A stretch of 64,000 bases of DNA from Terrabacter sp. Root85 (GTDB taxonomy: Bacteria; Actinomycetota; Actinomycetes; Actinomycetales; Dermatophilaceae). How positions within the stretch are numbered: position 1 is the first letter of the stretch; every line of letters begins with the position of its first letter. Shown piece after piece: positions 1-64,000 of this stretch. The stretch spans positions 481,641 through 545,640 of the forward strand of contig NZ_LMIW01000001.1 of NCBI RefSeq assembly GCF_001429185.1, written 5' to 3'. The translations under genes and the position numbers were made by a program. Below the pieces are notes generated by a model. The model was not told the origin of the DNA. It was given only the letters and a program-made list of their open reading frames with translations, and made no database searches.

Positions 1-538
1 CTTCCACGACGAGCTGCTCGAGCTCGCCGACCAGTTCCCCGGCCTCACGGTCCGCCACTGGTTCACGCGCGAGGAGGGCGGGCGCCGCCTCGACCTGTCG
101 GACGTCACCGACCTCGAGACGCTCTGTCCCGACTGGCGCGAGCGGGCGGCATACGCCTGCGGACCCACGGACTTCCTCGACGCGGCCACCGAGCTGTGGG
201 AGCGCGACGGCGACGACGCGACGCACGCGGGCCTCACGATCGAGCGCTTCGCGCCCGTCCTGCTCGAGGGCTCCGGCGGCGAGGGCGGGCTGCTGACGTT
301 CGAGAAGTCCGACAAGGAAGTGGAGGCGGCCGGCGACGTCCCCCTCCTCGAAGCCGGCGAGGACTGCGGCGTCGTCATGCCGAGCGGATGCCGCATGGGC
401 ATCTGCCGCAGCTGCCTCGTCCCGCTCGTCGCAGGCAAGGTCCGCGACCTGCGCACGGGCGAGGTCCACGGTGACGAGGGCGAGCTCATCCAGACCTGTG
501 TCAACGCGGCCGCCGGACCCGTCCACCTGGACATCTGA
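1..538 (+). CDS. Ferredoxin/flavodoxin-reductase-type oxidoreductase, 3' part (partial)
   Basis: This is the C-terminal part, about 178 residues, of a reductase whose 5' end lies before the window; the reading phase begins at base 2. It shows the end of an NAD-binding domain (AAYACGP followed by FLDAA) and then a plant-type 2Fe-2S ferredoxin domain with SGCRMGICRSC and a later QTC supplying the four iron ligands. The arrangement FAD/NAD reductase plus C-terminal ferredoxin, directly followed by an acyl-CoA desaturase 13 bases downstream, matches the mycobacterial Rv3230c-desA3 pair, where the reductase passes electrons from NADPH to the desaturase. That pairing is known for the family; the role here is inferred from it. 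Confidence 0.85.
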   Translation, partial: FHDELLELADQFPGLTVRHWFTREEGGRRLDLSDVTDLETLCPDWRERAAYACGPTDFLDAATELWERDGDDATHAGLTIERFAPVLLEGSGGEGGLLTFEKSDKEVEAAGDVPLLEAGEDCGVVMPSGCRMGICRSCLVPLVAGKVRDLRTGEVHGDEGELIQTCVNAAAGPVHLDI

Positions 539-551
539 GAAGGGAACCACC

Positions 552-1838
552 ATGACAGCCACCACGAACCGACCGACGACGACGCCCCTCGAGGCCGCCG
601 CCACCGGCGTCGCCGAGGGCACCGCCCCGACGACCCGGAACCGGAAGCCGGTCCTCGCGGCGTCCGGCGGACCCGCCAAGCGGCCGAGCGCCGCCGCGCA
701 TCTCAGCGACGCCGACGTCGAGCAGCTCGGCAAGGAGCTCGACGCCCTGCGCGACCGCGTCATCGCGACGCGTGGTGCTGCCGACGCCGCCTACATCCGC
801 CGCGTCATCCGCGTCCAGCGCACCCTCGAGGTCGCCGGCCGCGCCACGCTGCTCTTCTCGAAGAAGCGCACGGCGTTCGTCGCCGGCACCGCGATGCTCA
901 GCGTCGCGAAGATCCTCGAGAACATGGAGATCGGCCACAACGTCCTGCACGGCCAGTGGGACTGGATGCGCGACCCCGACATCCACTCCACGACGTGGGA
1001 GTGGGACTTCGTCACCCCGGCGGCCGCCTGGAAGCACACGCACAACGACCTGCACCACACGTGGACCAACGTGCTGGGCAAGGACAAGGACGTCGGCTAC
1101 TCGATCCTGCGCATGGACGAGGACCAGCCGTGGCACCCCGGCAACCTGGGCAACCCGCTCTACAACATGATCCTCGCGCCGTTCTTCGAGTGGGGCATCG
1201 CCATCTACGACCTCGAGCTCGAAGCGGTCAAGGACGGCGAGAAGTCCAAGGACGACCTCAAGAAGGACCTCAAGGCCATGGGCCGCAAGGTCGTTCGCCA
1301 GTTCACGAAGGACTACGCCGCGACCCCGCTCGCCGCCGTCCCCTTCGGCTCGGGCAAGCAGGCGCTCATCGGCACCTTCACGGCCAACGCCATCCGCAAC
1401 GTCTGGGCGCACTCGGTCATCTTCTGCGGCCACTTCCCCGACGGCGTCGACACGTTCACCGAGGAGGAGATCGAGGGCGAGACCCGCGGCGACTGGTACA
1501 TCCGCCAGATGCTCGGCTCGGCCAACATCTCGGGCAGCAAGCTCATGCACCTCATGACCGGCAACCTCAGCCACCAGATCGAGCACCACTGCTTCCCCGA
1601 CCTGCCGAGCAACCGCTACCACGAGGTCGCGGTCGAGGTGCGTGAGATCTGCGAGCGCTACGGCCTGCCGTACACGACCGGCCCGCTGCCCAAGCAGGTC
1701 TACCAGGCGTGGGCCAAGGTCTTCCGCCTCGCCCTGCCGAACCGGCCGCGACCGCTGCCGAAGAACGCCGCCCGCGCCGTCAACGCCCCGGTCCCGCCGC
1801 GGCGTCCCGCCCTGCCGATGGTGGCCCGTGTCGGCTGA
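552..1838 (+). CDS. Acyl-CoA (stearoyl-CoA delta-9 type) fatty acid desaturase, DesA3-like
   Basis: A 428-residue membrane di-iron desaturase that would introduce a double bond into acyl-CoA or acyl lipids using electrons from the reductase encoded just upstream. The three histidine boxes are visible: GHNVLHG, HTHNDLHHTW and LSHQIEHHCFPDLPSNRY. Hydrophobic stretches flank the first box. The ATG was chosen because GAAGGG lies 8-9 bases before it; the frame is open further upstream, but that part overlaps the reductase gene. Length agrees with DesA3 (about 427 residues). The first 75 residues are low-complexity and Ala/Thr/Pro rich. The stop overlaps the next gene's GTG, so reductase, desaturase and phosphatase probably form one operon. 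Confidence 0.9.
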   Translation: MTATTNRPTTTPLEAAATGVAEGTAPTTRNRKPVLAASGGPAKRPSAAAHLSDADVEQLGKELDALRDRVIATRGAADAAYIRRVIRVQRTLEVAGRATLLFSKKRTAFVAGTAMLSVAKILENMEIGHNVLHGQWDWMRDPDIHSTTWEWDFVTPAAAWKHTHNDLHHTWTNVLGKDKDVGYSILRMDEDQPWHPGNLGNPLYNMILAPFFEWGIAIYDLELEAVKDGEKSKDDLKKDLKAMGRKVVRQFTKDYAATPLAAVPFGSGKQALIGTFTANAIRNVWAHSVIFCGHFPDGVDTFTEEEIEGETRGDWYIRQMLGSANISGSKLMHLMTGNLSHQIEHHCFPDLPSNRYHEVAVEVREICERYGLPYTTGPLPKQVYQAWAKVFRLALPNRPRPLPKNAARAVNAPVPPRRPALPMVARVG

Positions 1839-2538
1839 GGCTGCCGTGTCGTCGGCACGACCGGTGCCGACGGCCGCCTTCTTCGACCTCGACCGCACCC
1901 TGATCAGAGGTTCTGCCAACTACCCGCTCGCGATCGCCGCCTTCCGCGGCGGTCACGTGCCGTGGAAGGACCTCGTCAAGGACACCCTCAACGCGATCTC
2001 CTTCCACCGCAAGGGATCCACCGATGAGGGCTCGGAGGCCCTGCGCGAGCGCATCCTCCGTGCGGTGGCCGGCATCCCGCAGTCCGACATCATCCACCTG
2101 ACCGACGCGATCACGCCGGGCATCGTGCGCAAGGCGATCCCGGCCTCGATGGGCCTGCTCGCCGAGGCGCGCGCCACCGGCCACGACCGCATCGTCGTGT
2201 CGGCATCCCCCATCGAGCTCGTCAGCCGCATCGCGGCCGCGCTAGGGCTCGAGGGCGCCGTCGCCACGCGCAGCGAGCTCGACGAGGAGGGCCGCTACAC
2301 CGGGCACCTCACCGGCGAGTTCTGCTACGGCGCAGGCAAGGTCATCGAGATCGAGAAGCTGGCCGCCGAGCGCGGCTACGACCTCGCGCGGTGCGTCGCC
2401 TACAGCGACTCGGTCAGCGACCTGCCGATGATGGAGCGCGTCGGCGAGGCCGTCGCGGTCAACCCCGATCGTGAGCTGCGCGAGCTCGCGCGCGAGCGTG
2501 GCTGGCGCATCGTCGAGGTCGGCCGCAAGCGCCACTGA
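1828..2538 (+). CDS. HAD-superfamily subfamily IB hydrolase (SerB-like phosphatase)
   Basis: About 236 residues. HAD motif I FFDLDRTL holds the nucleophilic Asp, SASP is motif II, and the Lys region before YSDSVSDLPMM (motif IV, metal-binding Asp pair) completes the fold. This is the IB group that includes phosphoserine phosphatase and many actinobacterial lipid-linked phosphatases; the substrate cannot be told. The GTG start overlaps the desaturase stop; a second in-frame GTG six codons later is also possible. Being at the end of the desaturase operon suggests a role in lipid metabolism, which is inference only. Confidence 0.85.
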   Translation: MSAEAAVSSARPVPTAAFFDLDRTLIRGSANYPLAIAAFRGGHVPWKDLVKDTLNAISFHRKGSTDEGSEALRERILRAVAGIPQSDIIHLTDAITPGIVRKAIPASMGLLAEARATGHDRIVVSASPIELVSRIAAALGLEGAVATRSELDEEGRYTGHLTGEFCYGAGKVIEIEKLAAERGYDLARCVAYSDSVSDLPMMERVGEAVAVNPDRELRELARERGWRIVEVGRKRH

Positions 2539-2650
2539 TCGTGTATGCCGTCGCCTCCCGAGCGGTGACCGCGTGAAGGTCCGCGCTTCGGTGGGGCGAT
2601 CACCACACTGGACGGCGGATCATGCGGCAGGTCTCGCGCCGATCGTCCGC

Positions 2651-2700
2651 CGCCGTCGGCCGCCGTCGGGCGCCGTCGGCTGCCTTCGGCCGCCGTCGGG
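2651..2700. repeat. Tandem array of a 10-bp unit, CGCCGTCGGS, five copies
   Basis: Five head-to-tail 10-base units: CGCCGTCGGC, CGCCGTCGGG, CGCCGTCGGC, a degenerate TGCCTTCGGC, then CGCCGTCGGG. The array fills the gap between the convergent HAD phosphatase gene and guaB1. No coding role is likely. The exact 10-base period places each unit on the same face of the helix, so it could bind protein or act as a transcription barrier, but slippage of GC-rich DNA is the simplest explanation. Confidence 0.7.
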
Positions 2701-2708
2701 CGCCGGCG

Positions 2709-6483
<3,775 letters not shown>

Positions 6484-6583
6484 GAGGTCGTCGCCAGCTG
6501 GATGTCGGCTGGCGCGTCGGGCACGGGGCAGCGAGGCGCAGGCGCAGCCGGAGGCCCGATCCGGTGTCACCCGCTCGGATCGG

Positions 6584-7165
6584 TCAACGGCGCACCCGGT
6601 AGCGCAGGTGCAGCACCCGGTCGCCCTGGATCACCACGTCGGGATCCTCCAGCAGGTGCTGGGCGTGGACCGAGCCGAAGTAGCGCTTGCCGGACCCGAG
6701 CACGACGGGTACGACGTCCATGCGCACCTCGTCGACGAGGCCCGCGGCGAGCATCTGGCCCCCGACGTCACCAGCGGCGACCTCGACGATGCGGTCACCC
6801 GCAAGCTCCTGCGCCTGGGCCATGGCTGCCTCGACGCCGTCGACGAAGTGAAACGGCGCCTCGGGGTCCCAGCCGTCGGGCGGCGGCCGGTGCGTCACGA
6901 CGACCACGTGGTCGATGCCGCTCGGAGGCTTCCCGTCCCAGCCGTCCGTCAGGTCGAATACGTGGCGGCCGACGAGTGTCACCCCGATCTGGTCCCAGTA
7001 CGGCCGGATGTAGTCGTAGGACGTCTGCGACACCTGCAGCTCGCCACTCTCGTCCAACGGGACGTCACCGTCGGACAACCAGTCGAACAGCGGTCCGGGC
7101 TGGTCGTCCTCGTCCGCGACGAAGCCGTCCGCCGACACCGAGCCGTACATGACCACCGTGCCCAC
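6584..7165 (-). CDS. Dihydrofolate reductase family protein (RibD C-terminal domain fold)
   Basis: About 193 residues with the RibD_C/DHFR-like fold: MYGSVSADGFVADEDDQ at the start, VGRHVFDLTDGWDG, VVVTHRPPP, and GDRIVEVAAGDVGGQMLAAGLVDEVRMDVVPVVLG in the second half. Such stand-alone reductases are common in actinobacteria and mostly uncharacterised; NAD(P)H binding is expected. The GTG start was preferred over the longer frame because AGGAGAG lies seven to eight bases upstream of it. It converges on the MMPL gene. Confidence 0.8.
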   Translation of the reverse strand: MGTVVMYGSVSADGFVADEDDQPGPLFDWLSDGDVPLDESGELQVSQTSYDYIRPYWDQIGVTLVGRHVFDLTDGWDGKPPSGIDHVVVVTHRPPPDGWDPEAPFHFVDGVEAAMAQAQELAGDRIVEVAAGDVGGQMLAAGLVDEVRMDVVPVVLGSGKRYFGSVHAQHLLEDPDVVIQGDRVLHLRYRVRR

Positions 7166-7355
7166 GGCGCTCTCCTCTGCTCTGGGGTGCCCCAAATCAT
7201 CCATCGTGGGCTGTCGCTCGTGCAGGAGTCAACCGGCCCGCAGCGGCCCACGAGAGCAACCACACGGCATACGCCCGTTCTGCTGTGCGCGAGCGCGCGC
7301 GGGAGGACCATGGACGGTGGACGCGACTGCGCCCCGGACCGATTGGGGGAACGCC

Positions 7356-8378
7356 ATGACGGATGCACCGCACGTGTGCTTCGACCGGATCCTTCCCAAG
7401 GACCTGATGCGCCCTCACCGGCGCGAGCGTGGCCCGGACGGCGCGGACCGCGCGATCTCACCCATCGGCAAGGCGTGGATGAACGGCACGACGCTCACCG
7501 TCCGCTTCCTCGAGGGCACGCCCGCGCAGCAGACCAAGGCCCGTGAGCAGGCCGCGTGGTGGCAGGCCGCCTGCAACATCTCCTTCGACTTCGGCAACCA
7601 CCCGAACGCCGATCTTCGCGTCTCCTTCGACCCGACCGACGGCGCGTGGTCCTACGTCGGCACCGACAACAAGGGCATCCCGAGCAACGAGGCGACGATG
7701 AACCTCGGCTTCCTCGACGGTGGCACCGCGGGGCACGAGTTCGGCCACGCCATCGGGCTCGCCCACGAGCACTCGAACCCGGAGGGTGGCATCCAGTGGA
7801 ACGAGCCGGTCGTCATCGCGGCCCTCGCGGGCCCCCCGAACCGCTGGGACGAGGCGAAGGTGCGCCACAACGTCTTCATGAAGTACGCCGTCGACCAGAT
7901 CAAGGGGACGCAGTTCGACCCCGACTCGATCATGCTCTACGCGTTCCCGGCGACGTGGACCCTCAACGGCGTCGCGACGCACGCCAACGACGACCTGTCG
8001 TCGCTCGACAAGGCGTTCGTCGCGGGAGCAGCCATGTACCCCAAGGGTGCTCCCGTCGTCACCGACGCTGCGACCCTGACGGTCGACGGCCCGAAGGTCG
8101 AGGGCTCGATCGGCGCCGCGGGCGAGGAAGACCTCTACGCCTTCGACGTCGCGAGCGACGGGCTCTACGAGGTGACGACCCGCGGCTCGACCGACGTCTA
8201 CGTCTCGCTCTTCGGACCGAACAGCGACACCGACCTCGTCGGCGAGGACGACGACAGCGGCTACGGCGTCAACGCGCGCGTGCGCGCCGGGCTGACCCCG
8301 GGCCGCTACGTCGCCCAGGTGCGCCACTACCGGCCGAGCGGGACCGGCGCCTACTCGATCCGGGTCCGCCGGCGCTGA
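7356..8378 (+). CDS. Astacin/matrixin-like zinc metalloprotease with C-terminal PPC domain, no signal peptide
   Basis: A 340-residue protein. Residues about 125-140 carry HEFGHAIGLAHEH, the extended zinc motif HExxHxxGxxH, and SIMLYAF about 60 residues later looks like the Met-turn and Tyr switch of astacins (family M12A). The C-terminal 90 residues (EDLYAFDVASDGLYEV ... AQVRHYRPSGTGAYSIRV) resemble a bacterial pre-peptidase C-terminal beta domain. GGGGGA five bases before the ATG supports the start; an in-frame GTG at 7317 with GGGAGGA upstream would add 13 residues. Neither start gives a signal peptide or lipobox, which is odd for this family. Confidence 0.85.
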   Translation: MTDAPHVCFDRILPKDLMRPHRRERGPDGADRAISPIGKAWMNGTTLTVRFLEGTPAQQTKAREQAAWWQAACNISFDFGNHPNADLRVSFDPTDGAWSYVGTDNKGIPSNEATMNLGFLDGGTAGHEFGHAIGLAHEHSNPEGGIQWNEPVVIAALAGPPNRWDEAKVRHNVFMKYAVDQIKGTQFDPDSIMLYAFPATWTLNGVATHANDDLSSLDKAFVAGAAMYPKGAPVVTDAATLTVDGPKVEGSIGAAGEEDLYAFDVASDGLYEVTTRGSTDVYVSLFGPNSDTDLVGEDDDSGYGVNARVRAGLTPGRYVAQVRHYRPSGTGAYSIRVRRR

Positions 8379-8433
8379 GCCGGTTCGCGCCACGGAGCCC
8401 GACGGCCCCTTCGGGCCACGCCACGCCCTCCAC

Positions 8434-8479
8434 CGAGGACGTATGCCGTCTGCACGCCACCCGGCGGCATACGTCCTCG
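8434..8479 (+). terminator. Perfect 15-bp inverted repeat after the metalloprotease gene
   Basis: CGAGGACGTATGCCG (8434-8448) pairs perfectly with CGGCATACGTCCTCG (8465-8479) around a 16-base loop, 55 bases after the protease stop. There is no clear T-run, as is usual for actinobacterial terminators. Both arms contain the octamer GTATGCCG/CGGCATAC that recurs across the window. Confidence 0.7.
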
Positions 8480-8502
8480 CGCTCTGCCTCCGGCGTAAGG
8501 CG

Positions 8503-8546
8503 TTGACGATCGCTCGTAATGGAGTAATCCTGATTACATGATTACG
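8503..8546 (+). promoter_or_regulatory. Leaderless-type promoter overlapped by nested palindromic operator
   Basis: TTGACG (8503-8508) as -35 and TAATCC (8525-8530) as -10 would place the transcription start at or beside the ATG at 8538. The -10 lies inside GTAATC-CT-GATTAC (8524-8537), and a second repeat, CGTAAT (8515-8520) with ATTACG (8541-8546), is exactly concentric with it. The dyad therefore covers the -10, the start site and the start codon. It looks like an operator for autoregulation by the encoded small protein, which is inference. Confidence 0.6.
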
Positions 8547-9059
8547 AACGAAGCACTGGAGCGGGTGCGCGGCTGGTTCGTCGGCCGCCTGCCCGAGGAG
8601 TGGCGCAGCACGCCGCCCGAGATCACTGTCGACCGCGAGGAGATCACCGTCGTCCTCACCGTCACCGACGTCGACCTGCCCGACGGGTCGAGCGACGCCG
8701 AGCGTGACGAGGCCCGCGCCGGGCGCGCCAAGGCGTTCCGCGAGGACACCCGTGGTCGCCGCATCGAGATCGCCCGCGAGGCCGAGCACCGCTTCGAGCG
8801 CAAGGTGTCGTGGGCCGTCCGCGTCGGCGACCGCACGGAGCTGTTCACGCACGTCGCCGCGCCGGCGATGACCCGGCTGCGTCAGCCGGAGCGACTCGTC
8901 CTCGACACGCTCGTCGATGCCGGCGTCGCCAGGTCCCGCGCCGAGGCGCTGGCCTGGTGCGTCAAGCTCGTCGGGCAGCACGAGAGCGACTGGCTCGGCG
9001 AGCTGCGCGAGGCGATGTCGCACGTCGCCGACGTGCGCACGAAGGGTCCGGGGGCCTGA
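8538..9059 (+). CDS. Uncharacterised 173-residue protein with C-terminal ribbon-helix-helix-like segment
   Basis: I do not recognise a named family. Residues 1-105 are acidic and probably beta-rich (EITVVLTVTDVDLPDGSSDAE ... RFERKVSWAVRVG). Residues about 110-150 (TRLRQPERLVLDTLVDAGV, then ARSRAEALAWCVKLVG) look like an RHH/CopG-type DNA-binding unit: a basic strand, a helix, the SRxEAL turn and a second helix. No good Shine-Dalgarno precedes the ATG, and the promoter appears leaderless with the start codon inside a nested palindrome. A DNA-binding autoregulator is plausible but unproven. Confidence 0.75.
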   Translation: MITNEALERVRGWFVGRLPEEWRSTPPEITVDREEITVVLTVTDVDLPDGSSDAERDEARAGRAKAFREDTRGRRIEIAREAEHRFERKVSWAVRVGDRTELFTHVAAPAMTRLRQPERLVLDTLVDAGVARSRAEALAWCVKLVGQHESDWLGELREAMSHVADVRTKGPGA

Positions 9060-9085
9060 TCAGCCCAGCTGGTCAGCCCAGCTGA

Positions 9086-9125
9086 CCAGCAGGCCTGGTC
9101 AGCCCCTGCTGATCAGGCCTGCTGG
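9086..9125. terminator. Bidirectional hairpin between convergent genes
   Basis: CCAGCAGGCCTG (9086-9097) and CAGGCCTGCTGG (9114-9125) form a perfect 12-base stem with a 16-base loop; the second arm lies inside the last codons of the yceI-like gene. A smaller repeat, GGTCAG/CTGACC (9071-9087), precedes it. Placed between convergent genes, it can serve both strands. Confidence 0.7.
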
Positions 9126-9679
9126 TCGGTGCCGCGCTTGACGGCGGAGATCTCGAACTCGAGCGAGATCTTCTCGGAGACGAGGACGCCGCCGGCGTCG
9201 AGCGGCATGTTCCACTCGAGGCCGAAGTCGCGACGGTTGATCCGGCGCGAGCCCTCGAAGCCGGCCCGCAGGGCACCCATGGCGTCGGTCTGCACGCCGA
9301 TGAGCTCGATCGGGATCGTGACGGGCTTGGTGACGTCGCGGATCGTCAGGTTGCCGGAGACCATGTAGGCGTTCTCCTCGACCTCCTCGATCTGCGTGCT
9401 CTCGAAGCGGATGTCGGGCCACTTCTCGACGTCGAAGAAGTCGGCGCTGCGCAGGTGGTCGTCACGCTGCTGGTTGCGGGTGTCGACGCTCGAGGCCTTG
9501 AGGACGACCTCGGCGTAGGACTTGGCCATGTCGTCGAGGTCGGCGTAGAGGCGGCCGGTCACGTCGTTGAAGGAGCCGCGCACCGTCGTCACCATGGCGT
9601 GCCGGGCCGAGAAGCCGATACGGGTGTGGGCCGGGTCGAAGTCCCAGTCCCCGCTCAACGCGGATCCGTGGTCGGTCAT
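9113..9679 (-). CDS. YceI family protein
   Basis: A 188-residue YceI-like beta-barrel (lipocalin-like, polyisoprenoid-binding in structural homologues). The signature runs from GDWDFDPAHTRIGFSARHAMVTTVRG through FDVEKWPDIRFES, SGNLTIRDVTKPV and RINRRDFGLEWN. No signal peptide is present, so it is expected in the cytoplasm, as for most actinobacterial members. GGGGAGAG precedes the ATG. Function in this organism is unknown; homologues are linked to isoprenoid quinone binding or stress. Confidence 0.9.
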   Translation of the reverse strand: MTDHGSALSGDWDFDPAHTRIGFSARHAMVTTVRGSFNDVTGRLYADLDDMAKSYAEVVLKASSVDTRNQQRDDHLRSADFFDVEKWPDIRFESTQIEEVEENAYMVSGNLTIRDVTKPVTIPIELIGVQTDAMGALRAGFEGSRRINRRDFGLEWNMPLDAGGVLVSEKISLEFEISAVKRGTDQQA

Positions 9680-9871
9680 GGTCTCTCCCCTGCAGGTCGA
9701 TGGATGAGTCGCGGCATCCTCTCACGACCCAGGGTGCTTGAATCTTTCACTATCGCCTCGTTCGTTGGCAAGTGCGGAGCACGGAGTCCCGGCCCTGAGC
9801 CCCCGCCGGCCGTCCTTCCCATACCCCCCGACGATCCCGCACACGCACGCGATGCGCCAGCCGCGGGCGGT

Positions 9872-9902
9872 TTGCCTGATGCCCCGAGGGGTCGGCTATA
9901 GT
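9872..9902 (+). promoter_or_regulatory. Promoter of tRNA-Phe
   Basis: TATAGT at 9897-9902 is a strong -10 element 15 bases before the tRNA. TTGCCT at 9872-9877 is a possible -35 with a rather long 19-base spacer. The preceding region, back to the yceI-like gene, shows no gene. Confidence 0.55.
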
Positions 9903-9917
9903 TCCACTCGTTGTCGC

Positions 9918-9994
9918 GGCCAGGTAGCTCAGTTGGTACGAGCGTCCGACTGAAAATCGGAAGGTCGGCGGTTCGACCCCGCCCCTGGCCACCA
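9918..9994 (+). tRNA. tRNA-Phe (anticodon GAA)
   Basis: The acceptor stem GGCCAGG pairs with CCTGGCC at 9984-9990. The anticodon stem CCGAC/TCGG (one mismatch possible) carries the loop CTGAAAA with GAA at 9952-9954, and the T-arm contains GGTTCGACCCC. CCA is encoded at 9992-9994. It stands alone, with its own promoter and terminator. Confidence 0.95.
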
Positions 9995-9999
9995 CCCCC

Positions 10000-10035
10000 G
10001 AAACCGCAGGTCACCATCGTGTGACCTGCGGTTTC
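10000..10035 (+). terminator. Intrinsic terminator of tRNA-Phe
   Basis: GAAACCGCAGGTCAC (10000-10014) pairs perfectly over 15 bases with GTGACCTGCGGTTTC (10021-10035) around a 6-base loop, five bases after the tRNA CCA end. A short T-containing stretch follows. Confidence 0.85.
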
Positions 10036-10105
10036 GTCGTTCCCGGGATGGGCGGAGGCTGGTACCAGACTTCTGGGCACCACCCGACGATGAGGAGCGC
10101 ACGCG

Positions 10106-10534
10106 ATGAGGCTCAACGAGGAGACGGCTCGGTCACGCCTGCGCGAGCAGGTCCACGGCGTGCTGTGCACGCTGCACCCCGACCGCGGCCCCGACCCGGT
10201 CCCGATCGTGTATGCCGTGAGCGACGACGGGCACGTCGGCATCCCGATCGACACGGTCAAGCCCAAGACGTCCTCCCGGCTTCAGCGCGAGGCCAACCTG
10301 GCGGCCGACCCGCGGGGTTCCCTGCTCATCGAGCGCTGGGAGGACGACGACTGGTCGAGGCTCTGGTGGGTGCGCGCCGAGCTCCAGCACGTCAGCGACC
10401 CGCCGTCCTCGCTGACCGACGACCTCGCCGACCGGCTGGCCAGCACCGTGCCGCAGTACGCCGACAAGCCCTTCCACCGGCTGCTCGTGTGTCGCATCGT
10501 CCGGGTCACCGGCTGGGCCGCCGGCGAGGCGTGA
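10106..10534 (+). CDS. PPOX-class F420-dependent oxidoreductase
   Basis: A 142-residue split-barrel protein of the pyridoxamine-5'-phosphate-oxidase-like class (TIGR03668-like): VHGVLCTLHPDRGPDPVPIVYAV, then DTVKPKTSSRLQREANLAADPRGSLLIERWEDDDWSRLWWVRAEL shortened here by motif only (key segments DTVKPK and LWWVRAEL). Members bind F420 or flavin; the substrate is unknown. GAGGAG lies about 12 bases before the ATG. It is separated from its neighbours and is probably a single-gene unit. Confidence 0.85.
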   Translation: MRLNEETARSRLREQVHGVLCTLHPDRGPDPVPIVYAVSDDGHVGIPIDTVKPKTSSRLQREANLAADPRGSLLIERWEDDDWSRLWWVRAELQHVSDPPSSLTDDLADRLASTVPQYADKPFHRLLVCRIVRVTGWAAGEA

Positions 10535-10589
10535 CCACTGCGGCCGGCGGCCGGACCCGTGTCCGGACCGCGGTTTCGTCGCTCCCGGC

Positions 10590-11657
10590 TCACAGGGGAG
10601 GGATGATCCTTCGCTGTCGCAGCGACTCGAAGAGGTCGAGGAACGAGTCCGCCGAGTCCTGGTAGTCGAGGAAGCCCAGCTTGCGACTCTTGCCCATGTC
10701 GGCGAACGTCTCGACCGTGCGCCCCAGATCAGCATCTGTGTGCCACCACGACGCCAGCTCCGCCACCGGGTGCGGGGCAAGACCATGGCGCGCGACCAGG
10801 TCGGCCCACACCTCGTCGGCGTGGGTCATGCGCCCCTCGAGGGGCTGCGGCTGACCGGGGTACTCGGCGGGTTCGACACCGAGGCCCTCCGCGACCCGGC
10901 TCCACATCTGGCGCCACCGGAAGACCTCACCGTTGACGGTGTTGAAGGCCTGGTCACGCCCGGCGGGGTCGGTCGCCGACCATGCGACGTGCCTGCCCAG
11001 TAGGCGAGCGTCGGTGATGTCGGTGACGCCTGCCCACTGCTGTGGACTCCCGGGGAACACGAAGGGCTGCCCCGTCTGGCGACAGATGCTGCCGTAGACG
11101 GCAAGCGTGACCCCCATGTTCATCGCGTTGCCGAGCGCGTAGCCGATCATCGTGTGCGGTCGGTGCACCGACCACGTGAAGCCCTGCTGAGCCGCTGCCT
11201 CGAAGAGCGCGTCCTCCTGGACGTAGTAGAAGTTCTCGAACGGCAGTCGCCCTTGGCTCTCGCGGAAGGGCGTTTCGGCCGGAGCCTTGGCGTAGGCCTC
11301 GAAGGGACCGAGGTAGTGCTTGAGGCCGGTCACGAGGACGGCGTGCTCGAGCGTGGTGGTGCGACCGAGGACCTCGAGAGTGTTGCGCAGCATCGCACCG
11401 TTGACTCGGCAGTTCTCGGCCTCCGTCGCCTGCCGTTGCCAGGTGGTGAACACCAGGTGCGAGATCGACCTGCCCGCGACCGCACGCTCGACGGACTCGG
11501 GGTCGAGGACGTCAGCGAGGACGTGGTCGACGCCGGGAACGGGCTCGCGCACGGAGCGGGACAGGCCCACCACGTCGAAACCCTTGTCCAGCAGGGCGTG
11601 CGCGCAGTTCTGTCCACCGATGCCGGTGATTCCTACGACGAGGGCAGTGGGTGCCAT
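10590..11657 (-). CDS. SDR of the PRISE (progesterone 5-beta-reductase/iridoid-synthase-like) group
   Basis: A 355-residue extended SDR. The Rossmann start ALVVGITGIGGQNCAHALL binds NAD(P). KHYLGPFEAYAK and the FYYVQED segment, in place of the classical YxxxK, match the PRISE group, in which the catalytic Tyr is displaced. Bacterial PRISE members reduce activated enones; the substrate here is unknown. GAAGGAG lies about eight bases before the ATG. It is transcribed away from the following XRE regulator and the catabolic cluster, so it could be co-regulated with them. Confidence 0.8.
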   Translation of the reverse strand: MAPTALVVGITGIGGQNCAHALLDKGFDVVGLSRSVREPVPGVDHVLADVLDPESVERAVAGRSISHLVFTTWQRQATEAENCRVNGAMLRNTLEVLGRTTTLEHAVLVTGLKHYLGPFEAYAKAPAETPFRESQGRLPFENFYYVQEDALFEAAAQQGFTWSVHRPHTMIGYALGNAMNMGVTLAVYGSICRQTGQPFVFPGSPQQWAGVTDITDARLLGRHVAWSATDPAGRDQAFNTVNGEVFRWRQMWSRVAEGLGVEPAEYPGQPQPLEGRMTHADEVWADLVARHGLAPHPVAELASWWHTDADLGRTVETFADMGKSRKLGFLDYQDSADSFLDLFESLRQRRIIPPL

Positions 11658-11726
11658 GCGCGCTCCTTCGGGCGATGCTGACGGTGCGGCTGGTGACGTC
11701 CGAGCGTCCATGTCCGCGACAGGCCG

Positions 11727-11771
11727 ATGGTGCCGCGATCTGGACAGGGCGTCAAGTGATGATTAACGTTA
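11727..11771 (-). promoter_or_regulatory. Promoter and palindrome upstream of the SDR gene
   Basis: On the minus strand, TTGACG (plus-strand CGTCAA at 11750-11755) and CACCAT (11727-11732) make a -35/-10 pair with a 17-base spacer. Just upstream, TAACGTTA (11764-11771) is a perfect 8-base palindrome. The core TTAACG reappears in the promoter of the ABC importer at 15898-15903, which hints at a shared regulator. Confidence 0.45.
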
Positions 11772-11846
11772 CCTCGAAACAGCTCGCCTGCGTCTGCCCT
11801 CGACCGTTCCACCCCGACCACATCCCGGCTCCCGAGGAGGACCCCC

Positions 11847-11966
11847 ATGGCTGGACGCATCCTCACCCGGACCTACGCCGCGCCCACCCTCTCGCGCCAC
11901 GTCAGGCCCGGCACGTGCCGCCGCGGCGAGCCGGTCCCGAGTCGTGACGCGACGGTGCCCGAGTGA
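11847..11966 (+). CDS. Possible 39-residue small ORF or leader
   Basis: It starts with ATG six bases after an excellent GAGGAGG (11834-11840) and encodes MAGRILTRTYAAPTLSRH followed by a basic, Arg-rich tail. Its stop overlaps GTG at 11963 in the GTGA manner, which would couple it to a longer form of the XRE-cupin regulator. I recognise no family. The ribosome site is the main support; it may be a leader peptide, a small protein or chance. The rest of the 389-base gap between the SDR gene and the regulator holds promoter elements only. Confidence 0.35.
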   Translation: MAGRILTRTYAAPTLSRHVRPGTCRRGEPVPSRDATVPE

Positions 11967-12046
11967 GCGCCCGGCGGATCGGGCAGGACGGGTCGCCTCG
12001 CGCTACTGTCGGGGAAAACCGACGCCAGCACAGAGGTGAGCCGAGA

Positions 12047-12754
12047 GTGGTCGAGCAGGTCGAGAACCTCGGTGGCCGCCTCCGCAAGGTGCGGCTCGCC
12101 ACCGGGATGTCCCTTCGCGAGGTGTCCCGACAGCTGGGGGTCTCGCCCTCCTTCGTGTCCCAGCTCGAGAACGGCAAGTCGCAGCCGTCGGTGGCCACCC
12201 TCTACTCCTTGGCCCAGCTGCTGGGCGTGTCGATCGACGAGCTCTTCGCCGTGGACGGCGGCGCTCCGATCCCACCCTCGGGCACGGGTGACGACGCCGG
12301 CGGCACCGAGACCCTGGCCGCCGCCTCGCGTCCGGCGAACGCGGAGGGCCTCCCGAGCAGGTCGGAGATCAGCTCCCCTGTCGACGCCGTTCCCCGCACC
12401 GGTCGTGCCGAGCGCGTCTCCGTCACCAGGTCCGGCGGCCGATCCCGCCTCGAGATGGACACCGGCGTCGTGTGGGAACGCTTGGCCGACAACACCGGCG
12501 GGGACCTCGACTTCATCGAGATCGTGTATCCCCCGCACAGCAACTCGACCAACGACGGCCGGATGCTGCAGCACGCCGGCGCCGAGTTCGGATACCTCCT
12601 CGAGGGCGAGCTCGAGATCACGGTGGGCTTCGACGTCTTCACCCTGCATGCGGGGGAGGCCCTCGGCTTCGACTCCTCCCAGCCCCACCTCTTCCGCAAC
12701 CTGCATTCACAGCCGGCCCGCGGGATCTGGTTCGTGGTCCACCCCACGTCCTGA
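12047..12754 (+). CDS. XRE-family HTH regulator with C-terminal cupin sensor domain
   Basis: A 235-residue regulator. Residues about 8-65 form a Cro/C1-type HTH (LRKVRLATGMSLREVSRQLG, SPSFVSQLENGKSQPSV). A variable linker follows, and residues about 160-230 form a cupin_2 barrel (HAGAEFGYLLEGELEITVG, GFDSSQPHLFRN). Such XRE-cupin proteins commonly sense the substrate of the adjacent pathway (sugars, amines, phosphonates). The GTG was chosen because GAGGTGAG lies seven bases upstream and a TACTGT -10 element is at 12004-12009. A longer form from 11963 is possible. It heads the catabolic cluster and is its likely regulator. Confidence 0.85.
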   Translation: MVEQVENLGGRLRKVRLATGMSLREVSRQLGVSPSFVSQLENGKSQPSVATLYSLAQLLGVSIDELFAVDGGAPIPPSGTGDDAGGTETLAAASRPANAEGLPSRSEISSPVDAVPRTGRAERVSVTRSGGRSRLEMDTGVVWERLADNTGGDLDFIEIVYPPHSNSTNDGRMLQHAGAEFGYLLEGELEITVGFDVFTLHAGEALGFDSSQPHLFRNLHSQPARGIWFVVHPTS

Positions 12755-12766
12755 CCGCCGTACTGC

Positions 12767-12839
12767 TTGACAGGTCGTCGCCGAGCGTTCACTCTGACTG
12801 AACTCCCGTCGTTCCACCTGTTCAGCGGTTTGCACCGCT
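12767..12839 (+). promoter_or_regulatory. Promoter and inverted repeats upstream of the dehydrogenase operon
   Basis: TTGACA (12767-12772) is followed after 17 bases by CACTCT (12790-12795), a weak -10. Downstream lie GAAC-N7-GTTC and a perfect AGCGGT-TTGC-ACCGCT repeat (12824-12839), 25 bases before the first dehydrogenase gene. These sit where an operator for the adjacent XRE-cupin protein would be expected. Confidence 0.5.
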
Positions 12840-12864
12840 CCGAGCCATCTGCCGAGGACGTCAT

Positions 12865-13845
12865 ATGCGCGCGTTGCAGTTCACCGGGCCCGACCAGTTC
12901 CACCTCAACGAGGTCCCCGTCCCCGAGCCGGGCCCGGACGAGGTGCTCGTCGCCAGTCGGAGCGTCGGGATCTGCCACTCCGACATCGAGCTGCTCGCCG
13001 GCCGCTACATCATCCCCTTCGCCTACCCGGTGATCCCCGGCCACGAGTGGTCCGGCGAAGTCGTCCGCGTGGGCCGGGATGTCAAGGGTCTCGGCGTCGG
13101 CGACCGGGTCGTCGGCGAGTGCGTCATCGGTGACGACCACTTCGGCTTCAGCATCAGCGGTGCCGCCGCCGAGTTCTTCCTGGCCAAGGAGGCCTGGCTC
13201 CACCGCCTTCCCGACAACCTGTCGTGGACCCAGGGCGCCCTGGTCGAGCCGTTCAGCTGCGGCTACTACGCGACGGTCCGCGCCGACAACCTCGACGCGA
13301 GCGACACGGTTCTCGTGCTCGGGACCGGTCCGATCGGGCTCGGCGTCGTGGCTGCGTCGGTGGGCCGAGGTGCGAAGGTCGTCGTGGCCGAGCCCTCAGC
13401 GGACCGGGGGGAGCTCGCTATGCGGCTCGGTGCCGACGAGGTGCTCGACCCCACTGCCGAGGGCTTCGAAGACGCGGTGCAGGAGGCCACCGACGGAGAC
13501 GGGGCCTCCGTCGTCTTCGAGGCGAGCGGCAAGCCGGCGGCGATGGCGACGGCGCTCGAGGTCGCTGCGTTCCGCGCCCGGATCGTCTACATCGGCATCG
13601 ACGTGGGCGGCTCCGCCCCTGCGAAGCTCGGGCTGTTCCAGTCCAAGGAGCTTCAGGCCCGCGGCATCATCGGCTCCCCCGGCGTCTGGCCGCAGACCCT
13701 GCGCTTCCTGTCCCGCAGCGGGGTGGACCTCAGCCCACTCGTCACCTCCAGCCACGATCTGGCGGAATCCGAGAAGGCGATCACCGCCGTTCTGGAGGAC
13801 CGGTCCCAGGTCAAGGTCCACATCACCTCGTCCGCCCGGCTCTGA
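12865..13845 (+). CDS. Medium-chain (MDR) alcohol/polyol dehydrogenase 1
   Basis: A 326-residue MDR. The catalytic zinc site is present (GICHSDIELL and GHEWSGEVVRVG) and the Rossmann motif is VLGTGPIGLGVVA. The lobe with four structural-zinc cysteines is absent, shortening the protein by about 20 residues compared with typical zinc alcohol dehydrogenases. It would oxidise an alcohol or polyol with NAD(P). GAGGA precedes the ATG. First of three MDR genes in the cluster; MDR 2 follows after 14 bases. Confidence 0.85.
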   Translation: MRALQFTGPDQFHLNEVPVPEPGPDEVLVASRSVGICHSDIELLAGRYIIPFAYPVIPGHEWSGEVVRVGRDVKGLGVGDRVVGECVIGDDHFGFSISGAAAEFFLAKEAWLHRLPDNLSWTQGALVEPFSCGYYATVRADNLDASDTVLVLGTGPIGLGVVAASVGRGAKVVVAEPSADRGELAMRLGADEVLDPTAEGFEDAVQEATDGDGASVVFEASGKPAAMATALEVAAFRARIVYIGIDVGGSAPAKLGLFQSKELQARGIIGSPGVWPQTLRFLSRSGVDLSPLVTSSHDLAESEKAITAVLEDRSQVKVHITSSARL

Positions 13846-13859
13846 CGGGTAGGGGACCG

Positions 13860-14930
13860 ATGATGCGCGCAGGAGTGCTCCACGGTCGCTTGGACCTTCG
13901 GGTCGAGGACCGACCAGAGCCACGACCCCGCGAGGGTGAGGTCCTCATCCAGGTCGCTCTCAACGGCCTGTGCGGTACCGACGCCACCGAGTACGCGAAG
14001 GGACCGATGATGGTCCCGCTCACGGACCGACACACCGGCAGCGGCCACGTGGGGCCCACCGTGCTCGGCCACGAGTTCATCGGGACCGTCGTCGCCGCCG
14101 GCCCGGACGCAGGGGACGGGGGCGGCAGACGCTGGACCGGCCGACGGGTGGCCTGCGGCGCGGGAGTCTCGTGCGGCTCCTGTCGGTGGTGCGCGGCCGG
14201 TCGCACCAACCTGTGCGAGCGCTACTACACGCTCGGACTGTCGACCCACGGTGGACTCGCCGAGCTCGTCGTCGCTCCCGTCAGCACCCTGGTCACCATC
14301 CCGGACGGGTGCGACGACACCGAAGCGGCGCTCGCACAACCCTTCGCGGTCGGCCTGCACGCCATCGACCGCGCCGGGATCGCTGACGGGGACGACGTCG
14401 TCGTGCTCGGCGCCGGCGCGATCGGCTCCTTCGTCCTGGCCGGGCTGCGTGGCCACCGGGGCACGGTCACCGTGGTGGACGTCGACCCCGACCGCCTCGA
14501 CGTGGCGCGACGACTCGGTGCGACGAGCACCGTCGCGGTGAGCCGCGAGACGACGCTCGAGGAGCTACGGGACCTCGTTCCCCGACAGCCCCACGTCGTC
14601 ATCGAGAGCTCGGGCGCGCCCGGCGCCGCGGCCCGCGCGCTGTCGCTCTGCGCGCGAGGAGGGCGGACGCTGCTGGTGGGCCTCGTCAAGGCCCCGCAGG
14701 AGCTCGGCCTCGCGGACATCGTGCTGCGTGAGGTCGACATCGCGACCACCGTCGCCCACATCTGCGCCACGGACATCCCCCGTGCCCTCGCGCTGCTCGA
14801 GAGCAGTCCGCTGGCGGGCGTCATCGGCACCACGACGGTGCCCCTCGACCATGTCGTCGCTCGTGGTCTCGACCCGATCGTGGCCGGGTCCGCGGGCGGC
14901 AAGATCCTGGTGGACCCTCGCCGTGGCTGA
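13860..14930 (+). CDS. MDR zinc-dependent alcohol/polyol dehydrogenase 2
   Basis: A 356-residue MDR with both zinc sites: GLCGTDATEY and GHEFIGTVVAAG for catalytic zinc, and GVSCGSCRWCAAGRTNLC for the structural zinc. The cofactor fold is VVVLGAGAIGSFVLAG. It resembles threonine/butanediol/sorbitol dehydrogenases. Two adjacent ATG codons (13860, 13863) follow an AGGGG site. The stop overlaps the GTG of the next gene, indicating translational coupling with the beta-hydroxyacid dehydrogenase. Confidence 0.85.
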   Translation: MMRAGVLHGRLDLRVEDRPEPRPREGEVLIQVALNGLCGTDATEYAKGPMMVPLTDRHTGSGHVGPTVLGHEFIGTVVAAGPDAGDGGGRRWTGRRVACGAGVSCGSCRWCAAGRTNLCERYYTLGLSTHGGLAELVVAPVSTLVTIPDGCDDTEAALAQPFAVGLHAIDRAGIADGDDVVVLGAGAIGSFVLAGLRGHRGTVTVVDVDPDRLDVARRLGATSTVAVSRETTLEELRDLVPRQPHVVIESSGAPGAAARALSLCARGGRTLLVGLVKAPQELGLADIVLREVDIATTVAHICATDIPRALALLESSPLAGVIGTTTVPLDHVVARGLDPIVAGSAGGKILVDPRRG

Positions 14931-15810
14931 CGTCGCGATCCTGGGCACCGGCCGCATGGGGTCGGCGATGGCGCGACGCGTGGGCGCCGCAGGGCACCGG
15001 GTGCGGGTGTGGAACCGCACGCTGTCATCCGCCCAGGCCCTGGTGGACTCGCAGACACACGGCGAGCTCGTCCTGGCCACGACCCCCTCGGCGGCCGTGA
15101 CGGACGCGGACGTCGTGCTGACGATGCTCGCGGACGGCGACGTGACCACGTCGCTGCTGCTCTCGGAGGCCGTGCTGAGCGCCCTGCCCACCCACTGCCT
15201 CGTCATCGACCTGGGGACGAGCGGAGTGGCGGCGGCAACGCGTCTGGGTCGCCGGCTCACCGAGGCAGGACATCGCTTCGTCGACGCTCCCGTGTCGGGG
15301 AGCGTGCCCGCCGTCACCGCCGGCACCTTGCTCGTCATGGCGTCCGGGCGGCCCGACGACGTCATCGCCGCCCGGGGGGTCCTCGAGTCCTTCGCGGCCG
15401 AGGTGCTCCGGGTGGGTGACGTCGGCGCAGGCCAGGCGATGAAGCTCGCGGTCAACCTCGTGGTCCACGACCTCAACGCGGCCCTCGCAGAGGCCCTCGT
15501 CCTCGCGGAGCGGTCCGGAGTCACTCGGACCGAGGCCTACGACGTGCTCGAACGCAGTGTCGTCGGGGCTCCCTTCGTCCACTACAAGCGCCCGGCTTTC
15601 CTCGACCCGCAGACGCCGATCGCGATGAGCCTGGAGCTCGTCGCCAAGGACCTGCGCCTGATCACCGAGCAGGGCAGGACGACCGGCGCGGCGCTGCCGG
15701 TGACAGAGCAGACGCTGCAGCGCGTGCAGGGCGCCGTCGACGCCGGGTGGGGCTCGCGAGACATGGCCGACCTGAGTCGTATCCAGTCCGCAGGGGACCC
15801 ACGCGAGTAG
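14923..15810 (+). CDS. NAD(P)-dependent beta-hydroxyacid dehydrogenase (HIBADH family)
   Basis: A 295-residue protein of the 3-hydroxyisobutyrate/tartronate-semialdehyde/6-phosphogluconate dehydrogenase family. VAILGTGRMGSAMARRV is the nucleotide-binding start, VDAPVSGSVPAVTAGTL is the substrate-binding signature, and GQAMKLAVNLV carries the catalytic Lys. In sugar-acid and polyol pathways these enzymes reduce or oxidise short semialdehydes. GTG start, overlapping the preceding gene by eight bases. Confidence 0.85.
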   Translation: MADVAILGTGRMGSAMARRVGAAGHRVRVWNRTLSSAQALVDSQTHGELVLATTPSAAVTDADVVLTMLADGDVTTSLLLSEAVLSALPTHCLVIDLGTSGVAAATRLGRRLTEAGHRFVDAPVSGSVPAVTAGTLLVMASGRPDDVIAARGVLESFAAEVLRVGDVGAGQAMKLAVNLVVHDLNAALAEALVLAERSGVTRTEAYDVLERSVVGAPFVHYKRPAFLDPQTPIAMSLELVAKDLRLITEQGRTTGAALPVTEQTLQRVQGAVDAGWGSRDMADLSRIQSAGDPRE

Positions 15811-15894
15811 GCGTTTCGCCCGCTTCGCGGGTGTCCGTCCCCGAGGCGCGCATCACGGTCTTGTCTCGTTGACAAAGACCCGAGCGTGAACCTC

Positions 15895-15923
15895 TTGTTA
15901 ACGCCAAATGCTCTATGTACAGT
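15895..15923 (+). promoter_or_regulatory. Promoter of the ABC importer part of the cluster
   Basis: TTGTTA (15895-15900) and TACAGT (15918-15923) are separated by exactly 17 bases, about 70 bases before the permease ATG. The -35 runs into GTTAAC (15897-15902), a palindrome sharing TTAACG with the SDR promoter at 11764. A second TTGACA lies at 15869-15874. The cluster may therefore have two transcription units in the same direction. Confidence 0.55.
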
Positions 15924-15994
15924 CTCACCCAACACCTTGGTCGCCCGTGATCCGGACGGTCAGCATCGAAACCCTCAGTGTCGAGGAGTGGGTC

Positions 15995-17005
15995 ATGGAT
16001 CCGAAGAACGAGACGGTCAGCCCGTCGCGCCGCACCCCCCGGGGCCTCTCGCGTGGACTGCTGACCGTGGTCGCGGCGTTGGCCCTTCTCGTCATCGCCG
16101 GCTTCATCTTCGCCCCGAGCAGTGTCAGCTCCGGTGCGGTCCAGAGCATGCTGCCGTTCGCAGCCGTGCTCGCCATCGTCGCCCTCGGGCAGACCCTCGT
16201 CGTCATGCAGGGCGGCATCGACCTGTCGGTCGCAGGCTCGGTGTCACTCGTCATCGTCATCGTGACCCACCAGGCCTATGGCGACGACTCCAAGGTGCTC
16301 CCGGCGGCCCTGCTCGCGCTGGGGGTCTCGCTCCTCACCGGGCTCGGCAACGGCCTGCTCATCGGACGCCTCGGCCTCAACCCCATCGTCGCCACCCTGG
16401 GCACCAACGCGCTGCTCTACGCCGCGGTGCTGGCCGTGTCCGGGGGGACCCCCCGCCAGACCACCGACCTGCTCGCCCGGCTCGCCGGTGACAGCACTCT
16501 CGGGATCCCACACGCGGTCCTCGTCGCCGTGCTCGCGACCGCCGTCGTCACGGTGGTCGTCAAGAAGACGGCGTCGGGACGTCGCTTCGAGGCGGTCGGG
16601 GCCAACGGCTCGGCGGCGTGGGCTGCTGGTCTGCGCGTGCAGGGCTTCAAGGCCGGCGGCTACGTCTTCGCGCAGGTCTTCTACTGGCTGGGCGCCCTGC
16701 TCCTGGCCGGCATCCTCAACAAGCCCACGGCATACCAGGGCGACAGCTACCTGCTGGCCTCGGTGGCAGCGGTCGTCCTCGGAGGCACCTCCCTGCTCGG
16801 CGGTCGGGGCAACCTCGTCGCCACAGCCGTCGCGGCGCTCTTCCTGATCCAGCTGGACCAGTTCGTGCTGGCCCTCGGCTTCGACTTCGCGGGCAAGACG
16901 CTCGTGCAGTCGGCCGCGTTCGCGATCGGTGTCGCGCTCTACACCATCAACTGGTCGCGGCTGCGACGGCGATCCCAACGTCCAGCCAGCACCGTCCCGG
17001 CCTGA
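15995..17005 (+). CDS. ABC importer permease, ribose/xylose type (RbsC-like)
   Basis: A 336-residue membrane permease of the BPD_transp_2 family with about eight to ten hydrophobic segments. VALGQTLVVMQGGIDLSVAG and VVLGGTSLLGGRGN are family hallmarks. It would form one half of the channel; the second permease is fused to the ATPase two genes later. GAGGAG sits six bases before the ATG. This kind of importer usually carries pentoses, polyols, autoinducer-2 or similar small polar molecules. Confidence 0.9.
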   Translation: MDPKNETVSPSRRTPRGLSRGLLTVVAALALLVIAGFIFAPSSVSSGAVQSMLPFAAVLAIVALGQTLVVMQGGIDLSVAGSVSLVIVIVTHQAYGDDSKVLPAALLALGVSLLTGLGNGLLIGRLGLNPIVATLGTNALLYAAVLAVSGGTPRQTTDLLARLAGDSTLGIPHAVLVAVLATAVVTVVVKKTASGRRFEAVGANGSAAWAAGLRVQGFKAGGYVFAQVFYWLGALLLAGILNKPTAYQGDSYLLASVAAVVLGGTSLLGGRGNLVATAVAALFLIQLDQFVLALGFDFAGKTLVQSAAFAIGVALYTINWSRLRRRSQRPASTVPA

Positions 17006-17060
17006 CCCCTCTTGCTTCATCCCTCACCCGGCTCATGACCATCAGAAAGGTCGATCCGCA

Positions 17061-18167
17061 ATGTCCCGACCCAACACAGCCATCCGCGTCCTCGCAGTGT
17101 CGAGCGTCGCCGCCCTGGCACTCGCAGCCTGTGGCAGCTCGTCCGACGGCGCCTCTCCCGCCGCCAGCGGAGGCAGCACCGTCTCGGGCGCGCCATCCTG
17201 GTGCGGCTCCAAGCAGATCACCCTGGGCCTGACCGACGGGTTCGGCGGCAACAGCTGGCGTCTCGTCACGACGGCCTCCGCCAAGGACGAGATCGCCAAG
17301 TGCCCGAGCGTCACGAGCTTCACCTACGCCGACGGTCAGGGCGACACCCAGAAGGCCATCTCCGACATCCAGGGCCTGGTCGCCAAGGGAGTCAACGCGC
17401 TCGTCGTGTTCCCGGACGCCGGCAACGCCATGCTCCCTGCTCTGCAGAGCGCCAAGGAGGCCGGCGTCACCACGGTGCCCTACCGGGTCAACCCGGGCGG
17501 CGCCGACGGCAAGGACTACGACGTCTGGGTGGGAGCCGACTTCGTCACCGACGGCAAGAACTGGGCCGACTGGCTCACCAAGACCCTGCCGAGCGGGGGC
17601 AACATCCTCTTCCTGTCCGGCCCCGCAGGCAACAGCCAGGGCCTCGACGAGCTCAAGGGCATGAAGGAGGTCCTCGACCCGGGGAAGTACACCTTCATCG
17701 GGCAGGCGCCGTTCGAGGTCACCAACTGGGATCCCGCCAAGACCCAGCAGGTCCTGAGTGCCGCCATCGCGAAGTACCCGAAGATCGACGCGATCGTGTC
17801 CGACTTCGGACCGTCCCTCGTCGGTGCTCTGCCGGAGTTCGAGAAGAGCGGGCGCTCCATCCCTGCCCTGGCGACGTCGGACGGCAACGTCCTCTCGTGC
17901 TTCTACGAGGCGCACAAGGCACAGAACCCGGACTTCAAGCTCTTCACCGTGGCCACGGGCAACGACAACGCCCGACTGGCGGTCCAGTGGGCCGTCGCCC
18001 TCGCGACCGGTGGCACCCCGCCCGCGTCGAAGCAGTTCAAGGCTCCCGCCTTCGAGGACTCGGTCGGCGGCAAGCCCAGCCCGGTGACGTGCAAGAAGGA
18101 CCTTCCCGGTGACATCTACCTGTCCGCCCAGATGGCCGGACAGGACCAGGCGAAGCTGCTCAAGTGA
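17061..18167 (+). CDS. Sugar-type ABC transporter substrate-binding lipoprotein
   Basis: A 368-residue periplasmic-binding-like protein (Peripla_BP_4 type). The signal peptide ends in the lipobox ALAACGSS, so Cys is the expected lipidated N-terminus of the mature protein. It has two Rossmann-like lobes, with the phrase VAKGVNALVVFPDAGNAM characteristic of ribose-binding-protein relatives. It is the ligand-capturing component of the importer. AGAAAGG lies ten bases upstream of the ATG, and the stop overlaps the GTG of the ATPase/permease gene. Confidence 0.9.
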   Translation: MSRPNTAIRVLAVSSVAALALAACGSSSDGASPAASGGSTVSGAPSWCGSKQITLGLTDGFGGNSWRLVTTASAKDEIAKCPSVTSFTYADGQGDTQKAISDIQGLVAKGVNALVVFPDAGNAMLPALQSAKEAGVTTVPYRVNPGGADGKDYDVWVGADFVTDGKNWADWLTKTLPSGGNILFLSGPAGNSQGLDELKGMKEVLDPGKYTFIGQAPFEVTNWDPAKTQQVLSAAIAKYPKIDAIVSDFGPSLVGALPEFEKSGRSIPALATSDGNVLSCFYEAHKAQNPDFKLFTVATGNDNARLAVQWAVALATGGTPPASKQFKAPAFEDSVGGKPSPVTCKKDLPGDIYLSAQMAGQDQAKLLK

Positions 18168-20785
18168 CTCCGCACGGGGCGGCCGGTGCCGTCACGACCG
18201 ACGGCCCGGCCGACCCCGTGCCCGTCGATGTCGCCACCGAGACCAAGACCAAGACGCTGAGCGAGACGCCGACCGAAACGCCGACCGAAGGACTGGACGT
18301 GACCAGAGACACCGCGGTGATCGCCGAGTCGGCGATGGTCCTCTCCGGCATCAGCAAGAACTACGACGGGGTCGCAGCGCTCACCGACGTCTCCCTGGAG
18401 ATCCGTCGGGGCGAGGTCCACGCCCTGCTGGGAGAGAACGGCGCGGGCAAGTCGACCCTCATGGGGGTCGCCTCCGGTGAGGTGAGCCCGGACGCCGGCA
18501 CCATCACCGGCGCGGGCCGGCTCATCGAGCGGCTGACACCCGCCCTGGCCACCGAGCTCGGCATCGCGATCGTCCACCAGCACCCAGCGGTGCTGCCCGA
18601 CCTCACCGTTGCCGAGAACCTCGTGGTCGCCGTGCCCGGTGCCGTCCTCGGAACCGGGGCGGAGCAGATCCGCACGATGCAGCAGATGCTGGCCGATGTC
18701 GGCTCGAGCGCCCACCTCGAGGACCGGGTCGGCAACCTCAGCGTCGCCCAGCGCCACCTCCTCGAGCTGGCCAAGGCGCTCGCGGTGGAGCCCGAGCTGC
18801 TCATCCTCGACGAGCCCACGGCCCCGCTGGGCGCCGACTCCGTCGACATGCTCTTCGAACGCGTGCGGCGGGCCGCAGCCACCGGCACCGCCGTCGTCTA
18901 CATCACGCACCGCCTCGCCGAGGTCCGCGAGCTGGCGGACCGCGTCACCGTGCTGCGCGACGGCAAGGTACGCGGCACTGCCGAGGTGGAGGCCATCAGC
19001 GACGATGAGCTTCTGTCGCTCATCGTCGGGCGCCAGCTCGAGTCGACCTTCCCGGTCAAGCCACCGCAGGACGAGCTGGGTGACGAGGTCCTCTCCGTGG
19101 ACGGGATCACGGGTGGCGGCTTCTCCGACGTCTCCTTCACGGCGCGCGCCGGTGAGATCATCGGCGTCTCGGGGATCGTGGGCAACGGCCAGAGCGAGGT
19201 GCTGCGGGCGCTCGCCGGGCTCACGGCCTTCTCCGGCTCGGTCACGGTCGGCGGCACGTCGCGGACATCGCGCGACCTGCGCAAGCGCTCGGCCTACCTC
19301 CCGGCCGACCGACACGACGAGGGCCTCATGATGACGCTCTCGGTCCGCGAGAACGCAGCCCTGTCCGCCCTGGACCGTCTCCGGGGTCGTGTCCTGCTGA
19401 GCCGCGGCCGGGAGGACGCCCTCGTCGGGGCGGAGCTCACCGCTCTCGACGTCAAGACCGCCTCAGCCGAGACCGTCGTCTCGGCCCTGTCCGGAGGGAA
19501 CCAGCAGAAGGTCGTGCTCGCCCGGGCCCTGCTCTCCCGCCCCGCCATCGTCCTGGCCGACGAGCCGACACAGGGCGTCGACGTCGGCGCGCGCGCGGAG
19601 ATCTACCGGATCCTGCGCGAGGTCTCTGCCGCGGGCGTGCCGGTCGTCGTCGCGTCCTCCGACGCCAAGGAGCTCGAAGGACTCTGCGACCGCGTCCTGG
19701 TCATGTCACGCGGAGCAGTGCTCGACGTCGTCGAGGGCGCTCAGGTCACCGAGGAACGACTCATCCACTCGGCAGTCAGTGCGACGGTGCACCAGGGCGG
19801 CGCCAGCCGGACGGTCAGCTCCGTCTCGACCCGGCGGAGCCGCTTCCTCACCGGGGACTATGCCCCGGTCGTCATCCTCGCGCTCGTCATGCTCCTTCTC
19901 GGCGCCTTCGTGCTGTCGCAGAACCCGCGATACCTCGCACCCTTCAACCTCACGTCGGTCATGACCTCGTGCGCGGCCCTCGGCTTCATCGCCCTCGGGC
20001 AGACGATCGTTCTCATGACCGGGGGAATCGACCTCTCCGTGGGACCGCTCGCCGGTTTCCTGGTCGTCGTCGGCTCGTTCTTCCTGACCGCCGAGAAATC
20101 GGCCGCGGTCATGGCGCTGGGACTGGTCGTCATGCTGGCGGTCGCCGCCGCCACCGGCGCCGCCAACGGCAGCCTGATCCGCTTCGCCAAGTTCACCCCG
20201 GTGGCGGCCACACTGGCGAGCTACATCGGCATCCAGGGCCTCAGCTACCTTCTCCGGGACTCGCCCGGAGGGAACATCGCGATCTCGGTCACCCGTCTCG
20301 TCAAGACCAAGATCGGCCCCGTACCGGTCGTCTTCCTGCTGCTCGTCGTCACTGCCGTGGTGCTCGAGTACGCCCTGCGCAGGCGGGGCCCCGGCCTGCG
20401 GCTGCGCGCCATCGGATCCGACGAGGACGCCGCCCGCCGGGTCGGGATCAACGTCAGCCGCACTGCGGTCCTGGCCTACGTCGCCGCCTCCTGCTTCGTC
20501 TTCCTCGGCTCCATCGTGCTGCTCGGCCAGCTCGGCATCGGTGACCCGGCTCAGGGCGTGGGCTACACCCTGAGCAGCATCACCGCGGTGGTCCTCGGTG
20601 GCACCAGCCTCCTGGGCGGTCGTGGCACGTTCATCGGCACGCTGCTCGGCGCCGGGCTCATCGTCCAGGTCTTCAACGCCATGGTCTTCCTCGACCTGTC
20701 GCAGACGTGGCAGTACTTCTTCCAGGGCGCCCTCATCGTGGCTGCCGCCGTCATCTACAGCCAAGTGCGCCGGGTCAGGGCCTGA
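18164..20785 (+). CDS. Fused ABC ATPase (two NBDs) plus permease, RbsA-RbsC fusion
   Basis: An 873-residue single chain. A Thr/Glu-rich linker occupies about residues 1-50. NBD1 (about 55-285) has Walker A GENGAGKST, a degenerate signature LSVAQ and Walker B LLILDEPT. NBD2 (about 300-530) lacks a proper Walker A (GIVGNGQSE), as is usual in this family, but keeps LSGGNQQKVVLARAL and IVLADEPTQGVDVG. Residues about 565-873 form a full BPD_transp_2 permease (GQTIVLMTGGIDLSVG, VVLGGTSLLGGRG). RbsA and RbsC are normally separate; there is no frameshift at the junction. GTG start, coupled to the binding-protein stop; a later GTG at 18299 is possible. Confidence 0.88.
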   Translation: MTPHGAAGAVTTDGPADPVPVDVATETKTKTLSETPTETPTEGLDVTRDTAVIAESAMVLSGISKNYDGVAALTDVSLEIRRGEVHALLGENGAGKSTLMGVASGEVSPDAGTITGAGRLIERLTPALATELGIAIVHQHPAVLPDLTVAENLVVAVPGAVLGTGAEQIRTMQQMLADVGSSAHLEDRVGNLSVAQRHLLELAKALAVEPELLILDEPTAPLGADSVDMLFERVRRAAATGTAVVYITHRLAEVRELADRVTVLRDGKVRGTAEVEAISDDELLSLIVGRQLESTFPVKPPQDELGDEVLSVDGITGGGFSDVSFTARAGEIIGVSGIVGNGQSEVLRALAGLTAFSGSVTVGGTSRTSRDLRKRSAYLPADRHDEGLMMTLSVRENAALSALDRLRGRVLLSRGREDALVGAELTALDVKTASAETVVSALSGGNQQKVVLARALLSRPAIVLADEPTQGVDVGARAEIYRILREVSAAGVPVVVASSDAKELEGLCDRVLVMSRGAVLDVVEGAQVTEERLIHSAVSATVHQGGASRTVSSVSTRRSRFLTGDYAPVVILALVMLLLGAFVLSQNPRYLAPFNLTSVMTSCAALGFIALGQTIVLMTGGIDLSVGPLAGFLVVVGSFFLTAEKSAAVMALGLVVMLAVAAATGAANGSLIRFAKFTPVAATLASYIGIQGLSYLLRDSPGGNIAISVTRLVKTKIGPVPVVFLLLVVTAVVLEYALRRRGPGLRLRAIGSDEDAARRVGINVSRTAVLAYVAASCFVFLGSIVLLGQLGIGDPAQGVGYTLSSITAVVLGGTSLLGGRGTFIGTLLGAGLIVQVFNAMVFLDLSQTWQYFFQGALIVAAAVIYSQVRRVRA

Positions 20786-20872
20786 CAGCGCTCGACACCA
20801 TCACCAGACCTTCGAATCACCCTGCGGGCCAAGGCGGTCCGTCATCCAACGACAACCACCGAGGAGACTCAA

Positions 20873-21949
20873 GTGCGCGCAGCACGCTTCCACGGACAGT
20901 CCGACATCCGCATCGAGGACGTCGGATCCCCTGAGATCAAGGCGCCCGACGAGGTCCTCGTCGAGGTCCTCTGGTGCGGCATCTGCGGCACCGACCTGCA
21001 CGAGTACCTCGTGGGCCCCATCGTCACCCCGACCACGCCGCACCCCCTGACCGGGGTGACCCTCCCCCAGACGCTCGGGCACGAGTTCTCCGCGCGGGTC
21101 GTGGAGGTGGGCGCGCAGGTCACCGACGTGGCCGTGGGCGACCGGGTGAGCATCATGCCTGCGATCGTCTGCGGCCGATGCACCTTCTGCCGGCAGGGAC
21201 TCGGTCACCTGTGCGTCCGGTTCGCCTGCACCGGGCTCTCCGCCGAGACCGGGGGCCTCGCCCAGTACGCCGTGCTCAAGGAGTACCAGGTCTCGACCCT
21301 CCCCGACGAGGTGTCGGACGTGGAGGGTGCCGTCGTCGAGCCGGCCAGCGTGGCGGCATACGGCATCGACAGGGTCGGGATCCGTGGTGGCGACATCGTG
21401 CTCGTCACCGGCGCCGGCCCCATCGGCGTGCTGTCGGCCCTCTACGCCGATGCCCTCGGCGCTGCGACCGTCGTGATCGCCGAACCCAATCCCAACCGCG
21501 CAGCGCTCGCGGCCTCCCTCGACGTCGGTCCGGTCCTCGACCCGACCTCGGACGGGTTCGCCGAGTCGATCGCACAGCTCACCCGAGGCGCCGGCGTCGA
21601 CGTGGTCGCCGAGTGCTCGGGCAGCACCCCGGGCCTGACCACGGCGATGAACAGTGTGCGCACGCGTGGCTCGATCGTGCAGACCGGCCTGCACACCAAG
21701 CCGGCCACCATCGACGCGATGCGGCTGTCGGAGAAGGACATCAGCTACGTCGGCAGCTGGTGCTACCTCATCACCGACTGGCCCCGCATCATCCGGCTCA
21801 TCGCCTCGGGGAAGTACCCCGTCGCCAAGGCCGTCACGGCCCAGATCGAGCTGGAGCGGGTCGTCCCGGACGGCTTCGACGTCCTCGTGAACCCGTCGGG
21901 CGACCAGCTCAAGATCCTCGTCTCACCGACCGGCGCGACGCCGGCCTGA
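20873..21949 (+). CDS. MDR zinc-dependent dehydrogenase 3 (2,3-butanediol/threonine dehydrogenase-like)
   Basis: A 358-residue MDR. The catalytic site is CGICGTDLHEY and GHEFSARVVEVG, the structural-zinc loop is VCGRCTFCRQGLGHLC, and VLVTGAGPIGVLSALYA binds NAD. The insertion after GTDLHEY (GPIVTPTTPHPLTG) is typical of (R,R)-butanediol dehydrogenases. GAGGAG is six bases before the GTG. Together with the E1 genes downstream this is compatible with oxidation of butanediol-like substrates to acetoin-like ketones, but polyol dehydrogenases share the same features. Confidence 0.85.
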   Translation: MRAARFHGQSDIRIEDVGSPEIKAPDEVLVEVLWCGICGTDLHEYLVGPIVTPTTPHPLTGVTLPQTLGHEFSARVVEVGAQVTDVAVGDRVSIMPAIVCGRCTFCRQGLGHLCVRFACTGLSAETGGLAQYAVLKEYQVSTLPDEVSDVEGAVVEPASVAAYGIDRVGIRGGDIVLVTGAGPIGVLSALYADALGAATVVIAEPNPNRAALAASLDVGPVLDPTSDGFAESIAQLTRGAGVDVVAECSGSTPGLTTAMNSVRTRGSIVQTGLHTKPATIDAMRLSEKDISYVGSWCYLITDWPRIIRLIASGKYPVAKAVTAQIELERVVPDGFDVLVNPSGDQLKILVSPTGATPA

Positions 21950-22022
21950 CCGGGGCCACGACCCTGCGCCACCGGCCGCGACCGACCAGCTGCCGATCCA
22001 TCCACGTTCTCGAGGAGTAGTC

Positions 22023-23429
22023 ATGGTGTCACCGACGTACGGCACGAACGCGGTCGACTGGGAGAGTCGCCTGGACCTGGACCGGCTGCGCCGCGAGCGC
22101 CTGGCCCGGCTCAAGGCGGAGCTCGACCGGTCGGACCTCGGCGCCCTGCTGACCTTCGACTTCCACAACATCCGCTACATGACCGCGACCCACATCGGGA
22201 CATGGGCGATGGACAAGATGATCCGTTTCGCCATTCTCCCCCGCGGGGGGGACCCCGTCCTGTGGGACTTCGGGTCGGCCGCCCGTCACCACCAGCTGCA
22301 GTCGACCTGGCTCGACGAGCCGCACGCGGCTGCGGGTCGGGGAGACCACTACGGCGCCCGCGCGGGCATCTCCACGCTGCGCGGCGCGATCTCCCCCGGG
22401 GCACGGCGCGCCGCGGACGTGGCCGCCAAGGTCGCCCAGGTGATGCGCGACTTCGGGCTCGACGGCCAGGCCATCGGCGTCGACATCGTCGAGCCGCCGG
22501 TCCTCTTCGCGCTCGAGGCGGCGGGTTTCCACGTCGTCGACGGACAGCAGGTCTTCCTCGAGGCGAGGCGGATCAAGACCGGGGACGAGATCGGCCTGCT
22601 CACGCAGGCAGCGTCGATGGTGGACGCTGCCTACGAGAACCTCTACGAGTTCCTCCGTCCGGGCGTCCGTGAGAACGAGTGCGTCGGCCTGGTGAGCAAG
22701 ACGCTCTACGACCTCGGTTCGGAGCATGTCGAGGGGGTCAATGCCATCTCGGGAGAACGGTGCTCACCGCACCCACACGTCTTCACCGACCGGCTGATCC
22801 GGCCCGGCGACCCGGCCTTCTTCGACATCCTGCACAGCCACATGGGCTACCGGACCTGCTACTACCGGACCTTCGCCGTGGGCAGCGCATCACGGGCTCA
22901 GCGCGACGCGTACACCATCTGTCGCGAGCTGATGGACCGGGCGATCGACATCGTCAAGCCCGGCGTGACGACGGCTGACGTCGTCGCCCTGTGGCCCACT
23001 GCGCAGGAGTTCGGCTTCGCCGACGAGGAGGCGGCCTTCGCGCTCCAGTACGGCCACGGCGTGGGCCTGTCGATCTGGGAGCGGCCGATCTTCAGTCGCC
23101 TCACCTCCTTCGACAGCCCGGAGACGCTGGAGGAGGGCATGGTCTTCGCCCTCGAGACCTACTGGCCAGCGGCCGACGGCTGGGGGGCGGCCCGGATCGA
23201 GGAGGAGGTCGTCGTGACCGCCACGGGCTGCGAGGTCATCACGAAGTTCCCTGCCGAGGAGCTGCTCGTGGCCGGCAAGCGCTACTTCACGACCGGCGGA
23301 CACCTGCCGACGATGCGCGACAGCCAGTCCCACCTCAACCGCGCGCCGCGCGCCACCGACGCCGACTCCGGCGCCGACGCCGACGCCAGCACGAGGAACA
23401 GCTCCACCCCGGCGGAGGTCGGCGCATGA
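22023..23429 (+). CDS. M24-family (creatinase / Xaa-Pro dipeptidase fold) protein with altered metal site
   Basis: A 468-residue protein with an N-terminal creatinase_N-like domain (FHNIRYMTATHIG) and a C-terminal pita-bread domain. The expected metal ligands are D268 (FFDIL), the residue 11 later, H345 (YGHGVGLSI), E378 (FALETYW) and the Glu run at 393-395 (RIEEEVV). The second position, normally Asp in GYxxDxTRT, is Cys279 (GYRTCYYRT). A non-peptidase role like creatinase, which needs no metal, is therefore more likely than proteolysis. GAGGAG precedes the ATG, and the stop overlaps the E1 alpha start. Confidence 0.8.
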   Translation: MVSPTYGTNAVDWESRLDLDRLRRERLARLKAELDRSDLGALLTFDFHNIRYMTATHIGTWAMDKMIRFAILPRGGDPVLWDFGSAARHHQLQSTWLDEPHAAAGRGDHYGARAGISTLRGAISPGARRAADVAAKVAQVMRDFGLDGQAIGVDIVEPPVLFALEAAGFHVVDGQQVFLEARRIKTGDEIGLLTQAASMVDAAYENLYEFLRPGVRENECVGLVSKTLYDLGSEHVEGVNAISGERCSPHPHVFTDRLIRPGDPAFFDILHSHMGYRTCYYRTFAVGSASRAQRDAYTICRELMDRAIDIVKPGVTTADVVALWPTAQEFGFADEEAAFALQYGHGVGLSIWERPIFSRLTSFDSPETLEEGMVFALETYWPAADGWGAARIEEEVVVTATGCEVITKFPAEELLVAGKRYFTTGGHLPTMRDSQSHLNRAPRATDADSGADADASTRNSSTPAEVGA

Positions 23430-24490
23430 GACTGCCCCTGGCGGAGCACCGTTACGGCGAGCACGGCGTCGTGCTCCCACCGGAGCGCAGCGACAGCAAC
23501 GACGCCCTCGATGTCGACCTGGACATGCGGCGACAGCTCTACCGCTCGATGCGAGAGATGCGGACCTTCGAGAAGCGCGCCTACGACCTCTTCATGAAAC
23601 AGTTGGTCAAGGGCACGAGCCACTTGTCGCTCGGCATGGAGGCGATCGCGGCGGGTTTCGGAGCCGCCATGCAGGAGGACGACTACACCTTCGCCACGTA
23701 CCGCGGCCACGCACACACCCTCGCGAGGGGCGTGCCGATGACACCGGTGCTCGCCGAGCTGCTCGGACGGGCCAACGGCCTGATGGGAGGCAAGGGCGGT
23801 TCGATGCACCTCACGAGCGTCGAGCACGGGATGATGGGCTCCTACGCCATCATCGGGGCCCACCTGACGATCGCCAACGGAGCTGCGTGGTCCGCGCAGT
23901 ACCGCGGGTCGGGCCAGGTGGCCGTCTGCTTCTTCGGCGACGGGACCACCAACATCGGCGCCTTCCACGAGGCCCTCAACTACGCCGCGGTGTACCGCCT
24001 GCCGGTCGTCTTCGTGTGCGAGAACAACCTCTACATGGAGTACACGTCCATCCGCGACATCACCGCCGTCGCGCACCCGGCGGCCGACCGGGCCGCGGCG
24101 TACGGACTCGAGTCGATCGTCGTCGACGGCAACGACGCCGACGCCGTCCACCTCGCCGCGCTCGAAGCTCTCGACCGGGCGCGCTCGGGCCGGGGCCCCT
24201 CGCTCGTCGAGGCCCTGACCTACCGCCACGGAGGGCACTCGCGCGCCGACCCCGGGAAGTACCGTCCCACCGGTGAGGTCGACGCCTGGAAGGCGTACGA
24301 CCCACTCACGATCTACCGCGAGCGACTGGGGCGGCTCGGCGTGTCGGAAGCCGAGCTCGACGCCATGGACGCGACGGCTCTCGCGCTCGTCGATGCGGCC
24401 ACCGAGGGAGCCATCGCCGGCGAGCTCCCCTCTCCCGAGAGCGCGTTCACCGATGTCTGGGCTGATGGAGGATGGTCATGGCGCAACTGA
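23426..24490 (+). CDS. Thiamine-diphosphate-dependent dehydrogenase E1 component, alpha subunit
   Basis: A 354-residue E1 alpha of the pyruvate/acetoin/branched-chain dehydrogenase group. The ThDP motif GDGTTNIGAFHEALN ... CENN lies at about residues 171-201, GKGGSMHLTS is in the active-site region, and TYRHGGHSRADPGKYR holds the phosphorylation-loop-like histidines. Small size and GGKGGSMH favour the acetoin-dehydrogenase AcoA group, but substrate cannot be fixed by sequence. The ATG overlaps the preceding stop (ATGA). It forms a heterotetramer with the following gene product. Confidence 0.88.
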   Translation: MRLPLAEHRYGEHGVVLPPERSDSNDALDVDLDMRRQLYRSMREMRTFEKRAYDLFMKQLVKGTSHLSLGMEAIAAGFGAAMQEDDYTFATYRGHAHTLARGVPMTPVLAELLGRANGLMGGKGGSMHLTSVEHGMMGSYAIIGAHLTIANGAAWSAQYRGSGQVAVCFFGDGTTNIGAFHEALNYAAVYRLPVVFVCENNLYMEYTSIRDITAVAHPAADRAAAYGLESIVVDGNDADAVHLAALEALDRARSGRGPSLVEALTYRHGGHSRADPGKYRPTGEVDAWKAYDPLTIYRERLGRLGVSEAELDAMDATALALVDAATEGAIAGELPSPESAFTDVWADGGWSWRN

Positions 24491-25455
24491 GCTACCGAGA
24501 TGCCGTCGCGCGCGGCATCGCACAGGAGATGCGCCGCGACGAGCGGGTCGTCGTCGTGGGCGAGGACATCGCCGGGGCCGGCGGCGTCTTCAAGACGACG
24601 GTCGGCCTGCTCGACGAGTTCGGCCCGAAGCGGGTCATCGACACACCCATCAGTGAGCAGGCCATCCTCGGCGCGGCCATGGGCGCGGCGATGACCGGGC
24701 TACGACCGGTGGCGGAGATCATGTTCTCGGACTTCTTCGCCGTGTGCTGGGACATCGTGGTGAACCAGATCGCCAAGACGCGCTACATGACGGCGGGTCA
24801 GGTGACCATGCCACTCGTCATCAAGACGGGCAACGGCGGTGGCCTGCGCTTCGGAGCCCAGCACTCGCAGTCGATCGAGAACTGGGCCATGGCCATCCCG
24901 GGGCTCAAGGTCGTGACGCCGTCGACCGCCGAGGACGTCGTCGGCCTGATGGCCGCGGCCATCCGGGACGACGACCCGGTGATCTTCTGCGAGCACAAGG
25001 GTCTGTATGCCGCCAAGGGCGAGGTGCCCGACGGCGAGATCATCGACACGCTCGGCACCGCCAAGGTGCGCCGCCCCGGTCGCGACGCGACCATCCTGGC
25101 GCTCGGCATGATGGTGCCGAGGGCGCTGGCCGCTGCGGAGGACCTGGCCACCCGCGGCATCGATGCCGAGGTCATCGACGTGCGCTCCCTCGTACCACTC
25201 GACACCCGGACGATCCTCGACTCGGTCGCCAGGACCGGCAGGCTCTTCACCGTCGAGGAGAACCCCCAGCTGCTCGGCTGGGGTGCCGAGATCGCGTCGC
25301 TCGTCGCCGACGAGGCGTTCTGGGACCTCGACGGACCGGTGCAGAGGATCACGACCCCGCACATCCCGCTGCCGTCCGCCGACTCCCTGGAGGACCTCGT
25401 CATGCCGTCCGCCGAGAGCGTCGCCAGGACCGTCGAGAAGGCGCTGCAGTCGTGA
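24478..25455 (+). CDS. Thiamine-dependent dehydrogenase E1 component, beta subunit
   Basis: A 325-residue E1 beta (transketolase central plus C-terminal domains): VVVGEDIAGAGGVFKTT, DTPISEQAILGAAMGAAMTG, AQHSQSIENW with the active-site His pair, and a C-terminal region EVIDVRSLVPLD. It completes the alpha2beta2 decarboxylase. The second ATG (24478) was chosen over 24472 because GGAGG lies six bases before it. It overlaps the alpha gene by 13 bases, and its stop overlaps the GTG of the E2-like gene. Confidence 0.9.
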   Translation: MAQLSYRDAVARGIAQEMRRDERVVVVGEDIAGAGGVFKTTVGLLDEFGPKRVIDTPISEQAILGAAMGAAMTGLRPVAEIMFSDFFAVCWDIVVNQIAKTRYMTAGQVTMPLVIKTGNGGGLRFGAQHSQSIENWAMAIPGLKVVTPSTAEDVVGLMAAAIRDDDPVIFCEHKGLYAAKGEVPDGEIIDTLGTAKVRRPGRDATILALGMMVPRALAAAEDLATRGIDAEVIDVRSLVPLDTRTILDSVARTGRLFTVEENPQLLGWGAEIASLVADEAFWDLDGPVQRITTPHIPLPSADSLEDLVMPSAESVARTVEKALQS

Positions 25456-26249
25456 GCGTGCCGCCGTCGCTGGCGCCCTTCCTCCCCGGGGGTCGGCCGG
25501 CCCCTCGCGCTTCAGGTGGCCACCGCCCCCGGCAGGTGCACTCTCCCCGGGTGCGCCGTCTGGCGCACGACCGGGGCGTCCACCTCGGGGGACTCACCGG
25601 CACCGGTCCGCGCGGCCGGGTCACGACGGACGACGTGAACCGGGCGGCCTCGATGGCGGAGCTCCCGCTCGCCTCTCCGGTCGCCGCTCCCGGCACGGTG
25701 CGCGCTTGCCACACCGCGGTCACCGAGGTGGAGGTCACCCGTCTGACGACCTCACCTGACCTGCTCGCCTGCCTCGTCGAGTCGTCGGTCCGGACGGTCC
25801 GGTCCGTCCGCGCGGCGACGGCCGAGGTCGTCCGTACGACGGTGTCGGTGCACGGGCCGCCCGGGGGCGCGCCACGGACGGTCGTCAACGCCCACGACCT
25901 CGGAGTGCAGGGGATCCAGCGGGTCCTCGGAGCCGCAGACACACCCCTGAACGGCTCTGAGGGGCAGGCCTCCCGGCCCGAGCTGTCGGTCCACGACCTC
26001 CGGGGAACCGGCGTCCTGTTCGACGTCCCCGTGCTCGAGGACAGCGTGGTCGTCGCGCTCTCGTTCGGAGACGTCGTCGACCGGCCCACCGTCGTCGAGC
26101 TCCCCGACGGTGGACGCGGGATCGGGATCGGCTCCTTCGTGCACCTCGCTCTCACCGTCGACGAGCATCTGGCCGGTGCCAGCGCAGCGCGGCTGCTCGC
26201 CCAGGTGCGTCAGCGCCTCGAGGCCCACGAGAGCGGGAGGTCGTCGTGA
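25452..26249 (+). CDS. Degenerate E2-like protein: peripheral-subunit-binding domain plus eroded acyltransferase domain, no lipoyl domain
   Basis: A 265-residue protein in the E2 position. Residues about 30-65 (SPRVRRLAHDRGVHLGGLTG then TGPRGRVTTDDV) are a textbook E1/E3-binding domain. The rest aligns loosely with the E2 catalytic domain (VVNAHDLGVQGIQRVLG, GIGIGSFVHLALTVDEHLAGA). The catalytic DHRxxDG motif is replaced by DEHLAGA at about residues 237-243, so the His-Asp pair is displaced or lost. No lipoyl domain with a DK motif precedes the binding domain. It may be a scaffold only, needing lipoyl carriers from another complex. GTG start in GTGA overlap. Confidence 0.75.
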   Translation: MSVPPSLAPFLPGGRPAPRASGGHRPRQVHSPRVRRLAHDRGVHLGGLTGTGPRGRVTTDDVNRAASMAELPLASPVAAPGTVRACHTAVTEVEVTRLTTSPDLLACLVESSVRTVRSVRAATAEVVRTTVSVHGPPGGAPRTVVNAHDLGVQGIQRVLGAADTPLNGSEGQASRPELSVHDLRGTGVLFDVPVLEDSVVVALSFGDVVDRPTVVELPDGGRGIGIGSFVHLALTVDEHLAGASAARLLAQVRQRLEAHESGRSS

Positions 26250-27460
26250 ACGCCCGCACCGAGCACCTCGCGTACTCCACCCTCGTGCACCCGGGCGACA
26301 CCTGGTCGGAGATGCGCGACAGCCTCATGACCTACGCGCCGGCCGTGAAGCGGAGGGTGTCGCCCGACACGTCGTATGCCGTCTCGCTCCGTCTGTCCGC
26401 CTCGTCGGCGCAGACGCTGACCGACAACCCGGGCGAGCGGGAACGTCTGCGGGTCTGGCTGGACGAGAACGACATGTACGTCTACACCGTCAATGCCTTC
26501 CCCTACGGCCCGTTCAAGGGTCGTGTCGTGATGGAGGAGGTGTACGAGCCCGACTGGTCGGATCCTGACCGGGTCCGCTACACCTGCCAGGTCGCCGACA
26601 TCCTCGCCGAGGTCTGCCCGTCCCACGTGTCACCGTCCATCCAGACGTCGCCGCTCGCCTTCCGACCCAAGGTGCTGACGACCGCGGACCGGGCCACGCT
26701 GACCGAGAACGTCCTCACCGTGGTGGCACACCTCGTCGACCTCGAGCGCAGGACGGGGCGGCGAGTCAAGCTCGCGCTGGAGCCGGAGCCTGCCTGCTTC
26801 CTCGAGACGACCCCGGAGACGGTGGACTGGTTCCGCGAGGACGTCTGGTCCTCGACCGGGACGGAAACCCTGTGCCGGCTCACGGGACTCCCCGTCAGCG
26901 AGGTCGCGGGGCTGGTCCGTCGCCACCTCGGCGTCGTCTTCGACATCTGCCACCAGTCCGTGCAGTTCGAGGACATCGCCCGGTCGCTGGAGCTGCTCTC
27001 CGAGGCCGGGGTCCCGGTCTTCAAGCTGCAGGCCGCAGCCGCGCTCCGCGTCCCGGACGTCACCGACTCCGCCGTGGACGCCCTCGAGGCGTTCACGGAC
27101 ACGATCTACCTCAGCCAGACGACGGAGCGACGAGACGGGCGCCTCACGCGGTTTCTCCACCTCGCCGACGCCATCAGGGCCTGGCGCGCCGACCCCGCAG
27201 GAGGTCCTCGCGAGTGGCGGACGCACTTCCACGTACCGATCTTCCTCGACGACCTGGACGGACTCAGCACGACGCGGGCCGGCATCGTGGCCGCGCTCGA
27301 GGTGCACGCCCGGACCCCGCTCTCGGACCACCTCGAGATCGAGACCTACACGTGGGACGTGCTGCCCGCGCACCTCAAGAACGGTGACATCGTCGACTAC
27401 GTCTCGCGCGAGCTGGAGTGGATCCGCGCCGAGCTGGATCGGTTGGACCCGGGGCGATGA
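26246..27460 (+). CDS. EboE-like TIM-barrel protein (xylose-isomerase-like superfamily)
   Basis: A 404-residue protein resembling EboE of the ebo gene cluster, annotated in databases as a metabolite-traffic protein. Recognisable segments are YSTLVHPGDTWSEM at the start, TVNAFPYGPFKGRVV, VYEPDWSDPDRVRYT, SPSIQTSPLAFRPK, LALEPEPACFLET and VVFDICHQSVQFED. The Glu, Asp and His residues in the last two are placed like the metal ligands of xylose-isomerase-like barrels. GGGAGG precedes the GTG. Other ebo genes (TatD-like, UbiA-like, dehydroquinate-synthase-like) are absent nearby. An isomerase or epimerase of the pathway is a reasonable guess. Confidence 0.75.
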   Translation: MNARTEHLAYSTLVHPGDTWSEMRDSLMTYAPAVKRRVSPDTSYAVSLRLSASSAQTLTDNPGERERLRVWLDENDMYVYTVNAFPYGPFKGRVVMEEVYEPDWSDPDRVRYTCQVADILAEVCPSHVSPSIQTSPLAFRPKVLTTADRATLTENVLTVVAHLVDLERRTGRRVKLALEPEPACFLETTPETVDWFREDVWSSTGTETLCRLTGLPVSEVAGLVRRHLGVVFDICHQSVQFEDIARSLELLSEAGVPVFKLQAAAALRVPDVTDSAVDALEAFTDTIYLSQTTERRDGRLTRFLHLADAIRAWRADPAGGPREWRTHFHVPIFLDDLDGLSTTRAGIVAALEVHARTPLSDHLEIETYTWDVLPAHLKNGDIVDYVSRELEWIRAELDRLDPGR

Positions 27461-28476
27461 TCGACCATGCCTCCCTGCGGGACCGGGCCGAGGCCGCCCT
27501 CCCGCCAGACGTGTTCGCCTACTTCGCCGCGGGCGCAGGGGACGAGACCACCCTCGCGCGGCAGGAGCAGGCCTGGGACGAGGTGCTGCTGCGGCCGAGG
27601 GTGCTGCGGGACGTGTCGGCGACCTCGGCGGCGTCTCAGGTGCTCGGACAGCCGATCACCTCGCCCGTCCTCGTCGCCCCCACTGCCACCCACCGGCTGG
27701 CCCACCCCGAGGGTGAGGTCGGGGTCGCCCGGGCGGCCCGGGCGGCGGGCAGTCTCCTCGTGCTGTCGATGAGGTCGAGCACCCGGGTGGAGGCTGTCGC
27801 CGCCGCTGCCGGACCCTTCTGGCAGCAGCTCTACGTGCTACAGGACCGCGGCGTCACCGACGAGGTCGGCCGCCGTGCCGCCGCCGCCGGTGCGCTGGCT
27901 CTCGTGGTCACCGTCGACACCCCCCGCGTGGCTCGCAAGCGCGCAGGCCTGCCTGCCTCCCGTCCGAGCACCGGGATCATCGAGTCGCTCGACCACCGCC
28001 ACGTCGCCGATCCACGGCTCATGCAGGCCGAGGACGTCGGCCCCCGCGATCTCGAACGACTCGCCGAGAACAGTGGGCTGCCCGTCGTGGCGAAGGGCGT
28101 GCTGACCGCGGAAGCCGCCCGGGACTGCGTGGCCGCCGGCGCTTCTGCCGTGGTCGTGTCGACGCACGGAGGGCGGCAGCTCGACGGGGTCGTCCCGGCG
28201 CCCCTGGCCCTTCCGGAGGTCGTCGATGCCGTCGGCGACCGGGTGGAGGTCTACGTCGACGGGGGTGTCCGAACGGGATCGCACGTCCTCAAGGCCCTTG
28301 CCCTCGGAGCGCGGGCCGTGCTCGTCGGACGACCGGTCATCTGGGCCCTCGCCACCGGCGGGTCCGACGGGGTGCGAGACCTCCTCGTCGACATGGCCTC
28401 GGAGGTGGAGGAGGCACTCGCCCTCGCCGGGTGCCGGTCCTGCGGCGACGTCGGGCCCGACCTCGTGCGCCGGTAG
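27457..28476 (+). CDS. FMN-dependent alpha-hydroxyacid oxidase/dehydrogenase
   Basis: A 339-residue TIM barrel of the glycolate-oxidase/lactate-dehydrogenase (LldD) family. DVFAYFAAGAGDETT is the substrate-side Tyr region, PVLVAPTATHRLAHPEGE binds FMN, and VVAKGVL has the FMN-contacting Lys. VSTHGGRQLDG contains the catalytic His, and the FMN phosphate site is VDGGVRTGSHVLKALALGARAVLVGRP (segments). The usual SNHGGRQLD is STHGGRQLDG here. It would oxidise a short 2-hydroxyacid to a 2-oxoacid, which could feed the E1 enzyme. ATGA overlap with the preceding gene. Confidence 0.87.
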   Translation: MIDHASLRDRAEAALPPDVFAYFAAGAGDETTLARQEQAWDEVLLRPRVLRDVSATSAASQVLGQPITSPVLVAPTATHRLAHPEGEVGVARAARAAGSLLVLSMRSSTRVEAVAAAAGPFWQQLYVLQDRGVTDEVGRRAAAAGALALVVTVDTPRVARKRAGLPASRPSTGIIESLDHRHVADPRLMQAEDVGPRDLERLAENSGLPVVAKGVLTAEAARDCVAAGASAVVVSTHGGRQLDGVVPAPLALPEVVDAVGDRVEVYVDGGVRTGSHVLKALALGARAVLVGRPVIWALATGGSDGVRDLLVDMASEVEEALALAGCRSCGDVGPDLVRR

Positions 28477-28559
28477 GACGAGCGGCGCTCCCGCACGGGC
28501 GTATGCCGTGCTGCGCTGCGCGAGCCGCCCTCCCTCTCCCCTACCTAGGAAGTGACGAC

Positions 28560-30056
28560 ATGACGACGACAGCGGTCACGGACCAGACCGAACGCGCTCT
28601 CTTGGCTCGGATCCCCACCGGGCTCTACATCGACGGCCGGTGGACCGAGGCTGCCGACGGTGGCCGGTTCGAGGTCGTCGACCCCTCCACCGAGACCGTC
28701 CTCGCCACCGTCGCCGACGCGCGACCCGACGACGGCGACCGCGCGCTCGCTGCGGCGCACGCCGCCCAGCCGTCATGGGGGCGCACTCCACCGCGCGACA
28801 GGGCCGAGATCCTCCGCCAGGCCTTCGAGCTCGTGACCATCCGCGCCGAGGACTTCGCGCTGACGATGACCCTCGAGATGGGCAAACCCCTCGCCGAGGC
28901 GCACGCCGAGGTCGGCTACGGGGCCGAGTTCCTCCGCTGGTTCGGCGAGGAGTCAACGCGGATCTCCGGCCGGTACTCCACGGCTCCCGACGGAGCCAAC
29001 CGCCTCTTGGTCACGAGGCGACCGGTCGGGCCGTGCCTGTTCATCACACCGTGGAACTTCCCGCTCGCCATGGCGACCCGCAAGATCGCGCCGGCCGTCG
29101 CCGCAGGCTGCACCATGGTCCTCAAGCCTGCCGAGCTGACCCCACTGAGCGCCCTGCTCCTCGCCGAGGTCCTCGAGGACGCCGGCCTGCCGCCGGGTGT
29201 CCTCAACGTCATCCCCACGACCGACCCGGGGTCGGTGAGCAGCCCGCTGCTGTCGGACGCGCGGCTGCGCAAGCTGTCGTTCACCGGCTCGACACCGGTG
29301 GGCCGGCGGCTCATCGCCGCCTCGGCCGACCAGGTGCTCCGGGTCTCGATGGAGCTCGGAGGCAATGCCCCCTTCATCGTCTTCGAGGACGCCGACCTCG
29401 ACGCCGCCGTCGAGGGAGCGTTCGCCGCCAAGCTGCGCAACGGCGGTGAGGCCTGCGTCGCCGCCAACCGCTTCCTCGTGCACCGGAGTCTCGCCGACGA
29501 GTTCGGACAGGCCCTCGCAGCACGGATGTCCTCCGTCACGGTCGGTCGTGGCACCGACCCGGCCACACGCCTGGGTCCCCTCATCAACGCCGCGGCCGTC
29601 GCCCGGGTGGGCCGTCTCGTGGACGGAGCCGTCGCCGCGGGCGCCCGTCTCGCCCTCGGTGGCCGGGCACTCGACGGACCCGGCCACTTCTTCCCGCCCA
29701 CTGTCCTCACCGACGTGCCAGCCGGCGCGGACATCCTCGACGAGGAGATCTTCGGACCGGTCGCCTCGATCGTTCCCTTCGACACCGAGGACGAGGCCGT
29801 CCGCCTCGCGAACGCCACGCCGTTCGGACTCGTCTGCTACGTCTACACCCGCGACCTCGACCGAGGGCTCCGGATGGGCGAACGTCTGGAGACCGGGATG
29901 CTCGGCCTCAACACGGGCGTGGTGTCCAACCCGGCAGCTCCGTTCGGCGGCGTGAAGCAGTCCGGCCTCGGCCGCGAGGGAGGACGTGAAGGTATCGAGG
30001 AGTACCTCGAGACCTGCTACATCGGCGTGGCCGACCCGTTCGCAGCATTCGGATGA
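28560..30056 (+). CDS. NAD(P)-dependent aldehyde dehydrogenase, succinate-semialdehyde dehydrogenase type
   Basis: A 498-residue ALDH. PWNFPLAMATRK, TGSTPVGRRL and MELGGNAPF (general-base Glu) are present, with the catalytic Cys in GGEACVAANRF, where most relatives have GQxC. The C-terminus GGVKQSGLGREGGREGIEEY is typical of the GabD group. AGGAAG lies seven bases before the ATG. It closes the catabolic cluster after an 83-base gap and would oxidise the aldehyde product of the pathway, for example acetaldehyde or a semialdehyde. Confidence 0.9.
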   Translation: MTTTAVTDQTERALLARIPTGLYIDGRWTEAADGGRFEVVDPSTETVLATVADARPDDGDRALAAAHAAQPSWGRTPPRDRAEILRQAFELVTIRAEDFALTMTLEMGKPLAEAHAEVGYGAEFLRWFGEESTRISGRYSTAPDGANRLLVTRRPVGPCLFITPWNFPLAMATRKIAPAVAAGCTMVLKPAELTPLSALLLAEVLEDAGLPPGVLNVIPTTDPGSVSSPLLSDARLRKLSFTGSTPVGRRLIAASADQVLRVSMELGGNAPFIVFEDADLDAAVEGAFAAKLRNGGEACVAANRFLVHRSLADEFGQALAARMSSVTVGRGTDPATRLGPLINAAAVARVGRLVDGAVAAGARLALGGRALDGPGHFFPPTVLTDVPAGADILDEEIFGPVASIVPFDTEDEAVRLANATPFGLVCYVYTRDLDRGLRMGERLETGMLGLNTGVVSNPAAPFGGVKQSGLGREGGREGIEEYLETCYIGVADPFAAFG

Positions 30057-30164
30057 GGGTCGGTCCGCCGCCGCGCCCTCATTCCCCGGCGCGCGAGATG
30101 ACCTCGGCCACGAGCCAGCCGGGTTCGTGGTCAACCTCCCAGCGGGCAGGTGCGCCGAGTCATG

Positions 30165-30205
30165 GGCGGATGCCGCCCACCTCCTGGGAGGGGACGGCAT
30201 CCGCC
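30165..30205. terminator. Hairpin between the convergent ALDH and subtilase genes
   Basis: GGCGGATGCCG (30165-30175) pairs perfectly over 11 bases with CGGCATCCGCC (30195-30205). The loop itself contains CCTCC/GGAGG, which would extend the structure. The position between two convergent genes supports a bidirectional terminator. The rest of the 172-base gap is featureless. Confidence 0.7.
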
Positions 30206-30228
30206 ATGTCGAGAAATCTGGCGCTTCG

Positions 30229-33200
30229 TCAGCGCACCGCGTAGGCCGACTTGACGACCTGCGTCACCGAAGCACCCTTGCTGTCGGTCACCTCGACCCG
30301 CGTGGTGACCGTCTTGCCGCTGGCACCCGTGTGGTCGACGACCGCGCTCCACGCCCCGGCGTTGCTGGACACCGCGGCGTCCGTCCACGTCGTGCCACCG
30401 TCGTAGGAGAAGGCAAACGTCGCCGAGACGATGTCACCAGGGGCGTAGCCGCCGTGACCGGTGACCCGGATCGGCAGCACCTGCCCCGCCGAGGCGCCGA
30501 GGGTCTTGCTGCCTTCCTCGGGCAGGCCGACCCGCGGGAAGAGCAGCGGGAGACCGACCGAGAACGTGTCGGGGTCGAGCGCGGAGCGGAAGCGCCACGT
30601 CGTCTTGACCTCGGTCGATCGGGCCCACTGACGCGCCGGGCTCCCGAACTTGCCGGTGTTCATCTCCAGCTCGTAGGCCGAGTCCTCGGCCGGCACCTCG
30701 AAGACGCCGTTGGGGGTGTAGCTGTAGCCGATCTCCTCGCCGTTGCGGCGCAGCGTGAGGTTGCCCTCGTCCCCGAAGCTGCCGGGGTTGGCCACGTGCC
30801 CGAAGTCGTCGCCCCACATCTGGGGGGCGAAGCCCATCAGGCCACCCTGCCGCTCGGCCGTCAGCTGCTCGAGGCCCTGGTCGTTCTTGATCGCAGCCGG
30901 GGCGACGATGCCGCCGTACCAGCTGTCGGTGCGGACGCTGCCGGCCGGGTAGGTGCGCCAGGCCTCGGTCATCGCCTCTCCGAAGGGGAAGCTCGAGGTG
31001 AGGTAGTGCAGCCACTTCGTGCCGCCGTCGGTGTAGAACTCGGTGCGCTTGGTCGCGACGTGGACCGCCTCATAGGCGGAGACACCGAAGGTGACGCCGT
31101 TGTCACGACCGGCATAGACGTAGTCCAGGAGCGGCGTGTCGACACCCATGCCCTTGTAGTCCGCCTCCGTGCGGCCGAGCTTCTTGTCCTGGGCGACGAA
31201 CGTCTTGTCGTCGGTCAGCGGGGTCGACTGGGTGAAGCCGAGGTTGTAGACGTACGGGCTGCTGGCCGTCGCCTTCCAGGAGAGCGTCAGCTGACCACCG
31301 GGGGCGGTGGCAAGGAGCGCCTGGAGCTGGTCGCCCTCGACCATCGGAAGGGAGTAGGTCGCCACGCTGAGCGGCGTGAACCCGGCCACCGGCAGCCACT
31401 TGCCGGGAGCCGGAGCGTACGCGAGCAGGGCCCTGACACCGGCCGCGCGAGCCCGGTTGACCATCGACGGAGAGATGCCAGCGGTGCTGACCTTGACGAG
31501 CACGACCTTGCCACCCACGCGGGCGGGGTCGAAGATCGAGCCGGTACCGCCGTCGACGAGACCCGCAGTGCCGACACCGTCGAGGCCCGGCGCCGCGTTC
31601 GGCGCCGCGATCGGGTGCAGCACCGGTCCTGCGACGACCGACAGGGACTCGACGGCAGGCGCGTAGCGGCGCGACCAGTCACCGAACTCCCAGGTGCCCT
31701 GCTGGGGGTTGCCCTGCACGTCGGCGTACACGGCGGTCGTCGTCGAGCCACTGCTGAGGGAGCCGGCGTGGATCCACGTGTCGTCCCACGTGCGGGAGAA
31801 CGAGAGGACCGAGGCCTTGGGCTCACTGGGCCGGTCCGTCTTGACCGACAGCAGGTGCGCCTTGGTCGCGTCGAAGTCGACGGTCGTGTCGCCGGTGATC
31901 TTGATCTCCGGTCGGCCGAAGTAGGCGATGGAGCCGACGGTGTTCGGGGTCAGGTAGGTCGGGTCGGGGCTCCTGACGAAGCTCGACAGGAAGTAGGTGC
32001 CGGGACGCACCTGGAACGTCTGCTCCGCGGCGCCGTTGTTGAAGGCGCGCTGTGCCTTGATGGAGTCGATGTTGACCACGTCGACGCTCGAACCCAGGTT
32101 GGCGGGCTGACCGAGGCGGTCCTTCATCCGGACGGTGAGCCGCACCGTCTGGGGAGTGACGTAGAGCGAGAAGGGCGTCGACACGTCGGCGCCGCCGGTG
32201 GCCAGGATGCGGCCCGTGACGTCGCCGTACTGCGCAGCCGCGAGCTTCGCGGTCGGGTCGACCTTCAGCGGGACCTTGACGGTGCCACCAGCGGGGACGG
32301 TCACCGACGAGGCTCCGAGGACGGCCGGCGTCGACGTGACGGCGGAACCGTCGTCACCCGTGACACCGGCGACGGACAGCTTGAGAGTGACCGGCTGGTC
32401 GGTGACGTTGGTGTAGGGAAGGTCGATGGTCGTGACCTGGGCGCTCGTGTGCGGCCACGCGAACGTCCCGGCCTGCACCGGCATGGTGATCACCGGGGCC
32501 TTCGCCGCGGCGATCACATCCAGTCGACCCGCGCCCTGCGCGCGGACGTCACCGGGAACATCGGACTTCGCCGACGACACGAGGGCCGCCTTGAGCTGCT
32601 GCCCGGTCCAGGTCGGGTGCGTCTGCTTGACGATGGCGGCGGCACCGGCGACGTGCGGCGTCGCCATCGACGTGCCCGACATCGCGACGTACGCGTTGTC
32701 GCCCCGCCCGCCTGAGCGGGCGGCGGTGATGCCGACGCCCGGCGCCGAGATCTCCGGCTTGAGGGTGTGGTCGACCGCTGTGGGCCCGCGGCTGGAGAAC
32801 CATGCCGGCACGTCCTGACGGTCCACGGCGCCCACCGTCAGCACGGCGGGAGCACAGCCGGGAGCCGAGACCGTGTTGTTCGCCGAGCCCGTGTTGCCCG
32901 CCGCAATGACGAAGAGGGTGGAGCTCGTGGTGGCGAGCTCCTGCGCAGCGGACGACATCGGGTCGTTGCAGGCGGCAGGTGCCCCATTGCTCCCGAGGCT
33001 CATGGACACGACGTCGGCGCCCTGCGAGACCGCCCACTCCATGCCGCCGATGATCATCGAGTCGGAACCACCACCGTTGTCACCGAGCACCTTGCCGATG
33101 AGCAGCTGGGTCTCGGGCGCGACGCCCTTCTCGACGCCATCGCTCGCCGCGCCGGAGCCGCCGACGGTGGAGGCGGTGTGCGTGCCGTGACCGTGCACGT

Positions 33201-34005
33201 CCGACAGCGCTCCACCCGCTGAGCCGGTGAAGTCCTTGGACGCCACGATCCGACCCTGCAGGTCAGGGTGCTCGGCGTCGGCGCCCGTGTCGAGGACGGC
33301 GACCTTGGTGCCGGCCCCCTTGAGGCCCTCTGCCCAGGCCTGGTCGGCGTTGACCTGCTTGGTCGACTGGTCGAGGGTGGCGTACGCCTTGGCGTCGAGC
33401 CAGATCTTCTCGATCTTGGCGCCCGCCGCGGTGGACGGGTCCGTCGCGTCGGCGAAGAAGTGAGCGGCCTGCGCCTTGCCGGCCTTGAGCGCGATGCCGT
33501 CGATCGAGTGCAGCGTCTGGCCCTTTGCCGCGCCCTTCGGGGTGACCGGTGCCGAGCGGGCCCGGCTGAGGTCAGTGGTGTAGCGCGCGATGACCGGCAC
33601 GCTGTCGGTGCTGGCGTCGTCGTAGCCCATGGCGACGAGCCCGGTCACGTTGAAGAGCTCCTCGTCCACCTTGCCCGAGGCCAGGGCGTCCACGGCATCG
33701 GCGGGATAGACGTAGACGTCCTTGCCGACCCGGCGCGTCTCGACAGAAGGCACGGTGCCGTCCTCGCGCGGCAGCACGGTGACGATCGGCGCGTTGGTGC
33801 CTGCCCCGGTGACGAGGACCTTGTCGCCCGTGATCAGGGTGACGGTCTTGGGGGCGTCGCTCGCCGCGTGGGAAGCGGACGATCCGACGATCGGGCGGGG
33901 TGTGGCACCTGAGTCCTGGCCGAAGGCCGAGGTGGGGGCGGCCGCGGTGGCGGCAACGATGGCAACCGTTGCCACCCCTAGGGTGTGACGCCAGATGGGG
34001 CGCAT
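30229..34005 (-). CDS. Secreted S8-family subtilisin-like serine protease
   Basis: A 1258-residue exported protease. The start MRPIWRHTLG, a hydrophobic core and APTSAFGQ form a Sec signal peptide. A propeptide follows, then the catalytic triad: Asp in VAVLDTGADAEHPD, His in HGHGTHTASTVGG and Ser in MSGTSMATPHVAGA. The last 700 residues contain several beta-rich domains, including a PA-like insertion (RAAGVRALLAYAP), and resemble large extracellular subtilases of soil actinobacteria. GGAGGA lies before the ATG; in-frame starts further upstream would disrupt the signal peptide. It is divergent from a regulator gene. Confidence 0.92.
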   Translation of the reverse strand: MRPIWRHTLGVATVAIVAATAAAPTSAFGQDSGATPRPIVGSSASHAASDAPKTVTLITGDKVLVTGAGTNAPIVTVLPREDGTVPSVETRRVGKDVYVYPADAVDALASGKVDEELFNVTGLVAMGYDDASTDSVPVIARYTTDLSRARSAPVTPKGAAKGQTLHSIDGIALKAGKAQAAHFFADATDPSTAAGAKIEKIWLDAKAYATLDQSTKQVNADQAWAEGLKGAGTKVAVLDTGADAEHPDLQGRIVASKDFTGSAGGALSDVHGHGTHTASTVGGSGAASDGVEKGVAPETQLLIGKVLGDNGGGSDSMIIGGMEWAVSQGADVVSMSLGSNGAPAACNDPMSSAAQELATTSSTLFVIAAGNTGSANNTVSAPGCAPAVLTVGAVDRQDVPAWFSSRGPTAVDHTLKPEISAPGVGITAARSGGRGDNAYVAMSGTSMATPHVAGAAAIVKQTHPTWTGQQLKAALVSSAKSDVPGDVRAQGAGRLDVIAAAKAPVITMPVQAGTFAWPHTSAQVTTIDLPYTNVTDQPVTLKLSVAGVTGDDGSAVTSTPAVLGASSVTVPAGGTVKVPLKVDPTAKLAAAQYGDVTGRILATGGADVSTPFSLYVTPQTVRLTVRMKDRLGQPANLGSSVDVVNIDSIKAQRAFNNGAAEQTFQVRPGTYFLSSFVRSPDPTYLTPNTVGSIAYFGRPEIKITGDTTVDFDATKAHLLSVKTDRPSEPKASVLSFSRTWDDTWIHAGSLSSGSTTTAVYADVQGNPQQGTWEFGDWSRRYAPAVESLSVVAGPVLHPIAAPNAAPGLDGVGTAGLVDGGTGSIFDPARVGGKVVLVKVSTAGISPSMVNRARAAGVRALLAYAPAPGKWLPVAGFTPLSVATYSLPMVEGDQLQALLATAPGGQLTLSWKATASSPYVYNLGFTQSTPLTDDKTFVAQDKKLGRTEADYKGMGVDTPLLDYVYAGRDNGVTFGVSAYEAVHVATKRTEFYTDGGTKWLHYLTSSFPFGEAMTEAWRTYPAGSVRTDSWYGGIVAPAAIKNDQGLEQLTAERQGGLMGFAPQMWGDDFGHVANPGSFGDEGNLTLRRNGEEIGYSYTPNGVFEVPAEDSAYELEMNTGKFGSPARQWARSTEVKTTWRFRSALDPDTFSVGLPLLFPRVGLPEEGSKTLGASAGQVLPIRVTGHGGYAPGDIVSATFAFSYDGGTTWTDAAVSSNAGAWSAVVDHTGASGKTVTTRVEVTDSKGASVTQVVKSAYAVR

Positions 34006-34207
34006 GCTGGTCCTCCGGGGAGTGTGGCGCGAGCCCGCTGTTCGGGTCACGCTGCGTGAGGGTGGCGCCGGGGGTGGGACTCCGGCGCCGCGAGCCACAG
34101 TGCCCGAGGAGCGAATCGTCGGGAAGAATGTGCGTGCGGCGGTTATGCGTCATGGCGCAGGTGCGCCACCCGCCCGAACGACGTAGGACGTACCGGAAGG
34201 AGCCGGC

Positions 34208-35194
34208 GTGGAAGCGCTTGCCGCGCTGGGCCTCGGCCCGGCGGAGTCCACGCTCTACCGCACGCTGGTCGGGCTGGGTGGCACGACCGTCGACGACCTC
34301 ACCCATCGCTGCCAGCTCTCGAGCGCGGAGGTCGAGGAGAGTCTCGTCGGGCTGGAGCGCATGGGACTGGTGGCACAGTCGGCCGCCACGCCGGGCCGCT
34401 GGGTGGCGGCGCCACCGGGGATCGCGCTGCGCGCCCTCCTCAACGACCGCCGTCACGAGCTCGATCAGGCTGAGCTCGTGGCCGCACGGCTGGCGGAGGC
34501 GCACCGCACCGATGCTGCGGGGAGCGTTCACGATCTCGTCGAGGTGGTCGTCGGGGCCGGCGCGGTCGGACAGCGGTTCCACCAGCTGCAGCTGGGCGCC
34601 GTCGAGGAGGTCTGCGTCCTCGTCACCGACAACCCGACGGCCGTGACGGCGGCGGAGAACCAGGCCGAGGACATCGCGGCGGCCCGCGGCGTCCGGTACC
34701 GGGTCGTGCTCGAGCGCGACGTGCTGGAGCAGACGTCGCAGACCGAGCTGGTGGCGGTGATACGCCGCGACGAGGAGGTGCGGATCAGCGACCGTGTCCC
34801 GACCAAGCTCGTCATCGCCGACCGTCGCACCGCGATGGTGCCCCTTGACGCCGACTCCCCGGAGCCGGCGGCCCTCGTCATCCACTCGACCGGGCTCGTC
34901 CAGTCCCTCCTGTCGCTCTTCGACTTCGTCTGGCGCGAAGCCTGGCCGCTCAACTTCGTGTCTCCGGAGAGCGACGAGCTCGTGGAGACGGCCCCGGGTC
35001 CGGACGAGACCGACCTCCAGGTGCTCTCGCTCCTCATCGCCGGCGCCTCCGACGTCCTGGTCGCGCGGCAGCTCGACGTCGGGCTACGCACCGTCCAGCG
35101 CCGGGTCCGGTCGCTCATGGATGCCACCGGTGCCAACAGCCGCATCCAGCTGGGTTGGGCGGCACACGAGAAGGGCTGGCTCCGCCGACCGTAG
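34208..35194 (+). CDS. Transcriptional regulator with TrmB-like N-terminus and LuxR-type C-terminal HTH
   Basis: A 328-residue protein. Residues 1-75 look like a TrmB/winged-helix unit (LGLGPAESTLYRTLVGLGGTTVDDLTHRC). A central sensor-like region follows. Residues about 260-325 (DLQVLSLLIAGASDVLVARQL, DVGLRTVQRRVRSLMDATGANSR) form a LuxR/GerE HTH. Actinobacteria often place such regulators beside secreted proteases or membrane lipids. GAAGGAG precedes the GTG by six bases. It is divergent from the subtilase across 202 bases in which I see no other gene. Confidence 0.85.
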   Translation: MEALAALGLGPAESTLYRTLVGLGGTTVDDLTHRCQLSSAEVEESLVGLERMGLVAQSAATPGRWVAAPPGIALRALLNDRRHELDQAELVAARLAEAHRTDAAGSVHDLVEVVVGAGAVGQRFHQLQLGAVEEVCVLVTDNPTAVTAAENQAEDIAAARGVRYRVVLERDVLEQTSQTELVAVIRRDEEVRISDRVPTKLVIADRRTAMVPLDADSPEPAALVIHSTGLVQSLLSLFDFVWREAWPLNFVSPESDELVETAPGPDETDLQVLSLLIAGASDVLVARQLDVGLRTVQRRVRSLMDATGANSRIQLGWAAHEKGWLRRP

Positions 35195-35273
35195 CTCGAC
35201 GGTCTCCGCCCCCGACCGCTGAGGCGGGTGCCGGTGCCGCCTGCTCGCCTGCTCGGCCAACGTTGGACAAGGG

Positions 35274-35304
35274 TTGTACATCTTTGCGATCGGACGCTTA
35301 AGGT
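35274..35304 (+). promoter_or_regulatory. Putative promoter of the HEAT-GT4 gene
   Basis: TTGTAC (35274-35279) and TTAAGG/TAAGGT (35298-35304) are separated by 18-19 bases; the start codon follows within 10 bases of the -10. A leaderless or very short-leader transcript is suggested. Confidence 0.4.
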
Positions 35305-35311
35305 CGGAGCC

Positions 35312-37504
35312 ATGGACCCCCGCTCCGCGCTCGAGGCGGTCCGGACCGCTCCCACCCTCCTCGAAGCCATGCGGGCAGCGTCGACGCTCACCGATGTCAC
35401 GGCGCAGGCGGACGGTGACGCCGTCCGTGACCTGATCTCGGCCACGCTCTCCGACGATCCCCTGACCGCCCTCGCCGCCGTCCACGCGCTCGGCGTCTGT
35501 GACGACCCCACCGCGGCACCAGCACTCGCACGCCTGGTGGCTGACGGGCGGCGCCACGTGGCGGAGCACGCGCTCGACGCGCTGCGGCACACGGCTCCCG
35601 TCGACGAGGCGCTGCCCCACCTCGTCAGCGCGAGCCGCGACGGCGGCTTCACTGGGATGCTGGCCCAGCGCACCCTCGAGAGCTGGGCGGTGCGGCAGCC
35701 GGACCGGGTGCGTGGTGCCGTGCTGACCCGCCTGGCGGCAACGGCCGACGACGACGGCCGCGCCAGACTGGCCGAGACACTGGGGCTGGTGCCCGGCGCA
35801 GCGACCACGACGGCGCTCGTGGCTCTCGCGGCAGACGACACCGAGGCGCTCCCGGTGCGCGCGGCCGCGACGGCCGCCCTCGGCGACGGACCCGCGGCCG
35901 ACCACAGCGCCGAGGCGCTCCTCGTGTCGTTGGCCCGCACGGTCGGCCCTCTGGCCCAGACCGCCCGGCTCGCCCTCTTCGACCTGCGTCCGACCCCCGC
36001 ACCGCCCGTGCCCGACGGGTTGACCGTCGTGCAGCTCTTCCTCCACTCCGACATCGACGGGCAGCTGCACCATTCCGGCCGGGGCGACACGGGCGGCATC
36101 GCCACGCTGCTCGTGCACCTCGGGGACGCCCTGCTGCGCGGCGAGCCCGCGATGGCTCGGGTCATCACCGTGTCGGGCGGCAGCCCCGAGCCGACCCAGT
36201 TCCCCTCAGGACGTCCGTCCGCCGCGCCCGGTGGCCACCTCGGCTCCTCGCTGCTCGCGAGGGGCCACCACTACGCCAAGGTGCCGCTGTCGGGTCCTGT
36301 GGGGGTGAGCCGTGCGTGGCCTGCGCGGGTCGCGGCGCGCCGCGGGATCCGGCGGGTCCTCCGGACCGCCGGTCGCGTCGACGCGATCCACCTGCGGATG
36401 GCCGACGTCGGGTCCATGGCCGCCGCAGAAGTGGCGGACGAGCTCGGCATCCCCGTCGTGCTGACCGTCGCGCCCGACCCCCAGGCCCTCATCGACGCGC
36501 GGGACCACGCCGGGACGTTGACCCGTGCCGGGTTCGACGAAGCCGATCTCGTGGAGCACCTGTGGTTCCGCGACCAGCTGCTCCGCGACCTCGCCGCGCG
36601 CGCCTCCCACCTCGTGCTCTTCCCGCGCCCACGGGTCGGCGACGACCTGCGGCGCTACCTCGGGATCGACATCGACGTGCAGCGAGACCGCCTCACCGTC
36701 GTCGGCGAGGGCATCGACGTGGCAGGTGTCGACCGCATCGTCGGCGAGACCCTCGATGGGTCGGGACGTCGCCGCGGGTCCGGCGTCGCATCCGCACTCG
36801 ACGAGCTCGACACCCTCCTCGACACCCTCCCCGACGACCGCCGAGCCCTGCCGACCGTCGTGTCGGTCGGTCGGCTCAACCCCGTCAAAGGGATGGCGAC
36901 CCTCGTGCGGGCCTGGCGCGACGACGCCCGGCTGCGCGAGCGCTGCAACCTGCTCGTCGTGGGCGGCGACCTCGACCACCCGAGCGACGAGGAGGCAGCC
37001 GAGCTGGCCCGGATCGACGCCGTCGTGCCTGCCGCCGAGGCGGCCGACCTGGGGCTGCTCGTGGCCGGGCACCGTCCCAACGCGACGACCATCGCGTGGC
37101 TCGCGCGGCTGCGCGGACGTCCGGGCGACACGGCGCCGCCCGGGGTCTACGTGAGCGCGAGCCTCAAGGAGGAGTTCGGCATCGCGATCCTCGAGGCGAT
37201 GGCCGTCGGGCTCGTCGTCGTCGCACCAGACGGCGGGGGCCCGGCGACCTACGTCGCCCACGGGAAGACGGGCATCCTCGCCGACACGTCCAGTGCCGCC
37301 GGCCTCGCGGGCGCGACCCACGCCGCCCTCGACCTCGCAGCCGCACCGGCCGCCGACACCCGGAAGGCGCAGGCCCGGGACATGGTGCGCACGCGGTTCG
37401 GCATCGACACGATGGCCGCGTCGCTCGCCGGGGTCTACCGTGAGGTGGCGCCGCAGCGAGCGGGCGAGCCGCGCCTTTCCGACGCCGTGGAGGGAGCCTC
37501 GTGA
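35312..37504 (+). CDS. HEAT-repeat domain fused to a GT4 (GT-B) glycosyltransferase
   Basis: A 730-residue fusion. Residues about 1-225 are tandem alpha-helical repeats of HEAT type (DPLTALAAVHALGVCDDPTA, RHVAEHALDALRHTAPVDEAL, LPVRAAATAALGD). From about 230 a GT-B glycosyltransferase begins (VVQLFLHSDIDGQLHHSGRGD), with the donor-site motifs VGRLNPVKGMATLVRAW and KEEFGIAILEAMAVG, the E-x7-E of GT4. The GT part is closest in style to sucrose-phosphate-synthase or glycogen-type GT4 enzymes. HEAT repeats may dock a partner or substrate. The stop overlaps the next gene's GTG, so the two glycosyltransferases are probably made together. Confidence 0.82.
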   Translation: MDPRSALEAVRTAPTLLEAMRAASTLTDVTAQADGDAVRDLISATLSDDPLTALAAVHALGVCDDPTAAPALARLVADGRRHVAEHALDALRHTAPVDEALPHLVSASRDGGFTGMLAQRTLESWAVRQPDRVRGAVLTRLAATADDDGRARLAETLGLVPGAATTTALVALAADDTEALPVRAAATAALGDGPAADHSAEALLVSLARTVGPLAQTARLALFDLRPTPAPPVPDGLTVVQLFLHSDIDGQLHHSGRGDTGGIATLLVHLGDALLRGEPAMARVITVSGGSPEPTQFPSGRPSAAPGGHLGSSLLARGHHYAKVPLSGPVGVSRAWPARVAARRGIRRVLRTAGRVDAIHLRMADVGSMAAAEVADELGIPVVLTVAPDPQALIDARDHAGTLTRAGFDEADLVEHLWFRDQLLRDLAARASHLVLFPRPRVGDDLRRYLGIDIDVQRDRLTVVGEGIDVAGVDRIVGETLDGSGRRRGSGVASALDELDTLLDTLPDDRRALPTVVSVGRLNPVKGMATLVRAWRDDARLRERCNLLVVGGDLDHPSDEEAAELARIDAVVPAAEAADLGLLVAGHRPNATTIAWLARLRGRPGDTAPPGVYVSASLKEEFGIAILEAMAVGLVVVAPDGGGPATYVAHGKTGILADTSSAAGLAGATHAALDLAAAPAADTRKAQARDMVRTRFGIDTMAASLAGVYREVAPQRAGEPRLSDAVEGAS

Positions 37505-38841
37505 CGCTGCTCGTCATCAGCCCTGACTACGCCTCCCACCTCTACCCTCTCGCCACCCTCGCCACGGCCTGGCGTGATGCGGGTGAGCGCGTCGTCGTCG
37601 CCACCGGCACGGCCACCGATGCCCTCGTCACCGCCTTCGGCTACGAGCGCGAGCACCTGCAGCTGGGACGCGGCTCGAACCCGGGCGTCATCCGGGCCGA
37701 GGAGCAACCGGCGGGCGAGGACGACTCGCTCCGTGGGTTCTTCGAGGCGACGCGGCTCGGCGCCGTCGAGACGCTGGCCTACCAGGCCCGGGCGCGCGGT
37801 GACGACCTCCTCTGGAACGCCGTGGGCGTGGCCCGGGCCGTGCACGACGTCGTCGACCGGGTGCGCCCGGACACGGTCGTCGTCGACCACCTCGCCTTCG
37901 GTGCGCGACTGGGTCTCGCCAGCAGGGGCACCAGCCACGCCGACGTCGTGCTGGGTCACCCGTCCGCTCTCACCGTCGGCGACGAGGTCTACGGCTACCC
38001 GCCCGCCTGGCCGCGTGCCTTCACGCCCGGGCCGGACGCGCTCGCCGAGCTGCGGCGCCTCTCGGAGCAGGTGCGCGACGACTTCACCGCGCAGTGGAAC
38101 ACCGCACTGGCGCAGCTGTCGCCGGGGGCCACGCCGAGCGTCGACGCCTTCGCCGAGACCGGCGACGTCCTCATGCTCAACTACCCCGCGGAACTGCACG
38201 ACCACGACCGCACCGCCCTGCTCCCGCGCCACACCTTCCTCGGCTCCGCGGTGCGGGCCGAGGCCCCGGACGAGGAGGTCGAGGCGTGGCTCGGCCGCAG
38301 CGACCAGCCGGTCGTCTACGTCAGCCTCGGCAGCTTCCTCTCCGCCCGCTCCGACCTGCTCGCGACGATCGTCGAGGCGCTGCGCCCGCTGGACGTCCGC
38401 GTCGCCCTGGCCCACGGGTCGACGCCGCGCCCCCTGCTGGGTGCTCTCCCGGAGTCGTGGCTCGTACGCGAGATGCTCCCGCAGGTGACCCTGCTCGGTC
38501 ACGCTTCCGTGGCCGTCTCGCACGGCGGCAACAACAGCGTCACCGAGTCACTGACAGCCGGCGTCCCCCTGCTCCTCCTCCCCCTCTCCACCGACCAGTT
38601 CGCCGGCGCCGCCGCCGTCGAGGTGCAGCGGCTGGGCGAGGTGCTCGACCCCAACCGCGCCGACGCCGCTGCGATCCGCTCGGCCGCCGAGCGCCTGATG
38701 GGTCCCGCGGACTCCGTGGACCGCGCGGGGCTACACCGGCTGGGTGCGTCGATGCGCGAGCATCCGGGCCCCCTTCGGGCCCGCGACGCACTGACGCGGC
38801 AGACCACGCCCGCAGGCGGGAGCGGTCCCGCAACGCTCTGA
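37501..38841 (+). CDS. GT1-family (UGT/MGT-like) glycosyltransferase
   Basis: A 446-residue GT-B enzyme. The N-terminal acceptor domain begins LLVISPDYASHLYPLATLA, and the donor domain carries VYVSLGSFLSARSDL and VSHGGNNSVTESLTAGVPLL, the UDP-sugar-binding signature with HGG. Family members glycosylate small molecules, macrolides or sterols. The start is a GTG in GTGA overlap with the HEAT-GT4 gene. No transporter or biosynthetic genes adjoin, so the acceptor is unknown. Confidence 0.87.
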   Translation: MTLLVISPDYASHLYPLATLATAWRDAGERVVVATGTATDALVTAFGYEREHLQLGRGSNPGVIRAEEQPAGEDDSLRGFFEATRLGAVETLAYQARARGDDLLWNAVGVARAVHDVVDRVRPDTVVVDHLAFGARLGLASRGTSHADVVLGHPSALTVGDEVYGYPPAWPRAFTPGPDALAELRRLSEQVRDDFTAQWNTALAQLSPGATPSVDAFAETGDVLMLNYPAELHDHDRTALLPRHTFLGSAVRAEAPDEEVEAWLGRSDQPVVYVSLGSFLSARSDLLATIVEALRPLDVRVALAHGSTPRPLLGALPESWLVREMLPQVTLLGHASVAVSHGGNNSVTESLTAGVPLLLLPLSTDQFAGAAAVEVQRLGEVLDPNRADAAAIRSAAERLMGPADSVDRAGLHRLGASMREHPGPLRARDALTRQTTPAGGSGPATL

Positions 38842-38866
38842 GCCTCACCCCGGCGCGTGGGGACGT

Positions 38867-38882
38867 CCACCTCGGCAGGTGG
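38867..38882. terminator. Short hairpin between the convergent GT1 and guanine deaminase genes
   Basis: CCACCT-CGGC-AGGTGG is a perfect 6-base stem with a tetraloop. A copy of the recurrent octamer CGGCATAC follows at 38888-38895. A weak terminator is plausible. Confidence 0.45.
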
Positions 38883-38918
38883 GGCGGCGGCATACGCCCT
38901 CGGTCGGGCGGGGGCACG

Positions 38919-40230
38919 TCAGCGGGGGCGTGGGCTCCGCCACCGGCCGGCGGCGATCTGCTCGCCCCCGACCCACACGCCGCCGACGTCGGAGGTCGTC
39001 CCCAGCGCGAAGACCTTGGAGAGCGCGTCGTCGGGGGACGATGCGTTGTCGAGGCCCACGGCGAGCGGGTCGCCGGACTCGGGCAGCACCCAGACGGCGT
39101 CGAACTGCTTGCCGACCGAGAGGTCACCCACGTCGTCACCGAGCCCGAGCGCGTCGGCGCCCGCCCCGGTGCTCAGCCAGAGCAGGTGGGCCGAGGTCAG
39201 CAGCATCCCGTCCGGGCCGAGGAGCTGCTGGACGAAGTAGGCCTGCAGTCCCTCCTTGAACAGCGAGAAGCCGGTGCCGGCGCCGACGTCCGAGCCGAGG
39301 GCGACGCGCACCCCGGCCTCGACGTGACGACGGAGCGGGAAGAGCCCGCTGCCGAGCGCCGCGTTGCTCGTGGGGCAGTGCGCCACGGCGGCGCCGCGAC
39401 CGGCGAGCGTGCTCAGCTCGGCATCGGTCGGGTGGACGTCGTGAGCGAGCACCGACCTCGGCGTGACGAGGCCGAAGCGGTCGTAGGTGTCCACGTAGGA
39501 GGCCCCGCCGAAGAGGGCGGCGACCTCGCTGATCTCGTGGAGGTTCTCGTTGAGGTGCGAGGTGAAGAGCGACCCCGGCACCTCGGCGAAGGTGGCGGCA
39601 CAGGCCTCGAGCACCCCCTCGCTCGCCGAGAGGGAGAAGCGTGGTGTGACGGCGTAGCGCAGCCGGCCCTTGCCGTGCCAGCGGGCCGCGAGCTGGCGCG
39701 ACTCGGCGTAGGCGCGCTCGGGGGTCGTGAGCAGCGGCTCGGGCAGCAGCCGGTCCGAGGTCACGAGGCCGGTCGCGACCCGCAGGCCCCAGTGGTCGGC
39801 CGCCTCGAACATCACGTCGACGGCCGGGGCCTGGTGGGCCCCGAAGACGAGTGCGGTCGTCGTCCCGGCGTCGACGAGCCCCGCCACGAAGTCACGGGCC
39901 ACGCCCCGGGCGTGGTCGACGTCGGCGAGCCGCATCTCCTCCGGCAGGGCATAGCGGTCCAGCCAGTCGAGCAGCGGCAGGCCGAGCCCGCCGATGACGC
40001 GCACCTGGGGGAAGTGCACGTGCGTGTCGACGAGCCCCGGCAGGAGCAGACCCTCGCGCAGGTCGAGGACCGGCTCGTCGGGATGCTCCGCGCGCACCAC
40101 GTCGAAGGGGCCCGCGGGCCGTGATGACGCCGTCCCCGACGAGCAGCCCGCAGTCGTCGTCGGACCGGAGCGTGCCTCCGGCGAAGGGGCTCGTCGGCGT
40201 GTCGAGGACGCGCACCCTGAAGATCGTCAC
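38919..40230 (-). pseudogene. Guanine deaminase (GuaD) with apparent one-base frameshift near the N-terminus
   Basis: An amidohydrolase converting guanine to xanthine for the adjacent xanthine dehydrogenase. The 393-residue main frame has the zinc ligands HVH (VDTHVHFPQ), H in TSHLNENLHE, H in LAHDVHP and D in LGSDVGAG. The first roughly 40 residues (TIFRVRVLDTPTSPFAGG, DDDCGLLVGDGVITARGP) are in another frame. The shift falls at a GGGGCCC run (plus strand 40107-40113); removing one base restores the frame. The GTG at 40230 overlaps the xdhC stop, as expected for an intact operon. It may be a sequencing error, a recent mutation, or initiation at an internal start. Confidence 0.8.
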
Positions 40231-41061
40231 GGACGGGTGCCCGGCGTCGGGCGCTCGAGCTGCCGCTCCCGCTCGAAGGCCGCGAGCAGGTCGACCGCGA
40301 CCGCCACGGCGATGGTCGCCGGGCTCTTGCCGGTGAGCCCGGGCGCCCCGATCGGCGTCGTGATCCTGCCCAGGTCCTGCGCCGAATGGCCTTCTGCCGC
40401 AAGGCGTTGCTCGAAGCGGCGCCACTTCACCGACGACCCGATGAGCCCGATCGAGCCCAGGTGCGAGCACCTCAGGGCGGCGTCGCACAGCGCGACGTCC
40501 TCGGCGTGGTCATGGGTCATGACGAGCACGTGAGTGCCGCGCGGGACCTGCCCGAGCACGAGCTCCGGCACGGGCGCGTGGTGGACGTGCACACCGGCCA
40601 CGGCGTCGGCGAGCCCCGCGAGTCGTCCCGCGGCCACGCGGTCGGCCCGGCCGTCGACGAGGTGCAGCTCGAGGTCGTGTCGGCTGAGGATGCGCGCCAG
40701 CTCGGCGCCGACGTGCCCCATCCCGAAGATCGCCACGGAGGGCACGACGGGCAGCGGCTCGAGCAGCAGCGACACCTCGCCCCCGCAGCACTGCTGGCCG
40801 TGCTCGACCGGGGCGCGCTCGTTGAGCGCCAGGTCCAGCTGCTCGGGAGCGACCTCGCCCCGGGCGAGCATCGCGCGCGCCCGCTCGACGGCCGTCGCCT
40901 CGAGGTTGCCACCGCCGATGCTGCCCCACGCGTCGTCGGGCGAGACGACCATCTTGGCGCCGGGCTCGCGCGGGGCGTGGCCGCGGACGGCCGCGACCGT
41001 CACGAGCACGCCGGGGATCCGGTCTGCACGCAGCCGCTGGGCTGCCGAGAGCCAGTGCACG

Positions 41062-41069
<8 letters not shown>
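40227..41069 (-). CDS. xdhC: Xanthine dehydrogenase accessory protein XdhC
   Basis: A 280-residue protein that inserts the sulfurated molybdenum cofactor into xanthine dehydrogenase. GSIGGGNLEATAVERA and HGQQCCGGEVSLLLEPL are XdhC hallmarks (cofactor-binding Cys and Gly). A C-terminal Rossmann domain starts at VAIFGMGHVGAELARIL and continues VMTHDHAEDVALC and IGLIGSSVKWRRF. The GTG overlaps the end of xdhB by eight bases, and the stop overlaps the start of the deaminase gene. Confidence 0.9.
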
Positions 41070-43529
<2,460 letters not shown>

Positions 43530-43533
<4 letters not shown>

Positions 43534-44996
43534 GCGCCCACCCCGTCGGCAGACTGCTCGTCCCCATGGAGGCGAAGGAGTGAGGTCCCGAGCACCGCGA
43601 TGCGGTAGGCCGCGCTGGCCCGGTGGTCGTCGAGCGGGGTGCCCTCCCCCCGCATCACCTCGGCGGCCGCCTGCACCGTCGCCGCGGTCCAGGCCCGGCC
43701 CTCCAGGGCTGCCTCGGTGGCGAGCGCCCTGACGGGGGTGGCCGCCACGCCGCCGAGACCGATGCGCGCCCGCCGGACGGAGCCGTCGACGACATCGAGG
43801 GCCACGGCGACGGCGACGCTGGAGATGTCGTCGTAGCGGCGCTTGGCGACCTTGTGGAAGGCCGTGGTCGGGCTGAGCGGCAGGGGGATCCGCACCGCAC
43901 GGATCAGCTCGTCGGGGCGGCGCACGCTCTGCCGGTAACCGGTCCAGTAGTCGGCGAGCGGCACCTGCCGGTCCCCGTCCGGACTCGCCAGCACCATGAC
44001 GGCCTCGAGCGCGAGCAGGGCGGGCGGCAGGTCACCGATCGGCGAGCCCGTGCCGAGGTTGCCGCCGAGGGTCGCCCCGTTGCGGATGAGCCGGGAGGCG
44101 AACTGAGGGAACACCTGGTCGAGCAGCGGGATCCGCCCGGCCAGCTCGCGCTCGACCTCGGTGAGGGTCAAAGCGGCGCCGATCTCGACGGCCTCGTCAT
44201 CGACCTCGAGGCGGCGCAGCTCGGGCAGACGGTCGATGCCGATGACGAACGGCGCCCTGGTGCCACGGAGGTTGACGTCGACGCCCCAGTCGGTCGAGCC
44301 GGCGACGACCGCCGCGCCCGGATGTGCCGCGAGCAGCTCGAGCGCCTCGTCGAGGTCGGCTGCCCGGGCATAGGTGCCGGTCGCCCCCGAGAGTCGGGTC
44401 CCGACCGGAGGTGGCGGCGCGCTCGAGCGCCGCGAGGCGAGCGCGTCGTCGGCCGCCGGGGAGTCGAGCACGAAGGCTGCGTCCCGGATCGGCCGGTAGC
44501 CGGTGCATCGGCACAGGTTGCCGGAGAGCGCCCCGAGCCGGAAGCCGTTGGGCCCCGACTCGTGCGCGTCCGCGTCGCTGCCCACACGGGCCGCGTCGTC
44601 CTGCCGGTCGGCCCGGTAGTACTCGGCAGCCATGGAGCAGACGAAACCGGGCGTGCAGTAGCCGCACTGCGACCCGCCTCGCACCGCCATCTCGTGCTGC
44701 ACGGGGTGCAGGTGCTGGGGCGTCCCCAGTCCCTCGGCGGTGACGACCTCCTGGCCGTCCAACGAGGCGGCCGGCAGGAGGCAGGCGTTGACGGCCGTCC
44801 ACTCGGTGCCCGACCCACCGTCGGGGCGGGCCACGAGCACCGCGCAGGCGCCACACTCCCCCTCGGCGCACCCCTCCTTGGCCCCGGTGAGCCCCTGCCC
44901 CCGCAGCCAGTCGAGGGCATTGGTCGCGGGGTCGGTGCCCGCCAGACCGCGCTCGGTGCCATTGACCGTCACCGAGAGGCGCTGCCCCGGCGTCAT
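43530..44996 (-). CDS. xdhA: Xanthine dehydrogenase small subunit XdhA (2Fe-2S and FAD domains)
   Basis: A 488-residue electron-transfer subunit. The first 2Fe-2S cluster is CAEGECGACAVLV plus CLLPA, and the second is QCGYCTPGFV plus LCRCTGYRPIRDA. The FAD domain is recognised by VVAGSTDWGVDVN and RNGATLGGNLGTGSPIGDLPPALLAL. The ATG giving MTPGQRLSVTVNG was chosen because the ferredoxin fold begins right there; the ribosome site is weak, and a TTG further upstream is unlikely. First gene of the purine operon, 54 bases after ribA on the same strand. Confidence 0.92.
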
Positions 44997-45050
44997 CCGA
45001 AAGTCCCGTCGTCCACGGACCCATGATGCACCGCCGGGTGCTGCGGTCAA

Positions 45051-45737
45051 TCAGGGCTGGACGTTCAGGTCGAGGGTGTGCGCGCCACGCACGACCTTCG
45101 TCGCGAGGTAGTGGGCGTTCGCGTCAGACAGGTGGACGCCGGTCGGGACGCGACGGGCCACGGTGACCCCGAGCGCCCGCAGCTGATCCACCTTGTCGGG
45201 GTTGTTGCTGAGCAGCTCGACGCGGCTCACGCCCAGCGCACCGAGCATCTGCGCCGCGACGGTGTAGTCCCGCTCGTCCTCGCCGTAGCCGAGCGCGACG
45301 TTCGCCTCGTAGGTGTCGAGGCCCGCGTCCTGGAGCACGTATGCGTCGAGCTTCGGGTAGAGCCCGATGCCGCGGCCCTCCTGCCGCAGGTAGAGCAGGA
45401 ACCCGCCGCTCGCGTCGAGGCGCTCGACCGACTCGCGCAGCTGGGCGCCGCAGTCGCACCGCCCGCTGCCGAAGACGTCACCGGTCAGGCACTCGCTGTG
45501 CAGCCGGGTCGGCGTCGGGTCACGGTCGCAGGCCCCTGGACCGGGGGCGTCCGCACGGTCCCCGAGACCCAGCGCGACGTGCTCGCGCCCGTCGGCGAGA
45601 CCGTCGAAGGTGAAGACCCGCGCCGTCGTCGCGAAACCGTCGGCGAAGGTGACCGGTACGAGCACGTGGGTGCGGATGCGGGCCGGTGGGGGTCCCGGAG
45701 CAGCCGCCGGTGCGCGACTCGGCGCCCCGGGGATCAC
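45051..45737 (-). CDS. ribA: GTP cyclohydrolase II (RibA domain only)
   Basis: A 228-residue single-domain enzyme that opens GTP to 2,5-diamino-6-ribosylamino-pyrimidinone 5'-phosphate. The zinc ligands are in SECLTGDVFGSGRCDCGAQL (C-x10-C-x-C), LYLRQEGRGIGLYPK holds the GTP-binding Arg/Gly and catalytic residues, and VELLSNNPDKVDQL completes the signature. No ribB, ribE or ribH is nearby, so it is probably not the housekeeping riboflavin gene. It overlaps the RibD-like reductase gene by four bases and thus belongs to the glycolipid/pterin cluster upstream. Confidence 0.9.
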   Translation of the reverse strand: MIPGAPSRAPAAAPGPPPARIRTHVLVPVTFADGFATTARVFTFDGLADGREHVALGLGDRADAPGPGACDRDPTPTRLHSECLTGDVFGSGRCDCGAQLRESVERLDASGGFLLYLRQEGRGIGLYPKLDAYVLQDAGLDTYEANVALGYGEDERDYTVAAQMLGALGVSRVELLSNNPDKVDQLRALGVTVARRVPTGVHLSDANAHYLATKVVRGAHTLDLNVQP

Positions 45738-46429
45738 GCGCTCTCCCGGAAACGCGGCGACAACGCATACCTCAGCAGGACCACGTCGCCGATCTGGCGC
45801 ACCTCGGCGAGCGTCGCCCGACGGCCGGCGTTCCAGGGGTAGCGCCCGTCACCGACGAACCGGCACGCCGCCGAGTCCCCGACGAAGAAGGGCGCCACGA
45901 CGAGCTGGAGCTCGTCGGCGAGGTCGTCGGTGAGCAGCTGCGTGTGCACGGTGCCGCCGCCCTCGACCATGAGCCGCCGCACCCCCCGGTCGCCGAGGTC
46001 CTCGCAGACGCGGCGCATCGTCGCGGGACGACCGGCATCGACGACGGCCGCAGCCGCACCGAGCCGTCCGCGCGCCTCGGGCACGACGTCGCTGGGGCAG
46101 TAGACGATCTTGTCCGCACCGTCGGCCGCGAAGAAGCTTGCGGCGCAGTCGAGCTCGGCCCGTCTCGTGACCGTCACCTTCGTCGGCGACGGGGTGAGAC
46201 CGCGGGCCACCCGTGCAGCCCGCCGCTCGGGCGAGCGGACGAGCAGGCGCGGGTTGTCGTGACGGATCGTGCTGGCACCGACGAGGATCGCGTCGCTCGC
46301 GGCTCGCTCTCCGTCGACACGGTCGAAGTCGGCGTCGTTGGACAGCATGAGCCGGGCCGAGGTGCCGGCACTGAGATAGCCGTCGATCGACATGCCACAG
46401 CTGAGCAGGGTGTAGGGGCGGTCAGCCAC
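45734..46429 (-). CDS. RibD C-terminal-domain (pyrimidine reductase-like) protein
   Basis: A 231-residue reductase with the DHFR-like RibD_C fold and no deaminase domain: YTLLSCGMSIDGYLSAG, LSNDADFDRVDGERAASDAILVGASTIRHDNP (segments), RRLMVEGGGTVHTQLL and VVAPFFVG. This is the fold that reduces the ribose of the RibA product to a ribitol chain, so RibA and this protein could act in sequence. GAAGGAG precedes the GTG. It overlaps both neighbours by a few bases. Confidence 0.87.
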   Translation of the reverse strand: MADRPYTLLSCGMSIDGYLSAGTSARLMLSNDADFDRVDGERAASDAILVGASTIRHDNPRLLVRSPERRAARVARGLTPSPTKVTVTRRAELDCAASFFAADGADKIVYCPSDVVPEARGRLGAAAAVVDAGRPATMRRVCEDLGDRGVRRLMVEGGGTVHTQLLTDDLADELQLVVAPFFVGDSAACRFVGDGRYPWNAGRRATLAEVRQIGDVVLLRYALSPRFRESA

Positions 46430-47405
46430 GGACGGCTCCTTCCGGTGGGAGCGCGGTCGGGGTGCGGGGGCCTCCGCGCCGTGACACGACGAGCAGCGCC
46501 GCACCCGGCAGGGCAGCGACGAACGACATCACGCCGTAGACGACGGCGGTCGCCACTCCCCCGGCGACGCCGAGCCCGGCCACGCCGAACACCCAGGCCG
46601 CCACCCCTTCACGCGGTCCCCAGCCGGCGACGTTGAGCGGCAGCGCCATCGCCACGAGGACGACGAGCGCGAGCGGCACGAGGTCGGCCACGGGCGCCTC
46701 CACCCCGGCACTGCGGGCGGCCAGCACGAAGGTCGCGACGTGCCCGACGACGACGAGCGCCGAGACCACGACGACGCCCGGCCACGTATGCCGTCCCAGG
46801 AGTCCGTGACGCACGTCGGCGACCGCGACCCGAAGGACCCGCGAGACCTGCGCGAGGGGCCCGGGTGGCACGGCCGGGGTGCGACCCGAGCGACGCCGCC
46901 GGGTCGCCACGACGCCGACCAGAGCGGCGGTCCCGGCGACGAGAACCATGGTGGCCACGGGGGATCCGCCCGGCTGCAGGCGCGACGGCAGCAGCAGCAC
47001 GGCGCCCAGCGTCAGCCCGAGGAGGACGGCCTGACCGGCCGAGCGCTCCCACACGACCGACCGCACGCCGCGGCTGACGTCGCCGCCGTCACGCCCGTGT
47101 CGGACGCCTCGGTGCACGTCGCCGAGCACACCCCCGGGCAGGGTCACGTTGAGGAACTGCGACCGGTAGCACGCGGCGACCGCCGAGCGCAGGGACAGCT
47201 CGGACCCGAGGCCCCGGGCCACGAGGACCCACCGCCACGCGCCGCAGACGGTCGTGACCACGGCGATGGCGGCCGCCGCCGCGACCGAACGGGCGTCGAC
47301 GTGGCGCAGTCCGTCGACGAAGGCGCCACCACCGATGCGCCACACGAGGACGCCGAGGATCACGAGCCCCGCGAGGGGGCGCAGCCAGGACCGGTCGCGC
47401 TGCAT
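46422..47405 (-). CDS. Lysylphosphatidylglycerol-synthase-TM/flippase-like membrane protein (UPF0104 type)
   Basis: A 327-residue polytopic protein with about seven to eight transmembrane segments. WRWVLVARGLGSELSLRSAVAACYRSQFLNVTLPGG and GDVHRGVRHGRD (segments) fit the LPG_synthase_TM family, whose members lack a catalytic domain and are thought to flip or transport lipids. The ATG immediately follows GGAGGAG, so spacing is unusually short and a start further upstream is possible. It overlaps the RibD-like gene by eight bases. Confidence 0.78.
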   Translation of the reverse strand: MQRDRSWLRPLAGLVILGVLVWRIGGGAFVDGLRHVDARSVAAAAAIAVVTTVCGAWRWVLVARGLGSELSLRSAVAACYRSQFLNVTLPGGVLGDVHRGVRHGRDGGDVSRGVRSVVWERSAGQAVLLGLTLGAVLLLPSRLQPGGSPVATMVLVAGTAALVGVVATRRRRSGRTPAVPPGPLAQVSRVLRVAVADVRHGLLGRHTWPGVVVVSALVVVGHVATFVLAARSAGVEAPVADLVPLALVVLVAMALPLNVAGWGPREGVAAWVFGVAGLGVAGGVATAVVYGVMSFVAALPGAALLVVSRRGGPRTPTALPPEGAVRG

Positions 47406-47488
47406 CTCCTCCGCCCTTTCTGCCCAGGATCTGCCGAGTATCCGCCCGGGACCCCTGATGGTGACGACGTCCGGCTCCACGATCGGGT

Positions 47489-48550
47489 TCAGCGACCCCC
47501 TACCCGCTCGAGCACGGCCGACACGTGTCCTGCGGTCTCCGACCACGATGACAGGGTGTCGCGTCGCGCCAGGGCATTCCGGCGCAGCCGTTCCCGCAGG
47601 GCCCCGTCGGTGAGCCACGACCGGAGCGCAACCGCCAGCGCCTCGGGGCTGCCTGCAGGGACGAGCAGCCCGGGCCGCCCGTCACCCGCCTGCCCGACCG
47701 CCTCGCGGACGCCACCGACGTCGGTCGCGAGCACCGGGACGCCGCGCGCGAGTGCCTCGGTCACGACCATCCCGTACGTCTCGAGGTGGGAGGGCAGGAC
47801 GAGGAGGTCGGCGGTGGCATACGTCAGCTCGAGGTCCGCGCCGACGCGCGGTCCCACGAGGTGCACGCGGTCGCCGAGGCCCGCCGACGCGACCCGCCGA
47901 CGCAGCCCGTCGACGACGTCCGGCTCGCGCGTGAGGGCGCCGACGAGGACGCACGACCACGGGAGGTCGTCCACGAGCGCGAGCGCCGCGAGGAGGTCGG
48001 CCTGCCCCTTGAGCGCGGTCACCGCGCCGACGCAGATCAGGCGCCCGCCGTCGGGACCGCCGGCCGCCACGCGCGCCCGGTCGACCCCGGGCCGGGCGAC
48101 GCGCACGGCCGCGGGAGCGAGGGCGTACGCGTCGAGCAGGACGTCCCGGGTCCACCCGCTCGTCGTCACGACGGCCGCGGCCGCGGTCAGCACCCGGCCC
48201 TCAGCCGCGGCCGCGCTCGGGTCAGAAACCCCCAGCGGCAGGTGGACGACGACGACGAGATGGACGCGGTCCGCCGCGGGCACGAGGACGGCGTCCGCGG
48301 CCGACGCGACGAGGCCGTCGACGAGCAGCACCGACCCCGTGGGGACGGCCGCGACGACATCGGCCAGGCAGGCCGTCGCTGCCGAGTCCGGGTGTGGCCA
48401 CCGCCCGGGCACGTGGTGCTCGCTCGCCTGCCACCCGAGGGCACGCAGGCCGTCGAGCACCCTGCGGTCGTAGGTGTTCCCCCCGCTCGGGAGCAGGGGG
48501 TCGTCGATCCCGGCCGGGACGACGGCGTGGAACTCCCTCAGAGCTCGCAC
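47489..48550 (-). CDS. GT4-family glycosyltransferase
   Basis: A 353-residue GT-B enzyme. [20 protein letters not shown] and [34 protein letters not shown] give the donor-binding site with the E-x7-E motif (segments quoted). The N-terminus [23 protein letters not shown] is the usual acceptor-side beginning. A membrane-associated lipid or peptide glycosyl transfer is likely given the neighbouring CDP-alcohol phosphatidyltransferase and flippase-like genes. The GTG lies inside the end of the pterin-synthase-like gene. Confidence 0.85.
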
Positions 48551-48936
48551 TCGTAGCTCGCCCAGGCGACGTGTGACTCGTGGAGGGTCACGGCGAGCGC
48601 GGTGACCCGGTCGGTGGCGCCGCCGAGGTCACCGGCGCGTATGCGACCCGCGACCCGCTCCGCGATGGTGCGGGCCAGCACCTCGGTCGAGGTGTTGACC
48701 CCCGCGAAGTCCGGCTCGTCGTCGAGGTTGCGGTAGCCGAAGGCACCGACGACCTCGCGGACGTGCTGGGTCGCGAGACCGATGTCGACGAGGATGTCGT
48801 CGTCGTCGAGCTCGGGACCGCGGAAGGTCACGTCGACGACGAACGTCGCCCCGTGCAACCGCTGCGCCGGACCGAACACCTCCCCCCGGAAGCTGTGCGC
48901 GATCATCATGTGGTCCCGGACGGTCACGCTGAACAT
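48538..48936 (-). CDS. 6-pyruvoyl-tetrahydropterin synthase / 6-carboxytetrahydropterin synthase-like protein
   Basis: A 132-residue T-fold protein (PTPS/QueD family). [66 protein letters not shown] (segments) and a C-terminal [12 protein letters not shown] match the family. Zinc is normally held by three His; the AHS and LHG histidines are present, but the third (HGH) is Ala in LHGAT. Either another residue completes the site or the enzyme differs. GGGGAG precedes the ATG. The gene follows the MDR gene after 11 bases. Confidence 0.82.
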
Positions 48937-48947
48937 CGGCTCCCCGC

Positions 48948-49940
48948 TCAGTGGGTGGGTCGGTAGGAGATCGTGTGGCAGATGGCCGGCAGGGAGCCGT
49001 CCGCGAGGCGCGGCATCAGCGCGGGCAGCTCCTCGAAGGGCGAGTCGCCGGTCAGCAGGGCGTCGAAGGCCGGGTCGCGCAGGAGGTCGAGCGCGAGCGC
49101 CAGCCGCTCGGCATACGTGTATCTCGAGCGCCTCGCTGCCGCAACGGAACCCACCTGACTGGCTCGGATCCGCAGCCGCGACGAGTGGAACGCTCCGCCG
49201 AGCGACAGCTCGACCCGCGCGTCGCCGTACCAGCTGAGGTCGAGCACCGTCGCCTCCGGTGCGAGGAGGTCGAGCGAGAGCTGGAGCCCGGCACCCGTGG
49301 CGCTCGTGTGGACGACGAGGTCGTGGCCCCCGCGCACGTCGACGAGGTCGGCCGGCCGCGCGAAGCCGACCCCGAGCGACCCCGCCACCGCCTCCCGCGA
49401 CGGGTCCACGTCGACGAGGGTCACCCGGCACCCGGGGACCCCGGCGAGCAGGCGCGCGACGCAGCACCCGACCATCCCCGCACCGACGACGGCGACGCGG
49501 TCACCGAGCCGCGGAGCGGCGTCCCACAGCGCGTTGACGGCGGTCTCGACGGTGCCGGCGAGCACGGCCCGCCGAGCGGGCACGTCGTCGGGGACGACGA
49601 CGACCGCCCCGACGGGGACGACGTAGGACGTCTGGTGCGGGTGCAGGCAGAAGACCGTCCTCCCGACGAGACCCGTCGGGCCCTCCTCGACGACGCCGAC
49701 ACCGAGGTAGCCGTACTTCACGGGACCGGGGAAGTCCCCCTCCTGGTGCGGGGCGCGCATGACGGCGTACTGGTCCTCGGGGACTTTCCCACGGAAGACG
49801 ATCGTCTCGGTGCCGCGGCTCACGCCCGAGTGCAGCGCCCGCACGAGCACCTCGCCCGACCCGGGAGCGGGCACGGTGACCGGCCGGATCTCGCCCCTGC
49901 CGGGCTCGACCACCCAGAAAGCCCGCGCATCGGTGGACAC
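48948..49940 (-). CDS. Zinc-less MDR dehydrogenase/reductase
   Basis: A 330-residue MDR. The N-terminus ([18 protein letters not shown]) lacks the catalytic-zinc Cys and His, and there is no structural-zinc loop; [11 protein letters not shown] and [19 protein letters not shown] are retained. This sub-type, seen in BchC-like and other reductases, acts on ring or side-chain carbonyls. Here it probably modifies a pathway intermediate. First gene of the minus-strand half of the cluster, with a GTG start and a divergent promoter toward the phosphatidyltransferase. Confidence 0.8.
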
Positions 49941-50023
49941 GCGACCAGACTAGGGCTGTCCGTGAACTCCGGCGGTGACGACGGCGTCCTTGGATGAAAC
50001 CTCTCAAGCCCGGTGGAGGCGCA

Positions 50024-50827
50024 GTGCGTCACGTGACCCCTCACGGCCCGGTCGTCGGGCTCGTCGGCGTGCTGACCCTGCTCGCCGTCCTGGGCCGGGC
50101 GACCGACCTCGGCGCAGCCGGCTGGATCGTCGGCCTGGCCTCGGGGGTGGTGCTCTGCGCCCTGCTCACGGCCGGGCTCGTCCGGGCCTCGCGCCGGCGC
50201 CTCCTGCCCGCCGACCGTGTCACCCTGTCGAGGGCGGTGCTCGTGTGCGGCGTCGCGGCCCTCGTCGCCGACAGCGTGGCGGGGACCGTGGCGGGGACCG
50301 GGGGCACCGACGAGCCGACCGGCGTCCTCGTGGCCCTCGCCTCGGTGGCACTCGTCCTCGATGCGGTGGACGGCCGGGTCGCGCGCCGCACCGGGACCGT
50401 CCACCCGCTCGGCGCGCGCTTCGACATGGAGACCGACGCCTTCCTCATCCTCGTCCTCAGCGTGGCCGTCACCCGTGACCTCGGGTGGTGGGTGCTCGGC
50501 GTCGGGGTCGCCCGCTACCTCCTGCTGCTCGTCGCGCTCGCGGCCCGATGGGCGCCGTGGCTGCGCGGACAGGTCCCGGCACGTCTGTGGCGCAAGGTGA
50601 TCGCGGCCTACCAGGGCATCGTCCTCACGGTGGCCGCCGCCGGCATCCTGCCCGCTGTGGCCGCAGCGGTCGCCGTGGCAGCCGGGCTCGGGCTGCTCGT
50701 CCTCTCGTTCGGCACCGAGGTCCTCACGCTGCGGCGGATGTCGGTGTCCCGACGCCACGAGGTCGAGGTCCTCGCTCCGCGGCCGGTCGTCGGGCAGATG
50801 GCCGTCGACGCGCGCGTGCTGCCGTGA
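50024..50827 (+). CDS. CDP-alcohol phosphatidyltransferase
   Basis: About 267 residues, integral membrane. The signature D-G-x2-A-R-x8-G-x3-D-x3-D is present as DAVDGRVARRTGTVHPLGARFDMETD (quoted in segments: DAVDGRVAR and GARFDMETD), holding the two metal ions for phosphoalcohol transfer. It would make a phospholipid such as a phosphatidyl-polyol, or transfer a CDP-activated alcohol. The GTG after GGTGGAGG was preferred; an ATG at 49994 without a ribosome site would add ten residues. The stop overlaps the sulfatase start (GTGA). Confidence 0.85.
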   Translation: MRHVTPHGPVVGLVGVLTLLAVLGRATDLGAAGWIVGLASGVVLCALLTAGLVRASRRRLLPADRVTLSRAVLVCGVAALVADSVAGTVAGTGGTDEPTGVLVALASVALVLDAVDGRVARRTGTVHPLGARFDMETDAFLILVLSVAVTRDLGWWVLGVGVARYLLLLVALAARWAPWLRGQVPARLWRKVIAAYQGIVLTVAAAGILPAVAAAVAVAAGLGLLVLSFGTEVLTLRRMSVSRRHEVEVLAPRPVVGQMAVDARVLP

Positions 50828-52494
50828 CGTCGCCACCCCGGGCCCGGACCGGCCGCCGCGTCGCCGGCCACGTCCTCACCACCCTCGCCGTCCTGCTCGT
50901 CTGGGTCGCGCTCGTCGCGCCGAACCCGGCGGTCGGCTGGTCGCCGACACCGCTGGCGCTGCTCCGGATCCCCGTCGAGGGCCTGGTCCTCGTGGCCGGG
51001 CTCCTGCTCCTGCGCGGCGTGGCCGCGCGGTCCTTCACGATCGCGGTCGGGCTGGGCCTCGGGGTCCTCCTCGTCGTCCGGGTCCTCGACGCGGCCTTCC
51101 TCGCGACGCTCTACCGGACGTTCAACCCGCTCACCGACTGGCGCTACGCCGGGTCGGCCACCGACCTCCTCGGCGACTCGACGGGTCCGGTGACGGCGGT
51201 GGTGGCCGTCGTCGCGGCGGGGCTGCTCCTGCTCGGCATCGTCGTGCTGACGCCCCTGGCCGTGCGACGGGTCGGGCGGGTCGTCGATCGCCACCAGACC
51301 GGCGCGACGCGCGCCCTCGTGGCCGGGGCGGTCGCCTGGGGCGTCTGCGCCTCGCTCGGGCTCGGCGTCACGGCAGACCTGCCCGCCGCGTCGTCGAGCA
51401 CGGCGGCCCTCGCCGGCCGCGAGTTCACGTCGGTGCGCGACGGCCTCCACGACCAGGACGTCTTCGCCGCGCAGATCACCGTCGACCCGTACCGCGACAC
51501 CGCGCCGGGCGGTCTGCTGACCGCGTTGCGCGGCAAGGACGTCGTCGTCGTCTTCGTCGAGAGCTACGGCAAGGTCGCCGTCGACGAGAGCCCCGACGTG
51601 GCAAGGGCGCTCACGGCCGGGACGAACGGGCTGAAGGCCTCCGGCTACACGACGCGCAGCGCGTGGCTCACGTCCCCCACCTTCGGCGGGATCAGCTGGC
51701 TCGCCCACTCCACCCTCCAGTCCGGACTCTGGGTGAGCAGTCAGCGGCGCTACGACCAGCTCCTCGACACCGCGACGTCGGCCGACCGCCGCCTCACCCT
51801 CGCCGGTGCCTTCGCCCGCGCCGGGTGGCGCACCGTCGACGTCATCCCGGCCAACCGTCACGACTGGCCCGAGGGCAAGGCCTTCTACGGCTACGACACC
51901 GTCTACGACGCACGCACCCTGGGCTATGCCGGGCCCGGTTTCGGCTACGCACCGATGCCCGACCAGTACACGCTGTCAGCCTTCGACCGGCTCGAGCTGC
52001 AGCGCCGCCCACCCGGTCGACGGCCGCCGGTCATGGCCGAGATCGACCTCGTGACGAGCCACGTCCCCTGGGCGCCGCTGCCGCGGCTGCTCGACTGGGC
52101 GGCGATCGGCGACGGCTCCCCCTACCTCGCCCAGGCGGGGCTCGCGACGCCACGCGACGTGGTGTGGAGCAGTCCCGAGAGGGTGCGGGCGGCATACGGC
52201 CAGACGGTCGCGTACTCCCTCGACAGCGTCGTGTCGTTCCTGCGCGCGACCCACGACGACGACCTCGTCGTCCTCGTGCTCGGCGACCACCAGCCGGTCA
52301 GCATCGTCTCGGGCGACCACGCCGGGCACGACGTGCCCGTCAGCATCGTCGCCCGCGACCCGGCCGTGCTCGCGCGCATCTCCTCGTGGGGCTGGCAGGA
52401 CGGGCTGCGACCCGGACCCGCCGCCCCGGTCTGGCCGATGGACCGCTTCCGCGACCGCTTCCTCGCCGCCTACGGGCCGACCGCCGGCGGCTGA
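50824..52494 (+). CDS. Membrane-anchored sulfatase-family protein (LtaS / phosphoethanolamine-transferase-like)
   Basis: A 556-residue protein with four to five N-terminal transmembrane helices followed by an extracytoplasmic alkaline-phosphatase-like domain. KDVVVVFVESYGK is the start of the domain (metal-binding Glu), SPTFGGISWLAHSTLQSGLW the region of the nucleophile, and VLVLGDHQPV the C-terminal metal site. Such enzymes add phosphoglycerol or phosphoethanolamine to envelope lipids or glycans. Coupling to the phosphatidyltransferase suggests that enzyme supplies its lipid donor. It ends the plus-strand half of the cluster. Confidence 0.82.
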   Translation: MTSPPRARTGRRVAGHVLTTLAVLLVWVALVAPNPAVGWSPTPLALLRIPVEGLVLVAGLLLLRGVAARSFTIAVGLGLGVLLVVRVLDAAFLATLYRTFNPLTDWRYAGSATDLLGDSTGPVTAVVAVVAAGLLLLGIVVLTPLAVRRVGRVVDRHQTGATRALVAGAVAWGVCASLGLGVTADLPAASSSTAALAGREFTSVRDGLHDQDVFAAQITVDPYRDTAPGGLLTALRGKDVVVVFVESYGKVAVDESPDVARALTAGTNGLKASGYTTRSAWLTSPTFGGISWLAHSTLQSGLWVSSQRRYDQLLDTATSADRRLTLAGAFARAGWRTVDVIPANRHDWPEGKAFYGYDTVYDARTLGYAGPGFGYAPMPDQYTLSAFDRLELQRRPPGRRPPVMAEIDLVTSHVPWAPLPRLLDWAAIGDGSPYLAQAGLATPRDVVWSSPERVRAAYGQTVAYSLDSVVSFLRATHDDDLVVLVLGDHQPVSIVSGDHAGHDVPVSIVARDPAVLARISSWGWQDGLRPGPAAPVWPMDRFRDRFLAAYGPTAGG

Positions 52495-52590
52495 ACCGGC
52501 GCCCACGACGGAGCGTCTTCAGGGGAAGGGAGTCCAACACCGCGACGCCAACGGGACGCCGCGGCGCGACCCGGACGACAGGAGCGCATC

Positions 52591-52980
52591 ATGAGACTCC
52601 GAGGCGTGGGAGCGGTGGCGTTGCTCGTCTCCGCCGGCGTGCACCTCTACCTGTGGTTCGACGGGGTGCGCAACCAGAGCGTGGGGCCGATGTTCCTCAT
52701 CAACGTCGTGGCCGGCGTCGTCATCGCGATCCTGCTGCTCCGCTGGGAGCACTGGGTCCCGGCGTTCCTGACCGCCGGTTTCGGAGCCGCCACGCTCGGG
52801 GCGTTCATCATCGCGTCCACCGTCGGACTGCTCGGCGTGCACACCGTGTGGGCGGGCGGCTCGGTCTGGACGGCCGCGATCGCCGAGGTGGTCTGCATCG
52901 TCGTCGGCGGCCTCCTGCTGCTGCGCGGGCGGTCGATGGCGCCCCAGCTGGCGCAACCCGCCAAACGGCACGCCGCCTGA
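52591..52980 (+). CDS. Small integral membrane protein, four transmembrane helices
   Basis: A 129-residue hydrophobic protein with four predicted helices and a short basic tail (QPAKRHAA). GVHLYLWFDGVRNQSVGPMF is a pattern I have seen in uncharacterised actinobacterial membrane proteins, but I assign no function. AGGAGCG precedes the ATG. It lies in the same direction after the sulfatase gene with a 96-base gap. Confidence 0.75.
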   Translation: MRLRGVGAVALLVSAGVHLYLWFDGVRNQSVGPMFLINVVAGVVIAILLLRWEHWVPAFLTAGFGAATLGAFIIASTVGLLGVHTVWAGGSVWTAAIAEVVCIVVGGLLLLRGRSMAPQLAQPAKRHAA

Positions 52981-53074
52981 GCCTCACCCGCATCGGGGGA
53001 TGCGGGGGCCCCGACGCCACGGGAGGCTCGGAGGACAGGTCGGAGGCCTGTCCCCGTGACACCCGGAGGTCGAG

Positions 53075-54268
53075 ATGCCCGCACGACTGCGCTCGGTGCT
53101 GGCAGCCGTGCTCCTCGTCATCGGCGTCGTGCTCGTGCCGGTCGGGGCGACCGCGACGTGGCTGCGCACGACGGTGACCGACACGGACACGTATGTCGCG
53201 ACGATCACCCCGCTCGCCACCGACCCGGCCGTCACGTCCTTCGTCGAGGACCGCGCCACCGCACGCGTCGTGGCTGCGATCAGCGACCAGCACCTCGTCG
53301 ACCGTGCGCTCGCCGCGCTGGAGAACCGCGGGCTCCCCGCCGCAGCCACCCGAGCGCTCGGACTGCTCGCGGCACCGCTCGCGGCCCAGGTCGAGCAGGT
53401 CGTGCGCCGGGTCGTCACCGCGGTCGTCGAGAGCGACCAGTTCGCCACTGCCTGGGTCGCGGCGAACCGGGTCGCGCACGCCCAGCTCGTCGCCGTGCTG
53501 TCACGGTCGCCCGACGGCGCCATCGTCGACAACGGGTCGACCGTGAGCATCGACATCGGCAACCTCGTCGAGCCCGTCGAGCAGCGCCTCGTCGCCGCAG
53601 GGGTCCCGCTCGTCGACAAGCTGCCGCCGATCACCGTGTCGGTGCCCCTGCTCCCCAGCAGCGACCTCGACACCGCACGCACCGCCTACAACGCCCTGCG
53701 CATCGGCGGCGTGGCCCTGCCGCTGCTGGCTCTCGCGTTCATCGCCGGAGGGGTCGCCATGGCGCGCGACCGCCGGCGAGCACTGGTACGCGTGGGGCTC
53801 GGTGCCGCTGTGGCCTGCGTCGTGCTCGTGCTGGGGCTGTCGTTCGCCCGGTCGCACGTGGCGAGCAGCCTGCCGCCTGGCGCCTCCGCCGCCGCGGTCT
53901 CCGTCATCGACACGGTCACCGAGGGCCTGCGCCAGCTCGTGCGCGTCGTCGTCGTGGTCGCTCTCGCCGTGGTGCTCGTCGCCCTCGTCGTCGGCCCGTC
54001 GCGCGGGGCCCGCCGGGTGCGGTCCCTGGCCGTCACCGGGTGGAACGGTGCCCGCGGCGGGATGGACCGCGCCGCCGGCACGCCGCTCGCGATCCCGGTC
54101 GCCGTCGGGGTCGCCGTCGTCTGCGTGCTCGTCGTCGTCTTCGCCGGCGACCTCGGAACGGGCTGGACGATCGTGCTCGCCGCCGTGGCCGCGCTCGCGC
54201 TCGTCGTCGCCCTGCTCGCCGGTCGGGCCCCCGCGCCCGAGGTCAGAGAGCCGGCAGCAGGAGCGTGA
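53075..54268 (+). CDS. Uncharacterised actinobacterial integral membrane protein
   Basis: A 397-residue protein. An N-terminal helix is followed by a long extracytoplasmic region (about residues 30-205, TDTDTYVATITPLATDPAV at its start), then four helices in the C-terminal half. The N-terminal phrase and layout occur in many actinobacterial hypothetical membrane proteins. CGGAGG lies five bases before the ATG. Its last 26 bases overlap, tail to tail, the 3' end of the histidine-kinase gene on the other strand. Confidence 0.78.
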   Translation: MPARLRSVLAAVLLVIGVVLVPVGATATWLRTTVTDTDTYVATITPLATDPAVTSFVEDRATARVVAAISDQHLVDRALAALENRGLPAAATRALGLLAAPLAAQVEQVVRRVVTAVVESDQFATAWVAANRVAHAQLVAVLSRSPDGAIVDNGSTVSIDIGNLVEPVEQRLVAAGVPLVDKLPPITVSVPLLPSSDLDTARTAYNALRIGGVALPLLALAFIAGGVAMARDRRRALVRVGLGAAVACVVLVLGLSFARSHVASSLPPGASAAAVSVIDTVTEGLRQLVRVVVVVALAVVLVALVVGPSRGARRVRSLAVTGWNGARGGMDRAAGTPLAIPVAVGVAVVCVLVVVFAGDLGTGWTIVLAAVAALALVVALLAGRAPAPEVREPAAGA

Positions 54269-56075
54269 TGCTCGTCCCCCGGCCGAGCTCGGACTCGACG
54301 TCGATGCGCCCGCCGTGCCTCGTCACCACGCGCTGCGCGATGCTGAGGCCGAGACCCGTGCCCGGCACCTGGAGGGTCTCCGGGTTCGTGCCGCGGAAGA
54401 ACTCAGTGAAGAGGCTCTCCTGGTCCTCGGGTGAGATGCCGAGTCCGTCGTCGATGCACTCGAGCACGACCCGGTCGCGTCGGCTCGCGACGGAGACCGC
54501 CACCTTCCCGCCGGCCGGGGTGAACTTCACCGCGTTGCTCACGAGGTTCTGCACGACCCGCTCGAGGTCGCCAGCACTGCCCCGGACGAGCGGCAGCCGC
54601 TCCTCGAGGTCGAAGGTCAGACTGACCTGCTGGGTGTCCGCGCGCGGACGGAACATGTCGACGACGTCACGTGACACCTCGCCGAGGTCGACGTCGGCCT
54701 CGGGCATGGGCCGGTCGGGGTCGCTGACCCGCGACAGCGTCAGCAGGTCGTCGACGAGGCTCTGCAGCCGCTCGGTGTTGCGCTCGATGACCCCGAGCGA
54801 CCAGTCGCCGTTGCCGTCCGGCTCCTGCCGGAGCAGCTCGACGTGCCCGACGATCGAGGCGAGGGGGTTCTTCAGCTCGTGCGACACGGTCGAGAAGAGC
54901 TGCGTCTTGCTGCGGTCGGCCTCACGCAGCTCGGCCGCGACCCGCCGCTCGACGGCATACAGCCGGGCGTTCCGGATGGCCCGCCCGAGGTCACGGCCCA
55001 TCTCGAGCGCGGCCTGCGCCTCGGCGTCGGTCCAGTCGGGGTCACCGGGCCCGCGCGTGCAGGCGATGTAGCCGAAGCAGCTCGACCCCGAACCCATCGG
55101 CGCGATGAGCAGCGAGCGCGCGGCGGCGTCGGACAGGAAGACGCGCACCTGCGCGATGTCGTCGTTGCTCCAGAGGCGCGCCGGCTCGACGTGGCCGTCG
55201 GCGCCGACGACCGCGACGACACCGGCACGCCAGCAGCGGGCGGCCATCCGACGGGCGATCGCGACGAGCGAGACGGGCGTGTGCACGCGCTCGCCGCTGC
55301 GCGCCGAGACGCTCTCACGCTCGTCGTCGTCCTCGCCCGCGAAGGCCCGCAGCCACAGGCCCGCCGACGCGAGGCCGGCCGAGATCGGCATCGCCGCGAC
55401 GTCGACGACCCGGGCGGGGTCGAGGTCCTCCTGCGCGATGCGCGCCACCGTCTGCACGGCCTCACCGAGACGGACCCGCTCGGACAGGGCGTGGCGCTGG
55501 CGGGCGGCCGAGATGGCGATGCCGGTCTGGTTGGCGAAGAGCTCGAGCACGGCCCGTTGCGTCACGTCGGGGCGACGCCCGCTGAGCGGCAGGTCGACCG
55601 AGAGGATGCCGAGCAGCTCCCCGACGGCGTCGAAGAACGGTGCGATGAGGGTGTCCTCGGGGTTCCACGCATCGGGGTCACCGGCAGGGGTCGGCGCGGT
55701 CCAGTCGGCCGACACCCAGCCCTCGGCCGACCCGTCGGGCAGCTCGCCGGCGGGGACGAAGCGCAGGCTCCCCCACCTCTCGGCCACGGCGAACTCGGCC
55801 TCGAGGACCGGACGCGGCGTCCGCCTGCCGAGCAGCTCGACGCGCGCGTCGTCGTCGCCGGCCACGGCCACGACCTCGATGTCGCCCGAGGGCACGACGA
55901 GACTGATCGCCGCCACCTTGAAGCCGACCACGTCGGCGGCGCCGTCGACGACCATGTCGAAGAGGATCGACAGGTCGTCCTGTGCGCTGACCCGGTTCAT
56001 CAGCTCAGTGAGCCGACTGAGCGCCAGCACCTCCCACACCACGCCGTCGCGCACCCTGTCCCCTGTCTGCGTCAT
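54243..56075 (-). CDS. Cytoplasmic sensor histidine kinase with two GAF domains
   Basis: A 610-residue soluble kinase. Two GAF-like regions occupy about residues 20-190 and 205-375. The HisKA dimerisation helix carries the phospho-acceptor His in STVSHELKNPLASIVGHVE, and the HATPase domain has N-box NLVSNAVKFTPAGG, DDGLGISPEDQ and GTGLGLSIAQRVVTRHGG. There is no transmembrane segment, so it senses an internal signal. AGGGGT precedes the ATG. No response regulator is in the window; another kinase gene lies 24 bases upstream on the same strand. Confidence 0.9.
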   Translation of the reverse strand: MTQTGDRVRDGVVWEVLALSRLTELMNRVSAQDDLSILFDMVVDGAADVVGFKVAAISLVVPSGDIEVVAVAGDDDARVELLGRRTPRPVLEAEFAVAERWGSLRFVPAGELPDGSAEGWVSADWTAPTPAGDPDAWNPEDTLIAPFFDAVGELLGILSVDLPLSGRRPDVTQRAVLELFANQTGIAISAARQRHALSERVRLGEAVQTVARIAQEDLDPARVVDVAAMPISAGLASAGLWLRAFAGEDDDERESVSARSGERVHTPVSLVAIARRMAARCWRAGVVAVVGADGHVEPARLWSNDDIAQVRVFLSDAAARSLLIAPMGSGSSCFGYIACTRGPGDPDWTDAEAQAALEMGRDLGRAIRNARLYAVERRVAAELREADRSKTQLFSTVSHELKNPLASIVGHVELLRQEPDGNGDWSLGVIERNTERLQSLVDDLLTLSRVSDPDRPMPEADVDLGEVSRDVVDMFRPRADTQQVSLTFDLEERLPLVRGSAGDLERVVQNLVSNAVKFTPAGGKVAVSVASRRDRVVLECIDDGLGISPEDQESLFTEFFRGTNPETLQVPGTGLGLSIAQRVVTRHGGRIDVESELGRGTSITLLLPAL

Positions 56076-56099
56076 ACCCCTGGATCGTGGCCGCCGCCA

Positions 56100-58574
<2,475 letters not shown>

Positions 58575-58740
58575 GAGGGTGCCCTGTTCGGGGCCAGCGT
58601 CCCGGAGCTCGTCGGTCGACGCGCGGCGTCACGTGCAGCCTTTTCCGCTGACCTCATTGACTCATGATGTCGCAGAGACGGCGACAATCCGGCAAAAGGG
58701 ACTTTTCGCACCCCGTGTCGTCGGCCGGAGTGGCCGGTCG

Positions 58741-59160
58741 TCACCAGCCGGACTGCATCGCCGAGTGCTCGGGGGCCGGGGTCCGGGTCAGCTGGAGGAA
58801 GCCGCCGGGCATGTCGCGGCGGTCGATCGCCCGCCGGGTCATGCCCTTCGCCGCGGCGAGGGCGACGGCCTTGTCGACGAACGTCGGCTCGGTGCAGGTG
58901 AACTCGCGGCCCTTCCAGCGGATCGTGCAGCCGCCGGCGGCGCGGACGTTGCGGACCCAGTCGGTGCCTCGTCCCCACGGGAGGGCGATGATGAAGGTCG
59001 ACGGCGTGGGGATGACGGCGATGGGGGTCGCGTAGTCCTTGCCGCTCGAGCGGCCTTGGTGGCGCAGCACCGCCCAGAGCGGGAAGACGCGGTGCCCGGC
59101 GAGCCGGACGGCGACCTTGTTGAACTGCTTCGCGCTTGCGGGTGGGCCTGCCATCCCCAC
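58741..59160 (-). CDS. Nitroreductase-family deazaflavin (F420)-dependent oxidoreductase
   Basis: A 139-residue split-barrel protein of the Ddn/F420H2-quinone-reductase-like family: WAVLRHQGRSSGKDYATPIAV, GRGTDWVRNVRAAGGCTIRW and a C-terminal LTRTP. It would reduce quinones or nitroaromatics with F420H2. The GTG start has GGGGAGG five bases upstream; an ATG two codons later is equally possible. The 166-base gap to the kinase gene contains only short imperfect repeats. Confidence 0.85.
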   Translation of the reverse strand: MGMAGPPASAKQFNKVAVRLAGHRVFPLWAVLRHQGRSSGKDYATPIAVIPTPSTFIIALPWGRGTDWVRNVRAAGGCTIRWKGREFTCTEPTFVDKAVALAAAKGMTRRAIDRRDMPGGFLQLTRTPAPEHSAMQSGW

Positions 59161-59235
59161 AGCATCCTCCCCACCGGCCCCGACGGGGCTCCTTTGGTCG
59201 AGGGCGTATGCCGCCGGGTCGGGTGCGGCCGCGCG

Positions 59236-60405
59236 TCAGCCCAGGTGCCCACGCACCGACACGTGCCCCTTGAGCAGGTTGCGCGCGATGGTGCGGCGCT
59301 GGATCTCGTCGGTGCCCTCGTAGATGCGCAGCAGGCGCAGCTCGCGGTACCACCGCTCGACGGGCAGCTCGCGGGTGTAGCCCATGCCGCCGTGCATCTG
59401 GAGCACGCGGTCGACGATCTCGTTGGCCTTGACGCCGCCGTAGAGCTTGGCCATCGACTGGGACTGGCGCGAGTCGAGGCCGCGGTCGACCTGCCAGGCG
59501 GCGGCGAGCACGAGCCAGCGCAGCGCCTCGATCTCGACGGCGGAGTCGGCGACCATCCACTGGATGGCCTGCCGCTCGGCGATGGGCTGGCCGAAGGTGA
59601 CCCGGTTGCGGGCCCACTCCATCCCCATCTCGACGAGCCGCTCGCACGAGCCGAGCGCGCGCGCGGGCAGCATGTAGCGCCCCTTGCCGATCCAGCGCAT
59701 CGCGAGGTCGAAGCCCTTGCCCTCCTCGCCGAGGATCGCGGAGTGCGGCACGCGGACGTCGTCGAAGACGAGCGCGGCCGGGCCCCACTCGCCCATCGTG
59801 TCGATGGGGGTGCTCGTCCACCCGCGGTCGCGGTCGACGAGGAAGCACGTGACGCCGCCGTCGGCGCCCTTCTCCTTGTCCGTCACGGCGAAGACCATGA
59901 CGAAGTCGGCCTCGTTGCCGCCGGTGATGAAGGTCTTCTCGCCGTTGATGACCCACTCGTCGCCCTCGCGTCGGGCACTCGTGCGGATGGCGCGGGCATC
60001 GGAACCGGCCCCGGGCTCGGTGATCGCGAAGCACGACCTCCGGGTGCCCTCGATCGTCGGGCGGAGATAGGTGTCCTGCTGCTCCTCGGTGGCCGAGAAG
60101 AGGATGTTGTCGGCCTCGCCGGCGAAGCGGAACGGCACGAACGACCGGCCGAGCTCGATCTCGATGAGCGCGGCGACGACGGCACCCTGGCCCATCCCGC
60201 CGTGACTCTCGGGTGTCTGGATGCCGAAGAAGCCGGACGAGCGGGCCTTGTCCTGAAGGGCTTTCAGCTCCTCGGCCGTGAGCCCGCGCTCGCCCCGCCG
60301 CTCCCGCTCGAGCACCTGCGGCTCCAGCGGTACGATCTCCTTGCGCACGAAGGTGCGCACCCAGTCGCGGATCTCGCGCTCCTCGGCGCTGAGGTCGAAG
60401 TCCAT
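59236..60405 (-). CDS. Acyl-CoA dehydrogenase 1
   Basis: A 389-residue FAD enzyme: FAITEPGAGSDARAIRT and FVMVFAVTDK in the middle domain, WARNRVTFGQPIAERQAIQ, LQMHGGMGYTRELPVERWYRELRLLRIYEGTDEIQRRTIARN (segments) with the catalytic Glu in RIYEGTDEIQ. It catalyses alpha,beta-dehydrogenation of an acyl-CoA, with electrons passing to electron-transfer flavoprotein. The AAGGGA site precedes the ATG. It is last in a run of same-strand lipid-catabolism genes. Confidence 0.92.
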   Translation of the reverse strand: MDFDLSAEEREIRDWVRTFVRKEIVPLEPQVLERERRGERGLTAEELKALQDKARSSGFFGIQTPESHGGMGQGAVVAALIEIELGRSFVPFRFAGEADNILFSATEEQQDTYLRPTIEGTRRSCFAITEPGAGSDARAIRTSARREGDEWVINGEKTFITGGNEADFVMVFAVTDKEKGADGGVTCFLVDRDRGWTSTPIDTMGEWGPAALVFDDVRVPHSAILGEEGKGFDLAMRWIGKGRYMLPARALGSCERLVEMGMEWARNRVTFGQPIAERQAIQWMVADSAVEIEALRWLVLAAAWQVDRGLDSRQSQSMAKLYGGVKANEIVDRVLQMHGGMGYTRELPVERWYRELRLLRIYEGTDEIQRRTIARNLLKGHVSVRGHLG

Positions 60406-60461
60406 CGTCGGTCCCTTCGTCGTGCGGTCGGGTGGGTCGTGCCGTGGGGCGCCCGGCGGGC

Positions 60462-60496
60462 GTATGCCGTCCGGCGGGGGTCAGCGGGCGGCATAC
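60462..60496. repeat. Inverted pair of the recurrent octamer GTATGCCG
   Basis: GTATGCCG (60462-60469) and CGGCATAC (60489-60496) face each other across 19 bases, the second copy lying in the last codons of acyl-CoA dehydrogenase 2. It may act as a hairpin between the two dehydrogenase genes. It is one of 23 copies of the octamer in the window. Confidence 0.6.
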
Positions 60497-61701
60497 CTCC
60501 GCAGCTCGGCCTTGGCGAGGGCGTTCTTGTGCACCTCGTCGGGGCCGTCGGCGAAGCGCAGCGTGCGGATGCCGGCGAAGGCGGCCGCGAGCTCGGTGTC
60601 CTGGCTCAGCCCGGCGGCGCCGTGGGTCTGGATGGCCTTGTCGAGGATCCACTCGACGGTCTTGGGCGTCGCGATCTTGATCGCCTGGATCTCGGTGTGG
60701 GCGCCCTTGTTGCCGACGGTGTCCATGAGCCAGGCGGTCTTGAGCACGAGCAGGCGCAGCTGCTCGATGCGCACGCGGGACTCGGCGATCCAGTCGCGGA
60801 CGACACCCTGCTCGGCGATGGGCCGCCCGAAGGCGACGCGCTCGGAGGCGCGGCGGCACATGGCCTCGATGGCGACCTCGGCGAGGCCGATCGAGCGCAT
60901 GCAGTGGTGGATCCGGCCGGGGCCGAGGCGGGCCTGGGCGATGGCGAAACCGGTGCCCTCCTCGCCGATGAGGTTGCTCGCGGGCACGCGGACGTCCGTG
61001 AAGCGCAGCTCGGCATGGCCGCCGTGGTCGTGGTCGTCGTAGCCGAAGACCTCCATGCCGCGGACGACCTCCACGCCGGGGGTGTCGCGCGGGACGAGGA
61101 CCATCGACTGCTGGCGGTGCCGGTCGGCGTCGGGATCGGTCTTGCCCATGACGATGAGGACCTCGCACTCGGGGTTCATCGCGCCGGTGATCCACCACTT
61201 GCGGCCGTTGATGACGTAGTCGTCGCCGTCGCGCCGGATGCTCGTGGCGATGTTGGTCGCGTCGCTGCTCGCGACGTCGGGCTCGGTCATCGCGAACGCC
61301 GAGCAGATCTCGCCGCGCAGCAAGGGTTTCAGCCACCGCTCCTGCTGCTCGGCGTTGCCGAACTGGGCGAGCACCTCCATGTTGCCGGTGTCGGGGGCGG
61401 CGCAGTTGAGGACCGCGGGCGCGAGGCGGATGGAGCGGCCGGTGATCTCGGCGAGCGGGGCGTACTGGAGGTTCGTCAGGCCGGCGCCGTGCTCGCCGGG
61501 GAGGAAGACGTTCCACAGCCCGAGGTCGCGGGCCTCCTGCCGGAGGTCCTGGAGCACGGGCGCGGTACTCCACGCCCAGCGGTCGGGCATTGCCGATACC
61601 TGCTCGTCGAAGACGGGCAGCGACGGCACGATGCGCTCGTCCATGAAGCCGAGCAGCTCCTGGCGCAGCTCCTCGGTGCGGGAGTCGAATCCGAAGTCCA
61701 T
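60481..61701 (-). CDS. Acyl-CoA dehydrogenase 2 (ACAD10/11-like)
   Basis: A 406-residue enzyme: [53 protein letters not shown]. The usual catalytic-Glu position reads [16 protein letters not shown], as in human ACAD10/11-type enzymes, which differ from ordinary acyl-CoA dehydrogenases. The preceding gene encodes an APH-like kinase, two bases apart, which is the ACAD10/11 domain pair split into two genes. It would process a phosphorylated 4-hydroxyacyl-CoA to the 2-enoyl or isomerised form; this is inferred from the pair. Confidence 0.88.
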
Positions 61702-61703
61702 GG

Positions 61704-62750
61704 TCAGCTCTCCTTGACGGCGGCGAGGCCGGCGGTGACGAGGGGGACGGTGGCCTCACCGATGCGGGCGAAGCCGCTCCCGACCGTCTGGCCCTGGGTG
61801 TAGCGGTAGTGGATGCCCTCGAGGATCACCGCGAGCTTGAAGTAGGCGAGCCCTAGGTGGAACGAGAGGTGCCCGAGGTCGCGACCGCTCGCGGCGGCAT
61901 ACCGCTGGCGCAGCTCGGGACCGCTGATGAAGCCCGGCGTCCGCGAGACGTCGGAGACGGCGACGCTGTCCATCATGAGCGGGAGGGTCTGGTAGGCCTC
62001 GAGCAGGGCGACGTCGGTGAGGGGGTCACCCAGCGTCGCCATCTCCCAGTCGAGCACCGCCGAGACCTCGTCGTCGCTCGTGACGAGGAGGTTGTCGAGG
62101 CGGAAGTCGCCGTGGACGATCGTCGGGTCACCCTGTGCCGGAACGGATCCCGCGAGCCTCTCGTGCAGCTCGTCGATGCCCGGGAGGTCCCGGCTGCGGG
62201 AGGCGTCGAGCTGCTGCTTCCAGCGCCGCACCTGCCGCTCGAGGAAGCCGTCGGGGCGACCGAAGTCGCCGAGACCGACCGACCCGGGGTCGACGGCGTG
62301 CAGGGCGACGAGGGTGTCGACCATCCGCTCGCTGACCGCCCGCACCCGTGTGGCGCCGAGGGGCTGGAGCTGTGCCTCGAAGCGGTAGGGCGTGCCCTCG
62401 ACCCGCTCCATGACGTAGAAGGGCGCCCCGACGACGTCGGGGTCGTCGCACACGGCATACGTCGTGGGGACGGGGACGGCGGTGTCGCGCAGGGCGGTGA
62501 TGACGCGGTGCTCGCGCACCATGTCGTGCGCCGTGGCGAGCACGTGGCCGAGCGGCGGGCGGCGCACGATGACCGTACGGGTGCCGTCACCGACCTCGTA
62601 GGTGAGGTTGGACTTGCCGCCCGCGACGACCCTCCCGCTGAGCGGGCCCGACAGCAGGTCGGGCGCCGTGTCGTCGAGGAATCGCCGGAGCCGGTCGAGC
62701 GGCAGGCCGGGCGGGTCCCCGTCGGGGGCGGCGTCGCGGGCGTCGGTCAC
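61704..62750 (-). CDS. Aminoglycoside-phosphotransferase-fold kinase (ACAD10/11 or LvaA-like)
   Basis: A 348-residue kinase of the APH fold. [15 protein letters not shown] is the nucleotide loop, [12 protein letters not shown] the catalytic loop (HGD-x4-N), and [17 protein letters not shown] the metal-binding DWE. With an ACAD partner, this family phosphorylates the 4-hydroxy group of hydroxyacyl-CoAs, as in LvaA of levulinate catabolism and mammalian ACAD10/11. GTG start, one base after the FabG-like stop and adjacent to acyl-CoA dehydrogenase 2, so they are translated together. Confidence 0.88.
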
Positions 62751-62751
62751 G

Positions 62752-63522
62752 TCAGTCCTTCGGTCCGCCGGCGACGTAGATGACCTGGCCGGAGACGAAG
62801 CCGGCCTCGTCGCGCACGAGGAAGGAGGTCGTGGCGGCGATGTCCTCGGGCTGGCCGACGCGGGCCACCGGGATCTCCTTGGCGGCGCCCTCGAGGAACT
62901 GCTCGAAGGTGATGCCCATCCGCTCGGCCGTCTGGCGCGTCATGTCGGTGGCGATGAAGCCGGGGGCGATGGCGTTGGCCGTGACGCCGAACTTGCCGAG
63001 CTCGATGGCGAGGGTCTTCGTGAAGCCCTGGAGGCCCGCCTTGGCGGCGGAGTAGTTGGCCTGCCCGCGGTTGCCGAGCGCGGAGGTCGAGCTGAGGTTG
63101 ACGATGCGGCCGAACTTCGCGTCGATCATGTGCTTCTGCGTCGCCCGCGTCATGAGGAAGGAGCCGCGGAGGTGGACGTTCATGACGGCGTCCCAGTCGT
63201 CGGCGCTCATCTTGAAGAGCATGTTGTCGCGGATGATGCCGGCGTTGTTGACGAGCACCGTCGGGGCACCGAGCTCGGACGCGACGCGGTCGACGGCCGC
63301 CTGCACGGCCGCCTCGTCGGACACGTCGACACCCACGGCGAGACCCGTGCCACCCGCGGACTCGATCTCGGACACCACTGCAGCGCAAGCGGACTCGTCG
63401 AGGTCGAGGACGGCGACGGCATACCCGTCGGAGGCGAGGCGCTTGGCCACGGCGGCGCCGATGCCGCGCGCGGCCCCGGTGACGATGGCGGTGCGCTGGG
63501 AGGTGTTCGGCTGGTCGGTCAT
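62752..63522 (-). CDS. Short-chain dehydrogenase, FabG-like 3-oxoacyl reductase
   Basis: A 256-residue classical SDR. Cofactor motif TGAARGIGAAVAKRL, NNAG in VLVNNAGIIRDNML, active-site Ser in VNLSSTSALG and YSAAKAG for the Tyr-Lys. A C-terminal GFVSGQVIYVAGGPKD completes the family signature. In this catabolic block it is more likely a 3-hydroxyacyl-CoA dehydrogenase than a fatty-acid-synthesis FabG. The ATG overlaps the preceding SDR stop, and the stop lies one base before the kinase GTG. Confidence 0.9.
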   Translation of the reverse strand: MTDQPNTSQRTAIVTGAARGIGAAVAKRLASDGYAVAVLDLDESACAAVVSEIESAGGTGLAVGVDVSDEAAVQAAVDRVASELGAPTVLVNNAGIIRDNMLFKMSADDWDAVMNVHLRGSFLMTRATQKHMIDAKFGRIVNLSSTSALGNRGQANYSAAKAGLQGFTKTLAIELGKFGVTANAIAPGFIATDMTRQTAERMGITFEQFLEGAAKEIPVARVGQPEDIAATTSFLVRDEAGFVSGQVIYVAGGPKD

Positions 63523-64000
63523 GCGTTCTCCTGCTGGTCGGCGGTCTGGTGGTCGAGCTTCTGCTGGAGCCGGTTCATGCCGGCGAGCCAGGCGTCGGGG
63601 TGGGCGGCGCGCTGCGCGTAGTAGCCGCTCACCTCGGGGTGCGGGAGGACGTAGAACTCGTCGCCCGCGAGCGCCCGGAACGCGGCGTCGGCAACCTCGT
63701 CGGCGGTCAGCGTCGCGTCGAGGGTGAGCAGGTCCTTGAGCGGGCCGGAGCCGTCGAGCATCCGGGTCTGCACGCCCTGGGGGCAGATCGCCTGGACGAC
63801 GATCCCGCGGTGGCGGTAGGTCGCGCTCAGCCACTCGGCGAAGGCGACGGCGCCGTGCTTGCTCACGGAGTAGGGCGCGTCGCCGAGCATCGTCAGCAGC
63901 CCGGCGGCCGAGGCGGTGACGACGAGGCGCCCGCCGCCGGCGTCGAGCCAGCGCGGCACGAGGTGCCGGGCGGCACGCACGTGGGCGAGGACGTTCGTCT
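63519..64000 (-). CDS. SDR family oxidoreductase, 5' end outside the window (partial)
   Basis: About 160 C-terminal residues of an SDR whose start lies beyond the right edge. It begins TNVLAHVRAARHLVPRW, has VTASAAGLL (active-site Ser region) and PYSVSKHGAVAFAEWL (Tyr-x3-Lys), then CPQGVQTRML. A C-terminal extension (HPDAWLAGMNRLQQKL) is seen in some lipid-catabolism SDRs. It is translationally coupled (ATGA) to the FabG-like gene and is probably part of the same operon. Confidence 0.85.
   Translation of the reverse strand, partial: TNVLAHVRAARHLVPRWLDAGGGRLVVTASAAGLLTMLGDAPYSVSKHGAVAFAEWLSATYRHRGIVVQAICPQGVQTRMLDGSGPLKDLLTLDATLTADEVADAAFRALAGDEFYVLPHPEVSGYYAQRAAHPDAWLAGMNRLQQKLDHQTADQQENA

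Follow-up and report, generated by a model that had tools for sequence, protein, structure and literature searches.

A recurrent actinobacterial gene cassette combining GTP ring-opening enzymes, a PTPS-IV protein and membrane enzymes

Described relatives of the locus

The PTPS-like protein of the locus described here has a single match in the PDB, the Streptomyces PTPS-IV protein SCO6650 (3d7j; E 6e-58 across a 130-residue alignment). The GTP cyclohydrolase II SCO6655 was reportedly found by Spoonamore and colleagues in 2006 to have Met for the usual Tyr, so that the formylated product remains. Streptomyces cassettes in our comparison likewise have Met at this key position of RibA, whereas the RibA of our locus retains Tyr and is therefore predicted to give the deformylated product directly.

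The published subfamily PTPS-IV (COG0720) has the signature FGPAQ and a neighbourhood, cluster-node 62, that includes PF00925 and PF01872. The accessible part of that publication (PMC5445326) makes no mention of MDR, GT4, phosphatidyltransferase, LtaS-like or creatininase-family partners, and it calls PF00925 GTP cyclohydrolase I/FolE2, whereas PF00925 in Pfam is GTP cyclohydrolase II. A division of labour between a ring-opening enzyme and a deformylating enzyme of the creatininase family is described for archaeal GTP cyclohydrolase III with ArfB and for the BrbF formamidase of rhizobia and Brucella (accessible part of PMC9478397). In those organisms it serves riboflavin synthesis, whereas in one version of the present cassette such a pair adjoins PTPS-IV, MDR and GT4 genes. 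Pteridine glycosyltransferases occur elsewhere in bacteria, in cyanobacteria and Chlorobium (accessible part of PMC5683033); their likeness to our system lies in the predicted reaction, the transfer of a sugar onto a pteridine, and their acceptors are biopterin-type. Phosphotransferases of the LtaS, GacH and EptA type share the modeled fold and the active-site pattern of the LtaS-like protein, but the gene of the cassette enzyme often shares its reading frame with that of a CDP-alcohol phosphatidyltransferase. LtaS itself builds a glycerol phosphate polymer with phosphatidylglycerol as the source.

The sequence-only reading that preceded this analysis knew of no assigned product. We likewise found no account or name of the cassette product in the literature searched, and the terms Streptomyces, Actinobacteria and lipid are absent from the accessible main text of a 2026 review on pterin signalling. 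The neighbourhood, however, is partly in print already, because the PTPS-like gene belongs to PTPS-IV, published together with PF00925 and PF01872 (PMC5445326, accessible part). What is added here is the module swap, the shared open frame and the absence of a CofG match in the window's genome.

Layout and identity of the eight genes

The window is a stretch of 64,000 nt from Terrabacter sp. Root85 (NZ_LMIW01000001.1). The eight genes that had been proposed at 45051-52494 were confirmed by Pfam and structure-model matches:

45051..45737 (start 45737 or 45665), minus strand: RibA, GTP cyclohydrolase II, cassette copy (PF00925, 3e-52)
45734..46429, minus strand: RibD_C-type reductase without deaminase domain (PF01872, 3.4e-34)
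46422..47405, minus strand: flippase-like membrane protein, LPG_synthase_TM (PF03706, 9.8e-31)
47489..48550, minus strand: GT4 glycosyltransferase (PF00534, 3.4e-31)
48538..48936, minus strand: PTPS-like T-fold protein, subfamily PTPS-IV, near SCO6650 (PF01242, 1.2e-22)
48948..49940, minus strand: MDR without recognisable zinc ligands (weak ADH_zinc_N; model fold match)
49994..50827, plus strand: CDP-alcohol phosphatidyltransferase (PF01066, 2.4e-11)
50824..52494, plus strand: LtaS-like membrane enzyme, alkaline-phosphatase superfamily (predicted-structure match)

The earlier coordinates hold, but four starts are better placed elsewhere, at 46429 (RibD), 47405 (LPG_TM), 48936 (PTPS) and 50824 (LtaS-like). 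The genes overlap or abut, as had been noted. A RibA start at 45737 (the gene finder favours 45665) gives a 4-nt overlap with RibD; RibD and LPG_TM overlap by 8 nt, GT4 and PTPS by 13 nt, and the CDP-alcohol transferase and LtaS-like genes by 4 nt, while PTPS and MDR are separated by an 11-nt gap. The CDP-alcohol transferase and LtaS-like genes form a pair divergent from the other six.

The RibA assignment is supported by its profile (NF001591, 247.6 bits against a cut-off of 148), by the zinc cysteines C83, C94 and C96 of HSEC...CDC, and by a Tyr (KLDAYVLQ) at the place of E. coli Tyr105. The other RibA of the genome, a RibBA, lies on another contig (C12) and the housekeeping deaminase-reductase RibD is also off the cassette contig, so that the RibA (the second in this genome) and RibD of the cassette are extra copies. 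The best NCBIfam match of the RibD_C protein is TIGR01508, the archaeal diaminopyrimidinone reductase (120.9 bits, under the cut-off of 186.45), archaeal and yeast-type reductases are among its PDB neighbours, and there is no deaminase among the Pfam assignments of the cassette.

The PTPS-like protein carries FGPAQ, which is found in 122 of 125 loci of a set that includes the best 80 of >580 named loci, and both RibA (PF00925) and RibD_C (PF01872) of the PTPS-IV neighbourhood lie in the window. Compared with three ordinary relatives (L199-L201), which have C..LHGH and DH, the Cys is replaced by Ala, Asp-His by Gly-Tyr, and the last zinc His by Ala. Catalytic PTPS and QueD enzymes use a Cys-Asp-His triad and three zinc-binding His residues, to which we assign these places. 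The catalytic triad and second zinc-His places are thus replaced, while His14, His28 and Glu120, the last at the pterin-anchoring place, are invariant. An identity as QueD or biopterin synthase was rejected on these active-site replacements.

For the MDR, all Pfam matches, including ADH_zinc_N, are weak and under their curated cut-offs. Its model resembles zinc-type alcohol dehydrogenases (4cpd, E 1.5e-19) and keeps an ordinary nucleotide-binding fold, and no Cys occupies an invariant column in 25 aligned rows, in agreement with its earlier description as zinc-less. The GT4 carries the E-x7-E motif ETYGMVVTE, with E257 in 100% and E265 in 98% of 112 aligned rows, and has MshA-type enzymes among its nearest PDB sequences. 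In the CDP-alcohol transferase the motif D-x2-DG-x2-AR-x8-G-x3-D-x3-D is complete, with D123, D126, G127, A130, R131, G140, D144 and D148 in 100% of 87 rows.

The LtaS-like protein has no Pfam match and no PDB sequence match up to E 1. With its AlphaFold2 model (pLDDT 79.9), Foldseek gave LtaP/LtaS as best match (E 8.4e-10, TM-score by query 0.38), and GacH and MCR/EptA were matched as well. E246 and H413 are invariant, and T286, D488 and H489 nearly so, in 19 aligned rows; by position, these presumably correspond to the active-site residues of LtaS. The predicted fold and conserved pattern therefore agree with the sulfatase/LtaS-like assignment made from sequence alone.

Conservation and the module swap

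The eight neighbouring genes form a conserved cassette that recurs in many actinobacteria. The MDR and PTPS-like genes occur in an identical set of genomes: 57 of the 394 sampled in the class, from 26 of 138 genera and with many Streptomyces and Micromonospora among them. The compound that such a pathway would make appears under no name in the literature searched. Neighbourhoods of about 20 kb, some ending at contig ends, came from 42 of these genomes (43 loci, one genome twice); a further 14, which belong almost entirely to family f28, entered as short loci, and the window's genome completes the 57. The full set comprises 125 distinct loci, among them the best 80 of >580 named loci minus 5 duplicates. 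All counts rest on presence thresholds that we set and on models trained on these same loci.

All eight components are present in 7/7 same-genus neighbourhoods (19-kb stretches), and a ninth genus member (G002) has the PTPS gene. Outside the genus, the GT4 joins MDR and PTPS in 43/43 neighbourhoods, the CDP-alcohol transferase and the flippase-like LPG_TM model are each found in 36/43, RibA (PF00925-type) in 31/43, RibD of either type in 20/43 and the LtaS-like gene in just 18/43. A methyltransferase (family F5) is found in 33/43 of these loci and has no match in the window genome. In 12 arbitrary control regions of cassette-bearing genomes, no component reached its threshold; the nearest scores came from two other GT4s, at 100 and just under 150, where the threshold is 150. 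The suspicion that similar sets recur in actinobacteria was therefore correct, and chance adjacency, named beforehand as the result that would speak against it, is rejected by the co-occurrence in 57/394 genomes, the 43/43 loci and the empty control regions. The presence of the LtaS-like gene in under half of the loci and the missing methyltransferase match in the window genome count against reading all eight genes as one functional cassette.

RibA, RibD and the creatininase-family gene are all absent from 8/43 stretches outside the genus, four of them short (4-12 kb) and four full. Among the full stretches, the membrane genes are likewise missing from L018, but the methyltransferase, the CDP-alcohol transferase and LPG_TM are all present in L066, L073 and L079. 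The essential core may therefore consist of MDR, PTPS and GT4 alone. In a different family of the phylum, the three loci L196-L198 have RibD_C, MDR, PTPS and GT4 in the same order, with a PTPS that carries FGPA and lacks the Cys; our membrane-gene models gave no match there.

The RibA gene exists in two types that differ in their partners. In the locus set, with its best 80 of >580 named loci, RibA is present in 107 distinct loci, 43 with Tyr and 64 with Met, His, Leu, Gln or Cys at the key position. Tyr-type loci of this set have a separate RibD (41/43) or a RibA-RibD-like fusion (2/43) and never a creatininase-family gene (0/43), whereas its non-Tyr loci have a creatininase-family gene in 63/64 cases, the window-type RibD in 0/64 and a second RibD type in 15/64. 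PF02633 (creatininase) has no match across the window genome. The creatininase-family protein of the other cassettes scores higher as MftE (133.9 bits) than as ArfB (36.6 bits), both below cut-off. The swap shows a chemist which intermediate is common to both cassette versions.

On the RibA tree, the Tyr/non-Tyr split falls on one branch, so that one change suffices and repeated independent loss of the Tyr is not supported; several branches are long, and the placement of fused and housekeeping RibAs is unsure. As a single branch, and not many independent events, the Tyr/non-Tyr pattern counts against the cassette reading.

Proposed pathway and alternatives

From the gene identities, conservation, co-occurrence, module swap, shared frames and active-site residues kept or lost, as read in the sequences, we derive a pathway in which the product, any lipid linkage, the identity of the sugar, the sequence of steps and all reactions that follow the opening of the ring are inferred. 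The dedicated RibA would open the ring of GTP to 2,5-diamino-6-ribosylamino-pyrimidinone 5'-phosphate, and RibD_C would convert the ribosyl chain to a ribityl chain by reduction; with no deamination, the 2-amino-4-oxo (pterin-type) face would be retained. PTPS-IV, with its metal and acid-base machinery lost and its Glu kept, may bind the ribityl compound or a pteridine derived from it, while the zinc-less MDR, as its partner, would carry out an NAD(P)-dependent redox step on the side chain. The GT4 would attach a sugar to the product, and the flippase-like protein, the CDP-alcohol phosphatidyltransferase and the LtaS-like enzyme may couple it to the membrane or transfer it outward. That the eight genes form one such functional cassette, from GTP to a glycosylated, membrane-coupled and non-deaminated ribityl-pyrimidine or pterin, we consider an even proposition. 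Retention of RibA, RibD_C and the T-fold protein, an invariant pterin-binding Glu and the lack of a deaminase in the cassette lead naturally to the GTP-derived pyrimidine or pterin suggested earlier, but this suggestion is supported in part only. The lipid or glycan linkage suggested with it may exist: the CDP-alcohol transferase and the flippase-like gene are each present in 36/43 loci outside the genus, but the LtaS-like gene in just 18/43, and L196-L198 gave no match to these membrane genes.

The cassette could instead comprise two adjacent units: a small soluble core (MDR, PTPS-IV and GT4, supplied by RibA/RibD) that makes a glycosylated pterin or pyrimidine for internal use or secretion, often accompanied by an independent unit for membrane lipids (CDP-alcohol transferase and LtaS-like). 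The constancy of the core in 43/43 loci against 18/43 for the LtaS-like gene fits this arrangement, as do L018, L068, L070 and L196-L198, where the core occurs without matches to the CDP-alcohol transferase or LtaS-like models (L068 and L070 being short stretches). However, the CDP-alcohol transferase accompanies the core in 36/43 loci across many families, with varying order and orientation, which random adjacency would not preserve, and we regard the separation as rather doubtful. Alternatively, the cassette may make a glycan or glycolipid of the envelope that has nothing to do with pterins, with RibA, RibD and PTPS recruited to sugar chemistry. This would agree with the lost catalytic residues of PTPS-IV and with the resemblance of 4/8 products to glycan or lipid enzymes. 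We find it very unlikely, as RibA retains its zinc cysteines and key Tyr, the pterin-anchoring Glu of PTPS-IV is invariant, and both swapped modules are GTP-ring-opening enzymes.

Two cofactor roles were also weighed. A modified pterin cofactor for the cassette's own MDR or for the adjoining xanthine dehydrogenase, whose genes follow RibA in the window, could account for the perfect co-occurrence of MDR and PTPS-IV, yet it would leave the GT4, phosphatidyltransferase and LtaS-like genes unexplained. The xanthine dehydrogenase lies inside the stretch in just 4/7 same-genus loci and is not a recurrent family outside the genus, and the modeled nucleotide-binding fold of the MDR is ordinary; the earlier idea of a cofactor for the MDR gained no support, and we consider such a role very unlikely. 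Synthesis of the deazaflavin cofactor F420 requires a deaminated ribityl uracil. A role of the cassette in this synthesis, with RibA/RibD feeding the ribityl precursor, has in its favor a printed assignment of PTPS-IV in a review, on unpublished grounds, and CofG matches with E better than 1e-130 in 45/57 cassette-bearing genomes. It is nevertheless disfavored for the window genome, since this genome (100% complete) has no CofG match; in total, CofG is unmatched (8) or weakly matched (4) in 12/57 cassette genomes, 8/12 of which are 99-100% complete. Furthermore, CofG (E <= 0.001) is found in 292/394 class genomes against 57 with the cassette, most CofG genomes are cassette-free, and the cassette lacks a deaminase by Pfam, leaving an F420 role highly improbable.

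Within the pathway from GTP to a membrane-coupled product, a more specific and in our view unlikely form is a membrane lipid with a ribityl-pyrimidine or ribityl-pterin head group. The CDP-alcohol transferase would take the ribityl 5'-phosphate as a polyol-phosphate acceptor, comparable to glycerol- or inositol-phosphate in related enzymes, after which the GT4 would glycosylate the head group, the flippase-like protein would present the lipid outside, and the LtaS-like domain, often joined to the lipid synthase in a single polypeptide, would transfer the phospho-ribityl moiety from the lipid to a glycan at the cell surface. A pterin phosphoglycolipid of this kind would respond to redox changes or to light. 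Together, the module swap and the fused proteins make the long-standing question of PTPS-IV/SCO6650 function testable. The fused lipid-synthase/LtaS-like proteins point toward the membrane: one open frame spans the CDP-alcohol transferase and the LtaS-like domain in 13/125 loci, a set that includes the best 80 of >580.

Composition and conservation of the cassette

The eight genes are one cassette. In the window, which belongs to a 4.87 Mb genome in 15 contigs, the minus strand carries, in transcription order, the MDR, PTPS-like, GT4, LPG_synthase_TM (LPG_TM), RibD_C and RibA genes, and the CDP-alcohol phosphatidyltransferase and LtaS-like genes lie divergently from this run. All eight components were present in 7/7 genus neighbourhoods examined. 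Among the relatives searched, the PTPS-like gene occurs in 9/9 genus members and 12/18 relatives overall, and the window copy shares 96% identity with one of Terracoccus sp. 273MFTsu3.1 and 92% with that of Terrabacter sp. Root181, which places the source among Terrabacter-like Intrasporangiaceae.

Among 394 sampled genomes of the class, PTPS-like matches (E <= 1e-12) were found in 57, and MDR matches (E <= 1e-50) in the identical 57. Outside the genus, 43 loci drawn from 42 of these 57 cassette-bearing genomes were compared. GT4, MDR and PTPS are each present in 43/43, the CDP-alcohol transferase and LPG_TM in 36/43 each, RibA in 31/43, RibD of either type in 20/43, and the LtaS-like and creatininase-family genes in 18/43 each; the component models were built from the same loci, whose own members match by construction. 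As a control, 12 stretches at arbitrary places in cassette genomes contained no component at threshold. Component order and strand differ among families, with MDR-PTPS distances of 2.3 kb in one locus (L066) and 7.6 kb in another (L067).

Two methyltransferase families accompany cassettes outside the genus. The SAM methyltransferase family F5 is present in 33/43 loci and in many cassettes sits between GT4 and LPG_TM; a one-member query gave no match in the window genome at E <= 1e-5. The second, MT10, was observed in 10/43 loci, near a fused CDP-alcohol/LtaS-like gene.

L074:11013-11834, F5 SAM methyltransferase member (the query)
L050:7136-7918, MT10 methyltransferase (PTPS-oriented offsets)

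In the window, xanthine dehydrogenase genes come after RibA, within a purine-catabolism set in which XdhB scores above its model cut-off and XdhA under its own. Such genes adjoin RibA in only some genus members, and xanthine dehydrogenase lies within the stretch in 4/7 genus neighbourhoods examined. The surroundings of the cassette include:

35228-37504, HEAT repeats joined to a GT4-type glycosyltransferase domain, adjoined by a UDPGT-type enzyme and a TrmB-type regulator
38919-45050, amidohydrolase, XdhC-type, XdhB and XdhA genes, the purine-catabolism set adjoining the cassette
40227-41069, likely XdhC-type ORF in this set
52591-54268, two genes without a Pfam match after the LtaS-like gene, conserved across the genus; the first (129 aa, membrane-like) has relatives close to the cassettes of L058, L060 and L065
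54243-58574, two sensor histidine kinases, one bearing MASE1 and PAS domains, adjoining the cassette in most genus members examined

RibA types and their partner genes

The key residue of E. coli GTP cyclohydrolase II is Tyr105, and the window's cassette RibA has Tyr at this place (KLDAYVLQ). Spoonamore et al. reportedly found in 2006 that the Streptomyces coelicolor enzyme SCO6655 has Met there and halts at the formylated product. Among 107 distinct RibA-bearing loci, 43 have Tyr and 64 another residue (Met in 49, His in 7, Leu in 6, Gln and Cys in 1 each). A window-type RibD_C gene accompanies 41 of the 43 Tyr-type RibAs, the other 2 loci carry a RibA-RibD fusion, and a creatininase-family gene is found in none (0/43). 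The non-Tyr loci have a creatininase-family gene in 63/64, window-type RibD_C in 0/64 and a second RibD type in 15/64. The window's genome gave no creatininase-family match. In L019 and L069, RibA and a RibD-like reductase domain form one protein (435 and 452 aa) near MDR-PTPS-GT4.

According to the accessible part of one paper, the creatininase-family enzymes ArfB of archaea and BrbF of rhizobia and Brucella deformylate the same RibA intermediate (PMC9478397). Because of this known deformylation and the pattern of RibA residues and partners, both cassette types look like two routes to one deformylated diaminopyrimidine. Two points weigh against this reading. The non-Tyr RibAs form one branch of the RibA tree, and the pattern therefore reflects one swap, not repeated coupling; and the cassette creatininase-family protein scores higher for MftE than for ArfB, both below cut-off.

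The PTPS-like protein and loci outside the class

By sequence, the sole PDB relative of the window's PTPS-like protein is SCO6650 (3d7j, E 6e-58), which reportedly lacks zinc and the catalytic triad and nevertheless retains the pterin-binding pocket. Aligned with three ordinary relatives of the same phylum, the window protein has Ala in place of what we take to be the catalytic Cys, Gly-Tyr in place of the presumed Asp-His pair and Ala in place of the presumed last zinc His, with His14, His28 and Glu120 retained. The motif FGPAQ, the PTPS-IV signature in the available passages of PMC5445326, is present in 122/125 distinct loci sampled, which include the best 80 of more than 580.

A review, in the part available, states on unpublished grounds that PTPS-IV is involved in F420 synthesis (PMC5041015). 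CofG is present in 45/57 cassette genomes and absent or weak in the remaining 12, of which 8 are 99-100% complete; a dedicated F420 role does not fit the window genome, where CofG has no match. PTPS-IV, SCO6650 and the RibA/RibD neighbourhood are already in print. In the literature passages and searches covered, which took in few subscription papers and none of those on SCO6650 or SCO6655, neither the cassette product, nor the swap between RibD and creatininase-family partners, nor the association with an MDR, a GT4, a phosphatidyltransferase or an LtaS-like enzyme was found.

Three loci of another family outside the class (L196-L198) have the order RibD_C, MDR, PTPS, GT4, a set we regard as an older core; its members in L198 were confirmed by Pfam, and across the three loci the MDR matches and 2/3 RibD matches fell below presence thresholds. 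Their PTPS proteins have lost the Cys and retained the zinc His. Neighbours in L197 include a methyltransferase and FolB (dihydroneopterin aldolase, L197:6036-6416), which adjoins the set, with an acyltransferase nearby. A short contig from another family (L195) carries RibA, RibD, LPG_TM, GT4 and PTPS. Near the PTPS genes of L199-L202, no cassette gene reached threshold except in L200, where a riboflavin-type RibA lies ~6 kb away; an ordinary Cys-type PTPS was observed in three of these four loci (L199-L201).

Predicted chemistry and membrane-side enzymes

A deaminase domain is absent from the cassette RibD_C, and among curated models the protein fits that of the archaeal diaminopyrimidinone reductase best, with a score below cut-off. 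If RibD_C acts as this model indicates, its product would retain the 2-amino group, which a pterin-binding T-fold would hold via Glu120. As the MDR has an alcohol-dehydrogenase-type fold and no Cys among its invariant columns, it likely performs a zinc-free oxidation or reduction. The GT4 retains the E-x7-E motif and has MshA-type enzymes among its nearest solved relatives by sequence; the substrate of MshA-type enzymes is a polyol phosphate, inositol phosphate.

The CDP-alcohol transferase retains eight of eight motif residues, and the LtaS-like model is similar to LtaP, LtaS, GacH and MCR/EptA. The two enzymes are firmly tied to each other, because they share one open frame in 13/125 distinct loci sampled and their genes overlap by 4 nt in the window; position links the pair to the cassette. 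All 13 one-frame loci contain the transferase motif and at least one LtaS-like motif, and that of L053 was read through.
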